A stretch of 64,000 nucleotides of DNA from an uncultured Alphaproteobacteria bacterium. GTDB taxonomy: Bacteria; Pseudomonadota; Alphaproteobacteria; HIMB59. Under the pieces are notes generated by a model. The model made no database searches. It saw only the letters and a list, made by a program, of their open reading frames with translations, and was not told the origin of the DNA. The translations under genes and the position numbers were made by a program. Positions 1 to 64,000 of the stretch are shown here, one piece after another (within the stretch, counting starts at the first letter, position 1; each line of letters starts with the position of its first letter). Location of the stretch: positions 1 through 64,000 of the forward strand of contig CACKEA010000002.1 in assembly GCA_902599045.1 (NCBI GenBank), given 5' to 3'.

Positions 1-428
1 CATTAATTGGATCAGATGTGCTTTTGTTTATTGATAAATATCCAAAAATTATTGATGGATTAAATAAATTTAATTATTCCAAAGCTAAAATGAATTCATG
101 GAAGAAAATTTTTATAATTTTACCCTTAAAAAAAAATTTAACTAAAAATATCTATAACCACTTTAAAAATTATAATACACAAATAAATAGTAAGCATAAT
201 TCTCAAAATAATTTAACTAGGTCCTCAATGATTTTAAATCAAGAATTTAAGGAGATATTTATGTATCTTTCATCTTTTAGGAGAGATTTTCTAAAATTTG
301 GCATGAGTGGTAGTGGGTCTTCTATTTTTCTATCTTTTAAGGAAATTTCGAAAGAAAGGCAAATTTTGAGGAATATCAATAAATTTCACCCTCTAGTTAG
401 AATTGAAAAATCTCTTTATTTCGGATAA
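1..428 (+). CDS. ispE: 4-diphosphocytidyl-2-C-methyl-D-erythritol kinase, C-terminal part (cut by window edge)
   Basis: C-terminal part of a GHMP-family kinase. The reading frame (codons from base 3) is open through the left edge, so the start lies outside the window; the GTG at 18 is not a real start because the family motif IGSDV lies just before and across it. The frame ends at 426-428. The clearest signature is the glycine-rich third GHMP motif, GMSGSGSSIF, about 43 residues before the C terminus. IspE phosphorylates CDP-methylerythritol in the non-mevalonate isoprenoid pathway in the cytoplasm. The fit to IspE rather than another GHMP kinase rests on the GSDV and GMSGSGSS pair plus the C-terminal length, so it is good but not proven. 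tRNA-Gln follows 16 bp downstream on the same strand. Confidence 0.82.
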   Translation, partial: LIGSDVLLFIDKYPKIIDGLNKFNYSKAKMNSWKKIFIILPLKKNLTKNIYNHFKNYNTQINSKHNSQNNLTRSSMILNQEFKEIFMYLSSFRRDFLKFGMSGSGSSIFLSFKEISKERQILRNINKFHPLVRIEKSLYFG

Positions 429-444
429 GTTCATTAATTCCTGA

Positions 445-519
445 TGGGGCGTAGCCAAGCGGTAAGGCACCGGTTTTTGGTATCGGCATGCGTAGGTTCG
501 AATCCTACCGCCCCAGCCA
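445..519 (+). tRNA. tRNA-Gln (anticodon TTG), CCA end encoded
   Basis: A full cloverleaf can be drawn. The acceptor stem TGGGGCG (445-451) pairs with CGCCCCA (509-515), followed by discriminator G516 and an encoded CCA (517-519). The anticodon stem CCGGT/ATCGG encloses a loop with TTG at 477-479, and the T loop contains GTTCGAATC. The order and bases closely match bacterial tRNA-Gln. It sits between ispE and uup, all on the plus strand. Confidence 0.97.
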
Positions 520-544
520 TTTCTGAGCTATATATTAAAATAAT

Positions 545-2362
545 ATGAATCAACTTATATTTTCATTGAAAGAAGGATCTATCAGTTACCATAAAAATGA
601 AATTTTTAAGGAACTAGATTTAAATATTCATAGAAAAGATTTTATTGCTCTTGTTGGTAAAAATGGGGCAGGGAAATCTACTTTAATGAATGTCATATCT
701 GGTCAACATGAGATTGACTTAGGTGAAATATGGAGCATTGACAATATTGCAGTTAATTACTTCAACCAAAATTATAAATTACAAAATGAAAATAATACCG
801 TTGAAAAAGAGATTTTATCAGTGATTACTAATCAAGATGATATTTACGAAATAGACATCTTCTGTAATAATTTAAGTGTAGATAAAAATAGTTTAATTAA
901 AAATTTATCTGGAGGTCAAAAAAGAAGAGTAGGTCTAATCAAAACATTAATAAAACCATCGGACCTTTTGCTCTTGGACGAACCAACCAATCACCTAGAC
1001 CTAGATACAATAGTATGGCTAGAAAATTATTTGAAAAAACTAGATAGTGCTATTTTATGTGTAAGTCATGATCGACAATTTCTTAAAAATTTTACTAATA
1101 AAATATTATGGATAGACCGATCCAGAGTGAAAGTAAATAACAGCGGGTACAGTGATTTTGAAAATTGGTCTAGTACTTTGTTATCACAAGAAGAAAGAGA
1201 ATTACAGAATAGGAAGCAATTTGTTAACCTAGAGGTTAATTGGGCTAACAAAGGAGTAAAAGCAAGAGTAAAACGAAACACTAGAAGGTTAGAGCAAGCA
1301 AAAGAGCTCAAGGACAATTTAGATAAAGATATAAGTGATTTTAAAAAAGCAACAAGAAAAATAGAAATTAATCAAATATATGAAAATTCAAAGAATTTTA
1401 AACATGTTGCTGAATTTCATAATGCCGAATTTTATTTTGACACTGAAGATAAAAAATTAATTTTAAAAAATTTTAATTTGAAAATCAGCAAAAAGGACAG
1501 AATAGGACTTTTAGGAAGTAATGGCTCAGGTAAATCAACATTTTTAAAAATCTTACTTAATGAGCTCCATTTAAAATCAGGGATTTTAAAACTTAGAAAA
1601 GAGTTGGAATTTTCATATTTTGACCAGTTAAGAAATGATTTAAAAGACAATCTTCCAATAAAAAAAATATTAGTACCCTCTGGTGGGGATTATCTTAAAA
1701 CACAAGGTAAGGATAGACATGTATGTAGTTACTTGAAAGATTTTCATTTCGATCCATCTAAAGCAAATGATCCTGTTGGTAGTTTATCTGGTGGAATGAA
1801 AAATCGATTACTCTTATCGAAGGTTCTATCAAATCCTAAAAGTGGTCTAATATTAGATGAACCAACAAATGATCTTGATATAGATACTTTAGATTTAGTA
1901 GAGTCAATATTATCAGGCTACAATGGAACTTTAGTGGTCGTATCACATAATAGGGATTTTTTAGATAAATTAGTGAACAAAATATTATTTTTTAAGGGAA
2001 ATGGAGAGGTTGTTCTGTTTAATGGAGGCTATCATGATTTTCTTAACAATAAAGATCTTCTAATAAATGATAGCGATGACTCTTTAAAAATTGATCATAA
2101 AGCTGAAAAATATAAAAAAAATTCATCAAAAGTTATTAAGAAGAAATTAACTTTTAAACTACAATATGAGCTTAACAATTTACCCAAACAAATAGATCTC
2201 TTAAAGGAACAAATAGATCATTTTAAAAAAATTTTAGAGGCACCAGATCTCTATAAAAAAGATTATGATTTATTTATAACTTCAAGTGAAAAATTAGGAT
2301 CTCTTCAATTAGAATTAGAAACTAAAGAATTAAGATGGTTAGAGCTGATGGAACTTACTTAA
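545..2362 (+). CDS. uup: ABC-F family ATPase, Uup-like
   Basis: Soluble duplicated ABC ATPase with no membrane segments. First cassette: Walker A GKNGAGKST (residues 38-46), signature LSGGQKRR (121-128), Walker B LLLLDEPTNHLD (141-152). Second cassette: Walker A GSNGSGKST (324-332), signature LSGGMKNR, Walker B ILDEPTNDLD. The linker between cassettes is rich in K/R and E, and the last ~80 residues are charged and probably coiled-coil, as in the Uup C-terminal domain. ABC-F proteins act on ribosomes; Uup is also linked to replication and branched-DNA tolerance. The DEPTNDLD form and C-terminal extension favour Uup over EttA. The next gene starts 4 bp after its stop, suggesting cotranscription. 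Confidence 0.9.
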   Translation: MNQLIFSLKEGSISYHKNEIFKELDLNIHRKDFIALVGKNGAGKSTLMNVISGQHEIDLGEIWSIDNIAVNYFNQNYKLQNENNTVEKEILSVITNQDDIYEIDIFCNNLSVDKNSLIKNLSGGQKRRVGLIKTLIKPSDLLLLDEPTNHLDLDTIVWLENYLKKLDSAILCVSHDRQFLKNFTNKILWIDRSRVKVNNSGYSDFENWSSTLLSQEERELQNRKQFVNLEVNWANKGVKARVKRNTRRLEQAKELKDNLDKDISDFKKATRKIEINQIYENSKNFKHVAEFHNAEFYFDTEDKKLILKNFNLKISKKDRIGLLGSNGSGKSTFLKILLNELHLKSGILKLRKELEFSYFDQLRNDLKDNLPIKKILVPSGGDYLKTQGKDRHVCSYLKDFHFDPSKANDPVGSLSGGMKNRLLLSKVLSNPKSGLILDEPTNDLDIDTLDLVESILSGYNGTLVVVSHNRDFLDKLVNKILFFKGNGEVVLFNGGYHDFLNNKDLLINDSDDSLKIDHKAEKYKKNSSKVIKKKLTFKLQYELNNLPKQIDLLKEQIDHFKKILEAPDLYKKDYDLFITSSEKLGSLQLELETKELRWLELMELT

Positions 2363-2366
2363 ATAC

Positions 2367-3092
2367 ATGAATTTAAAAAGCAAAGTTAAAGAACTTATAA
2401 ATATTTCTTGTTTAAACGAAATTTGTAATGTTCTCCCATATGAAGACAAAGATATTTATCTTATTGGAGGTGCGACCAGATCCATACTTTCTGATAAATA
2501 TGAAATTAAAGATATTGATTTGGTCATACCAGATTTAGACAGTTTTACAGTTGATAAAATTTTAGATAAATACGATGATGCAAAATATTACCCAGGATAT
2601 AAAAGTATATCCTTGGTATTTAATGATTTTGAATATCAAATAAATTCATTCAGAAAAGATATAGCCCCATCTGGAAGACATTCTAAAGTAGCTAAAGCTA
2701 CTAGCATCAGAGAAGACTCCCTTAGAAGAGATTTTACCTTCAACAGTGTATATATAAATTTAAAAGGAAATGTTTATGATTTTTATCTGGGCATGGAACA
2801 TTATCAAAATAGCTATTTAAAATTTATTTTTGATCCGATGGTTCAAATTCAAAAAGATTATTTAAGGGCAATACGATATATGAGATTTTTATCATTATTT
2901 GAAAATACAAAAACATATCCTGCTGATATTGAGGCAATAATGATTCTCTCTAAAAACATTACAGATTTTGTGAAAGAGAAAAAGATAACTCAAGAGTTAA
3001 ACAAAATCCAAAAGATGCCATTTCCTGAAAACACTATTTCCTTTTTAAATAAAAATAGTGAGCTAAATCATCTTATAGATTTCTTAAACTAA
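2367..3092 (+). CDS. Short CCA-adding / poly(A) polymerase family nucleotidyltransferase (head and neck only)
   Basis: Class II nucleotidyltransferase of the tRNA CCA-adding/PcnB family. Visible motifs: GGATRS (34-39, usually GGxxRD), the catalytic DID pair (D49, D51), RRDFTFN (120-126), and the neck motif DYLRAIRYMRF, followed by KKITQELNKI, which resembles the neck ERIxEEL segment. At 241 residues it lacks the C-terminal body and tail found in the usual ~390-420-residue enzymes, and the Asp of GGxxRD is Ser. There is no continuation in another frame because trmL fills the next 450 bp on the other strand. It may repair CCA ends, since the one tRNA here already encodes CCA, or it may be decaying. 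The 3' end overlaps trmL by 4 bp. Confidence 0.75.
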   Translation: MNLKSKVKELINISCLNEICNVLPYEDKDIYLIGGATRSILSDKYEIKDIDLVIPDLDSFTVDKILDKYDDAKYYPGYKSISLVFNDFEYQINSFRKDIAPSGRHSKVAKATSIREDSLRRDFTFNSVYINLKGNVYDFYLGMEHYQNSYLKFIFDPMVQIQKDYLRAIRYMRFLSLFENTKTYPADIEAIMILSKNITDFVKEKKITQELNKIQKMPFPENTISFLNKNSELNHLIDFLN

Positions 3093-3544
3093 AAATTACC
3101 TTTAATCTTTGAAATGATGATTGCAACGGAGGTTGCTAAATTTAATGATCTTGTTTTACTGCTCATCGGAATAGTTATTTTATAATCAACTATATTATGA
3201 ATTGTATCCGGAACTCCTGCTGTTTCTTTACCAAATAAAACAATATCATTTTCCTTGAATTTAAAATCATAGAGATTGTTGTTAGTTTTAGTAGTTGCTA
3301 GAATAACTCTGTTATTATTTTTTTCGCAATAAGAGTAAAAATTGTCCCAATTTTCATGATTTAAAATTTTGCAATGATCTATGTAATCCATTACAGCACC
3401 TTTAAATCTTTTGTCTGACGTTGAAAAAGGTAGAGGCTTCACAATGTGTATAGGAAATTCTAAACAAGCTGCTGTTCTGATAATTACGCCAAGATTTTGA
3501 GGCATATCAGGCTGATAGAGACATATTGCAAATTTATGCGTCAT
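3089..3544 (-). CDS. trmL: tRNA (cytidine/uridine(34)-2'-O)-methyltransferase
   Basis: Small SPOUT methyltransferase of 151 residues, the normal TrmL length. Family motifs are clear: the N-terminal QPDMPQNLGVIIRTAACL, the knot loop LFGKETAGVP, and the C-terminal IPMSSKTRSLNLATSVAI that forms the deep trefoil knot binding S-adenosylmethionine. TrmL methylates the ribose of the wobble nucleotide in tRNA-Leu isoacceptors. It converges on the nucleotidyltransferase gene, with the two stop codons sharing CTAA at 3089-3092, and is divergent from petA, only about 15-55 bp away depending on the petA start. Confidence 0.93.
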   Translation of the reverse strand: MTHKFAICLYQPDMPQNLGVIIRTAACLEFPIHIVKPLPFSTSDKRFKGAVMDYIDHCKILNHENWDNFYSYCEKNNNRVILATTKTNNNLYDFKFKENDIVLFGKETAGVPDTIHNIVDYKITIPMSSKTRSLNLATSVAIIISKIKGNF

Positions 3545-3600
3545 GATGACTACTACTTATGCTACATCTTACTAATAAAATCTATAAAGATTTAAATCAA

Positions 3601-4125
3601 ATGTCAGACAGTAGAAAACCAAGAAGAGATTTTATAAAATTATCTGCAATGACGCTTGGAGGGGTCGGAGCTGCTAGTTTACTAATACCTTTCATATCTA
3701 GTATGAATCCAGGGAAAGATACTCTTGCCTTAGCATCGACAGAGATAGATTTATCCCCTCTTGAAGAAGGTCAAAGTTTGACAGTAATATGGAGAGGAAA
3801 ACCAGTTTTTATAAAGCATAGAACTAAAAGTGAAATTGATATAGCAAAAAACACATCTTTAGATGAACTTCCGGACGCTGAAGAGGACTCTGCAAGAGTT
3901 CAAAAAGATAATTGGTTAGTTGTTCTTGGTGTTTGCACTCATTTAGGTTGCGTTCCTCTCGGTCAAAAAGCTTCAGATACAAAAGGGGATTACGGTGGGT
4001 GGTTTTGCCCATGTCATGGTTCTCATTATGATACCTCGGGAAGAATCCGTAAGGGACCTGCACCAACTAATTTACCTGTTCCCCCGTATGTATTTTTAAC
4101 AGATAACAGAATAAAGATAGGATAA
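3601..4125 (+). CDS. petA: Ubiquinol-cytochrome c reductase Rieske iron-sulfur subunit
   Basis: Rieske subunit of the bc1 complex. Numbered from the ATG at 3601, it has an N-terminal RKPRRDF twin-arginine-type motif and one hydrophobic anchor helix (about 12-34). Rieske box 1 is CTHLGC (C112, H114 as cluster ligands, C117 in the disulfide) and box 2 is CPCHGS (C136 and H139 as ligands, C138 in the disulfide). A longer start at 3559 would add 14 residues; 3601 is preferred because homologues begin just before the RR motif. It passes electrons from ubiquinol to cytochrome c1. It is first in petA-petB-petC, and petB follows after 5 bp. Confidence 0.96.
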
Positions 4126-4130
4126 AATTA

Positions 4131-5375
4131 ATGAGCTCAGATCAATTACAAGGATATAAAAAAACATTAAACTCTCCCTATACTGGTATAAAGGGTTGGA
4201 TTGACTCTAGGCTCCCACTGATAAGAATGATGGAAGCTGAATATCTAAAATTTCCAGTTCCAAAATCATTAAATTATTTTTGGTCTTTTGGTGGTATTGC
4301 TATGTTTTGTTTAATAGGTTTAATTTTAACTGGTATATTTTTAGGATTTCATTATAAGCCCTCAGCTGAAGACGCTTTTGACTCTGTAGAAAGGATCATG
4401 AGAGATGTCAGTTTTGGTTGGTTAATAAGATACCTTCATGCCAACTTAGTTTCATTTTTCTTTATAGCTACTTTTATTCATATCTTTAGAGCCTTATATT
4501 TTGGGTCATACAAAGCCCCTCGTGAGTTAGTATATATTTTCGGTTTGACGATGTTCATGTTAATGATGGCAACTGCTTTTTTAGGATACACACTTCCATG
4601 GGGTCAAATGTCATACTGGGGAGCTACTGTTATAACAAATCTTTTCTCAGCTATCCCTGTTGTGGGTGATGCAATATTACAGCTACTTCTTGGTGATTTT
4701 ACCGTTGGGGACTCCGCTGTTAACCGGTTTTATGTATTACACTGGTTGTTAGCTTTTGCGATTGTAGGTTTAGTTGTATTTCATGTTATTACACTCCACA
4801 TGACAGGTTCAAATAATCCAACTGGTTCAGAACCTCAAAGTTGGGATGAAACAGTTAGCTTTCATCCTTACGTAACAATAAAAGATTTAAATGCTGCTCT
4901 ATTTTTTTTCATTATTATGGCTTTCATTTTATTTTATTATCCAAATATATTAGGACATTCTGATAATTATATTAAAGCGAATCCCATGATAACTCCTGCA
5001 CATATTGTGCCTGAATGGTATTTCTTACCCTTTTACGCTATTCTGAGAGCTATTCCTGATAAGCTAGGCGGGGTAATAGCTATGTTTAGTTCTATTCTTG
5101 CACTGGGATTACTTCCTTGGCTTGATACATCAAAAGTTAGATCATGTTTGTTTAGACCTATTTGGAGATATTGTGTTCTTTTATTTGCTGTAAACTTTTT
5201 GGTCTTAATGTATGTCGGAGGTAAACCTGCTGAAGATATTTATGTGCTTATCTCCAGGATTGGAACCGCATATTGGTTTTTATTTATTTTTGTATTGGCT
5301 CCACTTGTTGGATTTCTTGAAACCCCTAGACAACCACTTACTATTACAAATTACTTGCAAAGCAAAAAAGCTTAA
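4131..5375 (+). CDS. petB: Cytochrome b of the bc1 complex
   Basis: Full-length (414-residue) multi-helix cytochrome b with the N- and C-terminal parts fused, as usual in alphaproteobacteria. Haem-ligand histidines are visible in the helix around IRYLHANLVSFFFIATFIH and in the later YVLHWLLAF...FHVITLH segment. The quinol-oxidation motif PEWY is present in PEWYFLPFYAILR. About eight membrane helices are evident. The protein carries both haems b and the Qo and Qi sites of the proton-motive Q cycle. It lies 5 bp after petA and 2 bp before petC, so the three genes almost certainly form one transcript. Confidence 0.97.
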   Translation: MSSDQLQGYKKTLNSPYTGIKGWIDSRLPLIRMMEAEYLKFPVPKSLNYFWSFGGIAMFCLIGLILTGIFLGFHYKPSAEDAFDSVERIMRDVSFGWLIRYLHANLVSFFFIATFIHIFRALYFGSYKAPRELVYIFGLTMFMLMMATAFLGYTLPWGQMSYWGATVITNLFSAIPVVGDAILQLLLGDFTVGDSAVNRFYVLHWLLAFAIVGLVVFHVITLHMTGSNNPTGSEPQSWDETVSFHPYVTIKDLNAALFFFIIMAFILFYYPNILGHSDNYIKANPMITPAHIVPEWYFLPFYAILRAIPDKLGGVIAMFSSILALGLLPWLDTSKVRSCLFRPIWRYCVLLFAVNFLVLMYVGGKPAEDIYVLISRIGTAYWFLFIFVLAPLVGFLETPRQPLTITNYLQSKKA

Positions 5376-5377
5376 AT

Positions 5378-6130
5378 ATGAGAAAAGCTCTTCTGGCCTT
5401 TTTTTTATTTTTCAGTTTCAACTCCTATGGCGCAGGTGCTAAAATTGAAATCCCAAAATATGACTGGTCTTGGAAAGGGTTTTTTGGAACATATGATCGT
5501 GCCTCAGCCCAACGTGGCTTAAAAGTATACAGAGAGGTTTGTGCAGGGTGCCATTCTATGAATTATCTTGCTTACAGAAATCTAGGAGATCTTGGTTTTA
5601 GTGAAGATCACATTAAGGCAATAGCTGCAGAGCATTTAATTTTGGACGGACCCGATGATGAAGGTGAAATGTTTGAAAGAGACGGAATTCCATCAGATCA
5701 ATTTGCAAATCCATATCCAAATGTTCAGGCTGCTAGGGCTGCAAACAACGGTGCTTATCCCCCAGATTTATCTTTGATAGTCAAAGCTAGACCAAAAGGT
5801 GCAGATTATGTTAAAGCATTATTGCTTGGTTACGTCGATCCACCAGAAGATATGAAAGTACCCAAAGGCCAGCATTACAACAAGTACATGGCAGGTAATT
5901 TAATTGCAATGACATCACCATTGTCTGATGGTTTAGTTGATTATGATGATGGCACCGAAAGTTCTATGGACCAAATGACAACTGATGTTACAACTTTTTT
6001 AGCTTGGGCTGCAGAGCCAAGTTTAGAGGATAGAAAGAAAATGGGTTTAAAGGTTATTCTGTTTTTAATAGTTTTATTTGCACTTGCTTATATTTCAAAA
6101 CAACAGATTTGGAGAGATATCAAACATTAA
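5378..6130 (+). CDS. petC: Cytochrome c1
   Basis: 250-residue c-type cytochrome. A signal peptide covers about residues 1-20 (LLAFFLFFSFNSYGAGA). The haem-binding motif CAGCH is at 55-59. The distal methionine is likely in MAGNLIAMTSPL, and a C-terminal helix (about 222-240) anchors it in the membrane. It accepts electrons from the Rieske protein and passes them to soluble cytochrome c. It is third in petABC. Its last 11 bp overlap the end of ychF on the other strand, so there is no intergenic terminator. Confidence 0.96.
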   Translation: MRKALLAFFLFFSFNSYGAGAKIEIPKYDWSWKGFFGTYDRASAQRGLKVYREVCAGCHSMNYLAYRNLGDLGFSEDHIKAIAAEHLILDGPDDEGEMFERDGIPSDQFANPYPNVQAARAANNGAYPPDLSLIVKARPKGADYVKALLLGYVDPPEDMKVPKGQHYNKYMAGNLIAMTSPLSDGLVDYDDGTESSMDQMTTDVTTFLAWAAEPSLEDRKKMGLKVILFLIVLFALAYISKQQIWRDIKH

Positions 6131-7205
6131 ACAAAAAGTGCATGACATCCCCGTCATTTACTTCATATTCTTTACCTTCTAATCTTAATTTTCCTTTTTC
6201 TTTCGCACCACTCTCCCCATTGTATTCAATATAATCCTCATAAGATATTGTTTCAGCCCTAATGAAACCTTTCTCCATATCAGTATGTATCTCGCCAGCA
6301 GCACTTGGAGCTAATGTGCCTTTTGAAATTGTCCAAGCTCTTAATTCTTTCTCACCAGCAGTAAAAAAATTAATATAATTCAAAAGGGCATAGCCTTTTT
6401 TTATAACTCTTTTCAACCCAGTTTCTTTAAGGCCCATACTATCAAGAAACATTTTTTTTTCTTCATTGTCACTTATTTGCGAAATTTCTGACTCAATTTT
6501 TGCACTCACAAGAAGCGTTTCTGAATTATTCAATTTAGAATATTCTTCAATAGATTTTGTATGCGAATTTCCATTTACTGAGGAATTTTCATCAACATTA
6601 CATACATATACAACGGGTTTTATAGAAATTAATTGAAATATACTCAAATATTCAATCTCATCTTTATCTAAGTTATTTAATATTCTTTGTTCTTTAGAGA
6701 TGAGCTCAATAGTTTTTTCAATTACTAATATTTTTTTTTTATCATCTTCTGTTTTTTGAGTTTTTTTTAATTTTTGATAATTTTTCTCTAAAATTTCTAA
6801 ATCAGATAATGCTAATTCTGCATTAATTATTTTAATATCTTCAAGAGGATCAATTCTATTTTCGACATGTTGTATATCATCATCTTCAAAACATCTTACT
6901 ATATGAAATAAAGCATTTACTGATCGGATATGAGATAAAAATGCATTTCCCAAGCCTTCTCCTTTAGAGGCACCTTTGACTAAGCCTGCAATATCTACAA
7001 TTTCAAAAGCTGCAGGGATAATTTTCTGCGGTTTGCATATTTTAGATAATATTTGGATTCTATCATCTGGTACCCTTACTAAAGAACTATTAGGATCAAT
7101 AGTAGCAAAAGGGTAATTTGCTGCCAGAGCTTGTTCATTTTCACATAATGCGTTAAACAAAGTAGATTTTCCTACGTTTGGAAGACCTATGATTCCACAC
7201 TTCAT
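6120..7205 (-). CDS. ychF: Redox-regulated ATPase/GTPase YchF (OLA1 family)
   Basis: 361-residue Obg-like P-loop protein. The N terminus has GLPNVGKST (about 6-14), followed by a DIAGL G3 motif and the family-typical NVDE in place of NKxD, which gives ATP preference. A charged coiled-coil region occupies the middle, and a TGS-like domain forms the C terminus. YchF binds ribosomes and is linked to translation and oxidative-stress control. It is last in a minus-strand run prs-rplY-pth-ychF and abuts pth directly (1-bp step), which supports a translation-related operon. The pth-ychF pair is conserved in many bacteria. Confidence 0.95.
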   Translation of the reverse strand: MKCGIIGLPNVGKSTLFNALCENEQALAANYPFATIDPNSSLVRVPDDRIQILSKICKPQKIIPAAFEIVDIAGLVKGASKGEGLGNAFLSHIRSVNALFHIVRCFEDDDIQHVENRIDPLEDIKIINAELALSDLEILEKNYQKLKKTQKTEDDKKKILVIEKTIELISKEQRILNNLDKDEIEYLSIFQLISIKPVVYVCNVDENSSVNGNSHTKSIEEYSKLNNSETLLVSAKIESEISQISDNEEKKMFLDSMGLKETGLKRVIKKGYALLNYINFFTAGEKELRAWTISKGTLAPSAAGEIHTDMEKGFIRAETISYEDYIEYNGESGAKEKGKLRLEGKEYEVNDGDVMHFLFNV

Positions 7206-7754
7206 TTAAATACCTAGATTGGATAAATGTTTAGAAACAAATATCTGTGATAAATTTAAGTATATGACTTCAAATAATAAAAAAAGTTTTTTCTTTTCAT
7301 CAACTTTGAAGTTGCCCAATACATGACGTGTTACTTTATCTTTTTCCCCAGGATGACTAATACCAATTCTGAGCTTCCAATAGTTATCTCCAATTTTACT
7401 ACTAATGCTTCTAAGTCCGTTGTGACCAGCATTACCTCCAGCATATTTTATTTTGATTTCACCTAAATCTAAATCTAGCTCATCGTATAAAACAAATATT
7501 TCATCAGATTTACTTAATTTATTAGTTTTTAAACTCAATATGCCATTTCCAGACTCATTCATATAATTCTCAGATAAGGCAATCTGACATTGATGACCAT
7601 CTAACTGAAAAGTGTTAGTCAATTTAAAATTTTTAAATTTTTTTAATTTAAGTTCTAACTTATCAACAAGAAATTCGCCAAGTAACAAACCAGCGTTATG
7701 ACGATTATTTTTATGTTTGATAGTGGGATTGCCTAAGCAAAATAGAGTAAGCAT
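7206..7754 (-). CDS. pth: Peptidyl-tRNA hydrolase
   Basis: 182-residue Pth. It has the N-terminal LGNP (N9), the catalytic histidine in RHNAG (H20), the Asp-containing YDELDLDLG, and GGNAGHNGLRSI, which binds substrate. It releases tRNA from stalled peptidyl-tRNA. Length is normal for the family. It lies between rplY and ychF on the minus strand; rplY-pth-ychF is a common alphaproteobacterial order. Confidence 0.95.
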   Translation of the reverse strand: MLTLFCLGNPTIKHKNNRHNAGLLLGEFLVDKLELKLKKFKNFKLTNTFQLDGHQCQIALSENYMNESGNGILSLKTNKLSKSDEIFVLYDELDLDLGEIKIKYAGGNAGHNGLRSISSKIGDNYWKLRIGISHPGEKDKVTRHVLGNFKVDEKKKLFLLFEVIYLNLSQIFVSKHLSNLGI

Positions 7755-7768
7755 ATAGGAAGACTATA

Positions 7769-8422
7769 TTATTCGGCTGTTTTTTCTTCTTCTTTCTTAT
7801 CTTCAGCTTTTTCTGCTGTTTCTTCAGTGCTTTCTTCTGTCTCATCAGCTTCAGGTTCTTTTTCAACTTTTGGTGCTTGAACAGTGGCTAACATGAAGTC
7901 TCTACCTTGAATTGTAGGCTTCATTCCTTCTGTTAAAGTTACGGCGCTCAATCTTATATCATCACCAATTTCCTTGCCTTCTAACGATATAACAAATTTT
8001 TCAGGTATGTTATTAGCGAGACAAGTAAGTTCAATTTCTCTTCTGACCACGTTTAAGATGCCGCCTTGTTTCAATCCTGGAGATAATTCTTGATCAGTGA
8101 ATTCAACGGGCACAGCAATGACTATTCTTGTTTTTTCATCAACTCTTTGAAAGTCTACATGAATAGGATTGTGTTTAACTTTATGCCTTTGAATACTTTT
8201 TACAATTACAGCTTCTTTTTTATCACCAAATTCTACCTCAAATATTTTTGAATAGAAGCCACCTTCTTCAAATCTTTTTTTAAGCTGAATAGTGTCCACC
8301 GCAACCATAACAGGATCGGTGTTCCCTCCGTATATGATAGAGGGTATTAAACCCTCATCAAAATATGGATTAGTATTACCTTTTTTACGTTCTTTCGCAG
8401 GTATATTTCCACTGATTTTCAT
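7769..8422 (-). CDS. rplY: 50S ribosomal protein L25 / general stress protein Ctc
   Basis: 217-residue long-form L25 (CTC/TL5 type). The N-terminal 5S-rRNA-binding domain includes GLIPSIIYGG and the HVDFQRVD motif, followed by the beta-rich TL5 C-terminal domain (VPVEFTDQELSPGLKQGG). The last ~35 residues are an acidic E/K-rich tail, typical of alphaproteobacterial forms. It lies 14 bp upstream of pth on the minus strand and 29 bp downstream of prs. Confidence 0.95.
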   Translation of the reverse strand: MKISGNIPAKERKKGNTNPYFDEGLIPSIIYGGNTDPVMVAVDTIQLKKRFEEGGFYSKIFEVEFGDKKEAVIVKSIQRHKVKHNPIHVDFQRVDEKTRIVIAVPVEFTDQELSPGLKQGGILNVVRREIELTCLANNIPEKFVISLEGKEIGDDIRLSAVTLTEGMKPTIQGRDFMLATVQAPKVEKEPEADETEESTEETAEKAEDKKEEEKTAE

Positions 8423-8451
8423 AGGCTGAGTTTATACAATAAAAACTAAGA

Positions 8452-9378
8452 TTAATCAAACAGAGAAGATATAGATGTTTCGTTATTTATGCGCATTATA
8501 GCCTCTCCAAATAGTGGCGCCACTGACAAATATCTCATACCAGACGGAACTTCAAATGTGGGCTTAATAGTATTGGTACAAACCATTTCTTCTAAAACAG
8601 AATTGTTAATGTTTTCTAAAGCTTTTCCAGAGTATACACCATGGGAACAATAACCATAAACATGAGTAGCTCCCTTTTCTTTTAGAGCCTTAGCTGCGTT
8701 ACAAATAGTCCCTCCTGAGTCAACTAAATCATCAACAATGATACATTTCTTGCCATCCACTGATCCTATAACATTCATAGCATTCGAGACACCAGGAGCA
8801 TCCCTACGTTTATCTATTATAGCTAAGTCAGCGTTGAGTTTTTTTGCAAATGCTCTGGCTCTAACAACACCACCAACATCCGGAGAGACAAATACTAAGT
8901 TCTCATCTCTTTTATTTGATTTGATATCATTTACAAACATATTTAATGCATAAAGATTATCCAATGGGATATCAAAAAACCCTTGAATTTGTCCTGCGTG
9001 TAAATCCATAGTTAAAACTCTATTGGCGCCTGCTGTTGTAATTAAATTAGCGACTAGTTTAGCCGAAATAGGAGTTCTTGGCCCAGTTTTTCGGTCCTGT
9101 CTGGCATAACCAAAATATGGTAATACAGCAGTAATTCTTTTAGCAGATCCTCTTTTTAAAGCATCAATTGCAACTAACAATTCCATTAAATTGTCATTAG
9201 CAGGGAATGAAGTTGATTGTATTAAAAAAACATCCTCTCCTCTTACATTTTCAGCAATTTCAACAAATATCTCCTTATCAGAAAATCTTGTCATAGTTGT
9301 TTCAGATAGGGGTATTTTAAGATATTCTGAAATCTCTTTAGATAACTCAATGTTACTATTTCCAGAAATAATTTTCAT
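8452..9378 (-). CDS. prs: Ribose-phosphate pyrophosphokinase (PRPP synthetase)
   Basis: 308-residue class I PRPP synthetase. It has the N-terminal [10 protein letters not shown] flexible-loop region, the ATP-binding YARQDRK, the metal-binding [11 protein letters not shown], and the PRPP-binding [13 protein letters not shown]. It makes PRPP from ribose-5-phosphate and ATP for nucleotide, histidine and tryptophan synthesis. It heads the minus-strand group prs-rplY-pth-ychF, as in many alphaproteobacteria; 42 bp separate it from pgeF upstream. Confidence 0.96.
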
Positions 9379-9420
9379 AAATTAACTGATTTATATAGTA
9401 AAATATATATCCATACAAAG

Positions 9421-10134
9421 TTAATTTATTGATACTAGGCTAATATTTCTTCCATAATCTTTTAATCTTTGATGAATACTCCTTCGATAACTAAAGTAAT
9501 TTTTGTTTTTATAAGTATCTATTTTGGAATCTACAATTTTGAAAACCCCTAAGCTGTTTAATTTAACTTTAGCAAGCTTAGGAAGGTCAAAAAAATACCT
9601 ATCATTTTTTCTAGTATAAAAATCTGTGTCATTTAAATTCATGCCATTAATAAATTCTATTGATACCTCATAAGAGTATTTTCTGATACAAGGGCCAATA
9701 AAGGCTCTTAAATTAGATCTTTTTGAGCCAATTTTAAGCATTTTATCTACAGTATTTTCAATAATTCCTCTCTTTAAACCTTTCCATCCTGCATGGCAAA
9801 TCCCTATAACTTCATTTTGGTAATCAATAAATATTATTGGTAAACAATCTGCTGTTGTAATTCCAAGTACAAAATTATCACCCTGTGCTACGATACCGTC
9901 ACAATTATATTCAAATTTATTTTTCCTCACTATAAGACATTTATTTGAGTGTAATTGGTTGGGAATAATTAAAGTCTTTTCTTTTTTAGATATGCTCAAT
10001 TTTGCAATTTCAATATTTTTTTTAACATTTTGTAAATTATCTTGAGATTTTAATCCACAATTAAGAGAACTATAAATACCTTTTGATTTACCATTTTTAT
10101 TATTAAAAAATTTGAATTTTACAAATTTACTCAT
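9421..10134 (-). CDS. pgeF: Peptidoglycan editing factor PgeF (YfiH / DUF152 multicopper-like)
   Basis: 237-residue YfiH-family protein. The zinc or metal-site motifs are visible in order: NQLHSN, TTADCLPI and ICHAGWKGL. YfiH/PgeF enzymes hydrolyse L-serine wrongly placed in UDP-MurNAc, and some homologues have purine-nucleoside phosphorylase or laccase-like activity, so the exact substrate is inferred. The start overlaps the end of the upstream methyltransferase by 8 bp. The lgt-methyltransferase-pgeF order is conserved in alphaproteobacteria, which supports the assignment. Confidence 0.88.
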   Translation of the reverse strand: MSKFVKFKFFNNKNGKSKGIYSSLNCGLKSQDNLQNVKKNIEIAKLSISKKEKTLIIPNQLHSNKCLIVRKNKFEYNCDGIVAQGDNFVLGITTADCLPIIFIDYQNEVIGICHAGWKGLKRGIIENTVDKMLKIGSKRSNLRAFIGPCIRKYSYEVSIEFINGMNLNDTDFYTRKNDRYFFDLPKLAKVKLNSLGVFKIVDSKIDTYKNKNYFSYRRSIHQRLKDYGRNISLVSIN

Positions 10135-11143
10135 TTTTTTTAAAAGAAAGGTTTAAAAATGATGTACCCATACCTCCAAACTTTTTCCCACTAATTAAGT
10201 CAATCATTTCTTTAATGTTCTTATCAGACGATTTTAAATATTCACTTGGAAGATTATTAAGAATTAGATCTTTTTGATAGATTATTGATGGATTATTTTT
10301 TAGAAAAAAGCTATTCATTAATTCAAAATTAACACCAAACGAATAGTCTACATTTTCAAATTTATCAAATAAGTTTAATTTTTTATGATTAGATAATAGT
10401 CTAAGAGTGCTTTTAAAAGGTAATTTTGTATAACCATAATCAGTTGTAGTAAAAAAATATTTTTTAAACTCTAATTTTTGAATATCACTTAGTATGTTTA
10501 ATATTAAATTTGAGTGCTCTAAAATGTCATTATCTTTAAAGTTGTAACTTGAATAGATATTTAATAATTCCCTAGAGATTATTGTACTATCCTTAATTAG
10601 TAAATACTCGTCATTATTTTTTGATATTTTTATCTCGTTGAAATTACCATTGTCGTAAATAAATTGTTTTGATCCAATAGCATCAAAAAATTCATTTGAA
10701 TAAATAAATACTACATCTCCATTATCAATTTTATAATCGTATATATTTTTTATGAAATTTACTTTGACTTCTGATTTCTCTGAAATTTTTTCCCTAAAGT
10801 ACTCACTTTTCTCTAATAAAGTAAGATCATTTACAATGACATTCTTTGACTTAAGGTAATCATATATATCCATAGATAGTAGCCCATTTCCAGGCCCTAA
10901 CTCAAGTAAATTTACATTTTTTACTTTTGGAAACTCTTTTAAAAACTGATTAGTAATGGCAATACTAAAAAGAGAGGATATCTCTGGAGATGTAATAAAT
11001 TGTCCACTTTTACCAATTTTTTCAATATTGGGTTTATTATAAAAACCTAATGTTTTATCAAAATTAGAGAGCTCAACAAAATCTTGTATATTAATTGAAC
11101 CAACCGACTTAATAATAGTATCTATCTTTGTTTGTATTGACAT
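10127..11143 (-). CDS. SAM-dependent methyltransferase, NDUFAF7/MidA family (DUF185)
   Basis: 338-residue Rossmann-type methyltransferase. Motif I is LLELGPGNGLLSMDI. The early GFYNKPNIEKIGKSGQFITSPEIS segment and the later NEFFDAIGSKQ are hallmarks of the COG1565/NDUFAF7 family. The mitochondrial member methylates an arginine of a complex I subunit; the same role here is inference. It overlaps the end of lgt by 22 bp and pgeF by 8 bp, so the three genes are probably translated from one message. Confidence 0.87.
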   Translation of the reverse strand: MSIQTKIDTIIKSVGSINIQDFVELSNFDKTLGFYNKPNIEKIGKSGQFITSPEISSLFSIAITNQFLKEFPKVKNVNLLELGPGNGLLSMDIYDYLKSKNVIVNDLTLLEKSEYFREKISEKSEVKVNFIKNIYDYKIDNGDVVFIYSNEFFDAIGSKQFIYDNGNFNEIKISKNNDEYLLIKDSTIISRELLNIYSSYNFKDNDILEHSNLILNILSDIQKLEFKKYFFTTTDYGYTKLPFKSTLRLLSNHKKLNLFDKFENVDYSFGVNFELMNSFFLKNNPSIIYQKDLILNNLPSEYLKSSDKNIKEMIDLISGKKFGGMGTSFLNLSFKKNE

Positions 11144-11898
11144 AAATATAGAAATATAAAACCAAGAATAACAATTGGAACTGATAATATTTGCCCTTGA
11201 GATATAAAATCAAATTTTAAGCCTAATTGAAAGTCTGGCTCCCTAAAATTTTCAATAATTATTCTAGATAATCCATAATTAATTAAAAATATAGAAGTTA
11301 TTAAACCATTTTTAATGTTAAATTTATAAAAAATTATTAAAAGTAGAATAGCAGGTATTAATCCTTCAAAAATTGCCTCATAAATCTGGGAAATGTGCCT
11401 ATAGATATCTTCATTTGGATAACTAATACTTAAAAAAAATTCTGTTGGTCTACCTATTAGTTCTTGGTTTAGAAAATTAGATATTCTTCCTAAAAATAAT
11501 CCCACTGGTGCTGTAATACTTAGAAGATCAGATAATAGAAAAATAGAAATATTATTTCTTTTTGAATATACAATAGTTGTTAAGATAATACCAATTAAAG
11601 CTCCATGAAAAGACATACCTCCTTGCCAAACTTTAAGTATTTCAAATGGGTTTTGTAAATAGAAATTTATATCGTAAAAAATTATATATCCTAATCTCCC
11701 ACCAACAATTACTGATAAAAATAAATAAAAAAATAAATCTTCGAGTTTTTTCTTATCCAAATTAAATCGATCTAAATTACTTAATGCAAAAAAATAAAAG
11801 TAAATAAATCCAATTATATAAGATATGCTGTACCATCTAATGGTTAAACCAAATAGTTCAAACGCAACAGGTGATAAAAAATTTGGATACTCAAACAC
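11122..11898 (-). CDS. lgt: Prolipoprotein diacylglyceryl transferase
   Basis: 258-residue integral membrane protein with about seven hydrophobic helices. The Lgt signature is seen as GRISNFLNQELIGRPT, and the N-terminal SPVAFELFGLTIRWYSISYIIGF is typical. It transfers diacylglycerol from phosphatidylglycerol to the cysteine of lipoprotein precursors in the inner membrane. At least one candidate lipoprotein is encoded in this window (26268-26852). It is first in the minus-strand operon lgt-methyltransferase-pgeF. Confidence 0.94.
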   Translation of the reverse strand: MFEYPNFLSPVAFELFGLTIRWYSISYIIGFIYFYFFALSNLDRFNLDKKKLEDLFFYLFLSVIVGGRLGYIIFYDINFYLQNPFEILKVWQGGMSFHGALIGIILTTIVYSKRNNISIFLLSDLLSITAPVGLFLGRISNFLNQELIGRPTEFFLSISYPNEDIYRHISQIYEAIFEGLIPAILLLIIFYKFNIKNGLITSIFLINYGLSRIIIENFREPDFQLGLKFDFISQGQILSVPIVILGFIFLYLCQYKQR

Positions 11899-11899
11899 T

Positions 11900-12058
11900 T
11901 TTAAAACTAATAATACAACTTATGTCTCACACAAAGATAAACTTTACCTAAAGTTATCAAAATTTCTTTATAATTCAGTTGAAGTGGCTCAGATCTTCAA
12001 TGATATAAAATCAGATTTTTTAAAATTAGAGAAATATTTAATCAACAGAAAAGATTAA
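11900..12058 (+). pseudogene. Possible UbiK-like (BMFP) frame without a usable start codon
   Basis: An open frame from about 11900 to 12058 encodes a short polar, helical peptide (KDKLYLKLSKFLYNSVEVAQ..., ending in LINRKD). In alphaproteobacteria a UbiK/BMFP-domain gene commonly sits divergent to lgt and before ybjN and proC, exactly this position. No ATG, GTG or TTG lies near the expected start in frame. The ATG at 11922 is in another frame and stops after 9 codons, and the nearest in-frame ATGs (11825, 11840) lie inside lgt on the opposite strand. It could be a frameshifted remnant, use an odd start, or be noise. The match to UbiK is mostly positional. Confidence 0.3.
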
Positions 12059-12131
12059 ATTTCAACAATTACATGCCTTATAATACTATATATAGTGTTT
12101 ACTAAGAGAGTTAATGTGATACATATTGTGT

Positions 12132-12587
12132 ATGAGTGATAAAAACATTGATTCTAGCCCTATTTCTCTTCTAGAAGATATATTTAATGTGAAACAGTCA
12201 TCTAAAAGTTACAAAAATAATGATATTTCACTTTTAACTGAAATACATGAACAAAAAGTTATCATGGATTTTCAATGGATCGATGACTTAAAAGTCCTTA
12301 TATCATCATTCAGTATTGACAACTATGAGTATAGCTTTCTTACTAATCGTATGAACAAAATTAACAATAATCTCGTAATTGGAACATTGAAACAAAACAA
12401 TAATAATAAAATTATTTATAAACATAGTCTCCCAATTTCAGGGAAAGTAACAGCAGAAGATATAAGAAGTTATTTAGAAAATATTTTATCTGAATTTAAC
12501 CATTTAGTCTCTGTCCTACTAAAAGGAGATAAAGTTGTTGAGACTACACAAACTTTAATTAATCAAAAAATTGTTGGTCACGCTTAA
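12132..12587 (+). CDS. YbjN domain-containing protein
   Basis: Protein of about 151 residues resembling alphaproteobacterial YbjN-domain proteins: a central beta-rich segment (VIGTLKQNNNNKIIYKHSLPISG) followed by a helical half ending in TLINQKIVGHA. The ATG at 12132 is preferred over the TTG two codons earlier. YbjN is linked to motility and stress responses in enterics; here it may act as a small chaperone-like protein, but no function can be read from the sequence. proC begins inside its last codons (17-bp overlap), and the ybjN-proC-csaA neighbourhood is conserved. Confidence 0.75.
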   Translation: MSDKNIDSSPISLLEDIFNVKQSSKSYKNNDISLLTEIHEQKVIMDFQWIDDLKVLISSFSIDNYEYSFLTNRMNKINNNLVIGTLKQNNNNKIIYKHSLPISGKVTAEDIRSYLENILSEFNHLVSVLLKGDKVVETTQTLINQKIVGHA

Positions 12588-13371
12588 GCCAAAAGCTCTT
12601 TTTATTGGTTATGGTCACTTAGCTAAATCATTAATTTCCAAAAAACTTTTAAGTCTATTAAATATCTATGCTTTAAACTCAAAGAGTGAGCTAAAAAATA
12701 TCAATTTAAAAAAAAAAATATTTAAAAATAATCACACTTATAATTATGTTTTTCTTCTTACTAGACCTAAGACTTTTTTAAGTACTGGAATTCAATTTCA
12801 AAAATACCTCTCAAAAGATACAATAGTTATCTCTTGTATGGCCGGTATAAAATTCAGCACTATAGAGCAAATTTTAAAAACTAAAAAAATTATAAGAATT
12901 ATGCCAAATGTTATGGCATCGAATAACAAATCTCAAACACATCTTTACGTAAAAAATAAAAAATTAATGAGTAATAATCTAATAAAATTATTGTCCTCTT
13001 TTGGAAAAATAATAAATGTTAGAAATGAAGACCAAATTAATCTTGCTACATCAGTTTATGGAAGTGGGCCAGCATTTATTGCTTATATTGTAAGTAGTTT
13101 TGTTAAAGCATCAAAAAAACTTGCTAAGCCATTTAACATAAATGAATTAGAAGTGTTAGAATTATTCAAAAATGTATTAGAAATTAACACCACATCAAAA
13201 ATGTTAGATAGTTTTATTAGTTCTATTTCTAGCAAGAAAGGCACTACTCAGGCAGGTGTTAATTATATAAAGTCACAAAAAATAGAAAAAATAATATACA
13301 CAACACTGCATAAGGCTTATAAACGAGCTAAGGAAATTGATAGTGAACAAAAAAGCCCAAAAACTAAATAA
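12571..13371 (+). CDS. proC: Pyrroline-5-carboxylate reductase
   Basis: 266-residue ProC. The N-terminal dinucleotide fold has FIGYGHLAKSL, followed by SCMAGI, RIMPNVMA, and the dimer signature YGSGPAFIAYIVSSFVKASKKLA. The C-terminal GTTQAGVNYI belongs to the catalytic helical domain. It reduces 1-pyrroline-5-carboxylate to proline with NAD(P)H. The start is a TTG (12571 or 12574) inside the end of the YbjN gene, suggesting translational coupling. The loop usually reads GxGNM/A; GYGHLA is a mild variant. Confidence 0.92.
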   Translation: MLVTLKPKALFIGYGHLAKSLISKKLLSLLNIYALNSKSELKNINLKKKIFKNNHTYNYVFLLTRPKTFLSTGIQFQKYLSKDTIVISCMAGIKFSTIEQILKTKKIIRIMPNVMASNNKSQTHLYVKNKKLMSNNLIKLLSSFGKIINVRNEDQINLATSVYGSGPAFIAYIVSSFVKASKKLAKPFNINELEVLELFKNVLEINTTSKMLDSFISSISSKKGTTQAGVNYIKSQKIEKIIYTTLHKAYKRAKEIDSEQKSPKTK

Positions 13372-13840
13372 GACAAACCTTAAAAAGCTTAACTATTTTG
13401 CGCATTTAAAGAGTTTTCATACAAAAATCAAATCAGTAAATTCTGACTTTGACGACTTCAATATTTTCATAAAAGATTTTGAATATTTTATTTCAACAGA
13501 ATTAAAAACCCCAGCTCATGACCTTTCATTAGAAGATAAGATATTTGAAGGTATTATTAACAGATTAGATTTTCTAAATAATTACAAAAATATAACTCTA
13601 CGAATTTATTTAGAATCTCAAAAAAAGCCAAAATATTTCTTAAATTTATCTAAAAATATAAATTCTTATTTTAATTTATTTTTAAATACTTACGTGGAAA
13701 AAACTATTATTAACATAATTTATGTTTATGCTTTTAATGTCTGGATTGAAGATAATAAAAGTCTGGATAAAACTATGGCTTCCATTGGACATGCATTCGA
13801 GAATATAAATAGAGTAAAGTCATTTATAAGTAAAAGATGA
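13337..13840 (+). CDS. TetR/COQ9-like protein lacking a recognisable DNA-binding domain
   Basis: 167-residue basic, helical protein. The segment LEDKIFEGIINRLDFLNNYKN resembles the start of the ligand domain of a group of alphaproteobacterial TetR-like proteins (DRLFDVLMRRFDAL...). The end, AFNVWIEDNKSLDKTMASIGHAFENINR, also resembles the TetR/COQ9 C terminus. The first 45 residues show no helix-turn-helix match, so the DNA-binding part looks missing or badly eroded. It overlaps proC by 35 bp and csaA by 4 bp (ATGA), so it is embedded in the operon. Function unknown. Confidence 0.55.
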   Translation: MIVNKKAQKLNKTNLKKLNYFAHLKSFHTKIKSVNSDFDDFNIFIKDFEYFISTELKTPAHDLSLEDKIFEGIINRLDFLNNYKNITLRIYLESQKKPKYFLNLSKNINSYFNLFLNTYVEKTIINIIYVYAFNVWIEDNKSLDKTMASIGHAFENINRVKSFISKR

Positions 13841-14169
13841 TAAGCTACTCTGACTTTGAAAAAGTTGATATTAGAGTTGGTACAGTAATAGAAGCAAAAA
13901 TAAATGAAAAATCTAATAAACCTAGTATTTATTTGGTAATAGATTTTGGAAATGATATTGGACTAAAAAAAACTTCTGCTCAACTCACTAAGAACTATCT
14001 ACCAGAAGAGCTCATTGGGAAGCAAGTAGCTGCAGTAACAAATTTTCCACCTAAACAAATTGGTAAAATGATTTCTGAAGTATTAGTATTAGGATTTCCT
14101 GATGATAATAATGATCCTATATTAGTTATGCCAACAACTACTATATCTAATGGGGGAAAGCTCTTTTAG
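13837..14169 (+). CDS. csaA: tRNA-binding domain protein, CsaA-like
   Basis: 110-residue single OB-fold tRNA-binding domain. The family pattern is clear: FEKVDIRVGTVIEA near the N terminus, then TSAQLTKNYLPEELIGKQVAAVTNFPPKQIG and a C-terminal LVLGFPDD. CsaA proteins bind tRNA and have export-chaperone activity in Bacillus; in alphaproteobacteria the role is unclear. The ATG overlaps the preceding stop (ATGA at 13837-13840). It converges with the envZ-type kinase, with a gap of only 2 bp. Confidence 0.88.
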   Translation: MISYSDFEKVDIRVGTVIEAKINEKSNKPSIYLVIDFGNDIGLKKTSAQLTKNYLPEELIGKQVAAVTNFPPKQIGKMISEVLVLGFPDDNNDPILVMPTTTISNGGKLF

Positions 14170-14171
14170 AC

Positions 14172-15413
14172 TCAAATTTGTAATATCACAGTTACTTTTA
14201 ATCCACCATGTGATGATTTTTGGAAATTTAATTCTCCATTATTTAATTTTATTAATTTTTGAACGATTGATAATCCTAATCCTGTACCCTGATTTAATTG
14301 ATCAGATCCTTTAACAAAAGGTCTTATCAATTCTTCTTGTGATAAAGTTGTGCCTGGGCCATTGTCTTCAATGTCTATTTCCCACTTATTATTGATTAAA
14401 TTAGAACTTATAAATATTTTTTCGGCAAATTTATTAGCGTTGTCTAAGATATTCATAATGGCTCTTGTGATTTGATTTTTTCTGATAAATATTTTGCTTT
14501 CATTGTTTACTAAAACCTCAAGTTTTTGATAATTTTGAGCAATATTGGATATAAAATTGTGAGTATTTATCTCATCTAAATTTTCATTTTTTTCATTTTT
14601 AATAAAATCTAGATAGTGATTTAGCATGATATTCATATCTGAAATATTTTGAGATATTGAATTTCTCAATGTTTCGTTATTAATCTCATCAATCATTAAA
14701 TTTATTCTCGTTAATGGTGTTTTTAAATCATGGCTAATGCCAGCTAACATATTTCGTTGATTGTCTAGTGTAGAATTAATGTTATTGTGCATGTTATTAA
14801 AATCTTTTATCAATCCTCTAACTTCTGAAGATCCTGTAGGTTTTAAATTTGGAGTCTCAATACCTCTTCCAAAACTTCTTGTAATTATGCCAAGTCTTTT
14901 TAGTGGTTGAATTTGTTTTTTTATAAATAAATATGAAATTAATGATAAAATTATACTTACAGCAATCGTCCATAAAAAAAATCCAGCAACAGTTTTTGTT
15001 TCAACTCTTTTCTTTGGAACTAAATAAAAATATTCTAATTTTTTTTTGTCAAAAAATATGAAGTGATTTTGATTTTGTAGAACTTCAAAATCTCCTGATA
15101 TTTGGTCGAGTGAGTTTTTTATTCGCTTTCTAAATATCCAATTTGTAACTTCTTTTGCTTCACTGATATCTAAGTTATCAGTTCTTATGATTTGTAAAGT
15201 ATTTGCATAATTATTTATTGAGGACGAGTCCTTTTGCATTTCTAAAATCTTTATTTCATTTGAAATAGATTGAGCACTTCTTTTTAAGACTAAATCCCAG
15301 TGTAATTCAAAAAATATCACTATTCCTATTATTTGAACTAATACTATTGGTATTGTAATAAGATAAACAGATCTTACTAAAAGGCTCTCTGAAAAATTAC
15401 TCCATTTAAACAT
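14172..15413 (-). CDS. EnvZ-like sensor histidine kinase
   Basis: 413-residue membrane kinase. There is a transmembrane helix at about 14-36, a periplasmic domain to about 140, a second helix at 143-164, a HAMP-type linker, then the H box GISHDLKTPLTR with the phospho-accepting H228. The ATP-binding domain has the N box DNANKFAE, G1 DNGPGTT and G2 GTGLGLSIV. The start overlaps the stop of the response-regulator gene by 1 bp, so the pair is translationally linked. The input signal cannot be read; EnvZ-like proteins often respond to osmotic or envelope state. Confidence 0.92.
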   Translation of the reverse strand: MFKWSNFSESLLVRSVYLITIPIVLVQIIGIVIFFELHWDLVLKRSAQSISNEIKILEMQKDSSSINNYANTLQIIRTDNLDISEAKEVTNWIFRKRIKNSLDQISGDFEVLQNQNHFIFFDKKKLEYFYLVPKKRVETKTVAGFFLWTIAVSIILSLISYLFIKKQIQPLKRLGIITRSFGRGIETPNLKPTGSSEVRGLIKDFNNMHNNINSTLDNQRNMLAGISHDLKTPLTRINLMIDEINNETLRNSISQNISDMNIMLNHYLDFIKNEKNENLDEINTHNFISNIAQNYQKLEVLVNNESKIFIRKNQITRAIMNILDNANKFAEKIFISSNLINNKWEIDIEDNGPGTTLSQEELIRPFVKGSDQLNQGTGLGLSIVQKLIKLNNGELNFQKSSHGGLKVTVILQI

Positions 15414-16081
15414 TAAATGAAAATTTTGTATCCTTTTCCATGAACCGATCTGATTATGTCTTTTAAATTACATTCTTTTTTTAGTTTTAATCTCAATCTG
15501 GAAATTTGCATATCACCACTTCTTGATAAATAATCTAATCCTAACTCTGTGTTTAACAGGTCTCTGGTTAAATATTGGTGTGAATTATTTATTAGTAATT
15601 TCAGAATTTTTACTTCATTGCTCGAAAGATTAATATTTTGTTTTTTAAATAGTAATTGTTCTTTTTTTAAATCAAATTCCGTTTCACTACTAAAATTTAT
15701 TGTATCTAGGGATTGTTTTTTCGAGATATTTTTTTTTATCTTGAGCAATAACTCTCTTGAGTCGAATGGTTTGCCAATATAATCGTCAGCACCCAATTCT
15801 AAACCAGTTACTCTATCGTCTACATTGCTTAATGCAGAAAGAAAGATTACAGGTGTATTAACTCTATTTTTAATTGTATTTTCATAAAAATCCAGACCTG
15901 TGCTGTCAGGGAGCATTACATCTAAAACAATCAAATCAAACAAGAATAGTTTTACTAATTTTTTTGCTTCTTCAATGTTTACTGCTTTAGATACAATATA
16001 ATCATTATTTATTAATAATTTTTCAATAAGCTCTTGGAGAGTTTCATCATCTTCAACTAAAAGTATATGCTTATCATTCAT
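15413..16081 (-). CDS. OmpR-family response regulator
   Basis: 222-residue two-domain regulator. The receiver domain has the acidic pocket LVEDDE (E10, D11, D12), the phosphorylation site VLDVMLPDS (D54) and the switch lysine in ADDYIGKPFD. The C-terminal winged helix includes LSSNEVKILKLLINN and ISRLRLKLKKE...IRSVHGKGYKI. It is encoded between the MarR-type regulator and its probable partner kinase, touching both by 1 bp. Targets cannot be inferred; the adjacent ilvE is on the opposite strand. Confidence 0.93.
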   Translation of the reverse strand: MNDKHILLVEDDETLQELIEKLLINNDYIVSKAVNIEEAKKLVKLFLFDLIVLDVMLPDSTGLDFYENTIKNRVNTPVIFLSALSNVDDRVTGLELGADDYIGKPFDSRELLLKIKKNISKKQSLDTINFSSETEFDLKKEQLLFKKQNINLSSNEVKILKLLINNSHQYLTRDLLNTELGLDYLSRSGDMQISRLRLKLKKECNLKDIIRSVHGKGYKIFI

Positions 16082-16497
16082 TACAATGACTCTATAATAT
16101 TAATAAAACCAGACATATTTTTTGGATCTATCTTTTTAAATATTTTTATAATTTTTTCATTTATTCTATTTGTTGTTTTTTCAATTAACTCTTCCCCGTT
16201 TTTGGTTATTGAAATTGTCTTATTATCTAAATTTAATATATTTTTTATCTGTAAATCTTTTAGTATTAAATTTAAATTTTGTTTCTTTAAAAATACTTTA
16301 TTGGCAATATCAATCTTCTTTTTAAATCCTTTTTTAATCTCTAAAATCACTATTAGCTCGTTAAATGTTAAATTATTTAATTCACAACAAATTTGGATCT
16401 CTCTTTGAAGAGATTTATAAGATCTATGTAAACCTAAAATTATCTCTAGAGTATTTTCTTTTTTAAAATATAAAGTATCGGCAAAACTTAAATTCAT
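16081..16497 (-). CDS. MarR-family transcriptional regulator
   Basis: 138-residue basic helical protein matching MarR-type winged-helix regulators in length and layout: an N-terminal helix, the recognition region FNELIVILEIKKGFKKKIDIANKVFLKKQNLNLILKDL, and a wing, LDNKTISITKNGEELIE. It heads the minus-strand operon with the response regulator and kinase and is divergent from ilvE across 59 bp. The marR-ompR-envZ block next to ilvE recurs in alphaproteobacteria. Sequence similarity is modest, so the family call rests on the pattern and neighbourhood. Confidence 0.72.
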   Translation of the reverse strand: MNLSFADTLYFKKENTLEIILGLHRSYKSLQREIQICCELNNLTFNELIVILEIKKGFKKKIDIANKVFLKKQNLNLILKDLQIKNILNLDNKTISITKNGEELIEKTTNRINEKIIKIFKKIDPKNMSGFINIIESL

Positions 16498-16505
16498 AAG
16501 ATATA

Positions 16506-16519
16506 AATATAATTATATT
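16506..16519. promoter_or_regulatory. 14-bp perfect palindrome in the marR/ilvE divergent spacer
   Basis: AATATAATTATATT is a perfect inverted repeat 9 bp upstream of the MarR-type start codon, within the 59-bp region shared with ilvE. MarR proteins often bind short palindromes in their own divergent promoters. The sequence is only A and T, so chance occurrence is quite possible. Confidence 0.25.
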
Positions 16520-16556
16520 GTGAATTTTAATAAATAATATTACATTATTTCGAATT

Positions 16557-17447
16557 ATGGAAATTATCCCCTTTGATAAGAGAATTGGTTTTATTTGGTA
16601 TAACGGTGAATTTGTTGAATGGCAAAATGCCACTACTCACGTGCTTAATCATGGTTTGCATTATGGCAGTTGTGTTTTTGAAGGTTTAAGAGTTTATGGG
16701 GAAAAAATTTATAAATTAGAAAAACATACCGATAGGTTGTTTTTTTCTGCACAAAGAATGGGCATCGATGTGCCTTATTCTAAAGATGAGATAAATAGAG
16801 CTCACGAGGAAACCATAAAAAAAATGAATATAAAGTACGGTTACGTTCGTCCTGTAATTTGGAGAGGAAGTGAAATGATGGCTATTTCTGCTCAAAAAAA
16901 TAAGATTAATGTAGCTGTTGCTACTTGGGAATGGCCTAGTTATTTTACTAAAGAAGATCGATTAAAAGGAATATCTCTTCAAACAGCTGTTTGGAAAAGA
17001 CCTCCTCCAGATTGTATACCAACAGACACTAAAGCAGCTGGTCTGTATATGATTTGCACTTTAAGTAAACATGAGGCTGAAAAGAATGGTTATACCGATG
17101 CTTTGATGCTGGATTATAAAGGAAGAGTAAGTGAATCCACTGGTTCAAATATCTTTTTAGTGATAAATGGAGAAATTCATACCCCTGTACCTGATTGTTT
17201 CTTAAATGGTATTACGAGACAAGCTGTAATAGAAATTGCAAAAAATGAAGGTATTAACGTAATCGAAAGAGATATATATCCAGATGAAATTTCAAAAGCT
17301 GAGGAAATTTTTCTTACAGGATCTGCTGTCGAGGTAACCCCAGTTGGTAAAATTGATAATCAAAATTTTAAAGTTGGAAATATTACAACTAAGATTTCAA
17401 GCCTATATATGAAAGAAGTAGACCCTAATTACGAAGACAACGATTAA
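16557..17447 (+). CDS. ilvE: Branched-chain amino acid aminotransferase
   Basis: 296-residue class IV aminotransferase. Motifs: GLHYGSCVFEGLRVY near the N terminus, RPVIWRG, the PLP lysine in TDTKAAGLYM, and the class IV signature EKNGYTDALMLDYKGRVSESTGSNIFLV. It catalyses the last step of valine, leucine and isoleucine synthesis or the first of their breakdown. It starts 59 bp from the divergent MarR-type gene. Its stop overlaps the moaE stop as TTAA at 17444-17447. Confidence 0.95.
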   Translation: MEIIPFDKRIGFIWYNGEFVEWQNATTHVLNHGLHYGSCVFEGLRVYGEKIYKLEKHTDRLFFSAQRMGIDVPYSKDEINRAHEETIKKMNIKYGYVRPVIWRGSEMMAISAQKNKINVAVATWEWPSYFTKEDRLKGISLQTAVWKRPPPDCIPTDTKAAGLYMICTLSKHEAEKNGYTDALMLDYKGRVSESTGSNIFLVINGEIHTPVPDCFLNGITRQAVIEIAKNEGINVIERDIYPDEISKAEEIFLTGSAVEVTPVGKIDNQNFKVGNITTKISSLYMKEVDPNYEDND

Positions 17448-17905
17448 TTAATAATTTCTCTCCATTTTAACATTTTTTTATTATCTTTATTCTTTTGATA
17501 GACCATTTCTTTCTCTTCGTTGTCTAATAAATGAAATTTCCAAAAAGCTACATCTATCTTTAAGCTATCAATTACATATTCACACGCCTCTATAGAATTT
17601 GATCGGTGAGACGAGGAAGTAACTACTAAAACTATTTTCTCTCCCAATTTTAATCTTCCTATTCTATGAATTATTAAACATTCACTAAGATCCCATTTTT
17701 TTAAAGCTTGTAGTCTAATTTTTTCAAGCTGAGATATTGCCAATTCTTCGTAACATTCTAAATATATTCCTTTAATTTCAGTATTTGAAAAACTTAAATC
17801 AAACCTTACTGTTCCTAAAAAAAAACTATACGCACCGTTTTTATTAGAAGATATTTTTTTGAACTCATTTTCTAGATCAAAACTTTCTTTTATAATTCTT
17901 ATCAT
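17444..17905 (-). CDS. moaE: Molybdopterin synthase catalytic subunit MoaE
   Basis: 153-residue MoaE. Typical segments are SFFLGTVR, GIYLECYEELA, IIHRIGRLKLGEKIVLVVTSSSHR, and the C-terminal VIDSLKIDVAFWK with catalytic lysine context. With MoaD it inserts sulfur into precursor Z to make molybdopterin. The start ATG shares one base with the moaD stop (TAATG), so the two subunits are coupled. No molybdoenzyme is seen in this window. Confidence 0.93.
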   Translation of the reverse strand: MIRIIKESFDLENEFKKISSNKNGAYSFFLGTVRFDLSFSNTEIKGIYLECYEELAISQLEKIRLQALKKWDLSECLIIHRIGRLKLGEKIVLVVTSSSHRSNSIEACEYVIDSLKIDVAFWKFHLLDNEEKEMVYQKNKDNKKMLKWREIIN

Positions 17906-18159
17906 TATCCACCTGTGACGGGTGGCAGAAAAGCTAAAACGTCACCGTTATTTAATATTTGATCATTATCGTTTAACTCATTCAAGTTAAGAAAGTACTT
18001 CACACTGTCATCTTTAAATATTTCTTGAAAAATAGGGTCTTTTGAAATGAGGTTATTTTTTAATTCTTTAAAACTTATTGCTTTATCTAATTCAATTAGA
18101 TCATGGCTTTTTTTTAGCTTAATCCTTATCCAGGAAAAATATTTTATTGTAATATTCAA
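17905..18159 (-). CDS. moaD: Molybdopterin synthase sulfur carrier subunit MoaD
   Basis: 84-residue ubiquitin-fold sulfur carrier ending in the diagnostic PPVTGG, whose terminal glycine is thiocarboxylated. The start chosen is a TTG at 18159-18157 that overlaps the pgsA stop as TTGA. It gives a protein beginning MNITIKYFSWIRIKL, the normal MoaD N terminus; a longer reading to 18249 would run 90 bp into pgsA without family support. It is followed directly by moaE. Confidence 0.88.
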   Translation of the reverse strand: MNITIKYFSWIRIKLKKSHDLIELDKAISFKELKNNLISKDPIFQEIFKDDSVKYFLNLNELNDNDQILNNGDVLAFLPPVTGG

Positions 18160-18710
18160 ATATGTCTTAGACCCTTTGCTACATAATTGTATCCTGATAA
18201 CAAAGTAATTATAGCAGCAAGCCACAATGTTACTAAGCCTAAATTCCATAAGAAATCGTTTAACTCAAAACCTAAGCTTATTATAAGAATAGATAAACTA
18301 ACCATTTGAAAAGTAGTTTTATATTTAGCTAACTTACTAACTGGCATATCAGTATTCAATTTTGCTAAAAATTCTCTTAGGCCTGAAATTGCTATTTCTC
18401 TTAACAAAATAATTATAGCTGGAATAACATGAACATTAGCAATTACTCTTGTATCGATTAAAACAATGATAACCGCAGCAATTAAAAGTTTATCAGCAAT
18501 CGGATCTAGTAAAGTACCAAGTTTAGAAGATTGATTTAAAGTTCTAGCTAAATATCCATCAAAATAATCAGATATTGAAGAAACTATAAATAATAGCCCA
18601 GCTATAAGAACAACATTAGAGTTATCTGAAAAAAGTAAATATAAAATAATGGGTATTAATATAATTCTAACAAAAGTTATTATATTAGGTATTGTGTAGA
18701 TCCTAGCCAT
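18156..18710 (-). CDS. pgsA: CDP-diacylglycerol-glycerol-3-phosphate 3-phosphatidyltransferase
   Basis: 184-residue membrane enzyme. The CDP-alcohol phosphotransferase motif D-G-x2-A-R-x8-G-x3-D-x3-D appears as DGYLARTLNQSSKLGTLLDP followed by IAD. Four or more hydrophobic helices are visible. It makes phosphatidylglycerol phosphate, the committed step to phosphatidylglycerol, which is also the donor for Lgt. It overlaps uvrC by 8 bp and moaD by the TTGA step; uvrC-pgsA-moaD-moaE is a recurring alphaproteobacterial operon. Confidence 0.94.
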   Translation of the reverse strand: MARIYTIPNIITFVRIILIPIILYLLFSDNSNVVLIAGLLFIVSSISDYFDGYLARTLNQSSKLGTLLDPIADKLLIAAVIIVLIDTRVIANVHVIPAIIILLREIAISGLREFLAKLNTDMPVSKLAKYKTTFQMVSLSILIISLGFELNDFLWNLGLVTLWLAAIITLLSGYNYVAKGLRHI

Positions 18711-20505
18711 TTATCTTATCTAATATAGCCTTTATATTTTTTGAATTTAAACCTTTTATTTGAGTTAACTCGTCTCTATTTGCCCGCTTTAAATTTTGCA
18801 CACTTCCGAAAAAATTGATAACTCTCATTTTTTTTACTTTTCCTATGCCATCTATGTCATCTAAAAAACTAGTTTTTAATGAGTCAGACATCCTTTTCAT
18901 GCTATTTTTTTTAGATAGTTTGTGAGCTTGATCTCTCATTTTTTGAATAAATCCTTCTATCTGAGGATTATCTTTTAAAGATAAATTTTTCTCATTTATT
19001 AAATGATACCTATCAAACCTGAAATCCCTCTTAAAACCTTTAGAAACACCAATTAATTTAATATTTTCGTTTATACCACTTTCATTGATAGCTTCTTGAC
19101 ATATCTTTAAGTAAGGGTGCGCACCATCTATGATTATTATATCAGGTAAAATCTTATCATCTTTGGAAAAGCGAGATTTAAATACTTTTCTCATTAAGTC
19201 TGCATCACCAAATTTTTTTAAATCATAGTCTTTAAATTTATAAGTTCTTGAGTCCTTAATACTGAAACCCTCTTCATTAAATACTACATATGAGGCAACC
19301 GCATAATTATTTCCAAAAAAACTATTGTCATAGGCTTCTACTCGTTCAACATTATTTTTGATATTAAATTTAATCTTCAGTAAGTTTAAAATTTCTTGAT
19401 TATTAACATATTTTTGTTTTTGAAGACTTACCTCTTTATCATTACGTTTAGCGGTAAGATTTGATATTTTTTGTATACCTACAATATTATTACTTTTTAG
19501 AGATACATCTATTTTGTAGTTTTCTTTCATAATAGATTTTAATTCGTTATATCCTTGAATTTTTTTAGAAATAATTATTTTTTTTGGCCTAAAACTCTTT
19601 AAATAAAATTGTATAATTAGTGAAGTAGGATCGATATCTTCTTCAAATTTATCAGAATAGTATATTAAATTTCCTCCAAGATATCTCCCATATCTAATAA
19701 AACCAATATAAATTGAGAAATGTTTTTTATTATCAATATGGATATAATCAAAATTAGTCTCTTGGGTGCTTATTTTTACTTCTTCTCTAATAATATAATT
19801 TAATGATTGAATGCTATCTCTTAATTCTGCAGCTTTTTCATAATTTTGACTTTCACTAAAATAAACCATTTGTTTCTCTAGTTTATTAAATATTCTTTTC
19901 TGACTACCTTGAAAAAATTTTATGGTATCACTGACCTGATTTTTGTATTCATTTTCATCAACTTTGCTTACACATGGCGCAGAACATTGTTTAAGGTCAT
20001 AAAGCAAACATGGTCTAGTTCTATTTTTAAACTCTGAGTCATTACAACTTCTAAGTTTAAAAGATTTTTGTAATATCTTTATCACTTTGTCAGTTTTCAA
20101 AGCCGATGTAAAAGGTCCAAATACCTTGTCCTCATTTGAAAAATCATTTCTGAATCTAGTTAGTCTTGGAAAAGACCCATTTGTTATTTTAATTAAGGGA
20201 AAACTTTTATCGTCTTTTAAACGAATGTTATATCTAGGAGAAAATTTCTTTATAAGTAAAGCTTCTAATAATAGTGCGTTCCTCTCTGACTCAGTAAGTT
20301 CAAAATCAATATTAACCGTCTGTGACACCATTTTTTGTAGTCTCCGGGGTAATTTTGGTAGATTACCATAATTAGATAATCTTCTTTTAATATTAATAGC
20401 TTTACCAATATATATAGGAATATCTTTTTTATTTTTAAAAAGGTAAACACCAGATGTTTTAGGTGCATCTTTTAGCCTACTTTTTAATATTTCCAATCCA
20501 AGCAT
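18703..20505 (-). CDS. uvrC: Excinuclease ABC subunit C
   Basis: 600-residue UvrC. The GIY-YIG nuclease domain is at the N terminus (SGVYLFKN...PIYIGKAINIKRRL), then a cysteine cluster (CLLYDLKQCSAPC), a UVR domain near 200-235 (EKQMVYFSESQNYEKAAELRD), the RNase-H-like nuclease with IIIDGAHPYL, and a helix-hairpin-helix pair near the C terminus (IDGIGKVKKMRVI, IKGLNSKNIKAI). It makes both incisions in nucleotide excision repair with UvrB, encoded at 32.3-34.2 kb. It leads the uvrC-pgsA-moaD-moaE run. Confidence 0.97.
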   Translation of the reverse strand: MLGLEILKSRLKDAPKTSGVYLFKNKKDIPIYIGKAINIKRRLSNYGNLPKLPRRLQKMVSQTVNIDFELTESERNALLLEALLIKKFSPRYNIRLKDDKSFPLIKITNGSFPRLTRFRNDFSNEDKVFGPFTSALKTDKVIKILQKSFKLRSCNDSEFKNRTRPCLLYDLKQCSAPCVSKVDENEYKNQVSDTIKFFQGSQKRIFNKLEKQMVYFSESQNYEKAAELRDSIQSLNYIIREEVKISTQETNFDYIHIDNKKHFSIYIGFIRYGRYLGGNLIYYSDKFEEDIDPTSLIIQFYLKSFRPKKIIISKKIQGYNELKSIMKENYKIDVSLKSNNIVGIQKISNLTAKRNDKEVSLQKQKYVNNQEILNLLKIKFNIKNNVERVEAYDNSFFGNNYAVASYVVFNEEGFSIKDSRTYKFKDYDLKKFGDADLMRKVFKSRFSKDDKILPDIIIIDGAHPYLKICQEAINESGINENIKLIGVSKGFKRDFRFDRYHLINEKNLSLKDNPQIEGFIQKMRDQAHKLSKKNSMKRMSDSLKTSFLDDIDGIGKVKKMRVINFFGSVQNLKRANRDELTQIKGLNSKNIKAILDKING

Positions 20506-20587
20506 TTGATTATTTTACACAGAATATATTAAGCATAAGAAAAATATAGATACTTTTATTTTAAAAAGAAATATATTAAGAGTTCCT

Positions 20588-21976
20588 TTGAAATCTGAAC
20601 TAAAGACTCAACTATTATCGCCATATAAATTTTTAAGCGATAAATTCTATAAAAAATCCAAGTCTCCAAGTTTTCCAGAATATAAGATAAGATTCCGTAG
20701 TAATAATTTTAAAGAATTTACAAAACTTAATAACAAAGACTGGGTTAATCTTTTTGGAAAATTTGAGAGTGAATACTTACCATCTAACTCTAATTTAGCT
20801 ATGAAATATCATGGCCACCAATTTAGAGTTTATAACCCTGAAATTGGAGATGGTAGGGGGTTTACTATTGCCCAGTTTTACAAAGATAAAAAGTTGTTTG
20901 ACCTAGGAACTAAAGGCAGTGGAAAAACAGTCTATTCTCGAAGTGGCGATGGTCGATTAACTTTAAAAGGAGGTATAAGAGAAGTGCTTTGTTCTTCTTA
21001 TTTAGAAGCAATGGGTCTTAAAACTTCTCGATCCCTATCATTAATTGAAACAGGTGAAGATTTATATCGCAGTGATGAACCTTCCCCAACGAGATCTAGT
21101 GTTTTAGTAAGAATTTCTCATTCCCATATCAGGATTGGAACTTTTCAATATCATGCATATCACCAAGATAATCAAAGTTTAGAGAAATTGATAAAATCAG
21201 TAGGAAAATATTACTTTTCCTTTAGTGATGCGGAGAATACACCATTGAATTTTTTTTCTTTAGTTGTTCAAAATTGTGCAAAATTAGCTGCCTCTTATAA
21301 CATTTTTGGCTTTGTCCACGGCGTTCTCAATACTGATAACATTAACATAACCGGAGAAAGTTTTGACTATGGGCCTTATCGTATGATGGAAAAATATGAT
21401 CCTGAGAAAGTAGCAGCTTACTTTGATCATTCCGGTCTTTATAAATTTTCAAATCAAGTTGATTCTATTTTTTGGAATGTTCAACAATTAGCTTCAATCA
21501 TGACACTTTTTATAGAAAAAGAATTAATAATAGAAGAACTAAAAAAATATATAGAGCTTTATAATAAAGAAGTTATAAAATTATTCTTTAAAAGATTGTC
21601 TCTTAAACCCAGCAAATTGCAATTGCATAATCAAAAATTATTAAATGATGTTTATGAAATATTACTAAAGAGCCCTTATCTTTATGAAGAGGTATACAAC
21701 GACCTTAGAGGAGGAAGACAAAGATTAAATATTCAAAATGATATTAAACATAAATATAAAAATTATGATTTAGATACAATTTTTAAAAATCATGAAATTT
21801 TCAATAATCTAGATGTTAAGTCTTTGACTCAAATTCCAAGGGAAACACTTCTGTATGATGAAATAGAAAAAATCTGGCATAATATTGATAATAATGATGA
21901 CTGGTCATTGTTTAATAAGAAAATCGATAGTATAAATGTATTTAAGCAGGCTAATATAAATCATGGACTGGGATAA
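20588..21976 (+). CDS. SelO/YdiU-family protein adenylyltransferase (pseudokinase), short form
   Basis: 462-residue SelO-fold protein. Strong motifs include KYHGHQFRVYNPEIGDGRG, DLGTKGSGKTVYSRSGDGR, GGIREVLCSSYLEAMG, SLSLIETGE, SSVLVRISHSHIRIGTFQYH, and the active-site stretch FVHGVLNTDNINITGESFDYGPY. SelO transfers AMP to Ser/Thr/Tyr of redox proteins. The C-terminal region differs from the classic form: the expected NPKYVLR segment and terminal Cys cluster are not seen. The start is a TTG. The end overlaps the LysR gene by 14 bp. Confidence 0.83.
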   Translation: MKSELKTQLLSPYKFLSDKFYKKSKSPSFPEYKIRFRSNNFKEFTKLNNKDWVNLFGKFESEYLPSNSNLAMKYHGHQFRVYNPEIGDGRGFTIAQFYKDKKLFDLGTKGSGKTVYSRSGDGRLTLKGGIREVLCSSYLEAMGLKTSRSLSLIETGEDLYRSDEPSPTRSSVLVRISHSHIRIGTFQYHAYHQDNQSLEKLIKSVGKYYFSFSDAENTPLNFFSLVVQNCAKLAASYNIFGFVHGVLNTDNINITGESFDYGPYRMMEKYDPEKVAAYFDHSGLYKFSNQVDSIFWNVQQLASIMTLFIEKELIIEELKKYIELYNKEVIKLFFKRLSLKPSKLQLHNQKLLNDVYEILLKSPYLYEEVYNDLRGGRQRLNIQNDIKHKYKNYDLDTIFKNHEIFNNLDVKSLTQIPRETLLYDEIEKIWHNIDNNDDWSLFNKKIDSINVFKQANINHGLG

Positions 21977-22850
21977 ATTAAAAATTTTTCATAATGTTGC
22001 TTTAGATCTTAATATATCTGAAGCAGCTCATAAAATGAATATTAGTCATTCTTCTATTAGTAGACAAATAAGTGCTCTTGAGAGAGATTTGAAGGTCTCG
22101 CTATTTAAAAGACATGCTAGAGGACTCACACTAACTGAACAGGGAAAAATTTTATTTAAAACTGCTCACGATATATTTGGTAAGATAGCTCTCACTGAAG
22201 CTAAATTGACAGAGTCTAAAGAAAAGCCTACTGGGCCACTTACTATAGCTGCGACAGTCGCATTTGGCACAACATGGTTAGCGCCTAGAATTGAAAAATT
22301 TACAAATTCATATCCAGATATAGATGTCTCAATAATTATTGAAAACAAGTACACTGATTTGGCCCAAGGTGAGGCTGATGTTGCTTTGAGGCTGACAGAA
22401 CCTACCCAAATGGATCTGATTAGGTTTCCACTTTATGAATTTCAATTTAAAATTTATTCCTCCCCAGAATACATTGAAAAATTTGGAATTCCAAAGGATG
22501 TCAGTGAACTACCAAATCACAAGATTGTTGCTTTTGGAGATAGTGTTGAACCCTCTATTCCAGATGTAAATTGTATTTTGGACTTACTTCCTAAAAATAA
22601 AAAAGTTAAAACACTCTTTATCTCAAATATGTATGGAGTTATGAGAGCTATAGGAGGAGGGGCAGGGATTGGAGCATTACCTGAATATATGAGAATATCC
22701 AATAATAATCTTGTTCCCATTTTGCCAAATGCCGACACTCCTAAGACTATTATATATTTTACATATCCCCCTGAGCTAAAAGGTTCTAAAAAAATTGAGG
22801 CTCTTAGAGATTTTTTAGTTAGAGAAGTTAATAAAGAAAAAAAAAGTTAG
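21963..22850 (+). CDS. LysR-family transcriptional regulator
   Basis: 295-residue LysR regulator. The N-terminal helix-turn-helix lies in EAAHKMNISHSSISRQISALERDLKVSLFKR, followed by LTLTEQG and a two-lobed effector-binding domain from about 90 (GPLTIAATVAFGTTWLAPRI). It overlaps the selO-like gene by 14 bp and is on the same strand, an unusual arrangement for LysR, which usually diverges from its target. The effector is unknown. The stop is shared with the zinc-finger gene as TTAG (22847-22850). Confidence 0.9.
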   Translation: MDWDKLKIFHNVALDLNISEAAHKMNISHSSISRQISALERDLKVSLFKRHARGLTLTEQGKILFKTAHDIFGKIALTEAKLTESKEKPTGPLTIAATVAFGTTWLAPRIEKFTNSYPDIDVSIIIENKYTDLAQGEADVALRLTEPTQMDLIRFPLYEFQFKIYSSPEYIEKFGIPKDVSELPNHKIVAFGDSVEPSIPDVNCILDLLPKNKKVKTLFISNMYGVMRAIGGGAGIGALPEYMRISNNNLVPILPNADTPKTIIYFTYPPELKGSKKIEALRDFLVREVNKEKKS

Positions 22851-23029
22851 TCTTTTTTGATAAATTTTTTATTACAATAATTACAAACAACTTCTTGTTT
22901 TTTATCGATCTTAAAATAAACAGCTGGATGGCCGAGATCACCACTACCACCATCGCACATGATTACATTTACCGTTTTTGAGACATATTCTTCTTCTTGA
23001 GAATTTTCTAAATTAACTTGATCGCTCAT
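22847..23029 (-). CDS. Zinc-finger CHCC domain protein (NDUFS6-like)
   Basis: 60-residue protein with the CHCC zinc motif C25 - H34 - C49 - C52 (MCDGG...GHPAVYFKID...VCNYCNKKF). The family is related to the NDUFS6 accessory subunit of complex I in mitochondria and is widespread in alphaproteobacteria as a small stand-alone gene. A role in complex I assembly or stability is inference. It follows htpG on the minus strand with a 4-bp overlap (ATGA-type). Confidence 0.88.
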   Translation of the reverse strand: MSDQVNLENSQEEEYVSKTVNVIMCDGGSGDLGHPAVYFKIDKKQEVVCNYCNKKFIKKD

Positions 23030-24888
23030 AGAGATACAAGTTCTGAGACCAAATTAGTATATTTTTTTGGATCGTCTAGGTTTTCACCTTCCATCAGTTT
23101 TGCATGATCATAAAGAATTTCACAAAATTTATCTTTTTGGTTTTTGTCTAGAGACTTTAGCTTATTAACCAATTCATGATTAATATTAATTTCAAGAATT
23201 CTTTTTTCGCTAGAAATATTTTGATTATTAGCAGCCATCAATTTTTTTAAATGCATATCCATATCATTCTCATCAGCAACCAAACATGAAGCACTTGTAG
23301 TTAATCTCTTAGAAATTTTAACATCTTTAACTTTATCTTTAAGATTGTCTTTTAAAAATCCAACAAAATCTTTATCTTCTTTAGGCTCATCTTTTCCTTT
23401 TTTTGAATCTTTTTTGTCCTCTATATCTACTTCACCTTTAGTAATAGATGTAAACTCATACTCTTTGAATTTCATTTTCATTGGCATCCAGAATTCGTCA
23501 ACAGGATCTGTGATTAACAGAACATTTATTTTTTTATTTTTAAATAATTCCATTTGAGGACTGTTAAGAAGGTTGCCTTTATTTTCACCTGATATGTAAT
23601 AGATTTTCTTTTTATCATTAGAAAAATCAGTTACGTATTGATCTAATGTAATCATCTCCTCTTTTTCAGAACAGTGAAATGTTGAGAACTCAAATATTTG
23701 ATCATGAAAGTCGTTAAATTCATACAATCCCTCTTTAATAACAGGTCCAAAATTTTTCCAAAATTCTTGAAATTCATTAGGTTTTTTTTTCTTTAATTCT
23801 TGAATTTCTTTAAGAACTCTTTTTGTGATAGCATTAGATATTTTATTAATTACTGCATTATTCTGTAAAATTTCTCTTGAGATATTTAAACTCAGATCCT
23901 CAGTATCTACTACACCTGGTACAAATCTCAACCAAGCAGGAATTAATGCATCTAATTTATCAGAAATAAATACTTTATTTACGTACAGCTTTAGTTTGTT
24001 TTTTCGATCTGGATGATAAAGATCTTGAGGCTGTGTTTTGGGTAAATATAGAAGTGCAGTGTAATTTATGACTCCCTCAGCTTTAAAATGAATCGTTGTT
24101 AAAGGTTCATCATAGTAACTTGAAACTTGGTTATAAAAAGATTTGTAGTCATCTTTCTTTATCTTCGATTTTTCTTTTAGCCAAATAGCTTCAGCAGAAT
24201 TAACTTGCTCTTCAGGTTTTTCATCTTTTTTCTTTTCCTTTTTATCGTCTTCGGACGTCACAAAAATGGGGAAAGGAACAAAATCAGAATATTTTTTTAT
24301 TATTTCTTCTATTTTGTATTTACTTAAAAACTCATTTTCATCCTTCTTAATGGATAAAGTAATTTCAGTCCCAATTTCATTGTATTCTGTTTCTTCAATT
24401 GAAAATGTACCCTTGCCATCTGAAGTCCAGAGGTAACCATTAGATGAGTCATATTTTTTTGATCTAACTACTACTTGATCTGAGACCATAAATGATGAAT
24501 AAAAACCAACACCAAATTTACCAATTTGATTTATATCGCCTTTCTTATCCCCCATCTTTTTTATAAATTCTTCTGTTCCAGATTTCGCAATCGTGCCTAA
24601 ATTTGATTGCATGTCATTTTCGTCCATACCAATCCCATTATCTTTTACAGATATGGTATTGTTCTTTTCATTTATATGAATCTTAATTTCAAACTTATTT
24701 GTTTTTGCAGCTTTAGAGTCGGTTTGACTGACATACCTAAGTTTTTCACAAGCATCTGATGAATTTGATACTAATTCACGTAAAAATATTTCTTTTTCTG
24801 TATAAAGTGAATTAGCTACTATATCTAAGAGTTTTGATACCTCTGTTTCAAATTTTACTGTTTTCTTTTCCGCTTGTTGTTTATTCAT
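23026..24888 (-). CDS. htpG: Molecular chaperone HtpG (Hsp90)
   Basis: 620-residue Hsp90. The N-terminal ATPase has REL(V)SNSSDACEK, KDNGIGM, GTIAKSGT and GQFGVGFYS-like (IGKFGVGFYSSFM) motifs. The middle domain includes DTEDLSLNISREILQ, and the C-terminal dimerisation domain lacks MEEVD, as expected in bacteria. Acidic/lysine-rich linkers occur at about 215-235 and 490-510. The start is only 27 bp from the divergent aminopeptidase gene, so the two promoters must overlap. Confidence 0.97.
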   Translation of the reverse strand: MNKQQAEKKTVKFETEVSKLLDIVANSLYTEKEIFLRELVSNSSDACEKLRYVSQTDSKAAKTNKFEIKIHINEKNNTISVKDNGIGMDENDMQSNLGTIAKSGTEEFIKKMGDKKGDINQIGKFGVGFYSSFMVSDQVVVRSKKYDSSNGYLWTSDGKGTFSIEETEYNEIGTEITLSIKKDENEFLSKYKIEEIIKKYSDFVPFPIFVTSEDDKKEKKKDEKPEEQVNSAEAIWLKEKSKIKKDDYKSFYNQVSSYYDEPLTTIHFKAEGVINYTALLYLPKTQPQDLYHPDRKNKLKLYVNKVFISDKLDALIPAWLRFVPGVVDTEDLSLNISREILQNNAVINKISNAITKRVLKEIQELKKKKPNEFQEFWKNFGPVIKEGLYEFNDFHDQIFEFSTFHCSEKEEMITLDQYVTDFSNDKKKIYYISGENKGNLLNSPQMELFKNKKINVLLITDPVDEFWMPMKMKFKEYEFTSITKGEVDIEDKKDSKKGKDEPKEDKDFVGFLKDNLKDKVKDVKISKRLTTSASCLVADENDMDMHLKKLMAANNQNISSEKRILEININHELVNKLKSLDKNQKDKFCEILYDHAKLMEGENLDDPKKYTNLVSELVSL

Positions 24889-24915
24889 TTTTTTCTAATA
24901 TCCTTATTATAAGCA

Positions 24916-26268
24916 ATGTTTACCAATGACAATACTGAGTGTTCTACAAAAATATCTATCATTTCACAAATCAAATTTGATAAATGGCTTTTAAAACAAT
25001 CATCATTTATTAAAAATTGGTCTTTATCTAATAATTTCAAGGCAGAATCTGGAAAAATTCTTAAAGTTCCTTATGAAGATGGAAGGCTAAAAGAGGTTCT
25101 GATCGGAGAGGGGGTAGATCAAAATCTTGAGGGGGTCAGTTCTTTTTCATCATTAAATAACGGTAACTACTACATATTTGCTAAATTTGCTAAATCAAAA
25201 GAATCAGAGATACATAAAGCTTGGGCATGGGGAAATTATAACTTTCAGTCAAAACCTAAAAAAAATTTATTGTATATCAAAGACCAAAAAGAATTGGAGT
25301 TTCTTACTTTTTACACACAGTGTATTAATTTTTCTAGAGATTTAATCAACAGCCCTGCAAACAAATTAAATCCATTATCTTATTACACAATAATAAAAAA
25401 TAATCAGATGTTTAAAAAATTCAATTTTGTTGAACATTCTGAGAAAGATATAGGTACACAATTTCCTCTTACTTATGCTGTTGGTAAATCTTCGTCTGTT
25501 AAACCAAAAGTAATAGAAATAACTAATAAAAAAATTCTTCAAAAAGATAAGCCTCTCGTCATTATTGGTAAGGGAGTCACATTTGACACTGGTGGTGTAA
25601 ATATTAAACCAGGAAACTCTATGAGAAACATGAAAAAAGATATGGGTGGTTCTGCGATTGCAATATCATTATTTTTATTGGCAAATTACTCTCTAAAAAA
25701 AACTAAAATAGTTTTAATTGCTCCTTTAGCTGAGAACTCAGTATCCTCTAAATCAATGAGACCAGGTGATGTCTACAAATCAGCATCAGGGAAGTCAGTT
25801 GAAATTGCACACACGGATGCCGAGGGAAGACTTTTATTGGCCGATGCTATTGAAAAAGCCATGTCTTATAACCCAAGTATGATTATTGATTTCGCAACCC
25901 TTACTGGTGCAGCTAGGGTTGCTTTAGGTGAGGACTTACCTGCTTATTTTTGTAACAATGAATTAATTGCAAAAAAAGTTGATAATTTAAATAAAGAAAA
26001 ACTGAGATGTTGGAGATTACCCTTGTACCAACCCTATTTAAAAAAGATTAAATCGCAAGTTGCAGAATTAAGTAATGCTTCTTTGGATGGTATAGCTGGA
26101 TCTATCACAGCAGCACTTTTTTTAAAAGAATTTTTGAATAAATCTGATACACCTTGGCTACATTTTGATACCTATGCCTGGTCTCAAGGCTCGATATTAG
26201 GATCTAATGGTGCAGCATTACAGGGATTGGAAATAATGATTGAATTCTTAAGGAAAAATTTCAATTAG
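24916..26268 (+). CDS. Leucyl aminopeptidase family (M17) peptidase
   Basis: 450-residue M17 metallopeptidase. The two-metal site is seen in GKGVTFDTGGVNIKPG, MKKDMGGSA and the signature HTDAEGRLLLADA (most members have NTDAEGRL). A catalytic lysine lies in the first motif. M17 enzymes cleave N-terminal residues and in several bacteria hydrolyse Cys-Gly from glutathione; that role fits the gshA-gshB neighbours but is inference. The next gene starts at its stop codon (TAGTG overlap). Confidence 0.92.
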   Translation: MFTNDNTECSTKISIISQIKFDKWLLKQSSFIKNWSLSNNFKAESGKILKVPYEDGRLKEVLIGEGVDQNLEGVSSFSSLNNGNYYIFAKFAKSKESEIHKAWAWGNYNFQSKPKKNLLYIKDQKELEFLTFYTQCINFSRDLINSPANKLNPLSYYTIIKNNQMFKKFNFVEHSEKDIGTQFPLTYAVGKSSSVKPKVIEITNKKILQKDKPLVIIGKGVTFDTGGVNIKPGNSMRNMKKDMGGSAIAISLFLLANYSLKKTKIVLIAPLAENSVSSKSMRPGDVYKSASGKSVEIAHTDAEGRLLLADAIEKAMSYNPSMIIDFATLTGAARVALGEDLPAYFCNNELIAKKVDNLNKEKLRCWRLPLYQPYLKKIKSQVAELSNASLDGIAGSITAALFLKEFLNKSDTPWLHFDTYAWSQGSILGSNGAALQGLEIMIEFLRKNFN

Positions 26269-26852
26269 TGAAATATTTAATTATCCTTACTCTGTTACTG
26301 TCGGGATGTATCACAACAGATCGATCTTTTAATACCTCAAATATTTGTGATATTTTTAAAACTAATCCTAAGTGGAAATCATATGCAGAAAAAACGAAAG
26401 AAAAATGGGGTGTGCCTGTAAGTTTACAATTAAGTTTTATCAAACAAGAGTCTTCTTTTGAAAGAACGGCAAGACCTCCGAGAAAAAAGGTATTAGGTTT
26501 TATACCAGGTTTACGACCTTCAAGTGCTTATGGTTATAGCCAAGCTTTAGATGGGACATGGGAAGAATATAAAGTTTCTACAAAAAACTTTAATGCTGAT
26601 AGAAAAAATTTTAAAGATGCGAGTGATTTCATTGGATGGTATGTTGATGGAAGTTACCGATTATTAAAAATTAATAAAGGTGATGTCTACAATCATTATC
26701 TGGCCTACCATGAGGGCAAAGGAGGATTTCAGAAACAATCCTATAATAAAAAAAAATGGTTACTTGATGTGGCAAAAAAAGTAGAGCGCCAGGCAAATGA
26801 CTATTCAAATCAAATAACAAAATGTAATTTCCATAAAAATAGTGTGTTTTAA
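26268..26852 (+). CDS. Lytic-transglycosylase-like lipoprotein
   Basis: 194-residue protein with a short signal sequence ending in the lipobox LLSGC, so it is probably lipidated by Lgt and anchored in a membrane. The body has the SLT-like sequence LSFIKQESSFERTARPP, with the putative catalytic glutamate in KQES, then SSAYGYSQALDGTWEEY. This resembles lysozyme-fold transglycosylases that cleave peptidoglycan. The GTG start overlaps the preceding TAG. gshA starts directly after its stop. Confidence 0.78.
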   Translation: MKYLIILTLLLSGCITTDRSFNTSNICDIFKTNPKWKSYAEKTKEKWGVPVSLQLSFIKQESSFERTARPPRKKVLGFIPGLRPSSAYGYSQALDGTWEEYKVSTKNFNADRKNFKDASDFIGWYVDGSYRLLKINKGDVYNHYLAYHEGKGGFQKQSYNKKKWLLDVAKKVERQANDYSNQITKCNFHKNSVF

Positions 26853-28190
26853 TTGTTACAAAAAACAGATCTTATAAATTATTTTCATTCCAGTTTTACT
26901 AACCCTGAATATAAAGGGATAGGAACAGAGCACGAAAAATTTATTTTTTATACTAAAGATCATAAAAGACTTAAATTTGATGGTGAGGTGAGTGTTCAAA
27001 ATTTATTTCAATTTTTCTTATCAAAAGGCTGGCAGAAAAATGAATATAACAGCTTTAATCAACTGATATCTTTATCTAAAAATGGTGCAAGCATTACTCT
27101 AGAACCAGGTTGTCAGTTGGAATTATCTGGGAAAATATTAAAAAATGTTCATCAAACATGTACCGAGTCCTACGAGCATTTAAGAGAACTAGAAGAATAT
27201 GCTGAATTAAATAAATTATGCATATTAGGTCTTGGTTTCGACCCAATAAGTAAATTAGAGGATTTATCTTTTATCCCAAAAGAACGTTATAAAATTATGA
27301 GAGAATACATGCCAAAAGTTGGTTCTAGAGGTTTAGATATGATGACAAGAACTTGCACAGTTCAAGCTAATTTGGATTATTTTAGTGAAAATGATTTAAT
27401 TAAAAAATTTGTTGTTGCAAATAGGATCCAACCAATTGTGATGGGTATATTCTGTAATTCCCCTTTTCGTGAGTCAAAACATAATGACCTAGTCAGTAAT
27501 CGAATTTTCACTTGGCAAGACACAGATAATCAAAGGTGTGGAATTAAAAAGTCATTTTTAAATAAAAATTTTACGATTGAAGAATATGTTGATTTTGTTC
27601 TAAAAGTTAAAAACTATTTTTTAAAAATAAATGGAAAATATTTTGATACAACTGATTACACATTTGATGAATTACTTACTAAAAGTGTCTCAAATAAAGA
27701 AATTTTGGGGTATAATTTAACAATACACGATTGGATAAACCACTTATCCACAATTTTTACTGAAGTCAGATTAAAGTCTTATATCGAACTTAGGGGAGCA
27801 GATGCAGGAAAATGGGAAATGATTTGTGCATTGCCTGCTTTTTGGATTGGCATACTTTATGATGATGAAAATCTCGACTACTTATGGAAGGAAACAAGCA
27901 CCTGGCAAGAAAATGACATATTAAATTTGTATCAGGATGTTCCCTCTGAGGGTTTAAACAGTAACTTTATGAATTTACCCCTATATGAGCATGGTAAAAA
28001 ACTATTAAGTTTGTCAAAAAAAGGATTAGAAAAAAGAGGGTATCTTAATTCTGGTGGTAGAGATGAAAGTATTCATTTAGAAAAATTAAATAGCATTATT
28101 GAACAACAAAAAAATCCCGCAGATTTGTTAATTGAAGAGTTCAAGGACAAAAAAAATATATTATCATTGCTAAATAATACTTATTATTAA
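26853..28190 (+). CDS. gshA: Glutamate-cysteine ligase
   Basis: 445-residue GshA of the plant/alphaproteobacterial type. Typical parts are GIGTEHEKFIFY near the N terminus, LEPGCQLELSG, MTRTCTVQANLDY, and the C-terminal ELRGADAGKWEMICALPAFW. It joins glutamate and cysteine in the first step of glutathione synthesis. The start is a TTG immediately after the previous stop. gshB follows 7 bp later, so both steps of the pathway are encoded together. Confidence 0.93.
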   Translation: MLQKTDLINYFHSSFTNPEYKGIGTEHEKFIFYTKDHKRLKFDGEVSVQNLFQFFLSKGWQKNEYNSFNQLISLSKNGASITLEPGCQLELSGKILKNVHQTCTESYEHLRELEEYAELNKLCILGLGFDPISKLEDLSFIPKERYKIMREYMPKVGSRGLDMMTRTCTVQANLDYFSENDLIKKFVVANRIQPIVMGIFCNSPFRESKHNDLVSNRIFTWQDTDNQRCGIKKSFLNKNFTIEEYVDFVLKVKNYFLKINGKYFDTTDYTFDELLTKSVSNKEILGYNLTIHDWINHLSTIFTEVRLKSYIELRGADAGKWEMICALPAFWIGILYDDENLDYLWKETSTWQENDILNLYQDVPSEGLNSNFMNLPLYEHGKKLLSLSKKGLEKRGYLNSGGRDESIHLEKLNSIIEQQKNPADLLIEEFKDKKNILSLLNNTYY

Positions 28191-28197
28191 AATTATT

Positions 28198-29142
28198 ATG
28201 AAATTTCTTTTTCAAATGGACGATCCTCAGAAAATTAATATCAACGAGGATTCTACTTATATGCTTATTCGTGAGTCTTTAAGAAGGGGGATAGAATGTT
28301 ATTATAATGATCCGAGCTGGGTTTTTAGTGAGATTAATAAAGTTAATAAAATAAAATCTCATGTTTTAAGCTTAAAATTAAATAAAAATAATAAGCTCTC
28401 ATATCAGAAGATGAATCTAAAAGAGATTGATTTAGAAAAAATGAATGCCATTTTTATTCGTCAAGATCCACCATTTGATTTAAATTATATATCCAATACA
28501 TACTTGCTGGATCGATTAAAAAAACCTTTACTAGTTAACAATCCAAAGGAGATTAGAAATTATCCAGAAAAGCATATTATGATGAATTTTCCAGAGTTAA
28601 CTCCACCTACATTAATATCTTCAAATATAGAAATAATTACAAAGTTTATAAAAAAAAATAAAGAAGTAATTATAAAACCAGCCTACGGAAATGGAGGGCT
28701 TGGAATACAAAAAATTTATTTTAATAAACCAAATCTCAATCTGTTTATCAAAAACTATCTTAAAAAATTTTATAATAGCCCAATCATTGTTCAAAGATTT
28801 TTAAAAAATTTTAATAAAGGTGATAAAAGAATTATTTTAATTAATGGAAAAATAGCTGGTGGAGTTTTAAGGGTACCAAAAACTAATAGTATTAAGGCTA
28901 ATTTTCACGCAGGTGGTAAGCCTGTAAAAACGAGTATCACCTTCAAAGAAAAGCTTATTTGTAAGAAAATAAAGCCATTTCTTATAAAAAATGGTTTAAT
29001 TTTTGTTGGTATTGACGTAATTGATGGCTATTTAACAGAAATAAATATTACATCTCCTACAGGAATTCAAGAAATCAATAGATTGAATAATAGCAAGATT
29101 GAAAAAGATATTATTGATTTTGTATTTAAATCACTGCAGTAA
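28198..29142 (+). CDS. gshB: Glutathione synthetase
   Basis: 314-residue prokaryotic-type GshB with an ATP-grasp fold. Visible are FQMDDPQKININEDST at the N terminus, FIRQDPPFDLNYI, VIIKPAYGNGGLGI (ATP-binding), KGDKRIILINGKIAGGVLRVP, and EINITSPTGIQEINR at the C terminus. It adds glycine to gamma-glutamylcysteine. It is last in aminopeptidase-transglycosylase-gshA-gshB. The 3' end overlaps the AsmA-like gene by 12 bp. Confidence 0.95.
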   Translation: MKFLFQMDDPQKININEDSTYMLIRESLRRGIECYYNDPSWVFSEINKVNKIKSHVLSLKLNKNNKLSYQKMNLKEIDLEKMNAIFIRQDPPFDLNYISNTYLLDRLKKPLLVNNPKEIRNYPEKHIMMNFPELTPPTLISSNIEIITKFIKKNKEVIIKPAYGNGGLGIQKIYFNKPNLNLFIKNYLKKFYNSPIIVQRFLKNFNKGDKRIILINGKIAGGVLRVPKTNSIKANFHAGGKPVKTSITFKEKLICKKIKPFLIKNGLIFVGIDVIDGYLTEINITSPTGIQEINRLNNSKIEKDIIDFVFKSLQ

Positions 29143-31323
29143 ATTTTCAAAGAGCTTATTAATATTTTTTTGAATTAATTCTTCAATAGGTTTTTTTATC
29201 GTCCCATCAGGCACTATTCTTTCATATGAATAACTTCCATTTTGATATTTGATTACAAAATCATCGCTATCAATAATATCAAAAATTGTAAGTTTAAAAT
29301 TTTCTTGTGCCAATTCTAGTTCTGCTTTTAGAGTTTCACTGTCTGGTGATGATAAGATTAAGTCTTCAATTATTAATTTATTCAAATCCTTATTTATAAT
29401 TTGACCGTTGATAGAGCTACTTTGATTTATAAAAGAATTTGCAAGTGTATTTAATAACTCATTTATTTGTTCAAAATCTGAAATATCTTGAGACAAAGAT
29501 TGCATAAATAAAACTAATGCAAATTCTTCATCTGAAACTCTAATATTTATATTTCCATTTATATTGCCAGATATATTTTGAATGTTACCAAGGCCTATAG
29601 GATCTGGAACGCTTAAAGATAGATCAATATTACCTTTGATTCGTGATGTATTTAAAAATAAATTATCTAACTTTGATAAATTTATTTCTTTTAATTCAAT
29701 TAATCCTATAAACATATTGTTATTAATTGAACCAGATATATTTGAAATTTTATCTTTATGAATAAGATCTAAATTTTCGATTAAAAAAATATTATTTAAT
29801 GGTTCAATTTTTAGGTTTGTTTGTAAAAAATCAAAGTCGACTATGTCAATAATATTTGAAAAGTTATCCGTAGAGAATTGAGAGACTATTTGTAATAAAT
29901 TTGTTTTATCTAAATTATCAATTCCAATATTTATCGAAGCATCGTTAAAGTTATTTAAGTTTAGATAACCGGTTATTGATAAATTTACATCATCTGAACT
30001 AACAAATTCTAGATTTTTAATGTTTAGTATATTCCCATCTATGATGCCCTTCATATTTATGTGATCTGAATTTAAAATTGATAAAAGTTCTTTTAAGTTG
30101 TCTGATGGAATTAAGCTGAATTGGTCAAATTCATCCAGTTGAATATCTAATTGTTTATTGTTAATATCATTAAACTCATATTTACCTTTGATTTTAGCAA
30201 AATTTCTATTGTTATTAGTTATATTTAGCTCATTTAATTGCAGAGTATTATTCAATAAATTACTAGAAAGTTGAATTTCATCAAACTTAAGTTGCTTTAA
30301 TAATTCTGCGTTAGGTAAAAAATCTAACAGTTCTAAAATATCAGCTTTAGAGTTTGATTTCAGATTTGTATTAATATTAGCTTTTTTAATATTTAATTCT
30401 TCTATAGATCCGTTTATTCTTATGATTGTTTCATTATTGGATTTATAAGAAATATTATTTATAGCGAGACTACCGGCATTATAGTTTAAGTCAAAGGTTT
30501 CAATTATTCCTTTTGGAATACCTGCAATATTATTTAAGACTTGAGTATTACTAACAAGCTGTAACAAATTATCTGTAGTAATATTCTCTCCTCTTATGTT
30601 TAAATCTGAGTTAATTAAATTATTTAAATCGATAGTCCCTTCAATATTAATTTGTGATTTATCTGCAAGTGTTATTGATAAGTTTTCAATATTTATAATT
30701 TCTTTTGAATATTCGCCACTTACACTTAAACTTTGAAAGTTTATCTTCTTCAATAATTGTTGATAATTTTCTCCTAAAAGTAATACTAATTCGTCAATTT
30801 CTAATTCATCTATAGTAAAACCAATTTTTTTTACGTCAGAGTCAATTGTATAAATATCAAAATATAAATCAGAGCCTTTATAATTAAATTTATTTGTGAC
30901 AATACGAGAAGTATTATCCTCAGACGAAATATTTATCTTTAAATTGTCAATATCACCCTCTAGTAAAATAGAGTTATTTATCAAATTAGAATTTATGTTC
31001 TCTATTCTTGCTTGATTAAGCTTTATTGAAATTTCATCTTCATTAAATAATGACCTAGAAATTTCAACATCTTTTGCCACAACGTCACTTTTGAAAGTAT
31101 TATGATTAATTTTAAAACTTGAATTGTCTATAGATAAAATGGGTTTAGGCATAATCTTTAACGTTTGATTAGATAAACTATTTAAACTAACTAAACCTTT
31201 TGTTTCTCTTTCAATTATTTCCTGAGAAAGTAAATTAATTGGTAATCTTATAAAACTTAATCCAAATAAAATAACTAATAATAAAAGAACTATAATTGGA
31301 ATAATGACTTTTAATTTTTTCAT
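29131..31323 (-). CDS. AsmA-family protein
   Basis: 730-residue protein with one N-terminal membrane anchor (VIIPIIVLLLLVILFGLSF) and a long beta-repeat periplasmic region. The repeat units are polar and Asn/Ile/Ser-rich with alternating patterns, ending in the conserved AsmA C-terminal stretch (NIRVSDEEFALVLFMQSLSQDI and the following acidic part). AsmA-like proteins form bridges thought to carry phospholipid between membranes. It shares the minus strand with the antiporter and uvrB upstream. Overall similarity is by layout more than by motif. Confidence 0.78.
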   Translation of the reverse strand: MKKLKVIIPIIVLLLLVILFGLSFIRLPINLLSQEIIERETKGLVSLNSLSNQTLKIMPKPILSIDNSSFKINHNTFKSDVVAKDVEISRSLFNEDEISIKLNQARIENINSNLINNSILLEGDIDNLKINISSEDNTSRIVTNKFNYKGSDLYFDIYTIDSDVKKIGFTIDELEIDELVLLLGENYQQLLKKINFQSLSVSGEYSKEIINIENLSITLADKSQINIEGTIDLNNLINSDLNIRGENITTDNLLQLVSNTQVLNNIAGIPKGIIETFDLNYNAGSLAINNISYKSNNETIIRINGSIEELNIKKANINTNLKSNSKADILELLDFLPNAELLKQLKFDEIQLSSNLLNNTLQLNELNITNNNRNFAKIKGKYEFNDINNKQLDIQLDEFDQFSLIPSDNLKELLSILNSDHINMKGIIDGNILNIKNLEFVSSDDVNLSITGYLNLNNFNDASINIGIDNLDKTNLLQIVSQFSTDNFSNIIDIVDFDFLQTNLKIEPLNNIFLIENLDLIHKDKISNISGSINNNMFIGLIELKEINLSKLDNLFLNTSRIKGNIDLSLSVPDPIGLGNIQNISGNINGNINIRVSDEEFALVLFMQSLSQDISDFEQINELLNTLANSFINQSSSINGQIINKDLNKLIIEDLILSSPDSETLKAELELAQENFKLTIFDIIDSDDFVIKYQNGSYSYERIVPDGTIKKPIEELIQKNINKLFENLLQ

Positions 31324-31332
31324 TTATTTATT

Positions 31333-32259
31333 TTATAAATATAAGAACGTAAAATAGATTATATAGGCTAATATCAAGCTCAGAGAAATTAATTTACCAG
31401 CTATTTTTAGAGAAATTATGACAAAAAATAATAATGATGTTGCCAGAAATAACCATTTATCTACATAACCAAGTAATTCATAAAAATTTATACTCCCATT
31501 AATAAGTATGGCAATAATCGTTATTCCAAAGATGTTAGCAATGTTTGAGCCCAAAATATTTCCAATTGCCAAATTATTTTGTTTTTTGACAATTGAAAGA
31601 ATTGTAGCAATTACCTCAGGTAATGATGTCCCAAAAGCAACTATTGTTATCCCAATAGTTGTTTCAGCTACTCCAAATATACTAGTTAAGTTTTTCGCAT
31701 ATACGATGAAGTATTTAGAACTATAAAATAAAGCAACAAAGGCTAATAATATTTTTAAAAAAATAATGTAAGTTGATAAATTTTTTAAATCAACTTTTGT
31801 AGAGACATCATCAATAGGTTTCCTTACTTCAAAAAAAATAAAAACACAGAGTATTACAAAGAGAAAAAATCCAGATAGATATCCAAGATTAAAGTTAAAA
31901 ATAATAAAAATAAAAAAAGTAATTGAAAAAATTAAGAAAAATAAAAAATTACTTTTGTCTCTTTCCTCAGTTACTAGCTTGCTAATAGGGTAAAGCATAA
32001 TACCACCTACTAACAATACATTTGCTATGTTGCTACCTACAAGATTACCTGCAACTATTCCAACAGAATTTAATTTTAATGCTTGAAATGTTGCCGCAAA
32101 CTCAGGGAGAGAGGTGCCAATAGCAATAATAAATATACCTACTAGGATAGGTCTGATTTTATATATTTGTGACACAATTATTGAATTTTTAATAGCTAGA
32201 TCACATGACCATATTAAAACAATAAGACTTATTAATACTCCTATAAAACTTTCAATCAA
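31333..32259 (-). CDS. CaCA-family sodium/calcium (cation) antiporter
   Basis: 308-residue membrane protein with about ten helices and the two inverted alpha repeats of the CaCA family: [14 protein letters not shown]...[14 protein letters not shown] and [14 protein letters not shown]...[14 protein letters not shown]. The conserved glutamates in GTSLPE bind the cation. It resembles YrbG/K+-dependent exchangers; the exact ions are unknown. The start overlaps the uvrB stop by 4 bp. Confidence 0.92.
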
Positions 32260-34238
32260 TTCATACCCATTTGATCTTTTTTTAGTTTTCTAATTTCATC
32301 TCTAAACATTGCAGCTTTCTCAAAATCCAAATTTTCAGCCGCAGTTAACATTTTTTTCTCTAATTTTTGAACATGTTTCTCAAACTTATTTGGACTCAAT
32401 TTCTCAATTTCAGATGTACCAACAGTATAGCTATCTTTCTCGTATATGCTTTCAATAATTTCACCAATATTTCTTTTTACAGATTGAGGTGTAATGCAAT
32501 TTTTTCTATTAAATTCAATCTGTTTACTTTTTCTATATTCTGTCTCTTCTAGAGCTGCTTTGATACTTTTAGTAATAATATCTGCATATAATATTACTTT
32601 GCCATTAACATTTCTTGCTGCTCGACCTATGGTCTGAACTAAACTTGTTTTTGACCTTAAGTATCCTTCCTTATCAGCATCAAGGATAGCTACCAAACCA
32701 CATTCGGGTATATCCAGACCCTCTCTTAGTAAATTTATACCAATTAAAATATCAATTTCTCCTATCCTCAAAGAGCGAATAAGTTTTATTCTATCAATTG
32801 TTTCAACATCAGAGTGCATATATTCAACTTTAAAATTATGTTCTTTTAAATAGTTTGTTAAATCCTCAGCATTTTTTTTGGTAAGAGTTGTGATTAGCAC
32901 TCTATTTTTATTACCTAGAGTAGTTTGTATTTCACCCATCAAATCTTCCACTTGGTTGACAGTTGTTTTGATCACACACTCGGGGTCAATTAGGCCAGTT
33001 GGTCGAATAATTTGCTCAACGTATTTGTTTTCAACTTCATTCAATTCCCAAGGACCTGGTGTTGCGGATAAAAAAATAGTAGGAGGTCTCATCATATTCC
33101 ACTCTTCAAACGTCAAAGGACGATTATCTAATGCAGACGGAAGTCTAAAACCATAATCAGAAAGAGTTTTTTTTCTTGATCTGTCACCTTTATACATCCC
33201 AGTTATTTGAGGAACAGATACATGAGACTCATCAATAATCAGTAGGGCGTTTTCTGGGATAAACTCGTATAAAGTAGGTGGTGCCTCTCCAGGTTGCCTA
33301 CCACTTAAATATCTAGAATAATTTTCAATTCCAGAACAAGTTCCAGTAGCTTGAATCATTTCTAAATCAAAATTAGTTCTTTCTTTTAACCTTTGAAATT
33401 CTAGTAATTTTTTTTCTTTATCAAACTCCTCTAGTCTTATTTTTAAATCTTTCTTAATTTCTTTAATCGCATTCTCTAATCTTGGCTTGGGAGTTATATA
33501 GTGACTATTTGCAAAAATTTTTACTTCTTCAAAGTTTTGAATAAATTCTCCTGTCAAGGGATCAAACTCTTTAATTTCCTCTACTTCGTCTCCAAAAAAA
33601 CTTACTCTCCAAGCAATATCTTCTAAGTGTGCAGGAAAAATATCAACACGATCGCCAGTTACACGAAACATACCCCTTCTAAAGTCAATATTATTTCTCT
33701 TATATTGTAACTCTACTAATTCTCTTAAGAACTCCATTAAATTTATGTTTTGACCTTTTTTTATTTCTAGGGTCATTTTCGAGTAAGAGTCTACAGACCC
33801 AATACCGTAAATACATGAAACGCTTGCTACAATAATTACATCTTCTCTTTCTACTAAAGATCTTGTGGCAGAGTGCCTAAATCGATCTATCTGTTCATTA
33901 ATAGACGACTCCTTTTCTATAAAGGTATCCGATCGGGGAACATATGCTTCTGGTTGATAATAATCATAATAACTCACAAAATATTCAACAGCATTTTTAG
34001 GAAACAAAATTTTTAATTCTTCATAAAGCTGAGCAGCTAGGGTTTTATTGGGAGCCATAATTAATGTAGGCCTATTATATTTTTCAATTACATTGGCAAT
34101 TGTAAACGTTTTCCCAGAGCCAGTTACACCCAATAACACTTGACTTTGTTTTCTCTTATCTAAACCCTCAATTAACTTTTCGATCGCCTGTGGCTGATCT
34201 CCCTTCGGTTTATTTTCACTTACTATTTTAAATGCCAT
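32256..34238 (-). CDS. uvrB: Excinuclease ABC subunit B
   Basis: 660-residue UvrB. Helicase motif I is GVTGSGKT, the beta-hairpin motif is [12 protein letters not shown], motif II is DESH, motif VI is IGRAARN, and a C-terminal UVR domain ([24 protein letters not shown]) binds UvrC. It verifies DNA lesions and loads UvrC. It is followed by the antiporter and AsmA-like genes with a 4-bp overlap at the first joint. Confidence 0.98.
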
Positions 34239-34285
34239 GCTTGTAGAAATTTATAAATAAGTTTATAGATAACTAAATAAAAAAA

Positions 34286-35482
34286 ATGATTTCAAATAGA
34301 GTAAATAACATAAAACCCTCTTTAACAATAGCCACAAACATGAAGGCACAGGAGTTAAAAAGGGCAGGAAAAGATGTAATTGTTTTAGCAGCTGGAGAAC
34401 CTGACTTTGATACCCCAGATCATATAAAAAACGCTGCTATTGAGGCAATTAATAAAGGTTTTACAAAATATGTACCAGGTAAAGGTACCCCAGACTTACA
34501 GCTTGCAATTCAAAAAAAATTTCAAAGAGACAATAATTTAGATTATGAACTTGGTAATATTACAGTGGGAGTAGGGGGTAAACATATAATTTATAACGCT
34601 TTTTCTGCGACTATTAATAGTGGAGATGAAGTCATTATTCCTGCACCTTTTTGGGTGAGTTACCCAGATATTGTTATTTTAAATGATGGAAAACCTGTGA
34701 TAGTTGAATGTGGTGAGCAAAATGGTTTCAAAATTACACCAGAAGATTTAGAAAAGCATATTAATCCCAAAACAAAATGGTTAATGCTTAATAGTCCAAG
34801 CAATCCCACTGGATCTATGTACTCTAAGGAGGAATTAACAGCACTAGGTGATGTTCTTAAGAAATATGAAAATATTTTTATTCTATCTGATGATATTTAT
34901 GAAAAAATTGTATACGACGCTAATGAATTTAAAACAATAGCTGAGGTTTGTCCTTTTTTGAAAGAGAGAACTTTAACTATGAATGGATTATCTAAGTCTT
35001 ATTGTATGACGGGTTGGAGAGTGGGTTATGCTGCAGGTCCAACAAATCTCATCAATGCTATGAACAAAGTGCAATCCCAAAACGTATCCTCAACAGCATC
35101 CATTTCAATGGCGGCATCAGTGGAAGCACTGAATGGAGATCAAAGTTTTATCGTATCAAACAATGAGTCCTTTTTAAGGAGACGCAACTCAGTGGTTAAG
35201 CATTTAAATGAAACATCAGGATTATCTTGCAGAACACCTGAAGGTGCTTTTTATGTTTTTGCTTCTTGTAAAGGAGTTTTAGGAAAGACAACGCAGTCAG
35301 GTAAGAAACTTTACAAAGATGGCGACTTTATGGATTATCTTCTTGAAGAGGTTGGGGTTGCTGGAGTTCAGGGCTCGGCTTTTGGTTTAGAAGGTTTTTT
35401 TAGAATTTCTTATGCAACCTCTGATTCAATATTAGAGGATGCTTGCCAAAGAATTAAAGAAGCTTGTGCTAAACTAAGTTAA
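34286..35482 (+). CDS. aspC: Aspartate aminotransferase family (class I/II)
   Basis: 398-residue PLP aminotransferase of the alphaproteobacterial AatA/AspC type. Motifs: LAAGEPDFDTPDHI, the substrate loop SPSNPTGSMYS, DDIYE, and the PLP-lysine site NGLSKSYCMTGWRVGY. It interconverts aspartate and 2-oxoglutarate with oxaloacetate and glutamate; related enzymes also act on prephenate or tyrosine. The start is 47 bp from divergent uvrB. The end overlaps pyk by 9 bp. Confidence 0.93.
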   Translation: MISNRVNNIKPSLTIATNMKAQELKRAGKDVIVLAAGEPDFDTPDHIKNAAIEAINKGFTKYVPGKGTPDLQLAIQKKFQRDNNLDYELGNITVGVGGKHIIYNAFSATINSGDEVIIPAPFWVSYPDIVILNDGKPVIVECGEQNGFKITPEDLEKHINPKTKWLMLNSPSNPTGSMYSKEELTALGDVLKKYENIFILSDDIYEKIVYDANEFKTIAEVCPFLKERTLTMNGLSKSYCMTGWRVGYAAGPTNLINAMNKVQSQNVSSTASISMAASVEALNGDQSFIVSNNESFLRRRNSVVKHLNETSGLSCRTPEGAFYVFASCKGVLGKTTQSGKKLYKDGDFMDYLLEEVGVAGVQGSAFGLEGFFRISYATSDSILEDACQRIKEACAKLS

Positions 35483-36910
35483 TTTACTCTCAGAAATTAT
35501 TTTTGCTATTCTAAGAGTATTGGTTGTACCAACTTTTCCAAAAGGAACACCCGCGGTGATGATTATTTTATCTCCATGTTTTAATATTTTTCTTACTTTT
35601 GCTATTTTACATGCGCGATCTACCATTTCTGAGGATGATGAAATCTCATCAACTACGTCCATAAAAGTACCCCAAGTTAAGATGTTTTGACGAGCTACTT
35701 TTCTGTTAGTTGTTAATCCTATTAAAGTTACATCAGGTCTCATTCTAGCAACTCTTAAAACAGATCTTCCTGTTTGAGAGAAGGTAGCAATACAATTGCA
35801 TTCAGCTATATTTGCCACTTCTAGTGCAGCTGTTGCGATAGCCTCAGTAGATGTCTTTACCACATTTAAATTGTAGTTTTGAATATTAGCTAAATATTTA
35901 GGATCACTCTCAACTCGCTTTATAATTTTATCCATCATTTCTACTGACTCTTTTGGATAATTACCTGCTGCAGACTCTGCAGACAACATGACAGCATCGA
36001 CACCTTGGAATACCGCTGTTGCAACATCAGAGGCTTCAGCTCGCGTTGGTGTTGGTGAGTCAATCATACTTTCTAGCATTTGAGTTGCAACAATACATGG
36101 CTTTCCATATTTTCTACAAGCCGCAACCATTGTTCTTTGGTGAATAGGAACATCTTCAGGATTTGTTTCCACACCTAAGTCTCCTCTTGCTACCATTATT
36201 CCATCACAATTCTCAGTTATCGACTCAATTTCTTCCATAGCAGATGGTTTTTCTACTTTAACCATGACTTTAAATTTTGCAGGAATGAGTTTTTTTGCTG
36301 TAACTAAGTCTTTAGTGTTTTGAATAAATGAAAGAGCAATCCAATCAACATCAAGCTTTATTGCAAGCTCAAGATCTTTTTTATCTTTTGGTGTAATAAT
36401 TTTTAAATCAAGTTTTGTATCTGGTATATTTAAACCTTTATTATTTGAAATTTCGCCACCGTCGGTAACAACACACTTTATTGCAGATGAAGATTTTGAT
36501 TTTACTTTTAATCTTACTTTACCGTCATTAACTAAAAGCCTTTGTCCAATAGCAATAGATTTAAAAATTTCTTTATGAGGTAAGTAGACACGAGAACTAT
36601 CACCATCTTTTTTATTTTGATCAAATGTGAATATTTGGTTTTTCTTTAATTGTTCTTTAACATTTAAAAACCTACCAACTCTGAATTTAGGACCCTGAAG
36701 ATCTCCTAATATACAAATATAGCGGTCATGTTTTTTTTCTAAATCACGAATAATCTTAACTTTTTTTTTATGATCCTCATGATCGCCATGACTAAAATTT
36801 AGACGAAATACATCAGCACCTGATAAAAATAATTCTTCGATTCCTTTTTTAGTTTCACAAGCAGGTCCTAAAGTAGCAACAATTTTAGCTTTTCGATTTC
36901 TTAATTTCAT
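35474..36910 (-). CDS. pyk: Pyruvate kinase
   Basis: 478-residue pyruvate kinase. N-terminal KIVATLGPAC and RLNFSHGDHEDH, the metal-binding MVKVEKP, the signature IMVARGDLGVE, and MLESMIDSPTPTRAEASDVATAV are all present, followed by a C-terminal domain. It makes pyruvate and ATP from phosphoenolpyruvate. It is divergent from the DUF1244 gene 47 bp away, an arrangement common in alphaproteobacteria. Confidence 0.97.
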   Translation of the reverse strand: MKLRNRKAKIVATLGPACETKKGIEELFLSGADVFRLNFSHGDHEDHKKKVKIIRDLEKKHDRYICILGDLQGPKFRVGRFLNVKEQLKKNQIFTFDQNKKDGDSSRVYLPHKEIFKSIAIGQRLLVNDGKVRLKVKSKSSSAIKCVVTDGGEISNNKGLNIPDTKLDLKIITPKDKKDLELAIKLDVDWIALSFIQNTKDLVTAKKLIPAKFKVMVKVEKPSAMEEIESITENCDGIMVARGDLGVETNPEDVPIHQRTMVAACRKYGKPCIVATQMLESMIDSPTPTRAEASDVATAVFQGVDAVMLSAESAAGNYPKESVEMMDKIIKRVESDPKYLANIQNYNLNVVKTSTEAIATAALEVANIAECNCIATFSQTGRSVLRVARMRPDVTLIGLTTNRKVARQNILTWGTFMDVVDEISSSSEMVDRACKIAKVRKILKHGDKIIITAGVPFGKVGTTNTLRIAKIISESKLT

Positions 36911-36957
36911 TTGATTTGTTTAGAAATTAATAAATAACATGATATTAGTAAAATACC

Positions 36958-37257
36958 ATGAGTAAAATATCTAAAGAGCAAGAATACAAAATCAAAGCTA
37001 ATGTGCTTGATCATTTGATTAACCATTTAAGAGAGAGAACCGATGTGCAAAACATAGACTTAATGAATCTAAGTGGATTTTGCAGAAACTGTCTATCAAA
37101 ATGGTATGTAAAATATGCAAAAGAGGAAGACTATGATCTAGACTATGAAGAATCAAGAAAGATTATTTATGGAATGTCTTATTCTGAGTGGAAAGACAAA
37201 TATCAAGTAGAGGCAACAAAAGAACAAAAAGAACAATTTAATAAAAATAAACAATAA
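36958..37257 (+). CDS. DUF1244 family protein
   Basis: 99-residue cytoplasmic protein with the family core VLDHLINHLRERTDVQNIDLMNLSGFCRNCLSKWY and GMSYSEWKDKYQ. The two cysteines of CRNC form the family's most conserved feature. Genes of this family lie beside pyk in many alphaproteobacteria. Function unknown. The M3 peptidase gene follows 5 bp downstream. Confidence 0.9.
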   Translation: MSKISKEQEYKIKANVLDHLINHLRERTDVQNIDLMNLSGFCRNCLSKWYVKYAKEEDYDLDYEESRKIIYGMSYSEWKDKYQVEATKEQKEQFNKNKQ

Positions 37258-37262
37258 ATTAA

Positions 37263-39014
37263 ATGGCTGACAAATTACCAAATTGGAACTTAGGAGATTT
37301 TTACTCTTCTATTAAAGATGAGCAAATAGAACTAGATATAGAAAAATTTAAAAAATTTTCAATTTCCTTTAACGAGAAATATAAAGGAAAATTAATTATT
37401 CAAAGTCAAAAACTTGAGAGCATTATAAAAGAATACGAAGACGGTAATGAGCTCGGAGACAAGCTCGGAAACTATGCTTTTTTAATTTATGCAACAAATA
37501 TGAACGATCAAGATACTGTTCAATTTTACCAAGGTATAAATGAAAAACTCACTGAAATATCATCTAGCTTAATTTTTTTTACCAATGAAATAAATGCAAC
37601 AGATGACTTGGCATTTGAAAAATTTTTATTAAGTGCAGGTAAATACAAAAATTGGTTAACAAACATTCGCCGATATAAACAACATCAACTTGATGAAAAA
37701 AGTGAGATGATTTTCTTAGATAAAAATTTAACCTCTAATTCTTCATGGGTGAGATTTTTTGAAGAACAAATTAACGATTTAAAATTTAAAATAGATGATA
37801 AGGAGCTAAATAGTTCTGAGGCGTTAAACCTATTATCTGATCATAATGCAACGACTAGAGAAAAAGCTGCTCAGAGCATTGAAAAAGTTTTCAAATCAAA
37901 CGTCAAAACTTTCTCTTTTATAACCAATACTCTAGCAAAAGATAAAATTACCAATGATAAGTGGAGAAAATATAACTCTCCAATTGACTCTAGAAATTTA
38001 GCAAATAATGTCGAAAATGAAGTTGTTGAAGCATTGACTCAAAGTGTTACCTCAAATTATAAGAATATTTCACATAGATATTATAAAATTAAGACAAAAC
38101 TTTTTAATCGAGAGAAATTAAATTATTGGGATAGAAACGCCCCATATCCTGACTCACCAAATAAAAAGATTAATTGGTCAGAGGCCAAAGATATCGTACT
38201 GCGTTCCTATGCTAACTTTGATGAAAGTTTTAAAGATATTGCATTATTATTTTTTAATAATAGTTGGATTGATGCAGAATTAAAATCAGGCAAATCTCCA
38301 GGTGCATTTGCTGCGTCTACTATTCCTTCTATCCATCCTTACATTTTGACAAATTTTCATGGAAAAACTAGAGACGTGATGACTTTAGCTCATGAGCTTG
38401 GTCATGGATGTCATCAATATTTATCCGCTAAGCAAGGATTACTTTTATCGAGCACACCCCTTACACTAGCTGAAACGGCAAGTGTCTTTGGAGAAATGAT
38501 GACGTTTAGAACACTTCTAGATGATAGTGACCAAGAGGCAAGAAAATACCTATTAGCCTCAAAAATAGAAGATATGATTAACACAGTTGTTAGACAGATA
38601 TCATTTTTTGAATTTGAAAAATTAGTTCATAACGAAAGAAAAAAAGGTGAACTATCATCAGATCAACTTTGTGATTTTTGGATGAAAACACAATCAGAAA
38701 GCCTTGGCCCCAATATCGAATTAACTGACGGATATAAATATTTTTGGACTTATATTCCTCATTTTATCCATACCCCTTTTTATGTCTATGCTTATGCATT
38801 TGGAGATTGTTTAGTTAATATCTTAATCCAACTTTATGATGAAGGCCTTCCAAATTTTAAGGAGAGTTATATAAATCTTTTAAAAAGTGGTGGTTCAAAG
38901 CACTATAGTGAAGTACTTAAACCCTTTAACGTTGACCTTAAACAAAAAGATAGTTGGCAAAAAGGACTCTCAATGATTTCTAGTTTAATAGATGAATTTG
39001 AAAAGACTATTTAA
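37263..39014 (+). CDS. M3-family oligoendopeptidase (PepF-like)
   Basis: 583-residue zinc metallopeptidase. The HExxH motif is HELGH in TLAHELGHGCHQYL, and the third zinc ligand is in ETASVFGEMM about 25 residues later. The first 200 residues form the helical PepF N-terminal region (DLAFEKFLLSAG, NLTSNSSWVRFFEE). These enzymes degrade cytosolic oligopeptides. It lies between the DUF1244 gene and the ABC1-kinase gene, with 5-6-bp gaps. Confidence 0.93.
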   Translation: MADKLPNWNLGDFYSSIKDEQIELDIEKFKKFSISFNEKYKGKLIIQSQKLESIIKEYEDGNELGDKLGNYAFLIYATNMNDQDTVQFYQGINEKLTEISSSLIFFTNEINATDDLAFEKFLLSAGKYKNWLTNIRRYKQHQLDEKSEMIFLDKNLTSNSSWVRFFEEQINDLKFKIDDKELNSSEALNLLSDHNATTREKAAQSIEKVFKSNVKTFSFITNTLAKDKITNDKWRKYNSPIDSRNLANNVENEVVEALTQSVTSNYKNISHRYYKIKTKLFNREKLNYWDRNAPYPDSPNKKINWSEAKDIVLRSYANFDESFKDIALLFFNNSWIDAELKSGKSPGAFAASTIPSIHPYILTNFHGKTRDVMTLAHELGHGCHQYLSAKQGLLLSSTPLTLAETASVFGEMMTFRTLLDDSDQEARKYLLASKIEDMINTVVRQISFFEFEKLVHNERKKGELSSDQLCDFWMKTQSESLGPNIELTDGYKYFWTYIPHFIHTPFYVYAYAFGDCLVNILIQLYDEGLPNFKESYINLLKSGGSKHYSEVLKPFNVDLKQKDSWQKGLSMISSLIDEFEKTI

Positions 39015-39020
39015 GATAAA

Positions 39021-40352
39021 ATGAAAGAAGACAACAATTTAGTTTCCAGAGTTAAAAGATACTCAAAAGTAACAACTTCTATGACTTCGTTAGCGACTAA
39101 ATTTGCTGGAAAAAAGTATTTAAATTTTGATTTAAGTGATCAAAAATATGCAGCTCAGATAACTGAGATACTGGGTAATCTAAAAGGTCCTTTAATGAAA
39201 GTTGCACAATTAAGTGCGACTATTCCTGATTTACTCCCTGAAGAATATGCAAGAAAACTTGCAGAATTACAATCTAATGCCCCTCCCATGTCATGGGTAT
39301 TTGTTAAAAGAAGAATGAAAGCTGAGTTAGGAGAAAATTGGGAGAAAAATTTCACAGATTTTGACAAAGATGCAAGTTTTGCAGCTTCCTTAGGTCAAGT
39401 ACATAAAGCTAAATTAAATGATAATGAAATTGTTGCCTGCAAATTACAATATCCAGATATGTCCTCAGCAGTAATTGCGGACCTCAACCAACTAAAAATA
39501 ATTTTTAAAATTTATTCTAGTTACAATAAATCAATTCAAATAAGAGAAATTTATAAAGAAATTGAGGCAAGATTAAAAGAAGAATTAGATTATAAATTAG
39601 AGCATCGCCACCTCAAGATTTTTGAGTACATGCACAAAAAAAATACATTTATAAAAATTCCTAAAGTTCATAAAAAGCATTCAACCCAAAGATTATTAGT
39701 TATGGAATATCTTGATGGAAAAAAGCTGATTGAATACAAAAACTCATCTCAAAAAGTAAGAAATGATCTTGCAAAAAAATTATTTATGGCCTGGTACTTT
39801 CCATTTTACAAATTTGGAATTATTCACGGTGACCCTCACCTTGGTAATTACTCTGTAAATAAAGATAATAACATAAACTTGTTTGATTACGGTTGTGTGA
39901 GAATTTTTCCTGCTAAATTTGTAAAAGGCGTAATTGATTTATATTTTGCTCTAAAAGAAAAAAATAACGAAAAAATTAAACTAGCTTATAAAGCCTGGGG
40001 TTTTAAAGATATTGATGACAAACTTATGAATGTTTTAAATAAATGGGCTCTTTTTTTATATGACCCTATTTTAAAAAATGAAGTTAGAAAAATACAAGAC
40101 TCAGACAGCGGAATATACGGTGCTAAGATTGCCGGAGAAGTTCACAAAGAATTGAGAAAATATGGCGGAGTTAAACCACCTAGAGAGTTTGTTTTTATGG
40201 ATAGAGCCGCAGTCGGACTTGGGTCTATTTTTATCCACCTAAAAGCAGAGATAAATTGGTATAAGCTTTTTCATGAGTTAATTAAAGACTTTTCTGTTAA
40301 AAACCTTGAAACTAATCAAAAAAACGCCATAGCTTTTTCTAAAAAATCTTGA
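39021..40352 (+). CDS. ABC1/UbiB (ADCK/COQ8)-family atypical kinase
   Basis: 443-residue ABC1-family protein. The N-terminal KxGQ-type region is GPLMKVAQLSATIPDLLPEEYARKL, the alanine-rich loop is SFAASLGQVHKAKL, the catalytic lysine is in ACKLQYPD, and the catalytic and metal motifs are HGDPHLGNY and FDYGCVRIF. COQ8-type proteins support ubiquinone synthesis through an ATPase role on membranes. No C-terminal membrane pair as in UbiB is evident, so it may be the ADCK-like soluble type. Confidence 0.87.
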   Translation: MKEDNNLVSRVKRYSKVTTSMTSLATKFAGKKYLNFDLSDQKYAAQITEILGNLKGPLMKVAQLSATIPDLLPEEYARKLAELQSNAPPMSWVFVKRRMKAELGENWEKNFTDFDKDASFAASLGQVHKAKLNDNEIVACKLQYPDMSSAVIADLNQLKIIFKIYSSYNKSIQIREIYKEIEARLKEELDYKLEHRHLKIFEYMHKKNTFIKIPKVHKKHSTQRLLVMEYLDGKKLIEYKNSSQKVRNDLAKKLFMAWYFPFYKFGIIHGDPHLGNYSVNKDNNINLFDYGCVRIFPAKFVKGVIDLYFALKEKNNEKIKLAYKAWGFKDIDDKLMNVLNKWALFLYDPILKNEVRKIQDSDSGIYGAKIAGEVHKELRKYGGVKPPREFVFMDRAAVGLGSIFIHLKAEINWYKLFHELIKDFSVKNLETNQKNAIAFSKKS

Positions 40353-40457
40353 TCTTTTTAATCTGTAAAAGCCTCCAGTAAGTAATTATAAGTAAACAAA
40401 TCTAGGCTGATTTATTAAATATTTCATTTTTTAATTAAAAAATCTAAGTTATATAAA

Positions 40458-40832
40458 ATGCTGACCAACGACCGTATAGTTTTAAAAATATTAAAAAATA
40501 ATAGAAAAAGACCTTTGTCTGCGTACGATGTTTTAGACAAATTTTTGAGAATTAAAAGGGTACAGCCTGCAACAGTATATCGTTCTCTCAGAAATTTATT
40601 GGACCAAAATCTTGTTTTAAGACTAAATGTTTCAAAAAAATATATAGTGAGTAGTGAACCTCGTAATGAAAATGAGGTTTCTACAATCGTTTTGTGTAAA
40701 AATTGTAATGAGTACGAAGAAATTAATATAAATAAAAACAAGATGAGTTTAGCTTATAACATTTTAGATTTACAAAATTTTGATCTTAATAACTTTAGTG
40801 TTGAGATAATTTCAAAATGTAAGAAATGCTAA
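40458..40832 (+). CDS. Fur-family regulator, Zur-like, with no histidines
   Basis: 124-residue Fur-family protein. The N terminus (NDRIVLKIL...RPLSAYDVLDKF) matches alphaproteobacterial Zur, and the recognition helix region is QPATVYRSLRNLLDQNLV. Two CxxC pairs (C80/C83 and C121/C124) would form the structural zinc site. The whole protein contains no histidine, although the regulatory zinc site of Zur and Fur normally uses several. Either sensing works through other residues or the protein no longer responds to metal in the usual way. A Zur-type palindrome starts on the last base of its stop codon. No zinc importer gene is nearby. Confidence 0.8.
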   Translation: MLTNDRIVLKILKNNRKRPLSAYDVLDKFLRIKRVQPATVYRSLRNLLDQNLVLRLNVSKKYIVSSEPRNENEVSTIVLCKNCNEYEEININKNKMSLAYNILDLQNFDLNNFSVEIISKCKKC

Positions 40833-40848
40833 TGTTACGATATAACAT
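40832..40848. promoter_or_regulatory. Zur-type operator, copy 1
   Basis: ATGTTACGATATAACAT: arms ATGTTA and TAACAT separated by 5 bp, matching the known alphaproteobacterial Zur box form (ATGTTATA-n-TATAACAT). It begins on the last base of the zur-like stop codon. Together with flanks it shares TAATGTT-nn-GATATAACATAA with copy 2. The function is inferred from the motif and the adjacent gene. Confidence 0.7.
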
Positions 40849-40924
40849 AATTTGTATGTGAAAGATTTATTGTAATTAATACATTTTTTAGAAGAAAATA
40901 AAAAAAAATAAAATTTTTTTTATT

Positions 40925-40933
40925 TTATCCACA
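40925..40933 (+). promoter_or_regulatory. DnaA box (perfect TTATCCACA), copy 1
   Basis: TTATCCACA, the consensus R-type DnaA box, in plus orientation within an AT-rich stretch (TATTTTATCCACAAG). The second copy lies 171 bp downstream in the same orientation. Confidence 0.55.
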
Positions 40934-40993
40934 AGCTTAATTTCACATTTTGAACTATCTAAGTTTTAAATATGCACCGCAATAATTTTTTTA

Positions 40994-41010
40994 ATGTTTT
41001 GATATAACAT
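40994..41010. promoter_or_regulatory. Zur-type operator, copy 2
   Basis: ATGTTTTGATATAACAT, differing from copy 1 at two central-left bases only and starting 162 bp after it. It shares the extended pattern TAATGTT-nn-GATATAACATAA. It lies about 280 bp upstream of the transporter start codon and about 175 bp before the visible transporter promoter, so it is not placed to block that promoter directly. Confidence 0.65.
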
Positions 41011-41095
41011 AACAAAATATAAAATTATAAAAAAAAAATACACTTAAGTAATACTAATAACAAAATTGATTTTTTTTATTATATAAAATTAAAAG

Positions 41096-41104
41096 TTATC
41101 CACA
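41096..41104 (+). promoter_or_regulatory. DnaA box (perfect TTATCCACA), copy 2
   Basis: Second TTATCCACA in plus orientation (AAGTTATCCACACA), 171 bp after the first and flanked by long A and T runs. Two perfect boxes in one 440-bp gap are unlikely by chance. Confidence 0.55.
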
Positions 41105-41185
41105 CAATTTTTTCTTAATTCTTAAAATTTTTTTTCTATATTCATAATGCTTTAAAACGAAATCAATTCCAAAAAACTTTTATTT

Positions 41186-41215
41186 TTGATCTAGTTTATG
41201 AAATTTTTTTATAAT
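41186..41215 (+). promoter_or_regulatory. Sigma-70-like promoter for the Liv-type transporter operon
   Basis: TTGATC (41186-41191) and a perfect TATAAT (41210-41215) with an 18-bp spacer. Transcription would begin near 41222, giving a leader of about 70 nt that ends in a strong AGGAGGG ribosome binding site (within 41278-41284) before the ATG at 41291. Confidence 0.55.
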
Positions 41216-41290
41216 GTTTACAGGAATAAGTTTTAATTTCAGTTTTTAACCTGGAATAAAAACGAAAAATTATTAATAGGAGGGACATTT

Positions 41291-42631
41291 ATGTTCAATA
41301 ATTTGAAACGAAAATTTCTTGTTATCGCAACGATAATAGGAAGTTTATCAATGTTCTCTATACCACAAAACGTATCTGCTGGTGCGCATGAGCAGTACTT
41401 TCCAATTGCAAGTAGTAGGGTTGGTCCTTACTCAGCAATGGGAACAGGCTATTACGGTGCACAAATTGACTATCTAAATTATGTCAATATGAACGGTGGA
41501 GTTAACGGTGTTATGCTTACGTACCAAGAATGTGAGACTGAATATAATGCTGTTAAAACAGTTGAGTGCTATCAGAGACTTTTAGAAAAAGATGGTCAAA
41601 GAATTGTTGTTTTTGATACATTAGGTACACCAGGTGCTTATGCTGTTATTAACAGAATGGCTGAAGATAATGTTGTTTTAGCTCAGTATGGTTATGGTAG
41701 AACCGATGGTGCTGACGGAACTGTATGGCCATGGGTTTTTAACGCAGCAAGTCACTATTGGTCACAAATTGCAGTTAAATTAAAATTTATGGCTGAAATT
41801 GAGGGCGGTATTCCTAATATGAAGGGCAAAAAGATTGTCCACCTTCACATTGACTCAGCATACGGTAGAGAGCCTTTACCAGCTATGAGAGCTATCACTG
41901 AAGAATGGGGAATGGAATTAGTTGAAATTTCAATTCCACCTCCAGGATTAGAACAGCAGTCTCAGTGGCTCCAAATCAGAAAAGAAAAACCTGATTGGGT
42001 TACTTTCTGGGGAGCAGGTTCTGGTATGAACTCAACTGCTATGACGAATGCAGCCAGAGTTAACTTTCCAAGAGATAGAATGATGTACGTAACATTTGGA
42101 GCAGCTGAAGAGGATATGTATCCTGCAGGTGACTCAGCTATCGGAACATACGCTGTTGCAAACGCACTACCAGGTGACGACTTTCCTCTGGTTGCAGCCA
42201 TTAAAGAACAAGTATACGGTGCTGGTAAAGGAAACCTTGCTGACGAAAGTAGAGTTGGTTCAGTTTACTGGAATCGTGGTCTTGGAGCAGCTGTTATGTG
42301 GATTGAAGCTCTAAAGAACGCTCAAGAAATGCATGGTAAAGTTGGTAAAGCAGTTACTGGTGCAGAATTCAGAGATGGTTATGAAGCTCTTAACATGACT
42401 ACTGAAAGACTTGCAGAAATAGGAATTGAAAATATGGTTGCACCATTCTCAATTTCTTGTGAAAACCATGAAGGTGCAGGTAAGTTTGCTGTTATGCAGT
42501 GGGATGGAGAAAAGTTCAACCAGATTACAGGTTGGGAAGCTCCTTTGGATCCTGGATACATTCGTAGTTTAGTTGAAGCTTCAGCAGCAAAGTTTGCTGA
42601 AGAGAACAACATAACTCCAAAAGAATGTTAA
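41291..42631 (+). CDS. ABC transporter substrate-binding protein, Liv/amide-urea-type (type I periplasmic binding fold)
   Basis: 446-residue secreted binding protein. The signal peptide ends near VSA-GAHEQ (about residue 31). The mature part has the two-lobe leucine-binding-protein fold; features are FPIASSRVGPYSAMGTGYYGAQIDYLNYVNMNGGV, ECETEYNAVKTVECYQRLLEKDG and the DSAYGRE segment. This subgroup is often labelled branched-chain amino acid binding, but ligands across it include amides, urea, aromatic and aliphatic acids. It is preceded by an unusually strong AGGAGGG site, consistent with high expression. The first gene of a complete five-gene importer; cargo unknown. Confidence 0.9.
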   Translation: MFNNLKRKFLVIATIIGSLSMFSIPQNVSAGAHEQYFPIASSRVGPYSAMGTGYYGAQIDYLNYVNMNGGVNGVMLTYQECETEYNAVKTVECYQRLLEKDGQRIVVFDTLGTPGAYAVINRMAEDNVVLAQYGYGRTDGADGTVWPWVFNAASHYWSQIAVKLKFMAEIEGGIPNMKGKKIVHLHIDSAYGREPLPAMRAITEEWGMELVEISIPPPGLEQQSQWLQIRKEKPDWVTFWGAGSGMNSTAMTNAARVNFPRDRMMYVTFGAAEEDMYPAGDSAIGTYAVANALPGDDFPLVAAIKEQVYGAGKGNLADESRVGSVYWNRGLGAAVMWIEALKNAQEMHGKVGKAVTGAEFRDGYEALNMTTERLAEIGIENMVAPFSISCENHEGAGKFAVMQWDGEKFNQITGWEAPLDPGYIRSLVEASAAKFAEENNITPKEC

Positions 42632-42651
42632 TCTGACTTAAACAAATCTAC

Positions 42652-42673
42652 GGAGGGGGCTTTTGCCCCTTCC
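42652..42673 (+). other. Intercistronic hairpin after the substrate-binding protein gene
   Basis: GGAGGGGGC (42652-42660), loop TTTT, GCCCCTTCC (42665-42673): a 9-bp stem with one G-U pair. No T-run follows, so it is unlikely to terminate fully. Such hairpins after binding-protein genes commonly protect the upstream message and raise its level relative to the membrane components. Confidence 0.6.
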
Positions 42674-42693
42674 CAAAATGGAAAAAAATTGAA

Positions 42694-43518
42694 ATGAGTG
42701 AACAAAATAATTCTGAAAATATTCTTGAAATTAAAAATATTGAGGTTGTTTACGACGACGTTATCCTTGCAATTAGTGATGTATCTTTAGATGTTCCAAA
42801 AGGTAGTATTGTTGCACTTTTAGGTGGTAATGGTGCTGGTAAAAGCACAACCCTAAAATCTGTTTCAACCATGTTAGCCTCCGAGAGAGGTAAAGTCACC
42901 AAGGGCTCTATAACATATAACGGTCAACAGGTCGAAAAATTAAATCCAAGTGACATGGTTAATCTAGGCCTTGTTCAAGTACTTGAAGGTAGAAGATGTT
43001 TTGGACATCTCACAGTTGAGGAAAATGTTATCAGTGGAGCATATACTAGAAAGTTATCTAAATCTGAAATTAAATCTGAATTAGAGAGAATGTATTCTTA
43101 TTTTCCAAGACTCAAAGAAAGAAGAAAAAGTCAGGCAGGTTTTACATCTGGCGGGGAACAACAAATGATTGCAGTTGCAAGAGCTATGATGGCCAAACCT
43201 AAAATGCTTTTACTTGATGAGCCGTCAATGGGTTTGGCTCCTCAACTTGTTGAAGAAATATTTAATATCGTAAAAGAACTAAATGAAAAAGAAGGCGTAA
43301 GTATTCTGCTTGCTGAGCAAAATACAAATATAGCATTAAGAAATTCTGATTACGGATACATCATTGAAACTGGTCAAGTTATGTTAGATGGTTCTGCAAA
43401 ATCTCTTTTAAATGATGATAAAGTTAAAGAATTCTATTTAGGAATATCATCTGAAGGTAGAAAAAACTTTAGAGATGTTTTAAAGGAAAGTAAAAAAAAT
43501 AAAGGTCTTCAAACATGA
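42694..43518 (+). CDS. Liv-type ABC transporter ATP-binding protein (LivF-like)
   Basis: 274-residue ABC ATPase. Walker A is GGNGAGKST, the signature is TSGGEQQM, and Walker B is MLLLDEPSMGLAP, the LivF form. A C-terminal basic extension (GRKNFRDVLKESKKNKGLQT) is typical of LivF homologues that travel with non-classical Liv systems. It couples ATP hydrolysis to import through the two permeases downstream. It overlaps the next ATPase gene by 4 bp (ATGA). Confidence 0.92.
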   Translation: MSEQNNSENILEIKNIEVVYDDVILAISDVSLDVPKGSIVALLGGNGAGKSTTLKSVSTMLASERGKVTKGSITYNGQQVEKLNPSDMVNLGLVQVLEGRRCFGHLTVEENVISGAYTRKLSKSEIKSELERMYSYFPRLKERRKSQAGFTSGGEQQMIAVARAMMAKPKMLLLDEPSMGLAPQLVEEIFNIVKELNEKEGVSILLAEQNTNIALRNSDYGYIIETGQVMLDGSAKSLLNDDKVKEFYLGISSEGRKNFRDVLKESKKNKGLQT

Positions 43519-44321
43519 ACACAAGTGTTGAAAGAAATTTTAAAATAGGAGATCCAATTTTAGAAGTTAATAACATCTCATTAAGCTTTGGAGGAGTTAA
43601 CGCTATTACTGATACCTCATTTAACGTTCTTGAACATGAAGTAAGAGCTATTATTGGTCCTAATGGTGCTGGTAAAAGTTCTATGTTAAATTGTATTAAC
43701 GGTATTTACAAACCTCAACAAGGATCTATAGCTTTTAAAGGTAATACTTTAAGTAAAATCACCCCTAACATTATTGCGCAAATGGGCATCTCAAGAACAT
43801 TTCAAAATTTGGCTCTTTTCAAAAGAATGTCAGCTATAGATAATATTTTAGTTGGACGAAAACTTCATTCTAAAGCAAATTTTTTAGATGTTGCTTTACA
43901 GCTTCCTAAAGCAAGAAGGGAAGAAAAAGTAAATCTAAAAAAATGTGAAGAAATAGTTGAGTTTTTAGAAATAGAAAAAATTAAAGATACGCCAGTTGGT
44001 AAACTTCCTTATGGATTACAAAAAAGAGTTGAGTTGGGTAGAGCACTTGCTACTGAAGCTTCTCTCCTTCTTTTAGACGAACCAATGGCCGGAATGAATG
44101 TCGAAGAAAAAAGAGAAATGTGCAGGTTCATTTTAGAGGTAAATGAAGAGTACGGCACAACAATGGTTTTAATTGAACATGATATGGGAGTTGTGATGGA
44201 TATTTCAGATAGAGTAGTTGTTTTAGACTATGGAAAAATAATTGGTGATGGACCTCCAGAAGAGGTAAGAGCTAATCAAAATGTTATTGATGCATATTTA
44301 GGAGTTTCACATGGGGAGTGA
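43515..44321 (+). CDS. Liv-type ABC transporter ATP-binding protein (LivG-like)
   Basis: 268-residue ABC ATPase. Walker A is GPNGAGKSS, the LivG-typical GISRTFQNLALF follows the Q loop, and Walker B is LLLLDEPMAGMN; the C terminus reads VLDYGKIIGDGPPEEV. The signature motif is degenerate, LPYGLQKRVELG, as in other LivG proteins. It overlaps the LivH-like gene by 11 bp. Confidence 0.92.
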   Translation: MNTSVERNFKIGDPILEVNNISLSFGGVNAITDTSFNVLEHEVRAIIGPNGAGKSSMLNCINGIYKPQQGSIAFKGNTLSKITPNIIAQMGISRTFQNLALFKRMSAIDNILVGRKLHSKANFLDVALQLPKARREEKVNLKKCEEIVEFLEIEKIKDTPVGKLPYGLQKRVELGRALATEASLLLLDEPMAGMNVEEKREMCRFILEVNEEYGTTMVLIEHDMGVVMDISDRVVVLDYGKIIGDGPPEEVRANQNVIDAYLGVSHGE

Positions 44322-45216
44322 AATATTATTTTTCTTTGAAGTTGTAGTCGGTGGATTATTAGCTGGCACAATGTACTCATTAGTGGCTCTTGGTTTTGTT
44401 TTAATATATAAAGCTTCTGCAACATTTAACTTTGCTCAGGGTGCTATGGTTTTCTTTGCTGTTTTATCTTTTGTAGGTTTTATGGAGTTAGGACTTCCAT
44501 TTTTCCTTGCTTTCATAGTTACAATTGGACTTATGGTCATCGTCGGCCTAAGTACGGAAAGATTAGTTATAAGACCTTTGATGAACCAAAGTGAGGATAC
44601 ACTTTTGATGGCCACTATTGGTTTAGGATATGTCTTAGAGGGACTAGCGCAGGCCGCTTGGGGTGTTGAAGTTAGAAGATTAGATTTAGGTATTCCTGAT
44701 TTCCCTATAATGTTTATTGCAGATGCAATTGGCATATTTATCAGCGCGCTAGATTTAACTGCAGGTGCTGTAGCAGCATTCATGGTTATCTCTTTGGCAG
44801 TCTTATTTACTCAAACTAAAATCGGTCTAGGTTTAAGAGCTGTAGCTGATGATCCAGGTGCGGCAAGTTCAATTGGTATACCATTAAAACATATTATGCT
44901 TCTTGTATGGTCTGCAGCTGGTGTTGTTGCTTTAGTTGCGGGGTGTTTATGGGGAGCTAGAGCTGGAGTTCAATTTGCTTTAGTTGATTTAGCATTGAAG
45001 GCACTTCCAGTTCTTATTATAGGGGGCTTTTCCTCAATACCTGGTGCAATAGTTGGAGGATTGATAATTGGTTCGACAGAGAAAGTGTTAGAAGTCTATA
45101 TAGGTCCTTTCTTTGGTGGAGCAATTGAAGGTTGGGCTCCATATGTTTTAGCGGTTTTCTTTCTCTTAAAAAGGCCAGAGGGTTTATTTGGCGAGAAAAT
45201 TATTAGGAGAGTTTAA
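44311..45216 (+). CDS. Liv-type ABC transporter permease (LivH-like)
   Basis: 301-residue inner-membrane permease with about eight helices. Family features: GLLAGTMYSLVALGFVLIYKASATFNFAQGAM near the N terminus, ERLVIRPL, GLGLRAVADDPGAASSIGI, and the C-terminal GGFSSIPGAIVGGLIIG. It pairs with the LivM-like permease to form the channel. Last base of its stop overlaps the next ATG. Confidence 0.92.
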   Translation: MGSEILFFFEVVVGGLLAGTMYSLVALGFVLIYKASATFNFAQGAMVFFAVLSFVGFMELGLPFFLAFIVTIGLMVIVGLSTERLVIRPLMNQSEDTLLMATIGLGYVLEGLAQAAWGVEVRRLDLGIPDFPIMFIADAIGIFISALDLTAGAVAAFMVISLAVLFTQTKIGLGLRAVADDPGAASSIGIPLKHIMLLVWSAAGVVALVAGCLWGARAGVQFALVDLALKALPVLIIGGFSSIPGAIVGGLIIGSTEKVLEVYIGPFFGGAIEGWAPYVLAVFFLLKRPEGLFGEKIIRRV

Positions 45217-46244
45217 TGTCTGCAGCAATTTCAACATATTCAAAAAGTGATTATATTAATTTTATAGTTTTAATGGTTTTGGGATTTTTAGTAATTCCAA
45301 TGACAGTTAATTCTGATTATTGGTTTACATCAATATTAATTCCTTGGCTTTGTCTTGCACTAGCTACAATTGGTCAGCAAGTGATTATGGGATATACAGG
45401 CCAATTAGCTTTAGGTGCTGCTGGTTTCATGGCTGCCGGAGCCTTTGCATGTTTTAATTTAATTCTTCGAGTAGATGGTCTTCCATTTTTTGGAGCCCTT
45501 ATTATTTCAGGATTAATTGCAGCTGCAATTGGTATTGTTTTTGGATTACCAAGTTTAAGAATAAGAGGTATTTACCTTATGGTAGCAACATTAGCTTCAC
45601 AATTTTTTATTATTTGGGTGATTGATAAATTTGGTTGGTTTAAAAACTATGACTCATCAGGAATAATTACTGCACAAGATATAGTTATATTTGGAAGACC
45701 TTATACAACTCCGGTTGATATGTATCTTGTAATTCTGGTAGTAGTCACGGTCATGACAATTCTTGCAATTAACATGGCCAGGGGAAGCACAGGAAGAAAT
45801 TGGATGGCTGTTCGAGACATGGACGTAGCAGCAGAGTCAATGGGAGTATCGTTGCTGAAAACTAAATTACAGGCCTTTGCTATAAGTTCATTTTTTTGCG
45901 GTGTTGCTGGAGCTCTTTTTGCATTTACATATTTGAAATCACTGGAACCTGTCGCTTTTGATATAAAATTATCATTTAAAATTTTATTTATGTGTATTCT
46001 TGGAGGTCTTGGAACAATCAACGGCGCATTCATTGGTGCTGGTTTTATTTTGTTATTTCCTGTTTTACTAAATTACCTTGGTAATAATGTTTTTCATGGT
46101 GCGATTGATGCAACAATTATTTCTGCAATGGAGCAAGTTGTCTTTGGTGTTTTGATGATAGTATTTATGATCTATGAACCCTTAGGTATGGCTAGATTGT
46201 GGGAAAATATAAAACAAAGACTTTTCAAAAAAAAAAATAAATAG
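45216..46244 (+). CDS. Liv-type ABC transporter permease (LivM-like)
   Basis: 342-residue permease with about nine helices. Motifs: GQQVIMGYTGQLALGAAGFMAAGAFA, FGLPSLRIRGIYLMVATLASQF, NWMAVRDMDVAAESMGVSLLKTKLQAFAIS and LGGLGTINGAFIGAGF, all LivM-like. It ends in a basic tail (RLFKKKNK). It closes the transporter operon. No acyl-CoA ligase gene, which often accompanies related systems, is present. Confidence 0.92.
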   Translation: MSAAISTYSKSDYINFIVLMVLGFLVIPMTVNSDYWFTSILIPWLCLALATIGQQVIMGYTGQLALGAAGFMAAGAFACFNLILRVDGLPFFGALIISGLIAAAIGIVFGLPSLRIRGIYLMVATLASQFFIIWVIDKFGWFKNYDSSGIITAQDIVIFGRPYTTPVDMYLVILVVVTVMTILAINMARGSTGRNWMAVRDMDVAAESMGVSLLKTKLQAFAISSFFCGVAGALFAFTYLKSLEPVAFDIKLSFKILFMCILGGLGTINGAFIGAGFILLFPVLLNYLGNNVFHGAIDATIISAMEQVVFGVLMIVFMIYEPLGMARLWENIKQRLFKKKNK

Positions 46245-46274
46245 TTTTCATGAAACTTGTGATGAGAATTTAAT

Positions 46275-46358
46275 TTGAATAGGAATTTAAAAATTATTTT
46301 AGCTCTATGTGTTGGAGTAGGTCTTGGCTTGCTCATGGATAACAACTTTCTAATATAA
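46275..46358 (+). CDS. Possible 27-residue membrane microprotein
   Basis: TTG-initiated frame giving a 27-residue peptide, MNRNLKIILALCVGVGLGLL followed by MDNNFLI, with one clear hydrophobic helix after a basic N terminus. It lies between the transporter and pntAA. It lacks a strong ribosome binding site, and there is no homologue I can name, so it is a candidate only. Confidence 0.3.
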   Translation: MNRNLKIILALCVGVGLGLLMDNNFLI

Positions 46359-46359
46359 A

Positions 46360-46488
46360 ATGATAAACATTGAAAAATATGGCTTTTTAAAGGACTTTAA
46401 TCCCATTACATTAACAGTCGTAAACTTAGTGACATTTAAAAATATAATTGATAAACAATTACCCCTTAGTAAAGAAATCCTGAAATGA
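46360..46488 (+). CDS. Possible 42-residue protein coupled to pntAA
   Basis: ATG frame of 42 codons (starting MINIEKYGFLKDFNPI) whose stop overlaps the pntAA start as ATGA (46485-46488). The overlap is the form used for translational coupling throughout this window, which argues for a real leader gene. It starts 1 bp after the stop of the 27-residue frame. No known family is recognised. Confidence 0.35.
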   Translation: MINIEKYGFLKDFNPITLTVVNLVTFKNIIDKQLPLSKEILK

Positions 46489-47600
46489 TTATTGGAACAA
46501 TCAAAGAAAAAAAGAAATTTGAAAACCGTGTAGCTATTAGCCCCGAGGAAGTAAAATCATATCTTAAGTCCGGACATCAAGTGTTTATTGAACGAGGGGC
46601 GGGCAGCCTATCTGGTTTTACTGATAAGTCTTATAAGGAAGCTGGCGCTACTATTTCAAATTCAAAAGATATTCTAAAAACATCGGATATTGTTATTAAA
46701 ATTAATTGCCCCACACCAGACGAGTCCAGACTTATTAATAACAAGTCAATGGTGGTTTCTCAAATTAGCACACAAAATAATCAAGATAGTATAAAAATTT
46801 TAAATTCTAGAAAAGTATCTGCATTTGCTCTGGAGTTAGTTCCGAGAATTACACGTGCTCAAGATATGGATATATTATCCTCTCAGGCAAACCTAGCTGG
46901 ATATCATGCAGTCATTGATGCTGCACAAGAATTTAACAGAGTCCTCCCTTTATTCATGACAGCTGCTGGAAAAGTTACGCCTGCAAATGTCTTAGTTATT
47001 GGTGCTGGTGTAGCAGGGCTGCAAGCAATAGCTACTGCAAAACGCTTAGGAGCAATTGTTTATGCAACTGATGTTAGAATTGCGTCCAAGGAACAGGTTG
47101 AGAGTCTTGGTGGCAAGTTTGTAATGGTTGAAGATGAAGAATCTATGAATGCTGAAACAAAAGGCGGCTATGCAAAAGAAATGAGTGCAGAGTACCAAAA
47201 AAAACAAGAAGCACTTCTAGCTGAAACTTTAAAAACTATGGATATAGTTATTTGCACCGCTCAAATACCTGGAAGAAAAGCTCCTTTAATTTTAAAAAAA
47301 GAAATGTTGGAAAATATGCAGAACGGTTCAGTTATCGTTGATTTAGCAGTTGAATCCGGTGGAAACTGTGAATTTAGTCAGGTCGGAAAAGTAGTATCAA
47401 AGAACGGTCTTAAGATTGTTGGTCATGCCAATGTCCCTGGAAGAGTTGCAAACAACGCCTCAAGCCTTTTTTCCAAAAATATTTCCAACTTCTTAAAATT
47501 AATGAATTTTGAAGATAAGAAAAAATCTATGATTAACAAAAGCGATGAAATTATCAAAGCTACGATGATTTGCTCAGCTGGAAAGATACTAATTAAATAA
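46485..47600 (+). CDS. pntAA: NAD(P) transhydrogenase subunit alpha, part 1
   Basis: 371-residue soluble domain I. Typical features: [28 protein letters not shown], the [20 protein letters not shown] stretch, the NAD-binding [18 protein letters not shown], and [12 protein letters not shown]. It binds NAD(H) and, with PntAB and PntB, uses the proton gradient to make NADPH. It leads the operon pntAA-pntAB-pntB; the split alpha subunit is the usual alphaproteobacterial form. Confidence 0.96.
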
Positions 47601-47610
47601 AGGAGATAAT

Positions 47611-48000
47611 ATGTCAGAAATTTCAAATCAATTAGAAAATTTATCTTATAAAGCACAACAGATTGCAAATGAAGCAAGTCAGCTAGCATCGAGTGTCGTG
47701 GATACATCAGGTGGTCATAGCGACTTCATTATTTTTGGTATTACTGTTTTGGTATTAGCTTGTTTCGTTGGATATTATGTTGTCTGGTCTGTTACTCCAG
47801 CTCTTCATAGTCCTTTAATGGGTGTTACTAACGCTATTTCATCGGTAATTATAGTTGGTGCTTTACTCGCTGCAGGTCCTATTGATAGCACGATATCAAA
47901 ATATTTTGGATTAGTTGCGGTGGGTCTTGCTGCTGTTAATATTTTTGGGGGGTTCGTTGTAACAAATCGTATGCTCTCAATGTTTAAGAAGAAATTATAG
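47611..48000 (+). CDS. pntAB: NAD(P) transhydrogenase subunit alpha, part 2
   Basis: 129-residue membrane subunit with three or four helices. The conserved core is [24 protein letters not shown] and [21 protein letters not shown], which carries proton-path residues. An N-terminal ~45-residue polar extension precedes the helices. It starts 10 bp after pntAA with a good GGAG site. Confidence 0.95.
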
Positions 48001-48009
48001 GGGAAATAG

Positions 48010-49401
48010 ATGTCAAATTTAACAACTGCTGCGTATTTAATTTCCTCTGTATTGTTCATACTCTCGCTTAGAGGTCTGTCTCACCCCTCAACTGCTAGAA
48101 GAGGAAATTTTTTAGGTATTTTAGGAATGACAATAGCAATTGTCACTACCTTAGCTAACCCAGGAGTTTTAAGTTATAAAGAGATTGGAATTGCATTTTT
48201 AATTGGAGGTTTAATTGGAACCTCTATTGCAGTGAGAATTCAAATGACTGCATTACCACAACTAGTGGCAGCATTTCATAGTTTAGTCGGTTTAGCTGCT
48301 GTTTTTGTTGCTGCATCAGCATACTACAATCCTAGTGCGTTTAATATAGGAGTTGTTGGTGCTATTCCTATGGGAAGTCTCATAGAAATGTCTATTGGAA
48401 CAGCTATTGGAGCTGTAACATTTACAGGATCTATAATTGCTTTTGGAAAGCTCCAAGGTTTTGTATCAGGTAATCCTTTGGTATTTAAGGGTCAACATTT
48501 TTTAAATTTACTCTTAGGTTTGGGAATTATTGCGTTAATTGTAAAATTTTGTATTGATCAAAATCAAGAGTTATTTTGGCTAATAGTAGCTGCCTCTTTC
48601 GTCATAGGAGTTCTTTTGATCGTACCTATCGGTGGCGCAGATATGCCTGTAATAGTTTCAATGTTAAACTCATACTCAGGTTGGGCTGCAGCAGGTATTG
48701 GTTTCACACTTTCAAATAATTTATTAATTATTACTGGTGCTCTTGTTGGCTCCTCTGGCGCAATCTTGAGTTATATCATGTGTAAAGGAATGAATAGATC
48801 TTTCCTAAATGTTTTACTAGGAGGTTTTGGTGGGGAGCAAGCAGCTAGTGCAGACGGGGTCAAAGATGATCGTCAGGCGAAACAAGGTAATGCTGCTGAT
48901 GCTGCCTTCATGATGAAAAATAGTAAAACGATAATCATAGTCCCTGGATATGGAATGGCAGTTGCTCAAGCACAGCATGCATTAAGGGAAATGGGTGACT
49001 TACTTAAAGCAGCAGGAGCAGAGGTCAGATATGCAATACATCCAGTAGCAGGAAGAATGCCTGGCCATATGAACGTGTTACTTGCTGAAGCAAATGTTCC
49101 CTATGATGAAGTTTTAGAACTCGATGAGATTAATAGAGATTTTTCAGAGACTGATGTTGCATTTGTGATTGGTGCTAACGATGTCACAAACCCCGCAGCT
49201 AAAACAGATAAGACAAGCGCCATCTACGGCATGCCTATCTTAGATGTAGAAAATGCTGGACAAGTATTTTTTGTAAAAAGGGGAATGGCAAGTGGTTATG
49301 CTGGAGTCCAAAACGAGTTATTCTTTAGAGACAACACTTTAATGTTATTCGGTGACGCTAAAAAGGTTTGTGAGGATATTATTAAGGGTTTAGAGAACTA
49401 A
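48010..49401 (+). CDS. pntB: NAD(P) transhydrogenase subunit beta
   Basis: 463-residue beta subunit. The N-terminal half is a membrane domain of about nine helices, with [22 protein letters not shown]. The C-terminal NADP-binding domain has [42 protein letters not shown] and [10 protein letters not shown]. It binds NADP(H) and forms the proton channel with PntAB. The stop is shared with rpsU as CTAA (49398-49401). Confidence 0.97.
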
Positions 49402-49598
49402 TCGAACTTCTTCTTACGCATAAGCTTTTTAAATCTCTTAATTGATTCGGCTTTTTCACGAAGTTTTCTCTCCGATGGCTTTTCGTAATTCTTTCTAAGC
49501 TTTAGCTCTTTGAAAATACCTTCTCTTAAAAGCTTTTTTTTGAGCACACGTATAGCTGCCTCAACATTGTTATCTCTAACTTGAACTTCTATTGCCAA
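49398..49598 (-). CDS. rpsU: 30S ribosomal protein S21
   Basis: 66-residue, strongly basic S21 with the family pattern [41 protein letters not shown] and a lysine/arginine-rich tail. It helps base-pairing between mRNA and 16S rRNA. It is 37 bp from divergent coq9, a pairing that recurs in alphaproteobacteria. Confidence 0.96.
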
Positions 49599-49635
49599 TC
49601 TAGTAACCTCATAAGAGCGTAATTTATATATAATA

Positions 49636-50262
49636 ATGAAGTCAAAGCAAGAAAAATTAGCTAATTTATTTGTTCAGGATGTGCCAAAATTTGGTTGGTC
49701 AAGAGACACTTTATTGCAGTGCGCTAAAAAGCAGAGAATTTCAACCTCTGTTCTTGCTAAATTGTTCCCCTCTTTTGAGTATGATGTTTTAAAGTTCATA
49801 ATTGCTCAAAATAACAACAAAGTTGAAAAAAATTATAACTCTTTTAATAACTCACGTTTAAAAACTAGAGACAAAATTAAAACTATTATGGAGTTAAAAT
49901 TTGAAAATAATAATCATTTAAAAAAAGCATTACCCGAAATGCTTAAATTTTTACTTAGACCTGGTAATATTTTTATGTCAATCAAAATGCTTCATGAAAA
50001 TAGTGATTTTATCTGGAACCTTTCTGGCGATAAATCAAATGACTTTAGCTACTACTCAAAACGGGGCTTACTATCGACAATTTATTTAGCTACATTAATC
50101 TATTGGCTTAATGACAAATCAGAAAAAGATATAGCAACTAAAAATTTTATTAGTAAATCTGTTGATGGAATAGTTGATGGTGTTTCAAGACTCAAACAAT
50201 TAAGTTTGCTAAAAGGCTTAGCTGAAAATTTTATGTCTAGGTATGCCAAAAAGACATCATAA
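49636..50262 (+). CDS. COQ9-family protein (ubiquinone biosynthesis)
   Basis: 208-residue protein with a TetR-like fold expected for COQ9. The N-terminal half has [26 protein letters not shown], and the later region [35 protein letters not shown] followed by [21 protein letters not shown] is the COQ9 lipid-binding half. In eukaryotes COQ9 presents lipid intermediates to COQ7. Position opposite rpsU matches other alphaproteobacteria. Confidence 0.88.
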
Positions 50263-50352
50263 ATTACTCAGAAAATAATTTAATAAACTCTAAAAAAGTA
50301 TAAGGATAAATTTCTAATAAATTTCATATTTATTTTTACAGAAAGGTACACA

Positions 50353-50784
50353 ATGAAGAAAATTTTTATTACATTAATTTTTTCGATTATTTCATCATTT
50401 GCTTTTGCAAATGGCCATATGCAGCCAGACTCTTTCGCATTAACTTTAAAAGTCCCCTCAGCAGATGTAGAGAAAGTTGAGGCAATTTTACAAAGCCATC
50501 ATCAGTTTCTGCATGATAAACACTCATTATCCGGTGATGATAGATTAAACTCGTACTCTATTGTTAAAGGTTTTGAGCCAGTAGATTTAACTGACCCTTC
50601 AAAAGGTGTAACTGATAATGTCTTTTATTTTTTAAGCGAGCATTATCAAACTCCGGTCGGCTTACAGCTTCATGGAAAAAATTCTGAGACTTGGGAGGAT
50701 GTACAAGAGTTTAGATCGCTAATATATCAGTATGGTATAGCAGTTGCTTTTCCAGGTGAAGTCATAGCTAAGATGAATCGCTAA
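50353..50784 (+). CDS. Small secreted protein, function unknown
   Basis: 143-residue protein with a clear signal peptide (MKKIFITLIFSIISSFAFA, cut before NGHM). The mature part is mixed alpha/beta with SPADVEKVEA-like (PSADVEKVEAILQSHHQF) and DPSKGVTDNVFYFLSEHY; three His sit close together around HHQFLHDKH. It is probably periplasmic. I do not recognise a family. It has an AAAGG site 8-10 bp before the ATG and stands alone between coq9 and the aldehyde dehydrogenase. Confidence 0.7.
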   Translation: MKKIFITLIFSIISSFAFANGHMQPDSFALTLKVPSADVEKVEAILQSHHQFLHDKHSLSGDDRLNSYSIVKGFEPVDLTDPSKGVTDNVFYFLSEHYQTPVGLQLHGKNSETWEDVQEFRSLIYQYGIAVAFPGEVIAKMNR

Positions 50785-50802
50785 AAAATTAAAATAATCT
50801 AT

Positions 50803-50824
50803 CACGGTCATTTAATTGGCCGTG
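50803..50824. other. Hairpin downstream of the small secreted protein gene
   Basis: CACGGTC (50803-50809), loop of 8, GGCCGTG (50818-50824), 7 bp including one G-U pair. It lacks a downstream T-run on either strand, so it is at best a weak terminator or an RNA-stabilising end. Confidence 0.4.
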
Positions 50825-50887
50825 AGAAAATAAAACCTCTTCAGGAACTATTTAAATACATTATAATGCATATCAATTGGAGGATTG

Positions 50888-52276
50888 ATGAGTATTCAAA
50901 AAACTATTACACCCATAAATAATACTGTTTATCTAGAGAGAGAATTAGCCTCTGATAGTCAAATAAATTCAGTTATAGAAAAAGGATCAACTGGTTTTGA
51001 AATTTGGAAAAAAACATCACTTGATGATCGAATTAGCATTGTAAATAAATTTATTGATAACCTAATTGATCTTAAAGATGAAATATCCAAGGAAATTTGT
51101 TGGCAGATAGGTAGACCTATATCTCAATGTGCAGGTGAACTTAGAGGTTTTGAGGAGCGTTCAAGACATATGGTAGACATAGCGAAAGAGTCTTTACAAA
51201 ATCTTCCTGCTACTCAAAATGATGAATTTGACAATTATATTTACAAATCACCTCTTGGAATAATATTTGTGATGGCACCTTGGAACTATCCAATTATCAC
51301 TGCGACAAATACAATTGTTCCAGCAATAATTTCAGGCAATAGTCTAATTTTGAAACATTCATCCCAAACACCTAGATGTGCAGAATTAATCTTTAGTGCT
51401 TTTGAAAATACTGGAATCCCTGAAGGTGTTTTTCAATTTATTCATACCGATCACAAAGCATGTGAAAAAATAATTTCAGACTCTAGAATTGCTCACGTTG
51501 TTTTTACAGGTTCTGTTAGAGGAGGGCAGGAGGTAAAAAAATACATTGGAACACGATTTATTAACGCTGGTCTTGAACTAGGAGGAAAAGATCCTGCCTA
51601 TGTCAGGGCAGATGCAGATATAAATCATGCTATTGAAAATCTAGCAGATGGGGCTTTATTTAATTCTGGTCAGTCTTGTTGTGGAATTGAAAGAATCTAC
51701 GTTGATAAAAAAATTTATAAAGAATTTATAGATGGCTTCAAAAGTATTACTGAAAACTATAATTTGAATGATCCTTCAAAATCAGACACAAACTTAGGCC
51801 CAGTGGTAAGACAATCAGCTGCTGATTTTATTAGAAGACAAATGAAAGAAGCTGAGAGTGAAGGAGCAAAACGTCTTATTGAGGAGAGTAAATTTACAAT
51901 ATCTAAAGAGGATAATTGTTATGTCTGCCCCCAAGTCATGGTTGATGTAAATCATAATATGAGATTTATGATGGAGGAAACCTTCGGTCCAGCTGTTGGA
52001 ATAATGCCTGTTAATGATGAAGAGGAAGCAAAAAATTTGATGAATGATAGCCCTTATGGTTTAACAGCATCTGTCTGGACAAAAGATACTGAATTCGCAA
52101 AAGATTTCGGTAAATCAATTGAAACAGGAACTTTTTTTATGAATAGGTGTGATTATTTAGATCCTGCCCTCGCATGGACGGGAGTAAAAGATACAGGTAT
52201 TGGCTGCTCATTATCTACACTTGCTTTTGATCAATTTACAAGACCTCAAAGTTTCCACATTAGAAAGGTTATTTAA
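50888..52276 (+). CDS. Aldehyde dehydrogenase family protein
   Basis: 462-residue NAD(P)-dependent aldehyde dehydrogenase. Motifs: MAPWNYPIITATNTIVPAIISGN, LILKHSSQTP, the catalytic glutamate in LELGGKDPAY, the catalytic cysteine in FNSGQSCCGIERIYV, and the C-terminal NRCDYLDPALAWTGVKDTGIG. The ATG at 50888 is used because GGAGG lies just upstream (50879-50883), better spaced than for the TTG at 50885. The iron-type alcohol dehydrogenase follows 11 bp later, so the pair probably oxidises an alcohol to an acid in two steps; substrate unknown. Confidence 0.93.
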   Translation: MSIQKTITPINNTVYLERELASDSQINSVIEKGSTGFEIWKKTSLDDRISIVNKFIDNLIDLKDEISKEICWQIGRPISQCAGELRGFEERSRHMVDIAKESLQNLPATQNDEFDNYIYKSPLGIIFVMAPWNYPIITATNTIVPAIISGNSLILKHSSQTPRCAELIFSAFENTGIPEGVFQFIHTDHKACEKIISDSRIAHVVFTGSVRGGQEVKKYIGTRFINAGLELGGKDPAYVRADADINHAIENLADGALFNSGQSCCGIERIYVDKKIYKEFIDGFKSITENYNLNDPSKSDTNLGPVVRQSAADFIRRQMKEAESEGAKRLIEESKFTISKEDNCYVCPQVMVDVNHNMRFMMEETFGPAVGIMPVNDEEEAKNLMNDSPYGLTASVWTKDTEFAKDFGKSIETGTFFMNRCDYLDPALAWTGVKDTGIGCSLSTLAFDQFTRPQSFHIRKVI

Positions 52277-52287
52277 AAACTTCAAAA

Positions 52288-53433
52288 ATGAATAGTATGA
52301 ATTGGAACTACCCTACAACAGTTTGGTTTGGAGAAAATCGATCTAAGGAAATTCAAAATGCTTGTGATCATCTTAAAATAAACAACCCTCTCATAGTCAC
52401 AGATCCAGGCCTATTACAAACTTCAATAATTGAACAAATGAACTCAGATTTAAAACAAAAAACAAACATCTATTCTGAAGTACAAGGTAATCCTACTGGC
52501 TCCAATGTCATTAATGGTGTTAAAATTTTTAATGAGGGTAATCACGACGGTGTCATAGCTATTGGTGGAGGATCAGGTATGGACACTGGAAAAGGGATTG
52601 CTTTTATGGCTCATCAGACACGCCCTCTATGGGATTTTGAAGACATAGGTGATTGGTGGACAAGAGCTGACTCAAATGTAATTAAACCTATTATAGCAGT
52701 ACCAACAACCGCAGGAACAGGTTCAGAAGTAGGAAGAGCTTCAGTATTTCTTAATGAGGAAAACTTAAAGAAGAAGATTATATTTCATCCTAAAATGCTT
52801 CCTGAAATTGCTATTTTAGACCCAGTTCTTACTGTCAATTTACCAAAAAATATTACTGCAGGCACAGGAATGGATGCTTTAGCGCATTGTATAGAAGCAT
52901 ATTCCTCTCCTTTTTATCATCCTATGGCAGAGGGAACAGCTTTAGAGGGGTTAAGGTTAGTCAAAGAAAACATTCAAGAGGCTTATCACAACGGAAACAA
53001 CATTGAAGCAAGATCTCATATGTTAGTTGCATCAATGATGGGTGCAGCTGCGTTCCAAAAAGGTTTAGGAGCTATTCACTCGATTACTCATCCAGTAAAC
53101 TCTTTATATAATACCCATCATGGAACCACAAATGGAACAGTTATGCCTTTTGTATTGAACTATAACCGCAGTACAATTGAAAAAAAATTTATAAGATTGG
53201 CAAACTTTCTAGATATTAAAAATGGTTTTGAGGGTATTGTTGATTGGATTATTGAACTAAAAAAAGAAATGCAGGTACCTGAAACTCTCAGAGATATGGG
53301 TGTAAACAACGGGGATGAAGTGAAATTAGCACCATTAGCTCAAGAAGATCCAAGCACAGGAGCTAACCCACTAGAGATGAGCGAAGAAAAATTTAAAGAA
53401 CTCATTTCAAATTGTATTACAGGACAATATTAA
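52288..53433 (+). CDS. Iron-containing alcohol dehydrogenase
   Basis: 381-residue group III alcohol dehydrogenase. The nucleotide site is IAIGGGSGMDTGKG, then VPTTAGTGSEVGRASVF, and the metal-binding residues are in GMDALAHCIEAYSSPFYHPMAEG and GAIHSITHPVNSLYNTHHGTTNG. It works with the upstream aldehyde dehydrogenase. The substrate cannot be told; members act on ethanol, butanol, lactaldehyde or sulfonated alcohols. The stop is shared with hisN as TTAA (53430-53433). Confidence 0.92.
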   Translation: MNSMNWNYPTTVWFGENRSKEIQNACDHLKINNPLIVTDPGLLQTSIIEQMNSDLKQKTNIYSEVQGNPTGSNVINGVKIFNEGNHDGVIAIGGGSGMDTGKGIAFMAHQTRPLWDFEDIGDWWTRADSNVIKPIIAVPTTAGTGSEVGRASVFLNEENLKKKIIFHPKMLPEIAILDPVLTVNLPKNITAGTGMDALAHCIEAYSSPFYHPMAEGTALEGLRLVKENIQEAYHNGNNIEARSHMLVASMMGAAAFQKGLGAIHSITHPVNSLYNTHHGTTNGTVMPFVLNYNRSTIEKKFIRLANFLDIKNGFEGIVDWIIELKKEMQVPETLRDMGVNNGDEVKLAPLAQEDPSTGANPLEMSEEKFKELISNCITGQY

Positions 53434-54212
53434 ATCTTTATAAACTGTTGATGAGCTTTTTTCGATATTGATGCAATTACATCACCATTGGATTTAAAAT
53501 CTAAAGGATTACCTTTCCAATCACTAATTATTCCACCACTTTCTTCAACAATATTAATTAAAGGAATATAGTCATAAGGTTTTAAAAAAGACTCCACTAC
53601 TAGCGGTATTCTTTTTTCAGCTAAAAGCCCGTACTGCACACAGTCACCACCAAAAGTTGCATATTTAGTTTTTTTAATCAAGGAATTATATTTTTTATTT
53701 TTACTATTTGATTTGAAAGCGGTCATACCAGAGGTACTAAAATAAAGTTTCGATAAAGGTAGATTGTTTGAAGATTTATTAATTTTTTTTCCATTACAAT
53801 AGGCACCGTTATCTCTTATTCCAATCCAGGTTTTTTTAATATCCGGACAATTAATTATTCCAATAACAGGTGTGTAATCTATACATAAAGAAATTAATGT
53901 ACCAAAATTACTATTACCATTGATGAAATTTTTAGTACCGTCTATTGGATCAATTACCCATAAGAATGATGAGTTATTTGATTTATTTTTGTATTCCTCA
54001 CCAAATATTCCATGATCAGGAAATCTTTTATTAATCATTGATCGTAATTTTCTCTCAATTTCCATATCTATTTTGGTAACTGGTGACTTATCTGATTTAA
54101 AATTAATTTTTATACGATTAGAGGGAGTCTTTTTCAAAATCCCCTCTGAAGTATTTGAGAGTTTTTTTGCAAAACTTAAATATGAAGATATATCACTGAG
54201 CTTTAAAGACAT
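53430..54212 (-). CDS. hisN: Inositol-monophosphatase-family phosphatase, HisN (histidinol-phosphatase) type
   Basis: 260-residue Mg-dependent phosphatase. Motifs: FGEEY, DPIDGTKNFINGN (metal-binding Asp pair), and the C-terminal GGDCVQYGLLAEKRIPLVVESFLKPYDYIPLINIVEESGG, which fits the alphaproteobacterial HisN subgroup better than classic SuhB. HisN removes phosphate from histidinol phosphate in histidine synthesis. No other his genes are nearby, so the substrate rests on family similarity. Confidence 0.83.
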   Translation of the reverse strand: MSLKLSDISSYLSFAKKLSNTSEGILKKTPSNRIKINFKSDKSPVTKIDMEIERKLRSMINKRFPDHGIFGEEYKNKSNNSSFLWVIDPIDGTKNFINGNSNFGTLISLCIDYTPVIGIINCPDIKKTWIGIRDNGAYCNGKKINKSSNNLPLSKLYFSTSGMTAFKSNSKNKKYNSLIKKTKYATFGGDCVQYGLLAEKRIPLVVESFLKPYDYIPLINIVEESGGIISDWKGNPLDFKSNGDVIASISKKAHQQFIKI

Positions 54213-54253
54213 TTAAAAAATATATAGAAAAAAAGCACCACTACTAATTATTT

Positions 54254-54889
54254 TTAATTAATGTTATTTGTAAGTTTTTTAAAAATAATATCAAAATTTT
54301 CAGATGTTTGAGCACCATTAATAACTATTTGTTTGTTCACTATAAAGGTTGGTACACTATTAATACCCATTTTTCTTGCTTCTATTTCTTCATTAGCTAA
54401 AGGCTCAATATTTTCTTGATCTGATAAATAGGTTTTAAAATCCTCAGCATCAATTTGATGTTTAATCGCAATATCCAGTAATATGTTAGGGTCACCTATA
54501 TCCTCACCATTTAGAAAATAAGACTCAAATAAACTATCTAAGACATTTTCTTGAGTACCTTGTTTATATGCTAAAGCTAATAACCTATGGGAATTAAATG
54601 AATTTGGAGTTGTTAGAATAGAATCGAAGTTAAAATTAATTCCCTCTAAAAGCCCTTCATCATAGATATTGTCATAGATTGTTTTTGCTGCATCGGCACT
54701 ACCAAATTTAGAAATTAAATACTCCTGTCTATCCATACCATCAGGTGGCATGCCAGGATTCAACTGAAAAGGTCTCCATGTTTGTTTAAAATCTAAATTT
54801 TTATGATTACTGATTGCTTTCTCTAACCGTTTCTTACCAATGTAACACCAAGGACAAACTGTGTCTGAAAATATATCGAGTTCGATCAT
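54254..54889 (-). CDS. DsbA-family oxidoreductase, FrnE-like
   Basis: 211-residue thioredoxin-fold protein with the active site CPWC (SDTVCPWCYIGKKRL) and the cis-Pro segment NSVPTFIV. There is no signal peptide, so it is probably cytoplasmic, like FrnE proteins linked to oxidative stress. The FRNE subgroup also fits FQLNPGMPPDGMDRQEYL. Substrate unknown. It is a single gene on the minus strand, 41 bp upstream of hisN and probably cotranscribed. Confidence 0.88.
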   Translation of the reverse strand: MIELDIFSDTVCPWCYIGKKRLEKAISNHKNLDFKQTWRPFQLNPGMPPDGMDRQEYLISKFGSADAAKTIYDNIYDEGLLEGINFNFDSILTTPNSFNSHRLLALAYKQGTQENVLDSLFESYFLNGEDIGDPNILLDIAIKHQIDAEDFKTYLSDQENIEPLANEEIEARKMGINSVPTFIVNKQIVINGAQTSENFDIIFKKLTNNIN

Positions 54890-55014
54890 AGATTTATTTA
54901 AATATTCATGTCATAAAAAATTAAAAAATAATAGCAATTAAATTTCATTTTTATTATGAAAACAAAGTAACAATGAAATTAAAAATCTGTTAAAATTGAT
55001 TCTAGGAGATTCAT

Positions 55015-55422
55015 ATGTTAGAAAATTTTAATGGTATATTTTACTTAGTAATATTTTTAATAATTTTGGCCATGAACGCTTTTTATGCTTACAATTGTTT
55101 GTTTAACACTAAAAACTTTATAAGCAAATATGGTGTTGATGTGACAGCTGCCTTTTTTGCAAGATTTGCTGGTGCAGTAATTTTAGGAGCTGTGCTAATG
55201 CAATTATATATTTTATTCAGAGGAACAGCTGCAACTTGGGCATTTTTTAATTTTATGTTTATTATCATGACCATAATAGCTATAGCAGCTTATTATACTG
55301 GTGAAGTCGATAAATTAGGCAGAACAGATCAATATTCAAGAGAGGGATATCTATCTACCGGTGGACTTGCAATTGGATGGGCTATTCTTTGCTTTGGACT
55401 AGCAGATAAAATTTATATTTAG
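55015..55422 (+). CDS. Four-helix membrane protein, function unknown
   Basis: 135-residue integral membrane protein with four clear hydrophobic helices (about 8-28, 45-67, 73-93, 114-132). It contains short loops FNTKNFISKYGVD and TGEVDKLGRTDQYSREGYL. An AGGAG site lies just upstream of the ATG. I do not recognise the family. Its end overlaps the BASS symporter gene as TTAG (55419-55422). Confidence 0.72.
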   Translation: MLENFNGIFYLVIFLIILAMNAFYAYNCLFNTKNFISKYGVDVTAAFFARFAGAVILGAVLMQLYILFRGTAATWAFFNFMFIIMTIIAIAAYYTGEVDKLGRTDQYSREGYLSTGGLAIGWAILCFGLADKIYI

Positions 55423-56264
55423 CGATTTCTGATAAAGTAAACAAATAATAAAGACGTTAAATACATAATAACGCTATAAGTAGCTGCAGGAATAATGTAA
55501 AGACCACCTCCAAAGACACTTGTGCCAACAAAAATAGCTAGAGTTCCATTTTGAAGACCGCACTCTAAAGAAATAGCTTTTTGTTGGGAGGCGCCAGTGC
55601 CAAACATCTTTGCCCAATAAAAAGCAATGATCATCATTATTAAATTTAAAATAAGAACCACTAGTCCAGTTTGAGCAAAATATTCTATTAAATTTTCTCT
55701 TTCAGCTAAAATAGCCCCAATTAAAACTAAAACAAACAAAGCTGTTGAAAGAATTTTGGCAAATTTCTCTATTCTTTTTGTTAAATAGGATAAGCTTGCT
55801 CGAAAAGTCATTCCAATTAAAACAGGTAATGTCACTATCAAAAACATACTGATAGCAATTCCAGTTAAGGAGACTGAACCCAAAGAATTATCAGATATTA
55901 ATCCCATTGAAACACCCAAAACTAAAGGAACAGATATAACACATAAAAGACTCATAACCGCAGTCAAAGATATAGACAATGCAACATCACCTTTTGCAAA
56001 AGATGTAAGAATGTTTGAAGTAACACCTCCTGGTGCTGCAGCAATTAATATTAACCCTATAGCTAATTCAGGTTGAAGTGGCCAAACAAAAACTATTATC
56101 AAAGCGACTAGTGGTAGAAAAATTAATTGGCTAATTAGTCCTATAATAAAATTCTTAGGAGTCTTCGCCACTCTTGCAAAATCAGAAAAGGTTAAACCTA
56201 AGCCTAAAGTGAACATTATAAAAGCTAAGGCTAAGGGAAGAATTACATCAGTTATGAAATTCAT
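55419..56264 (-). CDS. Bile acid:sodium symporter (BASS) family transporter
   Basis: 281-residue membrane protein with nine or ten helices. Family features: LALAFIMFTLGLGLTFSDFA at the N terminus, LILIAAAPGGVTSNILTSFAKGDVALSISLTAV (the sodium-site region), and LECGLQNGTLAIFVGTSVFGGG. BASS proteins import organic acids such as pyruvate, pantothenate or sulfonates. It is 29 bp downstream of the dehydrogenase gene on the minus strand, so the substrate may be linked to that enzyme. Confidence 0.9.
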   Translation of the reverse strand: MNFITDVILPLALAFIMFTLGLGLTFSDFARVAKTPKNFIIGLISQLIFLPLVALIIVFVWPLQPELAIGLILIAAAPGGVTSNILTSFAKGDVALSISLTAVMSLLCVISVPLVLGVSMGLISDNSLGSVSLTGIAISMFLIVTLPVLIGMTFRASLSYLTKRIEKFAKILSTALFVLVLIGAILAERENLIEYFAQTGLVVLILNLIMMIIAFYWAKMFGTGASQQKAISLECGLQNGTLAIFVGTSVFGGGLYIIPAATYSVIMYLTSLLFVYFIRNR

Positions 56265-56293
56265 AAATAAATAATAACAAATACCTCAAATTA

Positions 56294-57235
56294 TCATATC
56301 TCATAACCAAGGCTTTTTTCCTCATAATCCACAAGCTCTTCTGGATATCCCTCAGCTCTAAATTCAGTATTGTGTTTATTTTCAATCCTTTTAACTACCA
56401 TAGACGACCAAGCACGATCACCAAAAGTTTTTCTTGCATCTTTGATAATGTCTAAAACAATAGGAGAAATTTCTAATTCAACTCCAAGTTTAGTTGCTAG
56501 ACTTTGAAATAGTCCCACATCTTTCTCTACTAAGTCCATAGTAAAATTTATATTATAAGATCCGTTTAATATAACTTGACTCTCAGTTTCATGGACAAAT
56601 GAGTTACCTGATGAAGCGGCAATACCTTTAAATGTTTTAACTAAATCTAAATTTGATTTACTGGCTATAGTCCAAGCCTCTCCTAATGCTACCAAGTGAA
56701 CTGTAGCCAAATAATTAGTAATAACCTTCAATACAGAAGCACTTCCAAAATCACCTGTATACAAAATTTTTCTTCCTAGACATCTTAAAACAGGCATAGC
56801 TTTATCAAATCCTTCTCTACTTCCTCCGACAAAAATAGAAATATTTCCAGTCGAAGCTCTATGACAACCCCCACTTACAGGTGCCTCTAAGGCTATTGCA
56901 TTTTTTTGTTGAATTAATGAAGCATGTCTTTTTAATTGACCATCTTCAGTTGTGCTCATCTCAATCCAAATTTGATCTTTTTGTATTGTGTCTATAATAC
57001 CTCCTTTAGACTCTAAAACTTCTGCACATATTTTAGGGGAAGGAAGGCAAGTTATCAAAATATCAGCGCTGATTACTAGATCTTTTATTGATTTAGCTGT
57101 GTCAGCGCCTTTTAATTTAAACTTATCCATTAATTTATTATTTTTATCTAAAACTGTAATTTGAAAACTATTTTCAAGAAGGTTATTAGCAAGTTTTCCT
57201 CCTACATTACCCAATCCAATAAAACCTATTCTCAT
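56294..57235 (-). CDS. 3-hydroxyisobutyrate dehydrogenase-family NAD(P) oxidoreductase
   Basis: 313-residue beta-hydroxyacid dehydrogenase. The dinucleotide motif is GFIGLGNVGGKLANNLL, the substrate-binding stretch is EAPVSGGCHRASTGNISIFVGG, and the catalytic lysine is in VLKVITNYL. Members act on 3-hydroxyisobutyrate, tartronate semialdehyde, succinic semialdehyde or similar; this one cannot be narrowed. It precedes the BASS transporter gene. Confidence 0.9.
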   Translation of the reverse strand: MRIGFIGLGNVGGKLANNLLENSFQITVLDKNNKLMDKFKLKGADTAKSIKDLVISADILITCLPSPKICAEVLESKGGIIDTIQKDQIWIEMSTTEDGQLKRHASLIQQKNAIALEAPVSGGCHRASTGNISIFVGGSREGFDKAMPVLRCLGRKILYTGDFGSASVLKVITNYLATVHLVALGEAWTIASKSNLDLVKTFKGIAASSGNSFVHETESQVILNGSYNINFTMDLVEKDVGLFQSLATKLGVELEISPIVLDIIKDARKTFGDRAWSSMVVKRIENKHNTEFRAEGYPEELVDYEEKSLGYEI

Positions 57236-57316
57236 TTTTACCCCCTTTTATATTATAAAAATATTATTACTTTATTTTTCAATGTTAATATTTAATAATT
57301 TTTATAGTATCAATTA

Positions 57317-57784
57317 ATGTCAATATATCTTAGAACAGAAAAAATAATCCCAGATTGGACAGATTACAATGGCCATATGAATTTAGCCTTTTATATTCAT
57401 TTATTTGATCAAGGCTGGGACGTATTACTGGATAGATTTCAAATGGGTGGAGAGTCAGCAAAAACAGAACAAAGATCAACATTTGCTGTAGAGTCTCATA
57501 CTAAATATATTCAAGAAGTTAAAGAAGGCGATGAGGTTGATATAAATTTATTATTTTTAGATCGTGACAAGAAAAGATTTGTTTATCAACTAGAAATTAT
57601 TAGTAAGAGTGGAAATTTTAGAGCAGCTACCTCAGAAGTATGCTCTCTTTACGTGGATTTAAATATCCGCAAAGTTATTGAAATGGAAGATCACAAGTTA
57701 AAGTTAGTTGATGACTTTATATCAAATAACAAAAGTCAATTTTCACCAATAGAATTTTACCTTTTAGATAAATTAAAAAAATAA
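57317..57784 (+). CDS. Acyl-CoA thioesterase (4-hydroxybenzoyl-CoA thioesterase fold)
   Basis: 155-residue hotdog-fold protein with WTDYNGHMNLAFYIHLFDQGWD near the N terminus, containing the D-x-x-G/N-H active-site pattern, and ESHTKYIQEVKEGDEV in the core. It likely hydrolyses acyl-CoAs. In related operons this type occurs with carnitine or betaine catabolism genes, but that link is not seen here. Its stop TAA shares one base with the next ATG (TAATG). Confidence 0.85.
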   Translation: MSIYLRTEKIIPDWTDYNGHMNLAFYIHLFDQGWDVLLDRFQMGGESAKTEQRSTFAVESHTKYIQEVKEGDEVDINLLFLDRDKKRFVYQLEIISKSGNFRAATSEVCSLYVDLNIRKVIEMEDHKLKLVDDFISNNKSQFSPIEFYLLDKLKK

Positions 57785-58977
57785 TGAAAGTTGCTATTAT
57801 CGGCTCAGGAATAGTAGGCCTAACACTTGCACTTACTTTGACAGAAAAGAATATAGAAGTAACTATTTTTGAAAAAGAAAAAGACTCACTATCACATGGA
57901 ACTGGAAGAAATAGTGGTGTCATTCATTCAGGAATTTACTATCAACCTAATACTTTAAGATCAAATCTTTGTATTAAAGGGGCAAAATTAATGAAAAAAT
58001 TTATTGTTGATAATAATCTTTATATAAATAATTGTGGAAAATTATTACTCCCCAAAACAAAAAATGATATTGAAACCTTGAATTTATTATATGAAAGATC
58101 AAAGGAAGTGGGGGTCGAAGCTCAGAAATTAAATAGTATAGAGGAAATTACAAGAATAGAACCAAATTGTAATCCTTTATACAATGATGCTTTATTCATA
58201 AAAGATACTGCTCTAGCAGATCCAAAAGAAGTATCTAATAAATTAATTGAGATATTAAAAAAAAGAAATGTGATAATAAAATATGGCTTTAAGGTAGATG
58301 AAATATCATCAGAAAATACTTCTATCACCATAAAAGGCAATATTAATAAATTTGATTTTATTATTAATTCTGCAGGCTTGCACGCTGACCATTTAGCTAA
58401 AAAGGCAAATTTAGAAACTGATTATACATCTCTGCCTTTCAAGGGAAAATATTGGAAAATTAACTTTAGTGATAAAAATGAAATTCCTAATAGATTAATA
58501 TATCCAGTACCTAATTTAGATTATCCTTTTTTGGGAATTCACACCGTATATGACAAAGCTGGAAACTTATATTTAGGCCCTAGTAATACACCAGTATTTG
58601 GAAGAGAGGCCTATAAGCCCTTTTATAAATTTAATTTGTTAGAGTTTTTTAATTTAAGTTATAAATTTATTTTAAAAATATTTTTTAATGAAAATAACTT
58701 AAGAAATTTAGCAATAAATGAGTTCAAAAATTTATTTTTATTTAATGTTAGGAAATCATCTAATGTTTATTTTAAACATAAACCTTCTAATATTGAATTG
58801 AGTAGTAAAGTGGGTATCAGATCTCAAATATTTGATAAAAAAAGTAAAAAACTATTTAATGATTTTGTAGTTATTAAGCAAAATAAAATTATACATATTC
58901 TAAATGCCATTTCTCCAGCATGGACATCATCTTTTGCAATGGCAGACTTTATATGTGAGAAATATAACTTTAAATAG
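57784..58977 (+). CDS. lhgO: L-2-hydroxyglutarate oxidase-type FAD oxidoreductase
   Basis: 397-residue FAD protein of the DAO family. The N-terminal IIGSGIVGLTLALTL is the nucleotide motif, followed by the LhgO-typical GTGRNSGVIHSGIYYQPNTLRSNLC and the substrate region KGKYWKINF. LhgO oxidises L-2-hydroxyglutarate to 2-oxoglutarate and passes electrons to the quinone pool. It is cotranscribed with the thioesterase (1-bp overlap) and probably the peroxiredoxin 9 bp downstream. Confidence 0.88.
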   Translation: MKVAIIGSGIVGLTLALTLTEKNIEVTIFEKEKDSLSHGTGRNSGVIHSGIYYQPNTLRSNLCIKGAKLMKKFIVDNNLYINNCGKLLLPKTKNDIETLNLLYERSKEVGVEAQKLNSIEEITRIEPNCNPLYNDALFIKDTALADPKEVSNKLIEILKKRNVIIKYGFKVDEISSENTSITIKGNINKFDFIINSAGLHADHLAKKANLETDYTSLPFKGKYWKINFSDKNEIPNRLIYPVPNLDYPFLGIHTVYDKAGNLYLGPSNTPVFGREAYKPFYKFNLLEFFNLSYKFILKIFFNENNLRNLAINEFKNLFLFNVRKSSNVYFKHKPSNIELSSKVGIRSQIFDKKSKKLFNDFVVIKQNKIIHILNAISPAWTSSFAMADFICEKYNFK

Positions 58978-58986
58978 AATTTAATT

Positions 58987-59430
58987 ATGAAAGCTCCTAA
59001 TTTTAAATTACCCAGTACTTCAGGAACATTTCACCTACGAGATCAGCTTGGGAAAAATATAATTTTATATTTTTACCCTAGAGATAATACATCTGGATGC
59101 TCTCTAGAGGCCAATGATTTCAATAATTCTCTCAAAACTATAAATAAGCTTAACGCAATAGTAGTGGGTGTTTCTAAAGACTCAATTGAAAGTCATAAAA
59201 AATTTATTAAAAAAAATAATTTAAGATTTGATTTATTATATGATGAAAAAACAACAGTCCTTAAAAAATATAAAGCTTGGGGGTTAAAAAAATTTTTGGG
59301 AAAGGAATATTATGGAATAATCAGATCAACAGTATTAATAGATAAAAAAGGTAATATTATTAAGACCTGGAGTAATGTAAGAGTAAAAGATCACGTTAAA
59401 AATGTGATTGAAGAGTTATCAAGTATTTAA
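58987..59430 (+). CDS. bcp: Peroxiredoxin, Bcp/PrxQ-like, 1-Cys form
   Basis: 147-residue thioredoxin-fold peroxidase. The peroxidatic cysteine is C38 in YPRDNTSGCSLEANDF; most members read TPGCTxEACDF. There is only one cysteine in the whole protein, as the usual resolving Cys five residues later is Asn, so recycling must use another thiol, for example glutathione. It follows lhgO by 9 bp. Confidence 0.9.
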   Translation: MKAPNFKLPSTSGTFHLRDQLGKNIILYFYPRDNTSGCSLEANDFNNSLKTINKLNAIVVGVSKDSIESHKKFIKKNNLRFDLLYDEKTTVLKKYKAWGLKKFLGKEYYGIIRSTVLIDKKGNIIKTWSNVRVKDHVKNVIEELSSI

Positions 59431-59491
59431 TACCAAATAAAACTTATTCACAAATTATAAACAGAAAAATGAAAATATTTAATTTTTATAA

Positions 59492-59520
59492 TTGTTAAAA
59501 AAAATTAATTAATTTATCAT
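59492..59520 (+). promoter_or_regulatory. Sigma-70-like promoter of the small RNA
   Basis: TTGTTA (59492-59497) and TATCAT (59515-59520) with a 17-bp spacer. Transcription would begin near 59527, just before the GC-rich structured segment. It lies 62 bp after the peroxiredoxin stop and reads away from it. Confidence 0.5.
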
Positions 59521-59526
59521 AAAAAA

Positions 59527-59634
59527 TGTAGAGGGTTGGAAACTTCCCAAAACGAGGAAAAGGACCAAAGAAGTAGAGGCCGCGAAGAGGGAAACCAAAG
59601 CGAGGTCGAGACATCGGAGGTCCTTTTCTGTTTT
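59527..59634 (+). ncRNA. Candidate structured small RNA (~108 nt)
   Basis: A GC-richer, purine-rich segment in a very AT-rich gap. An 11-bp closing helix joins 59556-59566 (GGAAAAGGACC) to 59619-59629 (GGTCCTTTTCT). Inside are a helix GGCC (59578-59581)/GGTC (59604-59607), a GNRA-type hairpin GG-GAAA-CC (59589-59596), and CGA-GACA-TCG (59607-59616; it shares one base with the inner helix). A small GGA-AACT-TCC hairpin lies 5' (59538-59547). It has its own promoter and ends in a T-rich tract. No protein frame fits. It does not match SRP, tmRNA, RNase P or 6S RNA by eye. Confidence 0.65.
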
Positions 59635-59640
59635 ATTATT
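59556..59640 (+). terminator. Terminator formed by the closing helix of the small RNA
   Basis: The 11-bp helix 59556-59566/59619-59629 is followed by TTTTATTATT (59631-59640). The loop is long because it contains two to three inner hairpins, so termination is inferred from the helix and the T-rich tract rather than a simple hairpin. Confidence 0.5.
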
Positions 59641-59694
59641 ATTTTAAATATTAATTAACTAAGATTATCTCTAAAAAATTGATATGATGGATCA

Positions 59695-60141
59695 TTGAAA
59701 AAATTCACATCATATCTTTTTATAATTTTAATTTCTTTTAATATGAATTCATTTGCTGGACCGTTTACTGACGATTTTGCCAAATGTTTAGTCACTAAAA
59801 CTACAGCCCAAGAAAAAACTGATTTAGTAAAATGGATCTATGTTACAATTTCCTTTCATCCTCAGTTAAGTCAAATGTCAAACCTTACAGCAGATGACGT
59901 TGAAATGGCAAATATAAGAGTTGCTGATTATATGACTAATGTATTTGCCTACAAATGTAATGATGAATTAAATCAAGCTATTAAATATGAGGGTGAAGAA
60001 AGTGTATTTTATGCATTTGAACTTTTGGGTGAATTAGCAATGGGAGAACTTATGCAAGATCAAGGAGTAACAGCTGCAAGTGAATTATTTATTCAGTATG
60101 TCGATCTGAGTATTTTTGCTGAATTGTTTTCAGATTTCTAA
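59695..60141 (+). CDS. Small secreted protein, function unknown
   Basis: 148-residue protein from a TTG start, with a signal peptide (KKFTSYLFIILISFNMNSFA, cut before GPFTDD). The mature part is acidic and mostly helical, with two cysteines (FAKCLVT, YKCND) that could form a disulfide in the periplasm. I do not recognise the family. It is the only gene between the small RNA and the minus-strand cluster, from which it is separated by 1 bp. Confidence 0.68.
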   Translation: MKKFTSYLFIILISFNMNSFAGPFTDDFAKCLVTKTTAQEKTDLVKWIYVTISFHPQLSQMSNLTADDVEMANIRVADYMTNVFAYKCNDELNQAIKYEGEESVFYAFELLGELAMGELMQDQGVTAASELFIQYVDLSIFAELFSDF

Positions 60142-60142
60142 A

Positions 60143-61624
60143 CTAGCGCATAATAAAAGGATTAGTCATGGGGTCATCAGATATATTAATCCACGTTGTC
60201 TTTGTTCTTGTGTAATCTAGAATGGATTGCTTTCCAGCCTCCCTTGCATAGCCAGATTGATTAAAACCTCCAAAAGGTGCAATAGGTGATATTGCTCGAT
60301 ATGTATTTATCCAACAAATTCCTGCTCGAATTTGTCTTGATACTCGATGTGCTCTAGCTAAATCTCTTGTAAAAATTCCTGACCCAAGTCCATATTTTGA
60401 GCTATTTGCAATATTGACTGCTTCTGCCTCATTCTCAAACTCTATTATTGAGATCACTGGCCCAAACATTTCAATTTTAAGTGTTTCGATTTCACTATAT
60501 GGACAATGTATTAAAGTTGGCTCAAAGTAATTACCTTCTCCACTAATTTTATTTCCACCAATGATAATTTTTCCTCCTTGTTGAATTGATTTTTTTAGTG
60601 TTTGTTCAATTTTTTGAATTTGATTTTTTGTGCAAAGTGGACCTAGATTAGTTTTTGAATCTTCAGGATCTCCTACGATAATTGACTTTGATTTTTGTAC
60701 AATTAAATCAATTATTTTTTTTGATATTTTTTTATGGACTATTACTCTACTACCAGCAACACAAGACTGTCCGGAGGCACCAAAGTTTCCTGCAATTATT
60801 CCATTTGTAGCACTTTCAAGGTCAGCATCTTCAAAAATAATCATGGGAGATTTTCCTCCGAGCTCTAGATTAGTTGCAGCAAAATTATTTGAGGAGTTTT
60901 GAATAATCTTTTTAGCTGTATCAGTCCCTCCAGTAAAAGCTATTTTATCAATATCAGGGTGTGAGGTTAAAGGCGCTGAACAATTTTCCGCATCACCAGT
61001 TACTATCGAGACTACTCCTTTTGGGAATCCAGCTTCATGGATTAATTTTGATAATTCAAACATCGCACAAGGGGCTATTTCTGATGCTTTTATTATAACA
61101 CTGCATCCTGCAGCAAGTGCAGGTGCTAATTTCGTAGCAGTTAGAAACATTTGAGCATTCCAAGGAACAATGGCAGCCACTACACCAATTGGATGGTGTG
61201 TTGTGTAGACATGCATATCTTTCTTATCAATGGGTAGAGTAGAGCCCTCAATCTTATCCGCTAATCCTGCAAAATATCTATAATATTCAGAGACATATCT
61301 AGTTTGAGTAACTGTTTCAGCTAATAATTTTCCACTATCCTTTGTTTCTATCTCTCCAATTTTATCTGCATTTTTTTCAATTAAGTCGGCAAGTTTAAAT
61401 AATAATTTTCCTCTTTCAGTAGCATTTAACGAACCCCAAACTTCAGAAGCTAGTGCGTCTTTTGCGTAACCTACTGCATCATCTATATCTTCTTTACTAG
61501 CACAATCAAAACTAGCCCAAGGTTTATTATTGTGGGGACTTTCTGAGTGCATTATTTGCCCTTTGGACCCAGATTGCCATTCTCCATTAATATAAAGTTG
61601 ATAGTGATTAGTTAATTTTCCCAT
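60143..61624 (-). CDS. Aldehyde dehydrogenase family protein
   Basis: 493-residue NAD(P)-dependent aldehyde dehydrogenase. It has VPWNAQMFLTATKLAPALAAGCSVIIKASE, the catalytic glutamate in LELGGKSPMIIFED, the catalytic cysteine in GASGQSCVAGSRV, and the C-terminal WINTYRAISPIAPFGGFNQSG. It is unlike the shorter aldehyde dehydrogenase at 50.9 kb. It starts at the stop of the LLM oxygenase gene (1-bp overlap), so it probably oxidises a product of that enzyme. Confidence 0.94.
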   Translation of the reverse strand: MGKLTNHYQLYINGEWQSGSKGQIMHSESPHNNKPWASFDCASKEDIDDAVGYAKDALASEVWGSLNATERGKLLFKLADLIEKNADKIGEIETKDSGKLLAETVTQTRYVSEYYRYFAGLADKIEGSTLPIDKKDMHVYTTHHPIGVVAAIVPWNAQMFLTATKLAPALAAGCSVIIKASEIAPCAMFELSKLIHEAGFPKGVVSIVTGDAENCSAPLTSHPDIDKIAFTGGTDTAKKIIQNSSNNFAATNLELGGKSPMIIFEDADLESATNGIIAGNFGASGQSCVAGSRVIVHKKISKKIIDLIVQKSKSIIVGDPEDSKTNLGPLCTKNQIQKIEQTLKKSIQQGGKIIIGGNKISGEGNYFEPTLIHCPYSEIETLKIEMFGPVISIIEFENEAEAVNIANSSKYGLGSGIFTRDLARAHRVSRQIRAGICWINTYRAISPIAPFGGFNQSGYAREAGKQSILDYTRTKTTWINISDDPMTNPFIMR

Positions 61625-62661
61625 TATTGAAACCGAGGCATTACATCAGAGATAAATCTATCTAAAAAAACTTTTTTATCTGCTATACTTAAGTGAGAGT
61701 CAATCCAAATAGAGTACTCATCAAAGCCTAAATCTTCATATAGTTTAATATTATCAATAACTTCGTTTAAGGTTCCAATATTTTGATTTTTTTTCATCTC
61801 ATTTGGAGAACACATTTCATTATTGTCTAATTCCTCTTGAGTAAGAGGATCTATTGTTCCTTGGATAACTGATCGATTGTTTTTAAACCAAGCGCCAAAG
61901 TTATTATAAAATTTTGATACAGCGACAGCACCTTTATGTATGTCATCATCATTACTACCTATATAACAGTGATTGAGAATCATTGATAAGGGTTTAGGCT
62001 TATCGGAATATTTGGTGCATATATCATCAAATATATTTTTTAATCTTTCAATCTCACCAAAGCCTTTCCATAGTGGTGTTACTTGAACATCCCAATCATT
62101 AGCTATAGCAAATTCATGGCTATTAGGGTCTCTGGCTGCTATCCATATTGGGGGTCCATTGTCTTGTAAAGGTTTGGGAATAGAAGTTGTGCTTGGAAAT
62201 TGAAAATATTTTCCATCGTGAGCATAATCACCCTTCCACAACTTTTGAAGTGTAGGAACTATTTCTCTCATGCGCAAACCAGCATCCATAGCATCCATTC
62301 CAGGGATAATTCTGTTGTATTCATACAAGTAAGCCCCTCTAGCAAGGCCTAATTCTAATCTGCCGTTAGACAAGACGTCAGTCATAGCCGCTTCGCCAGC
62401 TAATTTAATTGGATGCCAAAAAGGAACGATTAGTGTTCCTGTTCCCAGTTTTATCTTTTTTGTATATCGGCAGAGATCAGCAATAGTAATAAAGGGATTT
62501 GGAGCAATCGCATAGTTCATCGCATGATGCTCACCAGTCCAGATTGCTCTCATGTCACTTTGATCCGCCATTTGGCATAGACTAATGAAATCCTCATATA
62601 ATTGAGTGTATGATTGATTAGCATTATCTCTGATCATATGAACGAATAAGGAAAATTTCAT
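61624..62661 (-). CDS. LLM-class flavin-dependent oxidoreductase (luciferase-like monooxygenase)
   Basis: 345-residue TIM-barrel flavin monooxygenase. Bacterial-luciferase-type features include MRAIWTGEHHAMNYAIAPNPF, KIKLGTGTLIVPFWHPIKLAGEAAMTDVLSNGRLELGLARGAY, and the C-terminal DLGFDEYSIWID. It uses reduced FMN supplied by a reductase not seen here. Its place between an alpha/beta hydrolase and an aldehyde dehydrogenase points to oxidative breakdown of a small organic compound. Confidence 0.92.
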   Translation of the reverse strand: MKFSLFVHMIRDNANQSYTQLYEDFISLCQMADQSDMRAIWTGEHHAMNYAIAPNPFITIADLCRYTKKIKLGTGTLIVPFWHPIKLAGEAAMTDVLSNGRLELGLARGAYLYEYNRIIPGMDAMDAGLRMREIVPTLQKLWKGDYAHDGKYFQFPSTTSIPKPLQDNGPPIWIAARDPNSHEFAIANDWDVQVTPLWKGFGEIERLKNIFDDICTKYSDKPKPLSMILNHCYIGSNDDDIHKGAVAVSKFYNNFGAWFKNNRSVIQGTIDPLTQEELDNNEMCSPNEMKKNQNIGTLNEVIDNIKLYEDLGFDEYSIWIDSHLSIADKKVFLDRFISDVMPRFQ

Positions 62662-62676
62662 AATTTGATTTAACCG

Positions 62677-63501
62677 TTAATACTCTAAACCCTTAATAAA
62701 TTGATTTAAATGAAAATTAAATTGATTGAAATGAGTTAAAAATAAAGCATGCCTTGCATTTTTTATAATCAATACTTTACTATTATGAAATCTAGCTAAT
62801 TTTTTTGACATCAAAGGGGAGGAATTTTGATCTTTTTCACCTGTAATGAACATCATTGGACATTTAATTTTCTTAATCACCTCATTGGTGTTTCCTTTAA
62901 TTTCTGAAAAAGTTTTATAACCAATCGAGTACCCTCTATAATTAAATGAATTCTTATTATTTTTTATTAATCTTTTAACAAATTTATAATTATCAATTGC
63001 AATTTTAGTTTTTGATGAACCAAACCATCTTTTAAGAGGCTCCTCGGCAATATTTTTTTTATCAGTATTCAATTCTAACTCTCTAGCTCTAACTTGAACT
63101 TTTTTTAATGCTAATTTTGATCTATTAAAAACTGGTGATACAGCAATACCTGATTTTAATAGTTTTGGATTTAGACCCGCTATTTGAATAGTTATTAAAG
63201 CTCCCAAAGAGTGTCCAATTAAAATTGGCTTAATAACTTTTTTATCTTTAATAAAATTTATTACTTTATTACTGTAGTTTTTTAGTTGAGGTTTTGCTTG
63301 TGATAAAAGATCACTTTTACCATGTCCGGGTAAATCTAAGGCATAAACAGTATAATTTTTTTTTAAAACAGAAATTTGTTTGTACCAACATTCTGCACTC
63401 AGCCCAAGACCATGAATTAAAACAATCGGATTTCCCTTACCCGATTTATGAAAAGCAATACCGTTTTGAGATTTATTTTTTCGCAGGATCATCGATATCA
63501 T
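62677..63501 (-). CDS. Alpha/beta hydrolase
   Basis: About 274 residues. The oxyanion motif is IVLIHGLGLSAECW, the nucleophile serine is in IGHSLGALI, and the C-terminal histidine is likely in NARHALFLTH; MFITGEKDQN probably holds the acid. Two ATG starts (63492 and 63501) are possible; both overlap the end of the AA_synth gene by 20-29 bp. No signal peptide, so it is cytoplasmic. In this cluster it may hydrolyse an ester, lactone or amide. Confidence 0.86.
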   Translation of the reverse strand: MISMILRKNKSQNGIAFHKSGKGNPIVLIHGLGLSAECWYKQISVLKKNYTVYALDLPGHGKSDLLSQAKPQLKNYSNKVINFIKDKKVIKPILIGHSLGALITIQIAGLNPKLLKSGIAVSPVFNRSKLALKKVQVRARELELNTDKKNIAEEPLKRWFGSSKTKIAIDNYKFVKRLIKNNKNSFNYRGYSIGYKTFSEIKGNTNEVIKKIKCPMMFITGEKDQNSSPLMSKKLARFHNSKVLIIKNARHALFLTHFNQFNFHLNQFIKGLEY

Positions 63502-64000
63502 TACCAAGTTCTTTTAAATCTTGATATCGATCTCCAATTCTATGATGGGGTCTTCCACCGTCAGCTCCACCCAAAGCAATAACAATTTCGTTCGCAGCTG
63601 GGCTATCTGAAATAGCAAATTGAATTGTGTGATAATGAGATCTTTTGCCAGGATCGTGTTTGTCCATTAAGGGTATCATTATAGGGGCATTAGCTGGCCC
63701 TCTGGTATTTGTAAAAATTAGATAAGTTTTTGCATCAACTGCATTTCGAAAAAAGTTTCCAAATCTAAGTGTATGAGTAAAGGCAGAACCATGCTCCATT
63801 TCCCCCTCAGTTCCCACTACTGCAGCCTTACCGTAGGCTTCAACTTGATCGGGACCTCCAGCAATTTTAAGTATTCTCTCAGATAATTCTTGTCCTAAAA
63901 TTGGTGCAAATGATTGAATTTCTGGTTTTAAATCATCAATATATTTACCAGACCAAGGATTTTTTATTACAGCTGCAACAGCAAATATATGCAGAGGTTT
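63473..64000 (-). CDS. AA_synth (DUF1185) family protein, 5' part outside window
   Basis: C-terminal ~175 residues of a protein in the amino acid synthesis family (Pfam AA_synth/DUF1185). The frame is open to the right edge: the 61 codons before the GTG at 63817 read KPLHIFAVAAVIKNPWSGKY and onward without a stop. Features are GTEGEMEHGSAFTHTLRFGNFFR, IPLMDKHDPGKRSHYHTIQFAI and ALGGADGGRPHHRIGDR, with many conserved His, Asp and Arg. The family name is historical; biochemical function is not settled. It is upstream of and overlaps the hydrolase gene. Confidence 0.82.
   Translation of the reverse strand, partial: KPLHIFAVAAVIKNPWSGKYIDDLKPEIQSFAPILGQELSERILKIAGGPDQVEAYGKAAVVGTEGEMEHGSAFTHTLRFGNFFRNAVDAKTYLIFTNTRGPANAPIMIPLMDKHDPGKRSHYHTIQFAISDSPAANEIVIALGGADGGRPHHRIGDRYQDLKELGNDIDDPAKK

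Follow-up and report, generated by a model that had tools for sequence, protein, structure and literature searches.

Does the stretch of DNA that follows bcp near the end of the 64,000-nucleotide sequence analysed here (the window) hold a gene for a structured small RNA, and, if so, what might such an RNA do? An earlier note had proposed an unassigned structured small RNA that carries a promoter and a terminator of its own, and this core reading stands: a long helix covaries, no Rfam family matches the element, and the promoter and U-tract are conserved among its homologues. On comparative sequence evidence we conclude that the element is a real new family of non-coding RNA (ncRNA), so far restricted to one genus, "new" being meant relative to Rfam 15 and to published descriptions. 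Our analysis also adds to the earlier description a 22-bp upstream element, the one-genus range, the absence of the RNA from a closed genome of that genus and the exchange of its neighbouring genes.

Structure and expression signals of the predicted RNA gene

The predicted ncRNA gene, about 110 nt in length, occupies positions 59526–59640 of the + strand, with a predicted start at 59526–59528 and a 3′ end inside a U-rich tract. Near its 5′ end stands the hairpin GGGUUG-GAAA-CUUCCC (59533–59548, with the GAAA loop at 59539–59542), which is near-invariant across 34 homologues. The rest is predicted to form a rod. This is closed by an 11-bp helix (59556–59566/59619–59629) with strong covariation and continues, in the structure model, through a short helix (59570–59574/59611–59615), a conserved 3×3 purine internal loop of AGA against GAG (59575–59577/59608–59610; alignment columns 50–52 and 83–85), whose sequence fits tandem G-A pairs, and a covarying inner helix (59578–59584/59601–59607), to an apical GG-GAAA-CC hairpin (59589–59596) lying within 59578–59607. 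Directly 3′ of the closing helix comes the U-rich tract (59630–59645), a probable intrinsic terminator. On re-check, the promoter motifs, GAAA hairpin, 11-bp helix and T-rich tract that the earlier note describes were all in place, and its descriptions of the element as richer in GC than its surroundings (0.36–0.42 versus 0.16–0.35) and as coding for no protein were borne out as well, no gene-sized open reading frame being found within it.

Thermodynamic folding, one of the checks that had been suggested, gives −38 kcal/mol for the + strand (z = −4.5), with none of 200 dinucleotide shuffles as stable, and z = −1.55 for the − strand. Averaged over the 34 homologues, z is −4.4 for the + strand and −2.7 for the − strand. 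The homologue alignment contains 62 G-U cells against 11 A-C cells, an excess that argues for selection on the + strand RNA; together with the folding energies, this asymmetry places the RNA on the + strand.

Pairing was counted on an alignment of the 34 homologues (A3), on which 93% of cells in the structure model are paired and 13 pairs show double changes. Shifting the partner by one column lowers pairing to 48–53%, and shifts of one to three columns give 37–53%. In the closing helix, for which a check of compensatory base changes had been called for, 99.5% of cells are paired and 6 of the 11 pairs carry compensatory changes. We then compared the pairs predicted by folding a single sequence with a tree-aware null of 1000 replicates, in which the tree, the number of changes on each branch and the rate of each column are preserved. 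Observed pairing was 96.4%, against 82.0 ± 3.3% in the null, and branches with compensatory double changes numbered 8.8 against 0.8; for either measure, 0 of 1000 replicates were as extreme. This whole-structure test was used because an R-scape-like test of all pairs has low power per pair: no individual pair was significant there, and the best columns (39–96) reached E ~0.13. Within helix 4, the pairs at columns 56–79 and 57–78 are broken in 14/34 and 10/34 sequences, respectively. The 5′ hairpin shows almost no variation, the first 28 nt being near-invariant in the 34 homologues, and since it lacks covariation, the evidence for its pairing comes from energy and invariance; in three divergent members a change of U11 to G turns a U-U mismatch of this hairpin into a G-U pair. 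Taken as a whole, the alignment points to a conserved structured RNA backed by covariation.

A sigma-70-type promoter, TTGTTA-17-TATCAT, is predicted on the + strand at 59492–59520 (TTGTTA at 59492–59497, TATCAT at 59515–59520) and is kept in the homologues. The number of promoter matches in the single sequence is at chance level (3 found, 3.2 expected). In almost every one of the 34 homologues a TTG-type −35 box and a TA-type −10 box stand 16–17 nt apart, and the end of the promoter usually lies 7 nt 5′ of GTAGAGGG. From this conservation of sequence and spacing, the ncRNA gene has its own predicted promoter. At the other end, a simple terminator scan detected no canonical terminator at the locus; transcription could plausibly terminate at the U-tract that follows the helix closing the rod.

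Distribution and relation to known RNAs

Homologues occur in 34 of the 52 genomes of the genus, in single copy in each, the source genome included. Covariance searches found none in the rest of the order (110 genomes) or in about 380 genomes of the class outside the genus, and phage records and viral contigs gave no match to the element. The exact 5′ motif matched 29 records, all titled as AG- series genomes of uncultured Alphaproteobacteria or Pelagibacteraceae. A second covariance model, run on 35 genomes without the RNA, yielded one weak and probably chance match (in G017, E = 0.5). The genus that carries the RNA is probably the AEGEAN-169/HIMB59 group, for which single cells from GORG-Tropics have been used and which is widespread in the ocean, with streamlined genomes of ~96% coding density (PMC10308909). 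Because such genomes are so compact, a conserved non-coding gene with an apparently regulated promoter would be costly to keep and is likely to be useful.

The closed genome of this genus (G001; 1,410,127 bp) lacks the RNA. In this genome and in G002, G008 and G009 the flanking thioesterase gene lies on a long enough contig, yet the RNA is absent, whereas in G006, G020, G048 and G049 the contig ends before the RNA position. In a weakly resolved thioesterase tree, G001 adjoins the RNA-bearing G007 and G025, so that loss of the RNA in G001 is likely. Its absence from the closed genome could explain the lack of an earlier description. None turned up in our searches of published descriptions. The alignment and covariance model can now be used directly to look for the RNA in existing marine metatranscriptomes.

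Covariance-model searches, as the earlier note had advised, matched no Rfam 15 family to the element, either at the gathering threshold or permissively (in the window, up to E = 5). Its statement that the element does not look like SRP RNA, tmRNA, RNase P RNA or 6S RNA likewise agrees with our searches: the SRP RNA of the source genome lies on another contig (C1:232953–233047, a covariance-model match), the RNase P and tmRNA models do not match the element, and the source genome gives no match to the 6S model, which does detect 6S RNA in Caulobacter. Like the bacterial small SRP RNA (RF00169), the element is a rod of ~100 nt capped by a tetraloop and interrupted by purine-rich internal loops, but it does not match the SRP model. 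Among the candidate ncRNAs of Pelagibacter (Meyer et al. 2009, PMC2704228), the fourth motif, near SAR11_0636, has been put forward as an ncRNA in its own right. Like our element, it is a small structured RNA with changing neighbours, encoded between genes where GC rises above the surroundings, in a marine alphaproteobacterium with a streamlined genome; compared by description only, it differs in forming a three-stem junction, in belonging to another lineage and in lying beside other genes. The unclassified psRNA groups and IMES RNAs of marine metagenomes and metatranscriptomes are the same type of object from the same habitat, and, as the earlier note suggested, the element could belong among them.

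Neighbouring genes and the upstream element

In most genomes bcp lies ~100 bp upstream of the RNA. Among all homologues the upstream neighbour can be bcp, a FAD oxidoreductase gene or a class II aldolase gene, and the downstream neighbour can be the secreted-protein gene, a convergent ALDH gene or a methyltransferase-like open reading frame. Three divergent members (L092, L093 and L094) have no bcp at the locus, the gene upstream being the aldolase in L092 and the FAD oxidoreductase in L093. In all neighbourhoods compared, the upstream element, promoter, RNA and U-tract travel together. Since the neighbours are swapped while this unit stays intact, we regard the RNA as a gene of its own, and as neither the leader of what follows it nor the 3′ end of bcp. 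A first impression of strict co-occurrence with bcp was abandoned, as G007, G015 and G025 carry the RNA at a locus that lacks bcp, and G009, conversely, has bcp but not the RNA. A riboswitch or other cis-acting leader was also rejected, there being no constant downstream gene on the same strand.

The FAD-dependent oxidoreductase gene (DAO family; 57784–58977 in the window) adjoins bcp and comes and goes between close relatives, which makes the small area around bcp a hotspot of gene turnover. The small, secreted-looking protein encoded at 59695–60141, which has no Pfam match, follows the RNA in some genomes but is lacking in others.

The conserved upstream element, CTTATTCACAAATTATAAACAG, spans 22 bp of the + strand (59443–59464) and contains two TTATNNACA 9-mers 11 bp apart. 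It is almost invariant among homologues while its flanking sequence drifts, it occurs at one place in the genome even when 3 mismatches are allowed, and it is retained in L092–L094 despite their different neighbour genes. The first TTATNNACA copy fits the DnaA-box consensus, TTATNCACA, and the 11-bp repeat spacing would also suit a regulator of the OmpR family. The element is likely a binding site for a transcription regulator.

Proposed function and competing explanations

With slightly better than even confidence, we propose that the element is a lineage-specific, regulated, independently transcribed and trans-acting structured ncRNA, whose 5′ GAAA hairpin would serve as a recognition surface, probably for a protein. 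A regulator bound at the upstream element would control synthesis of the RNA; the rod would provide a stable scaffold and the 3′ terminator; and the near-invariant 5′ hairpin and the purine loops would be recognised by a protein or would dock on each other. The RNA would thereby act as a protein-binding regulator or as a component of an RNP, not as an Hfq-type antisense RNA. Hfq was not found in the source genome, although at 95% completeness its absence is not certain, and neither was CsrA in the same 95% complete, streamlined genome. As neither protein was detected, Hfq-type antisense and CsrA-sponge mechanisms are disfavoured, and the latter was dropped as a candidate. A bolder version, which we consider quite unlikely, would make the RNA the founding member of an Hfq-independent, protein-binding class of global regulator RNA in AEGEAN-169/HIMB59, under cell-cycle or nutrient control through the TTATNNACA tandem and replacing the undetected 6S-, Hfq- or CsrA-type regulation.

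The 5′ hairpin could equally be a base-pairing site, and a trans-acting antisense RNA, pairing with mRNAs through exposed conserved 5′ and linker stretches without Hfq, is a possible if less probable account of the locus. The near-invariance of the 5′ 28 nt would be expected of a seed with many targets, and the predicted promoter and U-tract fit such an RNA; but the conserved stretch lies mostly inside the hairpin, and the free parts are short and A- and purine-rich, and hence not complementary to Shine-Dalgarno sequences; that no Hfq was found also speaks against it. We think it very unlikely that the element is a functional stand-in for 6S RNA that binds RNA polymerase. With 6S RNA (SsrS, RF00013), undetected in this genome by its model, it shares a single copy, independent (here predicted) transcription and the form of a rod closed by a long helix. 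However, the element has a separate, extra 5′ hairpin, is shorter at only ~110 nt, lacks an Rfam 6S match and is patchy even inside one genus, where the closed genome is without it; the large central, promoter-like bubble of 6S RNA is absent, internal loops measuring ~1–4 nt per side.

That the structure merely ends bcp, as its 3′ UTR or terminator, or forms a riboswitch-like leader of the downstream gene, appears highly improbable. The position ~95 nt past bcp, its usual neighbour, and the terminal U-tract would agree with this, yet L092–L094 have a gene other than bcp upstream, the gene on the downstream side is variable or convergent, the promoter is conserved in its own right and the internal structure goes far beyond what a terminator needs. 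We give hardly any credence to a DNA-level site, such as an origin or DnaA-binding region, in place of an RNA gene: the upstream element does carry a DnaA-box-like TTATTCACA beside AT-rich DNA, but the G-U asymmetry indicates selection at the RNA level, the 164 kb examined show no clear GC-skew switch near the locus, and the closed genome lacks the RNA. The trans-acting, probably protein-recognised RNA is the reading we retain.

As a separate observation, all 8 sites that match the DnaA-box consensus in 164 kb (window 1–64000 together with G000:C2:64001–164000) lie on the + strand, and none on the − strand.
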